Assembly: GCA_030603595.1 (NCBI GenBank)
Contig: JAUVXL010000021.1
Coordinates: 1 to 32,179 of the forward strand
Reading direction: 5' to 3'
From: Sedimentisphaerales bacterium
GTDB taxonomy: Bacteria > Planctomycetota > Phycisphaerae > Sedimentisphaerales > Anaerobacaceae
Length of the DNA stretch: 32,179 nucleotides
The notes under the pieces were generated by a model that was not told the DNA's origin, ran no database searches, and worked only from the letters and a program-made list of their open reading frames with translations. Made by a program: the position numbers and the translations under genes. Positions 1-32,179 of this stretch are shown piece by piece (within the stretch, counting starts at the first letter, position 1; each line of letters opens with the position of its first letter).

Positions 1-69
1 CTCATCTAAGTCTGTAATAATTGCGATGTATTTCGCACGAATCCATTCAGTAATAGTTGTATTTGACAT
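1..69 (-). CDS. N-terminus of probable ISAzo13-type transposase (partial)
   Basis: An ATG at 67-69 on the minus strand opens a frame that stays open to the left window edge, giving 23 residues: start MSNTTITEWIRAKY, end TDLDE. ISAzo13-family transposases typically begin with a short helix of the form 'I..KY..I...LDER.RRLWAA.EA'. The visible stretch fits the part up to LDE. A weak GAG-type ribosome site lies about 5 bases upstream of the ATG. If correct, an insertion sequence occupies the left flank and its end lies between about 70 and 135. The A/T-rich stretch around 100-135 is a candidate end, but the other terminus is outside the window and cannot be compared. Only 23 residues support the call, so another gene remains possible. 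Confidence 0.4.
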   Translation of the reverse strand, partial: MSNTTITEWIRAKYIAIITDLDE

Positions 70-209
70 AAACTCTATATCGGCCAAATCAAACTGTTAA
101 CTGCAATAAATTCGGCAAGTTATTGTTTTACGCCTCCTTAACACACACACCCAGCGACGAGGAAGCAACGATTACGAGGACACCAAGCTAAGATTTGGGG
201 AGACAACAA
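70..209. other. Gap between IS-like gene and phage-tail cassette
   Basis: No ORF is supported here. The stretch at about 95-135 is A/T-rich and may include the terminus of the putative insertion sequence. A short (CA)n-like run lies at about 141-151. The ribosome site of the next gene, GGGGAGA, lies at 197-203. Confidence 0.3.
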
Positions 210-605
210 ATGGGAAGTTTCAGCGACTATTTGGAAAATGAGCTTTTGGACCATTTATTTGGTAAGGGTAGTTACACGCCGCCGGCGATTTACGTGGCGC
301 TGTCAACGGCGGCTCCTCTGGACAACGGTTCGGGATTGGCTGAGCCGAGCGGCAATGGCTATGCGAGGGCTCAAACGGCCGGGACTGATTGGAGTGCGGC
401 GTCCGGCGGGGCTATCGACAACGCCAATGCAATCGTATTCAGCGAGGCAACAGGCAATTGGGGGACTATCACTCACTTCGCTCTTATGGATGCCGCATCG
501 GGAGGTAATCTGCTGGTTGACGGGGCGTTAAGCACATCTAAATCGATCGGCAGCGGAGATACGGCGGAATTTGCAGCCGGCGATCTGGACGTATTGTTGG
601 ATTAG
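210..605 (+). CDS. Phage tail fibre/minor tail protein, Gp80-like
   Basis: The 131-residue product matches the small phage tail protein family often labelled tail fibre or Gp80-like. It starts with 'FSDYLENELLDHLFG', continues with 'YTPPAIYVALSTAAP' and a G-Y-A-R segment, and has the typical 'NWGTITHFALMDAASGGN' and 'FAAGDLDVLLD' ending. The ATG at 210 is preferred because GGGGAGA sits 6 bases upstream; a TTG at 195 would add five residues. It is the first gene of a co-directional cassette, with the next start 20 bases downstream. It probably builds part of a tail tip or fibre. A phage origin is well supported; the exact structural role is inferred. Confidence 0.75.
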   Translation: MGSFSDYLENELLDHLFGKGSYTPPAIYVALSTAAPLDNGSGLAEPSGNGYARAQTAGTDWSAASGGAIDNANAIVFSEATGNWGTITHFALMDAASGGNLLVDGALSTSKSIGSGDTAEFAAGDLDVLLD

Positions 606-625
606 GCACCAAAAGGAGATTAGCA

Positions 626-1102
626 ATGGCAGATATCAAGACAAAATACGCAAGTGCGACAAGCATAACCATCAGCCTTGCATCGCTGGCCGACAACGCC
701 GAGCGCCAAAGCGATGTAGTTGACAACAGCAGCAATCTTTATCTCGATGCGCAAATTCAGTTGAAGGTTAAGACCGGCGGTACGGTTAGCGGGGATAAGG
801 CGGTCTATATCTATGCCTACGGCACAACCGATTCGAGCGGACTGGGCTATTCCGGCGGCGCATCGGGCAGCGATTCGGCTTTCAGCGGCACGCTTGGGAA
901 TACAAAACTGATAGGCGTCATCAGCACGCCGGCATCCGGTACTGCTTACGAATCGGACATAATGAGCGTGGCGGCGGGGTTCGGCGGCTTGCTGCCGAGC
1001 AAGTGGGGAGTCATAGTCGAGAACAAAAGCGGCTCGGCGCTTGACAGCACTGAGAGCAATCACGCCAAGAAGTATGTTGGCATAACGGCACAATCGAGTT
1101 GA
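626..1102 (+). CDS. Putative phage structural protein, unknown family
   Basis: A 158-residue protein starts at ATG 626 behind a good AAAAGGAG ribosome site. It is rich in Gly, Ser, Ala and Thr with alternating hydrophobic residues, suggesting a beta-sandwich virion or tail-accessory protein. No signal peptide, membrane segment or catalytic motif is visible. Its stop at 1100-1102 overlaps the TTG at 1099 and lies just before the ATG at 1105 of the next gene, so translation of the two is likely coupled. Position between a Gp80-like gene and a LamG gene supports a tail or decoration role. I do not recognise the family. Confidence 0.6.
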   Translation: MADIKTKYASATSITISLASLADNAERQSDVVDNSSNLYLDAQIQLKVKTGGTVSGDKAVYIYAYGTTDSSGLGYSGGASGSDSAFSGTLGNTKLIGVISTPASGTAYESDIMSVAAGFGGLLPSKWGVIVENKSGSALDSTESNHAKKYVGITAQSS

Positions 1103-1104
1103 TC

Positions 1105-2664
1105 ATGATCTTAGGCACTAAACATAAGATGAAACCGCCTATGGTGGCGCGGCCTATCGTCGGACACCCTCTGGCCAAGGGTCTTGTCGGGTGCTGGCCG
1201 GCGAATGAGGGTTCCGGTTCAAGGGCTTTCGATGTCAGCGGCTACGGCAACAATGCGACATTCCAGGGCAGTGCCGGATGGCGTTCGAGCCAATTGGGCT
1301 GGGCGATGGATTCGCAAGGCAGCTACAACAATGCAAACACGGCTTTTGACGGGACCCAATACGATGAGTTGACAATAAGTGCGTGGGTTGTTCCTGATCT
1401 GACGATATCGACGCGGTATATTGTGGACAACAGTCCGGGCTCAGCGGGTTTTGGGCTGAGATTAGTCGGGACGGAGTTGGAGTTTTTCTGCTTTAGCGAA
1501 GGCGATGCGGGTCTCGTGGAGAAGCTGAATTTCTTCTCCGCCGGCCAACTTCATCACATCGTAGCCATCCATAACAGCAAGAACATAATCTATGGTGACG
1601 GTGTCTATCTGGACGAGACGAACTCGGCTGTTGGGATTGACAGTTCCGTAGAGCGGATGCAAATCGGTGGAGATTATATCGGCGCCTACGGCTGGGATGG
1701 AGCGATTGTCATTGTCCAGGTATGGAACCGCAGCTTGTCGCCCGGAGAAATTTCCTGGCTCTATCACGAACCGTTTGCGATGTTTGGCAGTCGCATGAGG
1801 TTGGAGTTGCTCTCTACTCTAACGCCGGGCGTCATAAATATAGCCGGCATATCAAGCGGACAATCGAGCGCATCCGGCAGCGTTAGAGTGACAAGAAGGC
1901 TCATCGGTTCGGCGTCGGCTGAATCCGAGGCAACGGCGGGGTTGAGCGTTGGCGATGAGCCGCCGCCGATTTTGTCCGAAATGATGTGGCTCAAGGATGC
2001 GTTGTTTGCGGGTATGACAGCCAATGCGTTCAAGCTGGCGACTGCACTTAGTTTGGGCTGGTTCTGGATGCGGGCGGCCGGCTGCTCTGCACTCTATCGC
2101 GGAGACGAGATGCGCTGCATTGATTTTGAGGACATATTGAGCGTGGGCAATCTGAAGGCGGCCTCTATCTCTCCGCCCGGCTATGTCGAGCATGGCGGCA
2201 ACTCGACTTACTTCTATGTCGTTCGGCGGTTTAATCAATGCGGAGTTGCCGAGCGTACTCTCGCCGCCGCCGTTAAGTTGTCCTTCGATACGGATGGAGA
2301 CCTGGTCGAGCCGCGCCCGAACGATATTTTCACTTCGATAGCCGAAGTGACGGAAGGCGATAAGGTTCGGCTGACCTGGTTCTACAGTGTACTCGAACAG
2401 GAATCCGCCCCGGCGCGCTTCAACATCTATCACGATAACGGCACCGGGCAGATCGATTACGGCAATGCCGTCGCGACGATCGCGTACGAGGGGCGAATGT
2501 TTTACAGCTATAAGAGCGGCGCACTCGGGGCGGGCGGATACCTGTTCGCTATTAGAGCCGAGGATGCCGACGGTGCAGAGAACGATTCGCCGGCATTGTT
2601 GAGAATACAGGCGCCGAGTGGCAGTCCTGATGCGATTGGCATCCTGGATGCCGAGGCTGTCTAA
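1105..2664 (+). CDS. LamG-domain phage tail/adhesin-like protein
   Basis: The product is about 519 residues. Residues about 25-215 form a LamG/concanavalin-A-like jellyroll. Visible marks are 'LVGCWPANEGSGSRAFDVSG', 'LTISAWV', 'LHHIVAIHN' and 'GAIVIVQVWNRSLSPGEI', which are the usual landmarks of LamG_3 domains. A Ser/Ala-rich linker (about 245-285) follows, then a segment of unknown fold, then a fibronectin-III-like region near 395-500 ('DKVRLTWFYSV', 'YLFAIRAEDADGAEND'). LamG domains commonly bind glycans or surface proteins, so this may be the receptor-binding part of the tail. No signal peptide is seen, consistent with a virion protein. The start is uncertain: TTG 1099 overlaps the upstream stop, ATG 1105 is just after it. 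Confidence 0.7.
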   Translation: MILGTKHKMKPPMVARPIVGHPLAKGLVGCWPANEGSGSRAFDVSGYGNNATFQGSAGWRSSQLGWAMDSQGSYNNANTAFDGTQYDELTISAWVVPDLTISTRYIVDNSPGSAGFGLRLVGTELEFFCFSEGDAGLVEKLNFFSAGQLHHIVAIHNSKNIIYGDGVYLDETNSAVGIDSSVERMQIGGDYIGAYGWDGAIVIVQVWNRSLSPGEISWLYHEPFAMFGSRMRLELLSTLTPGVINIAGISSGQSSASGSVRVTRRLIGSASAESEATAGLSVGDEPPPILSEMMWLKDALFAGMTANAFKLATALSLGWFWMRAAGCSALYRGDEMRCIDFEDILSVGNLKAASISPPGYVEHGGNSTYFYVVRRFNQCGVAERTLAAAVKLSFDTDGDLVEPRPNDIFTSIAEVTEGDKVRLTWFYSVLEQESAPARFNIYHDNGTGQIDYGNAVATIAYEGRMFYSYKSGALGAGGYLFAIRAEDADGAENDSPALLRIQAPSGSPDAIGILDAEAV

Positions 2665-2684
2665 AAGGATTGAGGGTATTGCCA

Positions 2685-4514
2685 ATGTCCAATAGAATCG
2701 ACTTTTTTCAATCCGAGCATAGCAAGCTTGCATTAGCGGCAACGACGGTATCCATCGAGATCGACGGGGAGTTATGCCCTGTGGTCGAAGCGGTGGAAAT
2801 TGTTCGTGATGTGTGGCCGGACTTCAGTTGGGCCAGGCTCGCTTACAACCCTGCGCCATACGCGGACGGCGATTCGATTGGGAGCCAAGAGACCGAAGCT
2901 GAGTTTGCGATGGGCCAATCCATCTGCATTCGGCAGAGCTATAACGGTGTGACGCCAGGGGCTGCGACTTTTGGCCTTCCAATATTCTGCGGCCGGATAG
3001 AGGGCATTGAGACAACGCTTGGACCTAAGGGCGAGATGGTGGAGATTGTAGCGAGGGATTTCGGTGCAGAGCTTAGTCGCATCACAGTATATGGACAGCG
3101 AGTGGCGGTGGAAGACGATTCGACTGTGTTCCTGTCGGGTCTCGATACCGTATTCAATCCGGATGGCGAGGCCAATGCAACTTCTGCACCGATTCAGGTT
3201 GGCGGAAGAATCTACAGGGTTTTCTGTGCCGAGTCGTTGAACGGCAAGGGCTGGAAGTATGCCGAAGTAATCGATTATCTGCTCAGCGAATACCTGACCG
3301 GCGGACGATTACAGATACCGCAAAGCGAGCGATTAGCGGCAGTGACCGAGAACCAGATCGTACGGGACCTGGATGTGACGGGATTGAATCTCTTAGAAGC
3401 ACTGCACCGGTGTTGTGAGAGGATTGGCTTGCAGTTCAAGTTTGTGCCGCGGTTGGCCGAGACGGGCCCGATAGAGACTATTGTATTCTACAGGGATGGC
3501 GCCGGCAGAGCGGTTGAGTTGAATTCTCAGCCCAGCGGTGAACGGCTGAGCATATCTAAAACAAACATCGCGAGCATGAGCAGCGTTAAGAACTTCTGGC
3601 CTGTAACGCACAGGTATATCGGGCAGGGCGATTTCAAGGTCTATGAGGCGAGCTTCGAGTTGGTCAAGGCCTGGGATTCGGGCCTGGAGGATACGGACTA
3701 CGACATATTTTCGCCCTCTACGAATCCGGGCTTTTATCAGGTCAAGGATGTGTATCGCAAGTGGTGCCTTAACGAGGCCGGGGACTACAGTGGCCAGCCG
3801 TATAACCAGGGCGATGCCTTTGATTTCTCGAAGGTGTTTGAGGGGGAGAGTTTTGCGCATAGCAGGAGGCGCTTCTGGCCTTCGCTGAGCGCCGATGAGC
3901 AGTGCAAATCGCTTGGCTATTTTCTGGAGGTCTCATACGACGGCGGGGTGAACTGGTGGCAGTATTTGTACGCCTTCAACAATCTGCTCAATGAGTGCGG
4001 GATTTGGCTCAGCAGCGACCAACTCGATGTGGATACGTGGGTGGCGTCCTTGAAAGGGGTGTTGAATTTCAGGATAACGGCCTCGGTGACGAGCGATGAG
4101 CGGGTCTCTGCCACTGTTGCCGACGGGCCGGTGAACTCAACGATCCCGGTGGTCGATCACCTGATCACGCTGCCTCGTCAGTTCAAGTATCGCAAAGTCT
4201 CAGTTCAGAGCATCTTTGCCGGCGGGACGAATGACGGGCTCGGGGTCGCAGACGAGGTTGATAATACGAATGCCCTCTACGAGTACGTCCGTCATAAGGC
4301 TCAAGGCTCGGGCGAGATTATCGAGAGCGTGGACGTGCAAACGCCGTACCTTGCATTTGATTACAGCCTCGGCGACAGGGTGAGTACGAGTCCTCAAAGC
4401 AGGGACCTGCTTTCGGTCAGGAGCGACAATCGCAGCACGAGCACGATTTCGCGTGTGCAAATGGATTTCGCCAAGCAGTGCACGAATCTAAAGATCATTC
4501 GCAAGAGGAACTGA
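2685..4514 (+). CDS. Large phage tail/baseplate-like protein
   Basis: The product is 609 residues from the ATG at 2685, which has GAGGG about 8 bases upstream; a TTG at 2670 would add five residues. The N-terminal part has the pattern 'EIDGELCPVVEAVEIVRD', then 'GRIEGIETTLGPKGEMVEIV' and an 'ARDFGAELSR' segment. This recalls tail hub/baseplate proteins, which contain a 'G.I' strand followed by a 'D....L' helix. Further on, 'VIDYLLSEY' and 'LNLLEALHRCCERIGLQF' fit the same scheme. The C-terminal half is unfamiliar. It follows the LamG gene by 20 bases and is probably cotranscribed with it. Tail assembly is inferred from context and general shape, not from a firm family match. Confidence 0.55.
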   Translation: MSNRIDFFQSEHSKLALAATTVSIEIDGELCPVVEAVEIVRDVWPDFSWARLAYNPAPYADGDSIGSQETEAEFAMGQSICIRQSYNGVTPGAATFGLPIFCGRIEGIETTLGPKGEMVEIVARDFGAELSRITVYGQRVAVEDDSTVFLSGLDTVFNPDGEANATSAPIQVGGRIYRVFCAESLNGKGWKYAEVIDYLLSEYLTGGRLQIPQSERLAAVTENQIVRDLDVTGLNLLEALHRCCERIGLQFKFVPRLAETGPIETIVFYRDGAGRAVELNSQPSGERLSISKTNIASMSSVKNFWPVTHRYIGQGDFKVYEASFELVKAWDSGLEDTDYDIFSPSTNPGFYQVKDVYRKWCLNEAGDYSGQPYNQGDAFDFSKVFEGESFAHSRRRFWPSLSADEQCKSLGYFLEVSYDGGVNWWQYLYAFNNLLNECGIWLSSDQLDVDTWVASLKGVLNFRITASVTSDERVSATVADGPVNSTIPVVDHLITLPRQFKYRKVSVQSIFAGGTNDGLGVADEVDNTNALYEYVRHKAQGSGEIIESVDVQTPYLAFDYSLGDRVSTSPQSRDLLSVRSDNRSTSTISRVQMDFAKQCTNLKIIRKRN

Positions 4515-4529
4515 TGCCTGATGCGAGTC

Positions 4530-4619
4530 GTCATTGCGAGTCCCGGCTCGCCGGGACGTGGCAATCTCATGCGTGCAAGCGGGAGGAGATTGCTTCGTCG
4601 CTTCGCTCCTCGCAATGAC
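4530..4619. repeat. REP/MITE-like inverted-repeat element, GTCATTGCGAG type
   Basis: The outer ends GTCATTGCGAG (4530-4540) and CTCGCAATGAC (4609-4619) are perfect inverted repeats. Inside are a hairpin TCCCGG-CTCG-CCGGGA (4541-4556) and a second pair GCAATCTC (4561-4568) / GAGATTGC (4586-4593). This looks like the short intergenic repeat widespread in several bacterial phyla, whose translation gives the spurious peptide 'SLRGAKRRSNL'. It sits between two phage-type genes and holds no gene of its own. Confidence 0.8.
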
Positions 4620-4678
4620 AGAGAGCCAGCCACACTTGCCATTACAAATACAAGACACAGAATTGGAGATGTAGAACA

Positions 4679-5005
4679 ATGGCGAACTCAACAGATGGTC
4701 AGCAGATTCTGGGGCGGCTTGCTCGTGCAGGCTCGGCGGGCGTTCGGGAGGTCTCGGCTGTTACCTCGCCGGGCGCCAGAGCAGCGGCCTGGGCGGTGAA
4801 GATTAAGAGCCACTCATCGTACAATGTCTATAACGTCATCACGGTAATAATAGGCGCAGCCGGCTCGGTGCCTGCCGAGATAGGGCAGCAGACACAAGCG
4901 GTCAATTTAGGCGAATCGTTTCAGGCCGAGGGGACGCTTGCCGCCGGGACGTTCGCGGTGATGTCCAGGGTCGGCGATAAGAACGTCTTCTATGCAGTGC
5001 CGTGA
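4679..5005 (+). CDS. Small phage-cassette protein, unknown
   Basis: A 108-residue protein has a clear TTGGAGAT ribosome site about 9 bases before the ATG at 4679. It has no signal peptide or membrane segment. The sequence alternates Ala/Gly/Ser/Val-rich strands ('YNVYNVITVIIGAAGSV', 'AEGTLAAGTFAVMSRVG'), which suggests a beta-rich structural protein. It is in the same direction as the tail genes but separated from them by a repeat element. It is probably a minor virion or tail protein; I cannot assign a family. Confidence 0.5.
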   Translation: MANSTDGQQILGRLARAGSAGVREVSAVTSPGARAAAWAVKIKSHSSYNVYNVITVIIGAAGSVPAEIGQQTQAVNLGESFQAEGTLAAGTFAVMSRVGDKNVFYAVP

Positions 5006-5054
5006 TGGGTACGAGGACTGGGAGATGATTCTCGATGTGAGATAGCGTTTATCT

Positions 5055-5124
5055 GTCATTCCGCACTTGATGCGGAATCCAGGAAGCATCGGTCCAGGTG
5101 GATTCCTGCTTGCGCAGGAATGAC
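5055..5124. repeat. 70-bp inverted-repeat element, GTCATTCC type, copy 1
   Basis: The outer ends are GTCATTCC (5055-5062) and GGAATGAC (5117-5124). Two hairpins are nested inside: TTCCGCA-CTTGA-TGCGGAA on the left and ATTCCTGC-TTGC-GCAGGAAT on the right. A second copy of identical length lies at 7384-7453. The element sits between two phage-cassette genes. It belongs to a known kind of short dispersed intergenic repeat; its mobility is not shown here. Confidence 0.8.
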
Positions 5125-5141
5125 AATCGAGAGGGCAAACT

Positions 5142-5402
5142 ATGGCTAACGAAAATTCCAAATCCTGGCAGTTTAATCGGCAGGTGAATGCCTCTACGCT
5201 GGTCCAGCTTGTGCTGCTGGCGTGCTTGATCATCGGCAGTTATGTCAACCTGCAGAGGCAGCTCGATTTATTGCAGCGTGATGTGAGCATGCTGGTGCAA
5301 TGCCAGAAGGATTCCAGCAACAAACTCGAAAACCTATCCGCCAAGAGCATCTCATACGAATACCGCCTGCGGGCGATGGAGAAAGGCGTGACCTATGAAT
5401 AA
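5142..5402 (+). CDS. Small one-TM coiled-coil protein of phage cassette
   Basis: The 86-residue product starts at ATG 5142 behind GAGAGGG. Residues about 18-37 ('STLVQLVLLACLIIGSYV') form one transmembrane helix. After this, about residues 38-80 have heptad-like spacing ('LQRQLDLLQRDVSMLV...KLENLS'), suggesting a coiled coil. Small one-TM coiled-coil proteins occur near the end of phage tail and lysis modules, and also as domesticated accessory proteins. Its last codons overlap the start of a 52-codon ORF at 5395. A holin- or spanin-like role is possible but not supported by a motif. Confidence 0.6.
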   Translation: MANENSKSWQFNRQVNASTLVQLVLLACLIIGSYVNLQRQLDLLQRDVSMLVQCQKDSSNKLENLSAKSISYEYRLRAMEKGVTYE

Positions 5403-5553
5403 TACACTCCAAGACCGCATCAAGAAAGATTTGTGTCCTGATGGCGTTTGGGAGTTGAGTCGTGTTATGAAATCCCTGCTCGGATATTCATACTACACGT
5501 GTCTCTACTCACCGCAAAGAGATGAAGCGGTGCATAAAAAATCCATTGCATGA
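5395..5553 (+). CDS. Possible 52-residue small protein
   Basis: An ATG at 5395 overlaps the stop of the preceding gene by 8 bases. It is preceded by a good GGAGAAAGG ribosome site about 8 bases upstream. The frame reads 52 residues to TGA at 5551-5553, ending three bases before the stop of the convergent radical SAM gene. It begins MNNTLQDRIKKDLCPDG and contains a Tyr-rich centre ('GYSYYTCLY'). No family is recognised. Coupled start, ribosome site and tight packing favour a real gene. Alternatively it could be the remnant of a longer, truncated gene such as a lysis enzyme. Confidence 0.4.
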   Translation: MNNTLQDRIKKDLCPDGVWELSRVMKSLLGYSYYTCLYSPQRDEAVHKKSIA

Positions 5554-5556
5554 GAA

Positions 5557-6651
5557 TCACCACACGACACAGTTGCACTGGCGTGGATTACAAAGTTGTT
5601 TGAGATTTCTCCGGATATTGGGTGTTTCTCTGCAGAGACCGATAGAGACGTTCGCGTCAAAGCCGCGGATGGTGTCGGCCAGAAAGGTGTAGAATTCGAT
5701 TCGTTTTAGCGGCGGATAGCGGAGCTTCCCATCGGAAGCTCCTTTGACAAGATCAGAATCATGTAGCTTTCGAGCTCTGACGCCATAGGCAGCCTGGGCG
5801 AGCCGGAGATGGCCGGGAAGCAACCTTAACATTCCAAGCGTGATATTCTCAGGCTTGATAGTAGTCATGACTTGGCGGATCAGATCAGCGTATGCAGTCC
5901 GCCATTCTTGGTGGAGCATACCCGGGTCAATGCGAAGCCGTATTCTGTAGCCATGATCCTGACAATCCTTGGCCGCCTGAATTCGCTGGCTGAGGCTGGC
6001 GGCGCCGATCTCGTGGGTGTCGATCATTTGCTGGGTATTGACGCTCCAGGAGACAACTGTTTGCCGGTTGGGCTTGAGTTGCAGCAGGTTGGCTATGTTG
6101 TTGCTTTTTGTGAGCAGCATTAGATAGGCATTTGAGAACTCCGAGAAGAACGGGACCAGGCGTGTCGTGAGATTCGTGACGTGATCGAGAGCGAGACTGT
6201 CGAGCATCTCGCCCATGTTGAAGCAGGCTGTACCGTCAGGGCTGGCCGCGGCGCGTCGGATTTGGCTAAACATAGTCTCGTAGTTGATATTGATCTTCAT
6301 GAAGGGATGGTGCTTTCGATAGACGAATGCAAGATAGCAATATGTGCAGTAGAAGGGGCATCCATTTGAAACCGGCACTAACTTATAGTATGGCCGGCAA
6401 AACACATTGGGGCCAAGCCGACCGTCAAAGTATCCTACAAAGGACGAGGTTCGACCGACCATTAGAGTTCTCTTGCCGTCAAGAAGTGCCTGGGCTGCCG
6501 GCGTATCCGCGGAAGGATGGTATCGCTGTTGCTTGATAAGCCGGACCTCTGCGGACGGGAAGAGCTTGACAATGCGCTGTGCCTCAGCGTGCTCAGCAAC
6601 CTTTTCCCACAGCAGTATTGTCTGAGGCTTGAATTGTCTGGATATATCCAT
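5557..6651 (-). CDS. Spore photoproduct lyase-like radical SAM protein
   Basis: The 364-residue product carries the radical SAM cluster motif C98-x3-C102-x2-C105 ('NGCPFYCTYC'), as in the SplB family that repairs UV-induced thymine dimers with S-adenosylmethionine. A further Cys143 in 'TACFNMGEMLDSLALD' lies about where SplB has its hydrogen-donor cysteine (C141 in Bacillus). The typical C-terminal segment with 'CRETPNI' is present. The length is near the family norm. The host is probably not a spore former; many non-spore-formers carry such homologues, with uncertain substrates. The gene faces away from the lipoprotein gene at 6751 and converges on the phage cassette. The family call is good; DNA repair is inferred. 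Confidence 0.75.
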   Translation of the reverse strand: MDISRQFKPQTILLWEKVAEHAEAQRIVKLFPSAEVRLIKQQRYHPSADTPAAQALLDGKRTLMVGRTSSFVGYFDGRLGPNVFCRPYYKLVPVSNGCPFYCTYCYLAFVYRKHHPFMKININYETMFSQIRRAAASPDGTACFNMGEMLDSLALDHVTNLTTRLVPFFSEFSNAYLMLLTKSNNIANLLQLKPNRQTVVSWSVNTQQMIDTHEIGAASLSQRIQAAKDCQDHGYRIRLRIDPGMLHQEWRTAYADLIRQVMTTIKPENITLGMLRLLPGHLRLAQAAYGVRARKLHDSDLVKGASDGKLRYPPLKRIEFYTFLADTIRGFDANVSIGLCRETPNIRRNLKQLCNPRQCNCVVW

Positions 6652-6750
6652 AGCCGAACTTCCCGTATCGCGCTAATCCATGTTTCCGATGCAGGCCAGT
6701 ACTACTATAGCGTATAGAAGCAAGGTTCAGAAAACAGAAAAAGGAGAATA

Positions 6751-7365
6751 ATGATGAGAAAGCTGTCACAGACACACAAGCATTTGACGGGTTTGGGACT
6801 CTACATCATTGCCGGTGTTCTGTTATTGACCGGCTGTGAATCGTTGCGGTTTGGGGTTAATGAGGGGCAGAAGGAAAATGCGTGGCTTCATAACCGCACG
6901 GCTGCTGCTGCGGCTCAGGTTGCTGAGGTCCAGGACAGTTCTGCTGAGCTTCGGGATTTGACGGAATTGAGCGAACTGCAGAGCCGAGCGTTTACGGCCT
7001 ATTTTGGGTTGCCGAATGAGTACCCGGCGGCAAGGACAGTGGATGACATTTTAGCCGATTCGAACAGGCAGCTTGCGACGGAAGCTGTTGAAGATTCCAA
7101 GGCTCGGCCGAGCCCGTGGGACGTGGCCGATGCCGGGCTGGAATTGGGTATCGGGATATGCGCGATTTTAGGTGGGGTGTACGGGACGAAGGCGGCTAAG
7201 TTCCTAAAAGAGGCCGGGGCCAAATCGAAGGCGCTGAAGGAAATCATCACCGGCAACGAACTTTTCAAAAACGCCAACCAAACCCAGACCCAAGCCTTCA
7301 AGCAAGCCCACGCAAACCAATCCCCCGAGACGCGACAGATAGTTGCTCAGGCCAAGGTCGGCTAA
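6751..7365 (+). CDS. Small lipoprotein, unknown function
   Basis: The 204-residue product has a strong AAGGAGAA ribosome site. A lipoprotein signal peptide is visible: charged start, hydrophobic core, lipobox LLTGC with Cys29 as the lipidated residue. The mature part has an Ala-rich helical stretch (about 48-75), a second hydrophobic Gly-rich segment near 129-146 ('LGIGICAILGGVYG') and a Gln/Asn-rich polar tail. The glycine-rich hydrophobic segment resembles the membrane-inserting part of some phage- or colicin-linked small proteins, but no family is recognised. It may be the last gene of the phage-like module or a host envelope protein. It is followed by an inverted-repeat element that may end transcription. 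Confidence 0.65.
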   Translation: MMRKLSQTHKHLTGLGLYIIAGVLLLTGCESLRFGVNEGQKENAWLHNRTAAAAAQVAEVQDSSAELRDLTELSELQSRAFTAYFGLPNEYPAARTVDDILADSNRQLATEAVEDSKARPSPWDVADAGLELGIGICAILGGVYGTKAAKFLKEAGAKSKALKEIITGNELFKNANQTQTQAFKQAHANQSPETRQIVAQAKVG

Positions 7366-7371
7366 TTGATG

Positions 7372-7465
7372 CTCGATGCGTATGTCATTCCGGCCTTGAG
7401 CCGGAATCCAGGAAGGCGAGGCTTGGGTGGATTCCTGCTTGCGCGGGAATGACATACGTATCGAG
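7372..7465. repeat. GTCATTCC-type repeat, copy 2, with extended arms; possible bidirectional terminator
   Basis: The core is 70 bases (7384-7453), with GTCATTCC/GGAATGAC ends and the same two internal hairpins as the copy at 5055-5124. Here the inverted repeat extends outward to 20 bases per arm with one mismatch (7372-7391 against 7446-7465). It lies exactly between convergent genes ending at 7365 (+) and 7471 (minus). The long stem could serve as a two-way transcription terminator, but no clear U-run is present. Confidence 0.7.
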
Positions 7466-7470
7466 TCTGC

Positions 7471-8754
7471 TTATGCCTTTCGTCCGGGGAGGGGGATTAC
7501 GTTCTCGGTTGGGATTTCTACTGTTCCTTTCTCGAAGTCCTCGGCGGTCGGTTTTACCGTGAGGTTGTAATGTTCGGGCTTGGCTTTCGGATCGACCATC
7601 ATATCGTTCCATGCAACCTGTTGGCCGGTATACGCGGAGATTCGGCCCATCACTGCCGTTGCGGACGATTCGGCCACAGCCCCAGCCTGGTTCACGCCCT
7701 TGCCCTTATTGACATAATACAGCATATCCACCTGCTCCTGGATGTGAGCGCTGGGGGCCTGGGCCAGGTCGGTCGGGATCGGTGATTTCTTGCAATTGGG
7801 GAAGTCGCCGCCGTCGGTATGGCCCTTCTCATAGACGAAGTCGTGCCCGACCCAGTTGAAGCAGCCCACGATCTGCCGGCACATCGAGTGGATATGCACT
7901 CCGTCGCCGTAGTCGTAGTCGATGCTAAAGAAGTCGTACATATCTCCTGCCGGTCTCCTGCCTCGACCTCCGAATCCGACGGCGCTGACGGGCGGGCCGC
8001 CGCAGAACCAGTTGGCGACGTCGATATTGTGGACGTGCTGCTCGACGAGGTGGTCGCCCGAGAGCGAGATCCAGTTTTGCCAGGAGCGGACCAGGTCGTC
8101 GGGCGTCTTCGGGTTTATAGGCTGCTTCCAGAACATGTGGCTGATGCAGAACGAGACTCGGCCTGCGTAGAGCCTGCCCAACTGCTTCTCGACGGCAATG
8201 GCCTGGTGCGTCTTGCGGCGTTTGAATTCATGTCGCATCTCGGTCCCGGCGGTGACGACCAGGCCCTTCTTCAGAGCAAGCTTTCCTGCGGCGATGACGC
8301 GACGACAGCCGGGCGGATCGACGGCGACGGGCTTCTCGATGAAGACGTTCTTGCCCGCATTGACAGCAGCTTCGAGGTGCAGCGGACGAAACAGCGGGGC
8401 CGTCGCCATCAGGACGATTTGCACGTCGGTTTCGAGCAGCTTGCGATAGCAGTCGGCCCCGCCGAAGCACTTATTCTCCGGGACGTCGAACTGTTTTCCC
8501 GCACGGACCGCCCGGTCTTTGAAGTAGTCGGCGGTGGCTGCGATCTTGACGTCGAAGCCGAGAATCTTGCCCGCCTGCAGAGCACCGGCCGCAGCACCGC
8601 GACCGCGACCGCCGCAGCCGATAAGCCCGAGTTTGAAAGTCTTACCCGCGGCATGTGCCCTTGTGCCGAGGATATTCGGGGCGGTCAGGGCAACGCCTGC
8701 ACCCAATGCCGTTCGTACGAACTTGCGTCGTGATATTTCGGATTGCTTTTTCAT
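7471..8754 (-). CDS. TAT-exported Gfo/Idh/MocA-family oxidoreductase
   Basis: The 427-residue product begins with a twin-arginine signal (SRRKFVR at residues 8-14, then a hydrophobic stretch to an A-H-A-A cleavage area near 33-36). The Rossmann NAD(P) site follows ('GLIGCGGRGRGAA', about 43-55). The family motif E-K-P is present in 'VFIEKPVAVDP', and 'LVEQHVHNIDVANW' carries the usual catalytic-region histidines. These enzymes act on sugars or cyclitols; in planctomycetes many secreted copies occur and the substrate is rarely known. AAAGGA lies about 9 bases before the ATG. It is transcribed alone or as the end of a minus-strand unit. Confidence 0.85.
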   Translation of the reverse strand: MKKQSEISRRKFVRTALGAGVALTAPNILGTRAHAAGKTFKLGLIGCGGRGRGAAAGALQAGKILGFDVKIAATADYFKDRAVRAGKQFDVPENKCFGGADCYRKLLETDVQIVLMATAPLFRPLHLEAAVNAGKNVFIEKPVAVDPPGCRRVIAAGKLALKKGLVVTAGTEMRHEFKRRKTHQAIAVEKQLGRLYAGRVSFCISHMFWKQPINPKTPDDLVRSWQNWISLSGDHLVEQHVHNIDVANWFCGGPPVSAVGFGGRGRRPAGDMYDFFSIDYDYGDGVHIHSMCRQIVGCFNWVGHDFVYEKGHTDGGDFPNCKKSPIPTDLAQAPSAHIQEQVDMLYYVNKGKGVNQAGAVAESSATAVMGRISAYTGQQVAWNDMMVDPKAKPEHYNLTVKPTAEDFEKGTVEIPTENVIPLPGRKA

Positions 8755-8897
8755 GGGAGAATCCTTTCATCGATTTGGCGATATGTAGGCCTGAGATTTT
8801 GACATGCTTTGCATAAAAGAACTCCTGCATGCTTACGACGCAATATTACCGCAATTTCATTGGCATTTCAAGGGTTGCACAGTTCTTTTCGCAGGCC

Positions 8898-10262
8898 TCA
8901 ACTCTGCAACAATCTTGACGCCATTCTGTAAACGGAGGGAAACTTACCCTTTATGTATCGCACGTTCTTCTGTCCGAGCATCTTCAAGCCGAATCTGCGA
9001 ATCATGCTCTTTCTTGAAATCAGGCGATAGTACAATTTGTTCAACTCATCCGCCGACATGTGTCTCGTGGCAGGCAGAATGATGTTCTCGAAAGAGTAGT
9101 CGTCGAACCCTTCGTTAATTATTTCATCGTACATTTGCGAATAAGGCACCGCCCAGATGCGATTGTAACTGCGAGTTCCAAGGCCAAGCTTCTTTGACGA
9201 TTGATAATTCCTTATGATGGATTCCTTATCGTCAAACGGAAAGCCTATCATAAATGCTCCGCCCGTGGTGATCCCGTTTTCATTGCATAGATCAATTGAC
9301 CGCTCGATTTGCTCTACCGTTATGCCCTTACCGATTCTCTTGAGGACTGCATCGTCGGCGGCTTCGATACCGAACCAAATCGCCTTGCAGCCCGAATCGG
9401 CCATCAGCTTGACCACCTCTTCGTCTAAAGTGTCCACCCTCGATTCGCAAAGCCAGACCAAATCGAAATCCTTTATCATTCCGCAGAATTCGACCAGCCG
9501 TTTTCTGTTGGTTGTGAAGTTGTCTTCTCTAAAGTAAAGACCCTTTGTTCCATACGTATCCGTCATGAACCGGATCTCTTCCATGACGTTCTCGGCCGAC
9601 CTGTAGGTGTATTTGCGGTCCCAGATTACCTTGGAAGAGCAGAAGTAACAGTCGAAAGGGCATCCTCGGCTCGTGACCACGATGTCTATCGGCTGGATAT
9701 TTCCAAGGAAATGAAACTCTTGCCTTCGATAATCGTCGAGCCTTATTTTCGTCCTATCGGGGAAGCTGAGGCCATTCAGATCCTTTATCCTGAACGTATC
9801 GAGGTTGACGTAGCTGCCCGCTACTCTGCTAAAGCCGATCTCCTCGAGATTGTCGATCCCCTCGACGGCCTTATCGAACATCAGTTCAGCCTCACCCCGC
9901 CAGATAACGCTGAATTGCCCCAAGTAGAATCGCCAGTTAACCGTAGCGTTCGGCCCGCCGTAAAACGTGGTCTTGCCATTCTTAATAAGGTGCCTTGAAA
10001 GCCTGCGGGCCTCTTTAATCTCGAATATCGTCCCGCCGAAGCCCACGATATCGTACTGCATCAGTATTTCAGAGAGTTCCTCAAAGCCGTGCTTCTTTAT
10101 TCTGTTGTCGATAAAGTCGATTTCGTGCTTCGAGTTGCCGACGATGTACAGCAGCCCCATAGGAGGCAGCGTCTCGATAGTATCCGTGGAAATATTAGTC
10201 GCATACCTGAAATACCCAGGCAGCTCCATCCCATTCGGATATACAAAGCAAATTCGTTTCAT
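8898..10262 (-). CDS. B12-binding-type radical SAM protein
   Basis: From the ATG at 10262 the product is about 454 residues; a TTG at 10316 would add 18. 'MKRICFVYPNG' is the usual opening of this family, so the shorter form is preferred, although neither start has a clear ribosome site. The N-terminal half looks like a cobalamin-binding Rossmann domain ('ETLPPMGLLYIVG', 'YDIVGFGGTIFEI', 'FYGGPNATV'). The radical SAM motif C201-x3-C205-x2-C208 follows ('TSRGCPFDCYFC'), then a TIM-barrel half with 'AIWFGIEAADDAVLKRIGKG'. The family includes methylases and cyclases such as BchE. Here it sits at the end of a glycan cluster and may modify a sugar, lipid or phosphonate; the substrate is unknown. 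Confidence 0.8.
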   Translation of the reverse strand: MKRICFVYPNGMELPGYFRYATNISTDTIETLPPMGLLYIVGNSKHEIDFIDNRIKKHGFEELSEILMQYDIVGFGGTIFEIKEARRLSRHLIKNGKTTFYGGPNATVNWRFYLGQFSVIWRGEAELMFDKAVEGIDNLEEIGFSRVAGSYVNLDTFRIKDLNGLSFPDRTKIRLDDYRRQEFHFLGNIQPIDIVVTSRGCPFDCYFCSSKVIWDRKYTYRSAENVMEEIRFMTDTYGTKGLYFREDNFTTNRKRLVEFCGMIKDFDLVWLCESRVDTLDEEVVKLMADSGCKAIWFGIEAADDAVLKRIGKGITVEQIERSIDLCNENGITTGGAFMIGFPFDDKESIIRNYQSSKKLGLGTRSYNRIWAVPYSQMYDEIINEGFDDYSFENIILPATRHMSADELNKLYYRLISRKSMIRRFGLKMLGQKNVRYIKGKFPSVYRMASRLLQS

Positions 10263-10528
10263 ATCGATAACTGTAGGAACTTGCAAACCAAATTCCACGC
10301 CTCGGTTAGTATTCAACTCATGAGCACGCGAAAGATCTTCATATTCTTGGCTGTCTATTGTTAAGCTAACTGCAAATAAGAATAGAACCGATAACCCTAC
10401 ATGTCAACAAAGGAGTAACTCATAATAATCCTTGTGAGTGTTGCCCCGGCATCTCCGGCATGCGTCGAGGCCGATTCGACCGTTTCTTGAAACCACGCCA
10501 CTGTAAACACTTATTCATTGACGACCAC

Positions 10529-11269
10529 TCACCTTCCACCAATCTGGCCCTTTGCTGCAATAACCATAAATGATCCGAGAAAGCGCGGTTTCGAGAATCC
10601 GTTCTTTGCTAACAAGTCTTTGATCTCTTCTTTAGAATATAAATGTAAATGGAATCTATTTTTTTGCCCTTGACCTTCCTCTGCTTTCTCGCCGCAAGGA
10701 AACCACGAGGACAGTATTATCAATCCGTCTTCAGTCAAGACGTGATTTGCCTGCTCTAACAGCTTAGCCCCGTCACTGAACTGCAAATGTTCGATCAATT
10801 CGAAGGCCAAAACGACATCAAATTTCCGGCCCAGACTTTCAAGATCGAGAGCTGAATGTTGGATGAAGTTGAGCTTGTCGCCCTTCCACGTCGCATTGGC
10901 AAAATCGAGCGCCTCTCTGTTGAGATCAATGGATAGTATTTCCTGCGGGTGATCTGATATCAAGAAGCTACCCCAGCCTAATCCACACGCACAGTCAAGG
11001 ACTGTTTTGTTTCTTAAGTATTTGAGCGAATACAGGTATCTTCCGAGCATGTATTTGTAATAGCCACTCTGGCGGTAGGGGGCAAATCCAGGCAGGCCCT
11101 GTTCAACTTCCTCAGCGGTAACAATTCCTACGGTACTTTCAGTCAAGCTTAAAATATGTCTCATCTTGCGTTTCAGATTATTGTTGAAGAGGTAGTAATA
11201 GGTACAATGAAACATAACATAGCACTTCTGGAATTTATTGACGATTCTGCTGATGAGTCGGCTCATCAT
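10529..11269 (-). CDS. Class I SAM-dependent methyltransferase
   Basis: The 246-residue protein has motif I of class I methyltransferases at about 90-100 ('VLDCACGLGWGS'). It continues with an acidic ribose-binding end of beta-2 ('ILSIDLN'), 'FDVVLAFELIEHL' (motif IV) and 'LTEDGLIILSS' (motif VI), as in the UbiG/Methyltransf_11 group. The start ATGATG at 11269 has GGAG about 7 bases upstream and overlaps the stop of a 43-codon ORF as ATGA. In surface-glycan loci such enzymes usually methylate sugar hydroxyls or act on glycan precursors. The acceptor is unknown. This part of the window is visibly more A/T-rich than the flanks, hinting at separate acquisition. Confidence 0.8.
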   Translation of the reverse strand: MMSRLISRIVNKFQKCYVMFHCTYYYLFNNNLKRKMRHILSLTESTVGIVTAEEVEQGLPGFAPYRQSGYYKYMLGRYLYSLKYLRNKTVLDCACGLGWGSFLISDHPQEILSIDLNREALDFANATWKGDKLNFIQHSALDLESLGRKFDVVLAFELIEHLQFSDGAKLLEQANHVLTEDGLIILSSWFPCGEKAEEGQGQKNRFHLHLYSKEEIKDLLAKNGFSKPRFLGSFMVIAAKGQIGGR

Positions 11270-11397
11270 CTAATCTCCAGTATCATCTTTGGTGCAGCGC
11301 CGCTAATTCCTACGACATCACAAGAGGCTGCGCTGCGGAGGCCCTCTTCCACTATACTTCCAAGTGTTTGCAGGCAGTTTAATATCTTGGGTCGCAT
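11266..11397 (-). CDS. Possible 43-residue upstream ORF of methyltransferase
   Basis: A short frame starts at ATG 11397 and ends at TGA 11266-11268, overlapping the methyltransferase ATG as ATGA. It begins MRPKILNCLQTLGSIVEEG and ends PKMILEIR. Coupling with the next gene by ATGA overlap resembles other junctions in this cluster. No ribosome site or family is evident, and a stop codon closes the frame four codons before its ATG. It could be a leader peptide, a decayed gene end or chance. Confidence 0.25.
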   Translation of the reverse strand: MRPKILNCLQTLGSIVEEGLRSAASCDVVGISGAAPKMILEIR

Positions 11398-11591
11398 ATT
11401 CAAAGTATATCAGCCAAAATAGAGCATTCGCAAACACCGTGGGAAAACGGGTAATCGGATCATACTAACTCTATGCAAAGCACATTGTAATTGTTAATAT
11501 GCATTTCTATGAGATTATTATGCTGCGTAAGGTTTTTTTTAATCCTGCTGGCCAAACTAGCCAAATTGTGCGATGATAGGAACAGACTAAC
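11270..11591. other. Divergent intergenic region between two methyltransferase genes
   Basis: About 320 bases lie between the minus-strand methyltransferase (start 11269) and the + strand one (start 11592). The only candidate gene is the 43-codon ORF at 11266-11397. The remainder (about 11420-11590) is A/T-rich and must hold the promoter of the + strand gene, but I cannot place convincing -35/-10 boxes. A T-run lies at about 11533-11540. Confidence 0.4.
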
Positions 11592-12317
11592 ATGAAAGCC
11601 TTACTTCTGAAATTATACATTTTTGTCCTCCGAGTGTATTATCGGATGCTGACAATTATTTTATCCTTTTTTCTGGAGCCAAGCAAGATAAAGGGAAGAT
11701 ATGAGCTAAAGTTCTGGAGGATACTGAAGTTACGAAAAGGATTCTACTTCACTTCTCAGTTCGAGTACTTCTATACGACACACTTTGGTTTTGATAGAGA
11801 CTGTTTTGATGGCAAAAGGATCTTGGACATAGGCTGTGGGCCAATGGGCAGCTTGGAGTGGGCGGATATGGCTTCCGAACGTGTAGGGCTGGATCCGCTT
11901 GCCAACGCCTATAAAGAGTTTGGTGTTGACAACCAAAAAATGCGGTATGTTACAACAGGAGCAGAACAGATTCCTTTTCCGAATAATCATTTTGATTTTG
12001 TTTACTCTTTCAACTCACTTGACCACGTAGATGATCTTGAGAAGTCTGTGAAAGAAATTATTAGAGTTACCGCCCCTGGTGGCCATTTTCTCCTGCTGTC
12101 AAATTTGAATCACAAGCCAACGCATTGCGAGCCTACATCATACTCTTGGGATATTGTAGAACGGTTTCTCCCGACATTTGAGCTTGTTGACGAAAAACAA
12201 TACGAACAATCCGAACGTGGGATGTATGACAGCATCCGAGCAGAGGTCCCCTATGACCACGACGACAAGTCCCTTCGTTATGGGATCATATCTGCGAAAT
12301 TCGTCAAGCGATTGTGA
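11592..12317 (+). CDS. Class I SAM-dependent methyltransferase (+ strand)
   Basis: The 241-residue protein has a hydrophobic N-terminus (about residues 3-28) that may anchor it to the membrane. The methyltransferase core follows: motif I 'RILDIGCGPMGS' (76-87), 'GLDPLA' at the end of beta-2, 'GAEQIPFPNNHFDFVYSFNSLDHV' region (motif IV) and 'TAPGGHFLLLSN' (motif VI). This is the Methyltransf_11 pattern. It is the only + strand gene inside the minus-strand glycan cluster and is A/T-rich, so it may be a later insertion. It converges on the flippase gene with a 23-base gap. A glycan or lipid-linked precursor is the likely substrate by context only. Confidence 0.78.
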   Translation: MKALLLKLYIFVLRVYYRMLTIILSFFLEPSKIKGRYELKFWRILKLRKGFYFTSQFEYFYTTHFGFDRDCFDGKRILDIGCGPMGSLEWADMASERVGLDPLANAYKEFGVDNQKMRYVTTGAEQIPFPNNHFDFVYSFNSLDHVDDLEKSVKEIIRVTAPGGHFLLLSNLNHKPTHCEPTSYSWDIVERFLPTFELVDEKQYEQSERGMYDSIRAEVPYDHDDKSLRYGIISAKFVKRL

Positions 12318-12340
12318 GTATGCGTGTCCCGTTGTTTGTA

Positions 12341-13624
12341 TCATTGTGAGTTCTTTCTGTTCTCTTGTACGCTACTACTAGCGCTGACTTTCGTATAGAA
12401 GTATATCGTGCCAGTCAGAATGGCCACCGAGTGCACTATCAAGGTTGTCCAAAATACCCCAATGAATCCGAAGGCCCCAATGAAGACATAGTCAAGGAAA
12501 ACATTCGATATGCCGCCTGTTAGAGTTGTTATCATCAAGATTTTTGCATAGCCTCCAGGAAAAATAAACCCCTGGCCTAATGTGGCGCCCCAAACCTTGA
12601 ACGGCAGCAACAGAAGCAGGGTATTCACTATCAACAAACATTCTGGGGTGTAGTACGCGGGAAGTGCAGTTTTCAAAATAAGAGGGATTCCTAAATAAAG
12701 CGAGGCGCTTAATATCAGGCCGATGCCGAGGCAGAAAGCGGCATATTTTTTTAGCTTATCTTTGATTTCGGCAAAATCGTTTGCAGTGGCATACGCAACG
12801 GTATTCGGCGCAATAACCTGGCCGAGGATGGCGAAAGGAATTATTAGCATATAGAATATTCTGTTGACTATTTCGTAGTAGCCGATTTCGACCACGTAGC
12901 CGAACTGCTTTAGTATCAGGATATCAACGCGGCTGTAAAGAAAGTATGCCACGCTGGCGATTCCGAGTACGAAAGCATACCTCGCCACCTCAGCAACAGT
13001 GCTTTTATCAAACCGGGTTGTGAAGTTTTTCTGAAAAGCAAAAAGAGCAACAGCCATCAAGAAATACAAGATACTCTGCGACAGAATCGCGCCCATAAGA
13101 TGATAGCGGCTTACCAATAAGAACGAGGCCGTGAGCGAGACTATGCCTACGATCAGACTAATCAGCGCCAGCTTCCTGAACTGTTTCAGCCCCCTGTACA
13201 CTCCGTCGGCGATACTTGTCAGCGGCATCAGAAACAGATAAGGCAACAAGTAAAGGATATACCGATAATTCTCTTTGAAGATTCTACCGCCCAACAGCAC
13301 TACGATTGCCGAGACGAACGTGCTTATTCCAATGGTGACTATCGAGATCGAGAACAGTATCTTGTTGAGCTTTTCCGATTCCTTAAATTTGTATTCCGCA
13401 ACAAATCTGGAAACCGCTGTGGAAAAACCAAAATCACAAATGATAATCAAAAGGCTGACCACGGCCATCAAATAGCCGAAGTCGCCGAAACTCTCCGGCG
13501 ACAGAAACTTCGCCGCAATGAAGAAGATAAGGCAAGCCGTGCCCTGCTTACTGGCCATTTGTAGGGTCCGCCAGAGAAAATTCCGGCCCGTTTGTTTATG
13601 TTTGTTGTACAGTCTCTCTAACAT
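12341..13624 (-). CDS. Wzx-type oligosaccharide flippase
   Basis: The start at 13624 is chosen because it lies one base after the stop of the preceding glycosyltransferase (TAA-G-ATG). A longer reading from 13789 would only overlap that gene. The product is 427 residues with about 12-14 hydrophobic helices, opening with 'NFLWRTLQMASKQGTACLIFFIAAKFLSPESFGDFGY'-like sequence (quoted in parts: 'GRNFLWRTLQMAS', 'LSPESFGDFGYL'). That opening is typical of the polysaccharide-biosynthesis (MATE/MVF-like) superfamily. It would move an undecaprenyl-linked oligosaccharide from the inner to the outer face of the cytoplasmic membrane. No Wzy polymerase or ligase is obvious nearby, although one of the GT-C proteins could act after flipping. 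Confidence 0.85.
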   Translation of the reverse strand: MLERLYNKHKQTGRNFLWRTLQMASKQGTACLIFFIAAKFLSPESFGDFGYLMAVVSLLIIICDFGFSTAVSRFVAEYKFKESEKLNKILFSISIVTIGISTFVSAIVVLLGGRIFKENYRYILYLLPYLFLMPLTSIADGVYRGLKQFRKLALISLIVGIVSLTASFLLVSRYHLMGAILSQSILYFLMAVALFAFQKNFTTRFDKSTVAEVARYAFVLGIASVAYFLYSRVDILILKQFGYVVEIGYYEIVNRIFYMLIIPFAILGQVIAPNTVAYATANDFAEIKDKLKKYAAFCLGIGLILSASLYLGIPLILKTALPAYYTPECLLIVNTLLLLLPFKVWGATLGQGFIFPGGYAKILMITTLTGGISNVFLDYVFIGAFGFIGVFWTTLIVHSVAILTGTIYFYTKVSASSSVQENRKNSQ

Positions 13625-13625
13625 C

Positions 13626-14603
13626 TTAGAATCGTAAGATTTCGTATCTGAGCTTCCTATACAGCCGATGGAGCCACGGAAACGTAATGAAAAATGACAG
13701 TATGAATTTATCAGCTTTTGCGTTGTTATGTTTTTTGTAATTGCCAAACGCCTGCTTAGCGGCCTTAATATCGCCAGCGGCAAGAGCAAATACGATACCC
13801 TTTCTCAAGGCTTCCGCCTCTAATTCGTCTGCGCCTATACCGCAGAACTTCAAAAGGCATTCCTCGTCACTGAAATCAAGCTTGTCATAAGAATCAGATC
13901 CGGTCTTGAGCCTTTCATAATAGAATCTCCGGGCCAACTTGCCGGAGAGAACTTGTTTTCTCTTATTGCTCATCGAGACGCTTCTATTTGAGACTCTATA
14001 ATGAAGGAGGATGTCTTTTAGATTGCCAAACTTCTTGTTCTTCGACAAAAGATTCAAATAGAAATCGTAGTCCTGTGCGGTTTCAAAATGTTCTCGATAT
14101 AGCAAGCCCTCGTTTCTGAACATAATCGTCGGATGATACAGGGCCAGTCGCCCCCCAAACATATCCTCGACGATTTCCTTGTGTTTTGTATGTTTGACAG
14201 CGCTATGCCGCACAGCCCCGTTTTCATCGATGAGTTTCACGGACGTGCTCGCTAAGAAAATATCGTCGTTTTTTTCCAGAAATTCATACTGCAAGGCCAA
14301 CCTCTCAGGCAATGCCACGTCGTCGGCGTCCATCCTTGCAATATATTTGCCCTCGGCGGCCTTTATCGCCCTATTCAGAGATTTCGTAAGCCCAAGATTC
14401 TCATCGTTTGTGATAATCCGAATTCGGCTGTCAGCATTCTTGTGCTGCTCCAACATATCTCCAATATCGCCTCTGTCGGGATTGTCATTAACAATAATGA
14501 ACTCGAAATCCCCAAACGTTTGCCCGAGCACAGACTTGATACTGTCCCCAAGCCAGTCCAGCGGCTCGTTATATACCGACATTACAATCGAAATTGGCTT
14601 CAT
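13626..14603 (-). CDS. Family 2 glycosyltransferase (GT-A)
   Basis: The 325-residue protein opens with 'ISIVMSVYNEPLDWLGDSI', the typical nucleotide-sugar-binding start of GT2. It has 'IIVNDNPDRG', 'NLGLTKSLNRAI' and the metal-binding motif M91-D-A-D-D95. A later 'ETAQDYDFYLNLL' fits the catalytic-base 'ED' region of GT2 enzymes with an inverting mechanism. No transmembrane segment is present apart from a hydrophobic C-terminal patch. It is cytoplasmic or membrane-associated and adds a sugar to a lipid-linked glycan. The flippase start follows its stop by one base, so the two are cotranslated. Confidence 0.88.
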   Translation of the reverse strand: MKPISIVMSVYNEPLDWLGDSIKSVLGQTFGDFEFIIVNDNPDRGDIGDMLEQHKNADSRIRIITNDENLGLTKSLNRAIKAAEGKYIARMDADDVALPERLALQYEFLEKNDDIFLASTSVKLIDENGAVRHSAVKHTKHKEIVEDMFGGRLALYHPTIMFRNEGLLYREHFETAQDYDFYLNLLSKNKKFGNLKDILLHYRVSNRSVSMSNKRKQVLSGKLARRFYYERLKTGSDSYDKLDFSDEECLLKFCGIGADELEAEALRKGIVFALAAGDIKAAKQAFGNYKKHNNAKADKFILSFFITFPWLHRLYRKLRYEILRF

Positions 14604-14644
14604 TCAGTTAATCTCAAAAGTCTGCAAGCCGCGACGCACCTTCG

Positions 14645-15787
14645 CTAATCAGACTTGTCTGTTTGACGGTCGCCTGATCCGGAGCGGGCCGTCAGAGCCA
14701 AGAAAAGCTCTTTGTATTTTTGAATTATCTTCTCTATGTCATGTTTTTCTTCGGCGTATCTTCGCCCGTTCATTCCATAATCCCGTGCATCCTGCGATCC
14801 CGCCAGGAAGTCGAATTGCTCCAGGAACTTTTCCCAATCATCATCCGCACAAAGCCCGCACTTATCGGTCGTTAGAAAATCGTCCGGATTTATGCTGAGG
14901 GACAGTATTGGAGCAGCGTACTTGCACGCCTCGACGTAAGTGTTCGGAAAGCCCTCCGAATCACTCGTATTTACGAAGATCTTCGCTCGCCGATAGTAGC
15001 CCCCCGTCTCGTCAAATGGAACTCGCTTGATGAATTCCAGGTTCTTCACTTTCTCCGCCCGTTTGGTCAGGGCCTGGAAATCATCATCACCCGTCGCCCG
15101 CTGGCAGATCATAGTAAAATGCTCGCCGGGCATTTGTTCGGCAAGGTCGATGAAAAGCCCCGGGCGCTTAAGCGGCGTGCTCCTGCCGACCCAGAGTATA
15201 GTGTCTCTTTGCCCCTGCGACAATGCGGGCAAAGGATGCGCATTAGGTATGACCGTGGAAGACACGCCCGCACTTCCGTTTATTTTTGCCTCATCGGTCT
15301 CGTTTTGAACTACCACCATTGCCGCCTTGCGCAGCGACCACAAAAAAGCCCTGCCGCCAAGGAAATGCTCCTTCAAATACCCTCCGTCGCACTCGCCTCT
15401 GCTCGCCGTGCGATAGACAAAAATCCGCCTGTTCAGTTTGCAAAACAGAGCAAGCAGAAAACCGGCGGAAGAAGGGGCCTCGCGAAAATATATCTCGGCA
15501 TCGGCCGCTCGCATCGCCCGCCAAACCTTGATCGCGCCGGTTATAACGCTTTGCCCAAAATCCAGGCTCTTGATAATCCGCACCCCTTCAATCGTCTCGA
15601 ATTCTTCCTGCCCGTAGTCAGCCGTGATAAAGCTAACCTCGAAATCCTTGTTCTTGGCAAGCTCACGCGAAAGAAAATACAAATCAACCTCCGCACCGCC
15701 GAACACCTCTTTAATATCGGCGTTGAATAGCGGATAAGCCTTCGGGGAGATGAAGCAAATCTTTATAGGTCGGCTCGGTCGCGTCAT
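14645..15787 (-). CDS. Family 4 glycosyltransferase (GT-B)
   Basis: The preferred start is ATG 15787, which overlaps the upstream stop as ATGA; ATG 15799 would add four residues. The product is 380 residues. The N-terminal acceptor domain has 'KICFISPKAYPLF' and 'VFGGAEVDLYFLSRELA', the usual GT4 glycine-rich loop. The C-terminal domain has 'ILWVGRSTPLKRP' and the EX7E donor motif in 'SEGFPNTYVEA'. It is a retaining enzyme using a nucleotide sugar, probably extending the surface glycan. The donor and linkage cannot be read from the sequence. Confidence 0.87.
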   Translation of the reverse strand: MTRPSRPIKICFISPKAYPLFNADIKEVFGGAEVDLYFLSRELAKNKDFEVSFITADYGQEEFETIEGVRIIKSLDFGQSVITGAIKVWRAMRAADAEIYFREAPSSAGFLLALFCKLNRRIFVYRTASRGECDGGYLKEHFLGGRAFLWSLRKAAMVVVQNETDEAKINGSAGVSSTVIPNAHPLPALSQGQRDTILWVGRSTPLKRPGLFIDLAEQMPGEHFTMICQRATGDDDFQALTKRAEKVKNLEFIKRVPFDETGGYYRRAKIFVNTSDSEGFPNTYVEACKYAAPILSLSINPDDFLTTDKCGLCADDDWEKFLEQFDFLAGSQDARDYGMNGRRYAEEKHDIEKIIQKYKELFLALTARSGSGDRQTDKSD

Positions 15788-17127
15788 TTCACATCGCATA
15801 TAGTGTAGAGGTACTTACCGCTTGCTGTTCTGCTGATGCTATCAACGAAATCAAAATCGACCCGGCAACTCTCACCCATTAGCATTTTGGCCTTTTTGAT
15901 TATGTCGTCGGTATCTTCCTTCGGCGCCTCGTGCCCGTTGCGTAATTCGACACGGATCAAAACGTGGTCCGGCTCATCCTGAATCGCCTGGAACTTCTTG
16001 ATCCAGTCCCTGAAAAAAAGAGCCTGGACAATGAAATGCGAATGGACCAGCGAGCGGTCCGATTTCCTGAAATAGCCCAACGTCCTGCCCATGACTTTCT
16101 TGAGCTGGAAGGTATTTCTCCCGCAGGCGCACTGATGCCCGCCGGGAACCGCAACATCGCCGATGTCATAGCGTATCAGGGGCATCGAGAAATTGTGGAA
16201 CGTTGTAACAACCACATTGCCCTCGCCTTCATCAACCCCCTGCCCCTTATCATTTAGAAGTTCGACGTAATTCCACCAGGGAAACGTGTGCAGCCCCCGC
16301 TGTTCCTTGCACTGGCACGCCACCGCCCCGACTTCCCTGGACCCGTATTGATTATAGACTTTGCACCTCATCCCCGTCTCGATCCTGTCCTTGACCTCCT
16401 CGCTCAGAGGGCCGATCGTCGATATCACAATTTCGGGCGGATGAAAGTCCAGCTTGCTCCTCAGCAGAAAATTGGCCAACTCGAACGCCGACTCCATGTA
16501 GCTCCAATACGCAACCGGCTTATGGCGGTTATTCAGCGCAACAAGCTGCTCGATATGGTCGTCGTCGAATCGGTACGAGTTGAAGAACTTTCTGTTGTAC
16601 AGATAATTGATCATCCTGTCCTTAACGGTCAGGTTCCCCTCGATGATATCCCTGTCCGAACCCCAGAGCTTCAATTCCGCCTGCCCGGGCTGCTTGCCCA
16701 GAACCGCATTGAAATATATCTTGGTCGCGATATTCCACTGGTCGTATTCAGCGTCCTGAACGAACCTCGCAGGCTCGCCGGTGCTGCCCCCGGAGGTGTT
16801 ATCGTAAGGCTTTCTGCTTTTGTAATCTTGCGAGAGCAGGTTCTCGCCCTCTTCTCTGATAATCTCTTTTGTCAGCAGTGGAATACTGCAGAAGTTCTCC
16901 AGCTTGACTTCGTTTCCCGAGACAACATCACAATCTTTCAATATCCGCCGGTAATAAGGAACATTGGTATAGGCGTGCAGCAGAACGGCCTTTAGCTTAC
17001 GCTCGCTTTGTTCCCGAATCTCGTCCGCACCGGCGTACTCGAAAGAGTTGATCCCTTTGAGAATCTTCGGAATTTTATTGCCGCTCACAGAAAGCAAGCA
17101 ATTGATTACCGGCCTTCTCCAGTTCAT
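15784..17127 (-). CDS. PaaK/CapK-like adenylate-forming enzyme
   Basis: The 447-residue protein has the ATP-binding P-loop of the ANL superfamily at 111-119 ('TSGGSTGEP'), the 'YGSREVG' motif at 261-267 and 'RYDIGD' at 319-324. Paired cysteines (C271, C273, C333, C335, the last in 'CACGR') suggest a bound zinc. The fold matches phenylacetate-CoA ligase and CapK, a capsule-cluster relative. CapK-like proteins in glycan loci are thought to activate an acyl or amino-acid group for decorating sugars; the substrate is not known. It is joined by ATGA overlaps to GT4 genes on both sides, so it is an integral part of the operon and not a degradation gene. Confidence 0.82.
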   Translation of the reverse strand: MNWRRPVINCLLSVSGNKIPKILKGINSFEYAGADEIREQSERKLKAVLLHAYTNVPYYRRILKDCDVVSGNEVKLENFCSIPLLTKEIIREEGENLLSQDYKSRKPYDNTSGGSTGEPARFVQDAEYDQWNIATKIYFNAVLGKQPGQAELKLWGSDRDIIEGNLTVKDRMINYLYNRKFFNSYRFDDDHIEQLVALNNRHKPVAYWSYMESAFELANFLLRSKLDFHPPEIVISTIGPLSEEVKDRIETGMRCKVYNQYGSREVGAVACQCKEQRGLHTFPWWNYVELLNDKGQGVDEGEGNVVVTTFHNFSMPLIRYDIGDVAVPGGHQCACGRNTFQLKKVMGRTLGYFRKSDRSLVHSHFIVQALFFRDWIKKFQAIQDEPDHVLIRVELRNGHEAPKEDTDDIIKKAKMLMGESCRVDFDFVDSISRTASGKYLYTICDVK

Positions 17128-18275
17128 ACGTCACGTCCAAAATGCCCATTCATCACTGCATTATAGCAGACTAAGTATTTCTCGGCTACCGACTTCCAAC
17201 TGAACTGCTCTGCCCCACTACGCCCGGCGGTTGACATTTGTTCGTATTTGAGCCCATCCTCGGCCAGACCCCTTACCGCATCGGCAATCGCCCGGGCGCT
17301 GCTCTCTTCGACCACAATTCCATTATCGCTTATCAACTCCTCGACTCCTTCGCAGCGTGTAGTGACTATCGGCAAAGCGCAAGCCATCGCCTCAAGCATC
17401 GCATTGCTCATCCCTTCCTGCATGGTCGCGCTGACCAGAATATCGCTTTGCCGGTAAAGTGCGGGCATATTTTCCGATTCTACTCTACCTGCCATCTCAA
17501 CAATCTCCTCCAGCCCCTTCTGCTTTATCATTCGCTTCAATCGCCCTTCCATCGCCCCGCTCCCCGCTACGGTCAAATGAACCTTGATATTGTCATTGTG
17601 CAGAATCTCAACGGTCTCTATCAGCATCTCCACACGTTTGGTCGCCGACAATCGGCCCACCGTCAGCAGTCTCAGACAATCGGCTCTCTCGCTTGTCGGA
17701 TCAGGGTAAAACCGCCCAAGGTCCACGCCGTTCGGAATAACATCAATCGACGCCGGCGGCAAAAACGCCAGTGCACGCGTCCTCAACCCTTCGCTACAGG
17801 CAACAATCGCAGCGGCGTTCTTCCATATCCGCTTGAACACCGGCCCAAGAATCTTGTAGTCCAGTTGCAGCCGTGCGTTTGCGCCGGGTACGTCCGAGCC
17901 GCGCAAAGAAATTATATAAGGCATCGACCCGCCCGTGCGCCCGCACAGATAGCCTGTGGGAAAGCCGGAAAAAGCATGAGTAAAGTCGTAGTTGTTCTCT
18001 CGAACCAACTCGCGATAACGCCCCCGAGCCTTGATAAGCCACTCGATAACTTCGATTCGTCGCCACAAGTGAAGGCTCTTCTTGTGCAGACCTACCCTGT
18101 AAATAGTGATATTCTCCGCAAACTTTTCTTCGAAAAAACCTGGTTTCGCAGCCGAAGTCAAAACGTCTATCCTCAACTCGCCGTTGCCCGAATACTTCTT
18201 GAGCAGACAAAAATTAGCATTAGCGGCGCCGCCGCCAATCGGAGGGAACTCATAGTTAAGCATTAAGACGTTCAT
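17124..18275 (-). CDS. Family 4 glycosyltransferase (GT-B)
   Basis: The 383-residue protein starts 'MNVLMLNYEFPPIGGGAA', with the GT4 glycine-rich loop at 14-18. The C-terminal domain has 'VIPNGVDLGRFYPD' (179-192), 'LTVGRLSATKRVE' with the phosphate-binding Arg/Lys (208, 213), and the EX7E motif E287-x7-E295 in 'QEGMSNAMLEAMACALP'. All parts expected of a complete retaining GT4 enzyme are present. Its stop overlaps the start of the PaaK/CapK-like gene by ATGA. A cytoplasmic transfer step in glycan assembly is likely. Confidence 0.9.
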   Translation of the reverse strand: MNVLMLNYEFPPIGGGAANANFCLLKKYSGNGELRIDVLTSAAKPGFFEEKFAENITIYRVGLHKKSLHLWRRIEVIEWLIKARGRYRELVRENNYDFTHAFSGFPTGYLCGRTGGSMPYIISLRGSDVPGANARLQLDYKILGPVFKRIWKNAAAIVACSEGLRTRALAFLPPASIDVIPNGVDLGRFYPDPTSERADCLRLLTVGRLSATKRVEMLIETVEILHNDNIKVHLTVAGSGAMEGRLKRMIKQKGLEEIVEMAGRVESENMPALYRQSDILVSATMQEGMSNAMLEAMACALPIVTTRCEGVEELISDNGIVVEESSARAIADAVRGLAEDGLKYEQMSTAGRSGAEQFSWKSVAEKYLVCYNAVMNGHFGRDV

Positions 18276-18305
18276 TTCTTTCCGGCAAAAGACGAGCCGA
18301 CAAAT

Positions 18306-20162
18306 TTACCTCTCAGGGACGAAACCTTTCTGCAAACGGAATATATTCACATAGCCCCTTTTCGCTCCGACCTGCCCCACAAACTTGTAAGGCCCGTTGT
18401 CTTTTCTTTCGCGCAGGTGTGCTATGTTCTTTTCCAGTCCTATCCGTCGATAGGCGGCATGGTTCCCGAACCCCTCCCTCGTGGCCCATACGACATAGGT
18501 CAGGTCCTGGTCGTAACATGCCTTAACAAATTCCGTCGGATTCTCTGCCCTCGGCAGACTGACGATATTCTCGGCGTACTCCGGTGCGAACATACTTACG
18601 ACCGCAGACATATACAAACCCATCTTCTCGCCCGGCTTTGCATTTGCAGCATACCAGTCGGCCAGATTCTTGAACTCCGCCTCCTTTTGCCCGTCATTAA
18701 CGAGCGGAACGAGCCTGAATTGATTCGAGACGATAAGCATCGCCGCCACCGCAAATATCGCAAGCTCGCGCGACAGGCCTCTGACCCTGTACATATAGAC
18801 TCGAACCGCAAAGATGACCGCTATCAAAGCAATTGCAACGTACGGCACCGAAGCTGACGTCGGACTCATCGGCGATACCTTGGATAGATAAGGAAACAAA
18901 ACAACCAACCAAATCAATGCTATTGCCCCAACCATGACATGCAGACCACATACAATCGACCGGGGAACGCGTCCCTCGCCGTTTATCAAATTCCATATAC
19001 TCTGCGCCCCGAACCAAAAAAGCAACAATGCAATCCAGGAAATCGTTGTGTGGAATCTCTGTAGCGGATACGGATATGAGGCGTGAAGGAGAAAATAGGG
19101 TATGAAGAATATCAGCAGCGCAACTATCTTCCAGTTGCGTTTGGCCGGTCCGTAGATAGTGCCGAAACCCGCCCCAATTGCAACAACAACCTTACTAGCC
19201 GTATAGAGCGCCTGTATGGACCGCACGTCCGCGCCCGTGGGCTTGATAAGCCTGAACGTCGCCTTGATGTCTGTCACCGAAGTAAGCAAAGGCCGAAATC
19301 CAACATGCCAAAGCAGCCTCAAATGCAGCCCTATCCCCGTCCTGCTGGCGACGGATTCCTTGAAACCTTTCTCATAGCCTTTGCCCCACACATTGAAATA
19401 ATGGGTGGTATTCGGGCTCCAGGTCAAATAAGTCCCGAGCATCCAGATCCCCAGAGGTATGCACGCAAGCGCCGAATAGACAAAGGCGTTAACCCGCTGA
19501 CGCCTGTCCTCGGCCTCTATCATATCCAATAAGAAAGCCGCCGCGATAAGGGCCGCACCTTCATAACGCACCATCGTCGTCATCGAAGCGGCAAGATAAC
19601 ACCATCTCGACCGCCGAAACATCAGATAGAACGTCAAGAGTATGAAGAACATATACGTCGTCTCGACGATAGGCTCGGTCAGCATATAAACGACCCACGG
19701 ATTGATCATCGCCACCACCGCCACCCAAAGCCCCGCCTTGCCCAAGATTTGCCTGGCCACAAGGTACATCAGAACAAGGTTAAACGGGTGCAGCAAGGCG
19801 TTGAGCAGCCACCCCGCCTCCAAGTTCGGGTCGCTACCACCCACAACGTAAGAAAGGGCCACCTGCAGCATGCCAAGCCCCGGCGCCTGCATAAACCGCA
19901 CCGGCAGCCTGAAAGACAAAATATCACGACCGACCTTGTAAAGGTCAGGAAAGTCCGAGACAGGCACAACCGTATGCCCGAAGTAAAGTATCGATTGATA
20001 CGCTCCGAACGCAAGGAGGCACAATATGAAGACGGCCTCGCAATACCTCTCCCGCCCGACCTGCTCGTCACTCCTAATCTCCAACGCAGGTTCCGGGCGC
20101 GCCGCTTTATGGCTATGCTTAGCACCGCCGGCCTTGGACCTTCTAAACTTCCGCCTACTCAT
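18306..20162 (-). CDS. GT-C membrane glycosyltransferase (GT39/ArnT-like)
   Basis: The 618-residue protein has a basic N-terminal tail (residues 1-40), then about 10-12 transmembrane helices, and a soluble C-terminal part from about 500. After helix 1, the outer loop carries acidic residues D70 and D73 in 'VPVSDFPDLYKVG', where GT-C enzymes keep the catalytic Asp. 'MTTMVRYEGAALIAAAF' is also typical of this group. GT-C enzymes use polyprenyl-phosphate sugars on the outer side of the membrane. The polyprenyl-phosphate GT2 encoded upstream could supply the donor. The acceptor could be a glycan, lipid or protein. Confidence 0.75.
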   Translation of the reverse strand: MSRRKFRRSKAGGAKHSHKAARPEPALEIRSDEQVGRERYCEAVFILCLLAFGAYQSILYFGHTVVPVSDFPDLYKVGRDILSFRLPVRFMQAPGLGMLQVALSYVVGGSDPNLEAGWLLNALLHPFNLVLMYLVARQILGKAGLWVAVVAMINPWVVYMLTEPIVETTYMFFILLTFYLMFRRSRWCYLAASMTTMVRYEGAALIAAAFLLDMIEAEDRRQRVNAFVYSALACIPLGIWMLGTYLTWSPNTTHYFNVWGKGYEKGFKESVASRTGIGLHLRLLWHVGFRPLLTSVTDIKATFRLIKPTGADVRSIQALYTASKVVVAIGAGFGTIYGPAKRNWKIVALLIFFIPYFLLHASYPYPLQRFHTTISWIALLLFWFGAQSIWNLINGEGRVPRSIVCGLHVMVGAIALIWLVVLFPYLSKVSPMSPTSASVPYVAIALIAVIFAVRVYMYRVRGLSRELAIFAVAAMLIVSNQFRLVPLVNDGQKEAEFKNLADWYAANAKPGEKMGLYMSAVVSMFAPEYAENIVSLPRAENPTEFVKACYDQDLTYVVWATREGFGNHAAYRRIGLEKNIAHLRERKDNGPYKFVGQVGAKRGYVNIFRLQKGFVPER

Positions 20163-20251
20163 AATCTTAAATGAAGTGCTGATTTCTCAAGATGGCCTCA
20201 CCCATCGAACTTCCTTGCTAAGAGACCATAAGGAGCCTGGTTCTCGCGGGC

Positions 20252-22147
20252 CTACTTCGGCTCTTCTGTGCCGACGCGATTCTTCAACTCGAACAGAACA
20301 TGCTGACCGAACATCCGCACTATACTGTAATTGCTCATAACGAATTCCCGAAACGGTTTCAACTCGTCATATCGAAGCGCCTCAGCCTCCTCGAATTCGG
20401 CAAGCTCCGCATGCCATTCTTTATCGTACGCGTCGATCTCGCTCTTAATTGGCCGCAGGAATCTGGGCTTCGCAACGCCGAGCGTCGGCGGCATGACTAT
20501 GGGCCAGAGTTCGTAAGGCGGCCTTATCGTCGGTATATGCCGCTTCCGCGCATCGACAATGAACTTTGGCATTTCCTCTTTGAATTCGCTCAGCAGTTTC
20601 TCAACCTCCCCGGCCAGCGCAGCCGGCGTCTTTCGAGGCATACAGAACGCCTTTGAAGCCGAGCTAAACCGCTGCGCGCTAACGTATATCCCCGGAAACC
20701 AGCCCCAAACGTAAATCTTGTCCGTCGCCCCCGAATTCGCACGCATATATTCGCCCACAGCTTCCCAGGGTCCTTTCATATCCCCTTCTCGCCGGGCAGC
20801 AACCTCCCGGTACTTCTGCAGATAACCTCTGACCCTTCGACCATACGGCTGGCCCGTGTGCGGACTCGTCTTGATACCGAAGAAAATGTGCCACGACATC
20901 GCTGTCATTGCCACCAACGCGGCGACCCCCATCGTTACCCACGGCCCCTTCTCCAACGATGTCTTCGCCTTGCCGAAGTATATCGCTATGACATATCCGC
21001 TCAACATCGCCGCCGAGGCGTTCAGAGGCAGATAATACTGCTCGTAAGACCGAGGACTGATCCAGACAAAAGCCATATCCAGCACCCACCACGCACCGAA
21101 CAAGAGGACAAAACGGTCATAACTCTTCGATTCCGGCTTCATCGCCGAGGCCTTACGCCGGACCAAACGTAAAACTCGCAGAGCGATAGCCCCAATCGCC
21201 GGCGCGATCGGCAATATGAGCAGCCCGTAATACCGCAGCACTCTCGGCCACTGCTCCGACCAAGGCACCAGCCTCCGCGCTCCACTGATATAATCACCGG
21301 TTGTCTGTGCCGCCTCAGAGCCGGATGGAATGAAACTTCTCAGCGTGTACCAAATAAACCCGTAAGGCACGGTCAATTGCACGTCCCAGCCGAGTATCCA
21401 CACGTAAAGAGGCGCCATCGCCCCCGCCGCCCCGGCCAGCAGCAGCAAAATATCACGCCCGGCCCTCTTGAACGCACAATGTTTCAACACCGGCTGAGCG
21501 ACAACGAACAGCCCCACCGCCCCGATAGCCGACATTCCCGTGGGCTTAAACAGCGGCGCCCAGGCGAGCAGGCCGCCGGCCAAAATTGCCACCCACCACT
21601 TTCTACTCAGTTCGTACAAGACAAAGCAACTCATCCCCATAATCATAAAAGCGATCATGTACTGCTCTTTGACATTCCCATATTTCGCGATCAAAGGAGC
21701 CGACAGATAGGCCGAGGCGATGACAACACCCACCGCCGCCGGCAGTATCGAGCCGAAAAGCTTTCGCATCGCAATGAACATGAGGATAAGTGCGCCGGCC
21801 TGTAGGAACATTTGGACCAGCTTGGGCCCGAAATCACTGTACCCGAAAAGACGCACCCCTAATATATTGACCAGTAGAGTGCCCAACTGTGCGCTGGGTA
21901 TTTCCTCCACCCCGATTTCCGCCCCGTCGAGGATGTGGGCGGCCGAATAGGTGTAAGCCCCGCTGTCAAAAGCTCCCGGCGTCCCGAATTCGAAATACTT
22001 GCCCAACGAGAATGGAATCACGGCGAGAACGCCGACCAGCGAGATCCAGAGTATCGACTTTGTTTTCTGCGACGTCGGACGCTTCGGCTCGCCCAGCGGT
22101 TTGTGTGGTTTTCGTGTGTGCTTGATCTTAGGGACGGATTTGCTCAT
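20252..22147 (-). CDS. GT-C membrane glycosyltransferase, second copy type
   Basis: The 631-residue protein has a basic N-terminal tail, helix 1 at about 32-50, then an acidic loop with D61 in 'GAFDSGAYTYSAAHIL', and about 10 more hydrophobic helices up to about 420. A long soluble C-terminal region follows and is charged and helical near 545-625. The layout matches GT39-like GT-C enzymes that use polyprenyl-phosphate sugars. Its ATG overlaps the stop of the GT2 gene as ATGA, which ties it to the likely donor-making enzyme. It differs strongly in sequence from the GT-C at 18306, so it probably has its own acceptor or sugar. Confidence 0.75.
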   Translation of the reverse strand: MSKSVPKIKHTRKPHKPLGEPKRPTSQKTKSILWISLVGVLAVIPFSLGKYFEFGTPGAFDSGAYTYSAAHILDGAEIGVEEIPSAQLGTLLVNILGVRLFGYSDFGPKLVQMFLQAGALILMFIAMRKLFGSILPAAVGVVIASAYLSAPLIAKYGNVKEQYMIAFMIMGMSCFVLYELSRKWWVAILAGGLLAWAPLFKPTGMSAIGAVGLFVVAQPVLKHCAFKRAGRDILLLLAGAAGAMAPLYVWILGWDVQLTVPYGFIWYTLRSFIPSGSEAAQTTGDYISGARRLVPWSEQWPRVLRYYGLLILPIAPAIGAIALRVLRLVRRKASAMKPESKSYDRFVLLFGAWWVLDMAFVWISPRSYEQYYLPLNASAAMLSGYVIAIYFGKAKTSLEKGPWVTMGVAALVAMTAMSWHIFFGIKTSPHTGQPYGRRVRGYLQKYREVAARREGDMKGPWEAVGEYMRANSGATDKIYVWGWFPGIYVSAQRFSSASKAFCMPRKTPAALAGEVEKLLSEFKEEMPKFIVDARKRHIPTIRPPYELWPIVMPPTLGVAKPRFLRPIKSEIDAYDKEWHAELAEFEEAEALRYDELKPFREFVMSNYSIVRMFGQHVLFELKNRVGTEEPK

Positions 22148-23160
22148 TTGTCCTGTGCCTCTTGCCGGTCCGATTCGAGGATATCCTTGATGACGTAAGT
22201 CCGGCGGTTCTGGGATTCGTGATACGTTCTAACCAGCAATTCGGCCAGCAGCCCCATCAGGATGAACTGGATCGTCGAGATAATCAGCACAGCGGTTAGA
22301 ATCAGCAGCGGGTTGCCGCTCATATCCGTGCCGCGAGCGAGCTTCTGATAGACCACAACCAGGCCGAAAACCACCGCGCCTAACGTGTTCACCAGCCCAA
22401 GTCCGCCGAAGATATAGATCGGCTTGGTCGAGTACGAGCCTAAGAACTTCACCGTGATAAGGTCCAGGATGACCTTCCATGTCCTCGCCAGCCCGTACTT
22501 GGCCTCGCCGGCGACTCTCGGCCGGTGGTTGACTACCATCTCGGCGATTCGCGCCCCGCTCCAGCTTGCGTGTGCCGGGATGAATCGGTGCATCTCACCG
22601 TACAGATTTGTCCCGTCGAGGACCTCTTTGCGGTACGCCTTGAGCGTACAGCCGTAGTCGTGCAGTCGAACCCCGGTGATCCTCGAGATCAGCCAATTGG
22701 CCATCCTCGACGGAATCAGCCGTGTGACGAATTTGTCGTGCCTCTTCTTCCTCCAGCCGCTGACGACGTCAAAACCTTCGTTGAGCTTGTCGATCATCTT
22801 AGGTATGTCGGCCGGGTCGTTCTGCAAATCGGCGTCGAGAGCGACGACGATTTCGCCTCGGCAGTGGGCGAAACCGGCACTAAGCGCCGCCGTCTGGCCG
22901 AAATTCCGGCGAAACCGAATAACGTGCACCCGCGGGTCGGACTTTTGCAACTCCGCCAGCATCTCGAAGCTCTTATCCGTACTGCCGTCGTCAACCAGCA
23001 CCATCTCATACTCGTATTTCCCGGCCAGCGCTGCGCTAATCTGGTCGTAAAGGGCCTGGATATTATCCTGTTCATCCAGAAGCGGCGCCACAACGCTAAC
23101 ATCAGGGCATTTCCCTGCCATATTCTCAAGCTCCGTATAGACTTCATGCTCGTCAAGCAC
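22144..23160 (-). CDS. Polyprenyl-phosphate glycosyltransferase, GT2 (DPM1/ArnC-like)
   Basis: The 338-residue protein begins at GTG 23160 or possibly ATG 23121. It has the GT2 opening 'VSVVAPLLDEQDNI', 'VLVDDGSTD' (D57-D58), 'RRNFGQTAALSAGF' and the D109-A-D-L-Q motif. It also has 'YGCTLKAYRKEV' and two C-terminal transmembrane helices (about 245-270 and 285-310). This is the layout of GtrB/ArnC-type enzymes that load a sugar on undecaprenyl phosphate. It probably produces the donor used by one or both GT-C proteins encoded downstream. It is the first gene of the minus-strand cluster. Confidence 0.88.
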   Translation of the reverse strand: MLDEHEVYTELENMAGKCPDVSVVAPLLDEQDNIQALYDQISAALAGKYEYEMVLVDDGSTDKSFEMLAELQKSDPRVHVIRFRRNFGQTAALSAGFAHCRGEIVVALDADLQNDPADIPKMIDKLNEGFDVVSGWRKKRHDKFVTRLIPSRMANWLISRITGVRLHDYGCTLKAYRKEVLDGTNLYGEMHRFIPAHASWSGARIAEMVVNHRPRVAGEAKYGLARTWKVILDLITVKFLGSYSTKPIYIFGGLGLVNTLGAVVFGLVVVYQKLARGTDMSGNPLLILTAVLIISTIQFILMGLLAELLVRTYHESQNRRTYVIKDILESDRQEAQDK

Positions 23161-23261
23161 AGCCCCGGCCCTGATCGACGAGAGGGCATCGGTTTAACTG
23201 TTTTATATTATCGGCCATACACCCGATAAGAAGTAGCCGAAAATCCCCGGATTCGCCATTT

Positions 23262-23304
23262 AGTTTCCGTTGCGGAAACTATTTAGACCCGCGTTTTACG
23301 CGGG
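23262..23304. repeat. Pair of short hairpins
   Basis: Hairpin one has the stem AGTTTCCG/CGGAAACT (23262-23269, 23273-23280) with a 3-base loop. Hairpin two has the stem CCCGCG/CGCGGG (23288-23293, 23299-23304) with the loop TTTTA. They are perfect stems, 7 bases apart. They could be a small dispersed repeat or an RNA element in the leader of the glycan operon. No T-run follows on either strand. Confidence 0.5.
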
Positions 23305-23402
23305 GGTCCGCCCTCGCTGGAATCAATTACCTCCCTGACCCGCAGAGATAGTAAAAGGGTTCGTCCGGCAACTGTAACAACCCCACCTCCGCAAAACCCG
23401 AC

Positions 23403-23439
23403 AAAAAAGCGGCCTTGTGCCGAACACACAAGGCCGCTT
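23403..23439 (-). terminator. Rho-independent terminator of pilin-Hint gene
   Basis: A 13-bp perfect stem AAGCGGCCTTGTG / CACAAGGCCGCTT (23407-23419, 23427-23439) has a 7-base loop. On the minus strand it is followed by a T-run (from the A-run 23403-23408). It lies about 42 bases past the stop of the gene at 23482 and should end that transcript before the glycan cluster. Confidence 0.9.
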
Positions 23440-23481
23440 GTACGCAATGTCAACTAACCTAATCTGCAACTAATCGAAGGG

Positions 23482-24876
23482 CTATTCTTTCGGCAGCTTA
23501 CTACAATCAACCGCAGCAACTCCGTCTTTGCCCACGAAGAACACATTGGCGCCTTTAATTTTAAGGTTGTAGGCGTTGCCTACAAAAGGCATCGGTCTCT
23601 TTACGACGCTGGTGAGGGTAATTGGGCCCTTCAGCGACTGCAGTTTCGAGCCGCTGGTTAGATTCTCTACCGCAACCCATTTGCCGGCGACAGTCAGGAA
23701 ATTGTGCGAATGGACAACGATGATAGAGTTTCCACTTTCAAACGTCATGTCGTAACAATCGTACTGTCCTACACCGTGCTCCTGGAGATATTCGACTTCG
23801 GCCGCATTATTGAACACGCTGACCTTCCGGCCCGGGCGCATTTCTACGATTGGCGCGAATTTTCCATCCGCGTCGGCCGCACTATCAAGCATGCGAACCT
23901 TCTGGCCGGGGCGCACTTCTATGATCGGCACAGGCTTTCCGTCCGCCCACACAAGAGTATCAGCAGGGAAACACAGCCGTGCCTTGCCGCCGCCGCCGTC
24001 AGTGACCAGCAGCGAGTCGTTTCTGGACACGGGAATCACGTCGGGAGTATTAACCAGTAGGCCTTTCTGCCTATTCGCCACTGCAGGGTCAGGATTGTCC
24101 CATGCCGTGTAGATATTGTCGTCATCGACACCGCAGAACGACTCTTTCTCGAAGGACGTGTGCCCGTCAATAAACAGTACGTTTTGGCCGTCTTCCTGAT
24201 GGGTCAAAGCATTGCCGGCCTTAATCGATTCCCTGTCTCCGATGGGCTGGAAATCGTTCCAGGCGGATGGATTAGTCGTCACTCGGTCCTTGGTCTCAAT
24301 GCTATTCTGCCACGGATTGGGGTCCCCCGCAACCGCCATGCCGGGATCGCTCGAAGAGGTCAGGGAATAACCTCCACCGCCGCCACCGCTTATTCCGAAG
24401 GGATTATGATACGCGTAGCTGCAGTGCGCCTGCCCGATTTGGCCGAAATCCCAGAGATCGACAAGGTTCCTTGTGGGCGCATCGTTCGCGACCTTGAAGG
24501 CGCTAACACCCGAATCACCCTTGCACAAGAACGACTTCGGCGTTACCTCCGAGTACTTAATCAGCACGAAGAAACAGGATGAGATACTCCCATTGCCGAC
24601 GGGGCTGCCGTAGGCAGTCGCCGCGTTGAAGGCTTGCCAATTGTTTATGGGACTCTGCCACGAGCCGTCATTCGTACCGGCACGAGGCAATTCATCGTCG
24701 TAGTCGGTGGCGTAAATCAGCATCGCCTTGCCGATACCGGAGAGATTCGTACCGCAGTACAGCCGATACGCAATCTGGCGTACTCTGGCCAATGCAGGCA
24801 TCAGAATACCCATCAAGAGCGCAATGATCGCGATAACGACCAAAAGCTCAACTAATGTAAAACCTTTCTTCTTCAT
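23482..24876 (-). CDS. Prepilin-type protein fused to Hint autoprocessing domain
   Basis: The 464-residue protein has an AAGGAGA ribosome site. Residues 1-30 are a type IV prepilin signal: 'KKKG|FTLVELLVVIAIIAL' with cleavage after Gly5 and Glu at +5. Residues 31-250 resemble planctomycete pseudopilin-like proteins and end in 'HQEDGQNVLFIDGHTSFE', close to the known H-X9-DG segment but with ten residues in the gap. At 302 a Hint domain begins ('CFPADTLVWADGK'), with 'VVHSHNFLTVAGKW' and 'AVENLTSGSKL' in the middle and 'AYNLKIKGANVFFVGKDGVA' near the end. The usual terminal 'VHN-C' reads 'AVD-C' (D457, C458). Residues 311-335 and 336-360 are a tandem duplication. It may undergo self-cleavage at Cys302 outside the membrane. 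Pilin and Hint calls are strong; activity is inferred. Confidence 0.85.
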   Translation of the reverse strand: MKKKGFTLVELLVVIAIIALLMGILMPALARVRQIAYRLYCGTNLSGIGKAMLIYATDYDDELPRAGTNDGSWQSPINNWQAFNAATAYGSPVGNGSISSCFFVLIKYSEVTPKSFLCKGDSGVSAFKVANDAPTRNLVDLWDFGQIGQAHCSYAYHNPFGISGGGGGGYSLTSSSDPGMAVAGDPNPWQNSIETKDRVTTNPSAWNDFQPIGDRESIKAGNALTHQEDGQNVLFIDGHTSFEKESFCGVDDDNIYTAWDNPDPAVANRQKGLLVNTPDVIPVSRNDSLLVTDGGGGKARLCFPADTLVWADGKPVPIIEVRPGQKVRMLDSAADADGKFAPIVEMRPGRKVSVFNNAAEVEYLQEHGVGQYDCYDMTFESGNSIIVVHSHNFLTVAGKWVAVENLTSGSKLQSLKGPITLTSVVKRPMPFVGNAYNLKIKGANVFFVGKDGVAAVDCSKLPKE

Positions 24877-25378
24877 TTCTTTCTCCTTACATAATTAGAT
24901 TACTGAGATTCGCATCTTCGACCGTTTTCAGAGTCCACAGTGATTGAATTAAGGATAGATAAATGCTTCCTGCCCCATGAACACAAAGCACCAATGCATC
25001 TTCCCTTCATTTGCGCGAATCTCCTGCACGAATTTTCTTCGCTCTGAAACGGTCGGTTTAGTCTCATAATAACTTGGCTCAACACCTTTTGAACCTTCAC
25101 CCTACTCTACTACGGCCCAAACTCCCTATCGGGAGACGGCGGACCTAACTTAAGCATACCCTAATTTCGGCAGGTGGGTTTGTGATATGAAAAACGAGCC
25201 TAAGTATTATTATGATGACAGTTAAATATGATACTAACTTACAAACCTGCCTGTCACTGTACTAAATATTAACACAACCTATCGGCCCTGTCAAATAAAT
25301 TTCGTCATAATCTCATTATTTCGTGAAATATTTTTCGCATCCTTTACTAATCCGGGTTTTTTGCCTAAAATCGCACTT
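24877..25378. other. Divergent intergenic region with structured leader
   Basis: About 500 bases separate the pilin-Hint start and the pyrophosphorylase start. There are several inverted repeats: GAGATTCGC (24905-24913) with GCGAATCTC (25015-25023); CGACCGTTTTCAGAG (24919-24933) with CTCTGAAACGGTCG (25042-25055); CTCCC-TATC-GGGAG (25122-25135); and an imperfect pair 25169-25183 / 25241-25253. A 66-codon frame at 24900-25100 (minus) lies across these and is not accepted as a gene. Promoters for both directions must be here, but I cannot place them with confidence. Confidence 0.5.
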
Positions 25379-26805
25379 ATGACTGCCGACGAAAAGCTGC
25401 AAGACGTAGAAAAACTGCTGCGGAAACACTCCCAAAGCCATCTGCTGGCATTCTGGGAGAATCTCGGCCTCGGTCAGAGGCGCGACCTGCTCGCCTGTCT
25501 CCACGGCTTAGATTGGCCCAAAATCGATGATTGGGTGGCCAATTACGTGAAAAAGGCGCCGCCTGTGGCTGTGCCGGCCGAGCTTGCGCCGCCCGAATTC
25601 TACGCCGCCGAGCCCGTCAATGCCCGGCAGCAGGAGAGGCGCGCAAAGGCGCGCAAATTGGGAAGGGAGCTGATTTCAGCCGGGAAAGTGGCTGCCTTCG
25701 TCGTAGCAGGCGGCCAGGGGACCAGGCTCGGCTTTCCCGGCCCAAAGGGGGATCTGTCGATAAGTCCTGTCAAAAACAAACCCCTTTTCAGGATTTTCGC
25801 TAGACAATCGCCGCCGTCTCGCAAGAATACAAAACGACGTGCCCCTGGTACGTCATGACCAGCCCGCTGAACCACAACGACACCGCTGAAATCTTCCAAA
25901 AAAACGATTATTTCGGCCTCGATTCCGATAACGTCTTTCTATTTCAGCAGGGCACTCTGCCCAATTTCGGCTTTGACGGCAGGATTCTGCTCGCAGAGAA
26001 GGGCAGAATCGCAACCTCGCCGGATGGGCACGGCGGCAGCCTCAAGGCCCTCTACGAAAGCGGCGCCGTCCATGATATGAGAAAACGCGGAATAGAGTAC
26101 ATTAGCTATTGGCAAGTCGATAACCCCCTCATAAATATCTTCGACCCGCTTTTCATCGGTCTGCACGCCCTCGACGGCGCTGAGATGTCCTCGAAAACCA
26201 TCACAAAGACAGGTCCGTTCGAGAAGGTGGGCAATTTCTGCGTCGCCGATGGCAAACTGACCGTAATCGAATACTCCGACCTGCCCGATGCCCTGGCCGA
26301 AAAGCAAAACCCCGATGGCTCGCTGGTTTTTGCGCTTGGAAGTATTGCAATACACATTATCAGCACCGCCTTCGTCGAAAAACTCAACGCCAAGGGCTTC
26401 TCCCTGCCCATTCACAGAGCCGTAAAGAAGATTCCGTACATCGATTCGGAAGGCAACCGCGTCGAGCCGGACGAACCGAACGGCGTAAAATTCGAAACCT
26501 TCGTCTTCGATGCCCTGCCGCTGGCTGCTAATTCGATCATCCTCGAGACTATCCGCAAAGAGGAATTCGCCCCCACCAAAAATGCCACAGGGATTGACAG
26601 CGTCGAAACCACAAAGCAGATGATGATAAACCGCGCCGCCGACTGGCTCGAATCCGCAGGCGTCGCAATTCCCAAAAAAACCGACGGCTCACCCGACTGC
26701 ATCCTCGAAATAGCCCCTAACTTCGCTATCTACAAGGAAGACGTAGCCGAAAAGCTCGACCAAATCCCCAAAATCAACCCCGGCGACCAAGTCTATCTCG
26801 CATAA
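25379..26805 (+). pseudogene. UDP-sugar pyrophosphorylase, eukaryote (UAP1) type, frameshifted
   Basis: Two frames together encode one enzyme that makes UDP-GlcNAc or UDP-hexose from UTP and the sugar 1-phosphate. The first part has the nucleotide-binding loop 'GGQGTRLGFPGPKG' (about 111-124). The second has 'CPWYVMTSPLNHND', 'DYFGLDSDNVFLFQQGTLP', 'GIEYISYWQVDNPL' and 'VIEYSDLPDALA', all standard for UAP1/UDPGP enzymes. The frame changes at about 25801-25803, where one base is missing relative to the expected '...FAETIAAV'; with it restored the protein would be about 475 residues, close to normal. Either the gene is inactive or the assembly has an error. ATG 25379 is chosen; a TTG at 25361 is an alternative and no ribosome site is clear. 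Confidence 0.85.
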
Positions 26806-26825
26806 GGCCGCGACTACTTTGAAAC

Positions 26826-27950
26826 TCACTTCGCAGAGAACTTGTGCACGGTTGTGATGTCGTACTTTTCGCCGGGTCTCAGGACCACCGATGGGAAGTC
26901 CGGCTTATTCGGCGAATCCGGAAAATGTTGCGTCTCGAGGCAGAAGGCGTAATGCTTCTGATATACCTTGCCGCCCTTGCCGGTCAAAGTGCCGTCCAGG
27001 AAGTTGCCCGTATAGAACTGCACGCCCGGCTCGGTCGTGCGAATCTCCATCACCCGTCCGCTCTTCGGCTCATAAACCTTCGCACAGAGCTTCATTTGAC
27101 CTGTTTCCCCGTTGAGCACGAAGTTGTGGTCGTACCCGCCGATATCGACATCCTTGATCCGAGAACCAATTGCCTTCGATTCCGTGAAATCCATCGGCGA
27201 ATCCTTAACGCTCTTCAGTTCGCCGGTAGGTATCAGCCCCTCATCCACCGGCGTGTAGCGATCAGCGTTGAGCATCAACTCGTGCCCGAGAATATCGCCC
27301 GTGCCCTGGCCTGCAAGGTTCCAGTAGCTGTGGTTCGTCAGGTTCAGCACGGTCGGCTTGTCCGTCGTCGCCTCATAATGCAGTTTTAGTTCATTATCCG
27401 CCGTAAGTGTGTACGTGACCGTGCATTTGAGATTCCCGGGATAGCCTTCCTCGCCGTCCTTGCTGAGATAGCTCAGTTTCAAAATCGCCTCGTCGCCCTC
27501 GGCCTTTGCTTGCTCTATCTTCCATACGACCTTATCGAACCCCTTAATTCCGCCGTGCAGATGATTCGGCCCGTTATTCACAGCGAGCTTATACTCTACC
27601 CCGTCCAGCGTGAACTTGCCCGCGCCGATGCGGTTTCCATACCGCCCGATTATCGCGCCGAAATACGGACTCTCCTTGGTGTAGCCGTCCAGCTTATCGA
27701 AGCCCAGCACGACATCGCCTAATTTGCCGTCCCGGTTCGGCACTTTCATCGAAACTATGATTCCGCCGTAGGTGATTATCCTCGCCTCGATGCCGCTTGG
27801 ATTCGTCATCGTCACCAGATCAACCGCTTGGCCATCAGGCGTTTGCCCGAATGGTTCCGTCTTAATACTCATTGTACCGGCCTCCTTACAACCGCCCACA
27901 TAAACAACCATCGCCGCCAATATAAAACCCAGCCAAATTCTCCTGTCCAT
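26826..27950 (-). CDS. galM: Aldose 1-epimerase (galactose mutarotase), lipoprotein
   Basis: From ATG 27950, which has AGGAG 7 bases upstream, the product is 374 residues. It has a lipoprotein signal peptide with Cys21 in 'VGGC'. The longer frame from 28007 is unlikely because it lacks this arrangement. The mutarotase motifs are complete: 'GAIIGRYGNRIGAGKFTLDG', 'NNGPNHLHGG', 'LNLTNHSYWNL' with the catalytic His, and 'CLETQHFPDSPN' with the catalytic Glu. It interconverts alpha and beta anomers of galactose or glucose, here on the outer side of the cytoplasmic membrane or on the outer membrane. It follows beta-galactosidase and a HAD phosphatase in an operon, consistent with processing of released beta-galactose. 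Confidence 0.92.
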   Translation of the reverse strand: MDRRIWLGFILAAMVVYVGGCKEAGTMSIKTEPFGQTPDGQAVDLVTMTNPSGIEARIITYGGIIVSMKVPNRDGKLGDVVLGFDKLDGYTKESPYFGAIIGRYGNRIGAGKFTLDGVEYKLAVNNGPNHLHGGIKGFDKVVWKIEQAKAEGDEAILKLSYLSKDGEEGYPGNLKCTVTYTLTADNELKLHYEATTDKPTVLNLTNHSYWNLAGQGTGDILGHELMLNADRYTPVDEGLIPTGELKSVKDSPMDFTESKAIGSRIKDVDIGGYDHNFVLNGETGQMKLCAKVYEPKSGRVMEIRTTEPGVQFYTGNFLDGTLTGKGGKVYQKHYAFCLETQHFPDSPNKPDFPSVVLRPGEKYDITTVHKFSAK

Positions 27951-28003
27951 TTTCCAACTCCTACTGTTTACTGCAAGGTTTCGATGTTTTGCCCGTTTTT
28001 CTC

Positions 28004-28885
28004 TCACGACAAGTACTTTATTGACTGATTGAACGCTTCTCGATGGTAACGAATTCCTTCGACCATGTTATTCAACAGCAATTTCACCAAACGGTCAAGC
28101 TGCTTATTCTTTCTATAATCCGCCTCGGCAATAAAATTCACTCTTTCAGCCTTCAGCAACTCTTTGCACGTTCGAAGGCCTTTGCGATCATTCGGCCTAT
28201 ATACCGCTATCGCATAGCCGCCATTCTTCCTGATAACGGTCATACACGGAACATCCGTCAAGCCATCGCCTACGTATAGAATGTTCTGGAAGGGAATAGG
28301 GCGTAATGCCATAGGCATGTGTAGGTTGATATTCTCGTGCAAAGATTCCTTGCCCTTGTTGATTCTGAAAATGAACTGCGTCTTCACGGTATCGTTGACT
28401 ATTACTTTGGGGAAAGTCGCCTCGTCGTATTCATTGTAATAGTATTCCGACGCAAATATCTTATAGAAGTGTTTTGCGATGCTCGCCCCGGAGATTATCT
28501 CCTTTAACCCCGCCGAAATTATGTAGTGGCGCAACTCAACCTCTTCATCCAGTTGCGTTTTCACATAATTACCGATTCTCTTGAAGAACGGTTGCACTCC
28601 GGGATAGTAATCAATGTTCTTTGCAAGCGATTTCAATACTTTCGGCGTAACGGGATAACGCTTGTTTTTGGACATTTCGATCATCAGGCGCATGTAGGTG
28701 ACTATTTCCTCTCCCCCCGTCCTTAACGCTTCTTTTGTCACCGCATCCCAGAATTTCTTTCCTCTTTTTATGCCGATTTCCGGAAGAACCGTGTACTCCT
28801 GCATCGGCTGAGGGGTCAATGTGCCGTCGAAATCGAAGACAATCGCAATTATATTATGCACAAACGTATCCTTTGATGGCGGCAT
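28004..28885 (-). CDS. HAD-superfamily phosphatase-like protein
   Basis: The 293-residue protein has HAD motif I D18-F-D20-G-T-L-T ('FDFDGTLTP'), motif II Ser in 'YIISAGLKEI' and motif IV in 'ILYVGDGLTDVP'. A long helical cap lies between motifs I and II, as in C1-type HADs. AGGAGAGAG lies about 7 bases before the ATG. It has no signal peptide, so it is cytoplasmic, unlike its exported neighbours. It starts 25 bases after the beta-galactosidase stop and is likely cotranscribed. The substrate may be a small phosphorylated metabolite; it cannot be named from the sequence. Confidence 0.82.
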   Translation of the reverse strand: MPPSKDTFVHNIIAIVFDFDGTLTPQPMQEYTVLPEIGIKRGKKFWDAVTKEALRTGGEEIVTYMRLMIEMSKNKRYPVTPKVLKSLAKNIDYYPGVQPFFKRIGNYVKTQLDEEVELRHYIISAGLKEIISGASIAKHFYKIFASEYYYNEYDEATFPKVIVNDTVKTQFIFRINKGKESLHENINLHMPMALRPIPFQNILYVGDGLTDVPCMTVIRKNGGYAIAVYRPNDRKGLRTCKELLKAERVNFIAEADYRKNKQLDRLVKLLLNNMVEGIRYHREAFNQSIKYLS

Positions 28886-28910
28886 AAGAATCTCTCTCCT
28901 TCAGACAGTA

Positions 28911-32179
<3,269 letters not shown>

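Follow-up and report, generated by a model that had tools for sequence, protein, structure and literature searches.

The residues that drive protein splicing in inteins have been named and assigned roles (PMC4031507), and Hedgehog proteins use the first N-S shift alone (PMC7664689, PMC9163320). Bacterial intein-like (BIL) domains fall into several types, including an A-type with a C-terminal His-Asn (PMC7765530), and in BIL domains without a +1 nucleophile cleavage predominates (PMC7664689). What bacterial Hint domains do beyond inteins and toxins is largely open. Our search of the freely accessible literature found nothing on pilin-fused Hint domains or on Hint domains in Planctomycetes. Here we analyse a prepilin-type protein with a C-terminal Hint domain, encoded in a 32,179-nucleotide stretch of DNA from a Sedimentisphaerales bacterium (GCA_030603595.1, contig JAUVXL010000021.1, positions 1 to 32,179; hereafter the window), and the family of Hint modules to which it belongs.

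Architecture of the window protein

The open reading frame at 23482-24876 on the minus strand (coding sequence 23485..24876, stop codon 23482-23484) specifies a protein of 464 aa composed of a prepilin signal, a pilin-like body and a Hint domain that begins at Cys302. It is homologous over its full length to 22 aligned pilin-Hint proteins (alignment A3; 49-58% identity). Residues 1-26 (MKKKGFTLVELL..., 24799..24876, minus strand), which comprise the prepilin signal and an N-terminal helix, are matched by Pfam N_methyl (2.9e-8, above cut-off) and by TIGR02532 (3.5e-7). They contain the G|FTLxE cleavage/methylation signal of type IV prepilin-like proteins, and a helix is predicted at residues 8-42 of the AlphaFold2 model. 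The preliminary description, which had proposed from the sequence a prepilin signal fused to a Hint domain, was right on this point.

The pilin-like body (residues 27-295, 23992..24798, minus strand) is matched by DUF1559 (PF07596) at only 0.3 in Pfam, and the same body occurs in Hint-less orthologs and paralogs. Within it, the segment HQEDGQNVLFIDGH (residues 226-239, 24160..24201, minus strand) is retained in relatives with and without the Hint domain, and H226, Q227, Q231, N232, V233, L234, F235, D237 and H239 are invariant columns of A3. The segment resembles the H-X9-DG prepilin motif, but ten residues separate its H from DG, and the H-X9-DG family was absent among the NCBIfam matches of the window protein. 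Two paralogs of the pilin body at another locus (L069, 8049-9838; G000 contig 354) have hydrophobic multi-segment N-termini in place of prepilin signals, one of them with a zinc-ribbon-like start (MNCPKCGRQ...).

The body leads into a predicted scissile junction, K298-A-R-L301|C302 (23971..23985, minus strand), placed by junction conservation in 68 Hint modules. The Hint domain itself, Cys302-Asp457 (23506..23973, minus strand), was delimited by profile, predicted structure and residue conservation. Its Cys302 and His391 are invariant and His367 near-invariant across the family, while Asp457 takes the place of the terminal Asn of inteins. The domain carries an in-frame tandem duplication of 75 bp, or 25 codons (23798..23946, minus strand), whose copies (23798-23871 and 23873-23946) are 76% identical; none was seen in the other members of our alignments of Hint and pilin-Hint proteins. 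Following Asp457 is a C458-SKLPKE tail (23485..23505, minus strand) that most relatives lack.

An intrinsic-terminator-like hairpin (23407..23439, minus strand; 14 pairs, a loop of 5 and a T tract) lies 43 bp past the stop codon. On the other side, a UTP-glucose-1-phosphate uridylyltransferase gene (25361..26805, plus strand) is a divergent, conserved neighbour. In this assembly it is split by a frameshift near 25741-25850, while the related genomes G001 and G002 have it in a single frame; the split is either an assembly error or a recent pseudogene. The predicted terminator and the gene arrangement are consistent with the earlier suggestion that the pilin-Hint gene is its own transcription unit, and the suggestion holds to that extent. 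The glycan cluster that had been offered as its context was rejected, since this neighbourhood is not conserved at syntenic loci, where no conserved partner gene beyond housekeeping neighbours was found near the Hint genes.

Identification of the Hint fold

Single-protein searches of family profiles detect the window Hint weakly: PT-HINT scores 0.0035, below the Pfam cut-off, and intein_Nterm 0.14. The closest Pfam family is Pretoxin HINT (PF07591), matched by 46 of 47 members; its score for the window protein is 18.0 against a gathering cut-off of 27.7, with one relative (L076) above the cut-off at 30.9. A profile of 21 relatives matched PDB 2lwy, a 'bacterial intein-like domain', with 9.8e-8 at positions 7-139, nearly the whole length. 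With this evidence from its relatives, we regard the window Hint as certain.

Structure prediction gave the same answer. The AlphaFold2 model of a canonical Hint member (mean pLDDT 91.1) matches 2lwy (Z 19.1) and the Hedgehog structure 1at0 (Z 16.5, 2.0 Å over 124 residues). For the window protein, pLDDT in the Hint domain is mostly 76-91, falling at about residues 331-350, while the pilin body is modelled poorly (mean pLDDT 51.1). The window model matches 2lwy (Z 16.8, 2.2 Å, 134 aligned), 6tyy (Z 15.5) and the Hedgehog Hint 1at0 (Z 15.1). The models have the horseshoe fold and the Cys at position 1 that characterise the Hint superfamily. In superposition, Cys302 coincides with residue 1 (Hedgehog Cys258), Asp457 with the final residue of the intein and Cys458 with +1. 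Both the profile search and the structure prediction that had been suggested as checks yielded the Hint fold, and Cys302 had been named correctly as the block-A nucleophile; Cys1 is present in 68 of 68 modules.

A shuffled C-terminal module

The same pilin-Hint architecture, whose presence in related genomes had been anticipated, is found at no fewer than 25 other loci, in two conserved gene positions and several times in single-contig genomes. One position is divergent from the UTP-glucose-1-phosphate uridylyltransferase gene (12 loci, including the window) and the other lies before an aconitase gene (10 loci). In G002 both positions stand side by side, occupied by two Hint-less pilins. Prepilin-type matches were obtained in 61 of 61 related genomes, only some of which have the Hint fusion. 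In G001 the ortholog ends exactly at the junction, and a three-frame search picks up the decayed beginning of a Hint in a different frame (E 2e-4). Hint-less orthologs end at the junction, so the pilin body is viable as a product by itself; it works, or at least persists, when the Hint domain is missing.

Pilins are one kind of carrier among several. Among the distinct modules collected up to the genome scan, 26 were attached to pilins and about 30 to proteins of other kinds, whose bodies include right-handed beta-helix, LRR, GLUG, FGE-sulfatase plus carboxypeptidase-regulatory and beta-propeller proteins as well as a short membrane-anchored protein, with Sec, lipoprotein or membrane signals as judged by eye. 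When the label pilin/other is mapped onto a tree built from 68 Hint domains, it has to change 11 times, and starred branches force at least 5 of these changes. The Hint domain nearest to that of the window ends a beta-helix protein of the same genus (L055/L176; 73% over 96 columns), and the nearest pilin bodies in the genus have no Hint domain. The Hint domain is thus a C-terminal module swapped among unrelated, exported-looking proteins of uncultured planctomycetes, and the initial framing in terms of pilin attachment proved too narrow. Intact Hint domains are under purifying selection: in the pairs tested, dS was 0.18-0.87 and dN 0.04-0.16, with dN/dS of about 0.1-0.3 (0.19 for the window Hint against L055).

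The Hint alignment, used to scan 84,980 species genomes, returned 51 loci, nearly all in Sedimentisphaerales/Phycisphaerae MAGs. In the family of the window, 27 of 89 genomes contain the module, with up to six copies per genome, and strong matches outside this family are almost absent. One such match lies in G324, a genome of another family, where it closes an RHS protein (L129) that terminates in VVRDW. This Hint carries the marks of the module (ERHEG, VVxxH and the VVRDW end), and by its residues it may be a link between toxin Hints and the planctomycete module. A MAG labelled Candidatus Zixiibacteriota contains a Hint module that shares 78% identity with one from a planctomycete (L071, CP070766.1), through either transfer or mis-binning. 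An ordinary Hint with TxxH and VHN also occurs in the genus of the window, in a 2070-aa RHS-type frame (L137, G002 C83). Two G001 contigs are broken inside Hint domains (the end of C504 and the start of C352; L055 and L063), which suggests that the assembly failed to separate Hint copies of almost identical sequence.

Junction, active site and C-terminal end

Across unrelated bodies the junction follows the consensus K-G-R-x|C-F. Among the 68 modules, K(-4) and R(-2) are each present in 61 and G(-3) in 44, a small residue follows, and C-F starts the module in every case. K(-4) and R(-2) lie outside the fold and are kept on dissimilar bodies, as expected if the peptide bond of the junction is the substrate. 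Inside the fold, the block-B His accompanies Cys1 in 68/68 and His43 is found in 67/68; the block-B Thr has become Val or Ala in 66/68, and the block-F Asp is Asn.

The terminal motif of inteins is replaced by R (61/68) and D (65/68), with V-D in the window protein, so that the module ends in R-D-[YWF], rarely H or N. Of the 68 complete members, 61 have no tail past the modelled end, and the number rises to 62 if L093, with its final N just past the model, is counted. Apart from the clade of the window, the +1 residue is aromatic. Because all but a few of the complete members end precisely at RD[YWF/H/N], a partner for splicing is normally missing. The module does not show the Class 1 intein set of Cys1, TxxH, terminal His-Asn, +1 Cys/Ser/Thr and C-extein. 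It has no C-terminal His-Asn of the A-type BIL (V-D in the window protein), and compared with B-type BIL domains, which keep the intein motifs bar the C-terminal one, it lacks the block-B Thr as well as the C-terminal motif. In ordinary Hints of the same class, TxxH and VHN are present, and the chain usually extends past the domain by as many as about 140 residues. Nearly all members of the module end at the Hint, and neither a toxin domain nor a sterol/adduct recognition region was found downstream of it. This residue pattern suggests that the N-S shift is possible in the module and that most members have lost splicing.

Proposed reaction and alternatives

These data are best read as a subfamily of Hint domains that has specialised in N-terminal cleavage or transfer of the Hedgehog kind and does not splice. 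This reading draws on the fold, the invariant Cys1 and block-B His, the conserved junction, the modularity and the purifying selection; that catalysis occurs, where it takes place and how a thioester is resolved are what we infer from them. After export of the prepilin and processing of its leader, the Hint domain would fold outside the cytoplasm and Cys302 would attack the Leu301-Cys302 bond in an N-to-S acyl shift, giving a thioester. Water or an outside nucleophile, rather than splicing, would then resolve the thioester, and the pilin body would depart from the Hint domain with its C-terminus free or linked to a small or surface molecule. Family-wide, the module would act likewise on other exported bodies through its own K-G-R-x|C-F junction. 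We consider it probable that the C-terminal 160 residues are such an autoprocessing module, forming a thioester at the junction and releasing or transferring the body, and a little more probable, from the sequence and the model, that cleavage falls at Cys302. Covalent transfer to an acceptor other than water is a good deal less likely, and doubtful on present evidence. The changes in the block-B Thr, which in inteins helps the first step along, and in the block-F Asp speak against autoprocessing, as does the fact that many relatives are entirely without the Hint domain.

The loss of the block-B Thr and of the block-G His and Asn, and the decayed Hint in G001, would fit a catalytically dead domain kept for structure or adhesion, or a relic of a polymorphic-toxin Hint. 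We think this unlikely, given the presence of Cys1 and the block-B His in all 68 modules and the conservation of the junction beyond the limits of the fold; the toxin reading was rejected, as a C-terminal toxin part is absent. A chance fusion or an assembly error, which the fragmentation of the genome into 361 contigs might suggest, is negligible in view of the recurrence of the architecture at 25 or more other loci with conserved synteny, some in single-contig genomes.

If autoprocessing does occur, a specific cell-surface nucleophile might attack the thioester, so that the Hint domain would serve as a general covalent anchoring or sorting module comparable in role to Hedgehog cholesterolysis. 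The placement of the module at the C-terminus of many exported proteins, whose export signals vary, and its non-HN end, as in Hog domains, are in keeping with this, and the near-invariant His43 lies at most two residues from the position aligned with the Hedgehog general base D303, whose D303H variant is active with a broader substrate range (PMC9163320). The register at D303 is ambiguous, however: by sequence it aligns with E45/E46 of the model, adjoining the near-invariant His47 of the model, rather than with His. The exact equivalence of His43 and D303 is therefore uncertain: by sequence, D303 sits earlier by one or two residues, and aligning A4 to 1at0 with hhalign gave nothing usable. An adduct-recognition region is absent too, and the distribution of triterpenoid cyclases does not match: the squalene-hopene/sterol-type family PF13249 occurs in 16 of the 89 family genomes and the Hint module in 27, with both in G009 only. 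Hint-bearing genomes have next to no cyclases of this type, which makes a triterpenoid an unlikely acceptor, and sterol or hopanoid was rejected as a general acceptor. Anchoring of this kind is on balance unlikely.

Splicing deserves separate consideration for the clade of the window. A D-C-S sequence with a short tail is common to the window protein, G001 (L063, VDCSKLPDE) and four G329 proteins (DCS[KNQ]K..., one a pilin); these Hint domains, carried on different bodies, group in a single clade (support 80). Here Asp457 might act as the terminal Asn and Cys458 as the +1 nucleophile, ligating the body to CSKLPKE. The superposition places both residues accordingly, and inteins with a terminal Asp are known (PMC4031507). 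Val or Leu in place of the penultimate His, the missing block-B Thr, the very short tail and the restriction to one small clade make true splicing improbable, more so than anchoring. The broadest possibility, in which the exchangeable module performs a lineage-wide Hedgehog-like transfer to a defined surface acceptor and this side clade splices bodies to the tail, is likewise speculative, with about the same small chance as anchoring.

Comparison with known systems

Looking forward, about 70 clonable modules are available. As the junction is constant, the catalytic pair invariant and the natural bodies numerous, this set makes it directly testable whether bacteria release or anchor exported proteins by Hedgehog-like transfer, and the junctions together with the two types of C-terminal end could serve protein ligation work.

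The BIL domain of Clostridium thermocellum (2lwy) is the best sequence and structure match to the module. BIL domains likewise occur in variable, exported-type bacterial proteins, and most module members share with them the lack of a +1 Cys/Ser/Thr. Whereas A-type BIL domains end in His-Asn, the planctomycete module ends in Arg-Asp-aromatic at the protein terminus, lacks the block-B Thr and has the constant K-G-R-x junction. The Pretoxin HINT of polymorphic and RHS toxins is the nearest Pfam family, but its ordinary members have TxxH, VHN and the usual extension, in contrast to a module without TxxH or HN and usually with nothing downstream. The Hedgehog Hog/Hint domain (1at0, 6tyy) shares the Cys1-Phe start, the C-terminal placement on an exported body, the one-step logic and the fold (Z 15-16.5); the module differs in having neither the sterol recognition region nor the Thr of TxxH, and the equivalence of D303 is uncertain. 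Finally, planctomycete prepilin-type (pseudopilin) proteins, with their many Hint-less paralogs, have the prepilin N-terminus and body of the window protein, which is set apart from them by its C-terminal Hint fusion.
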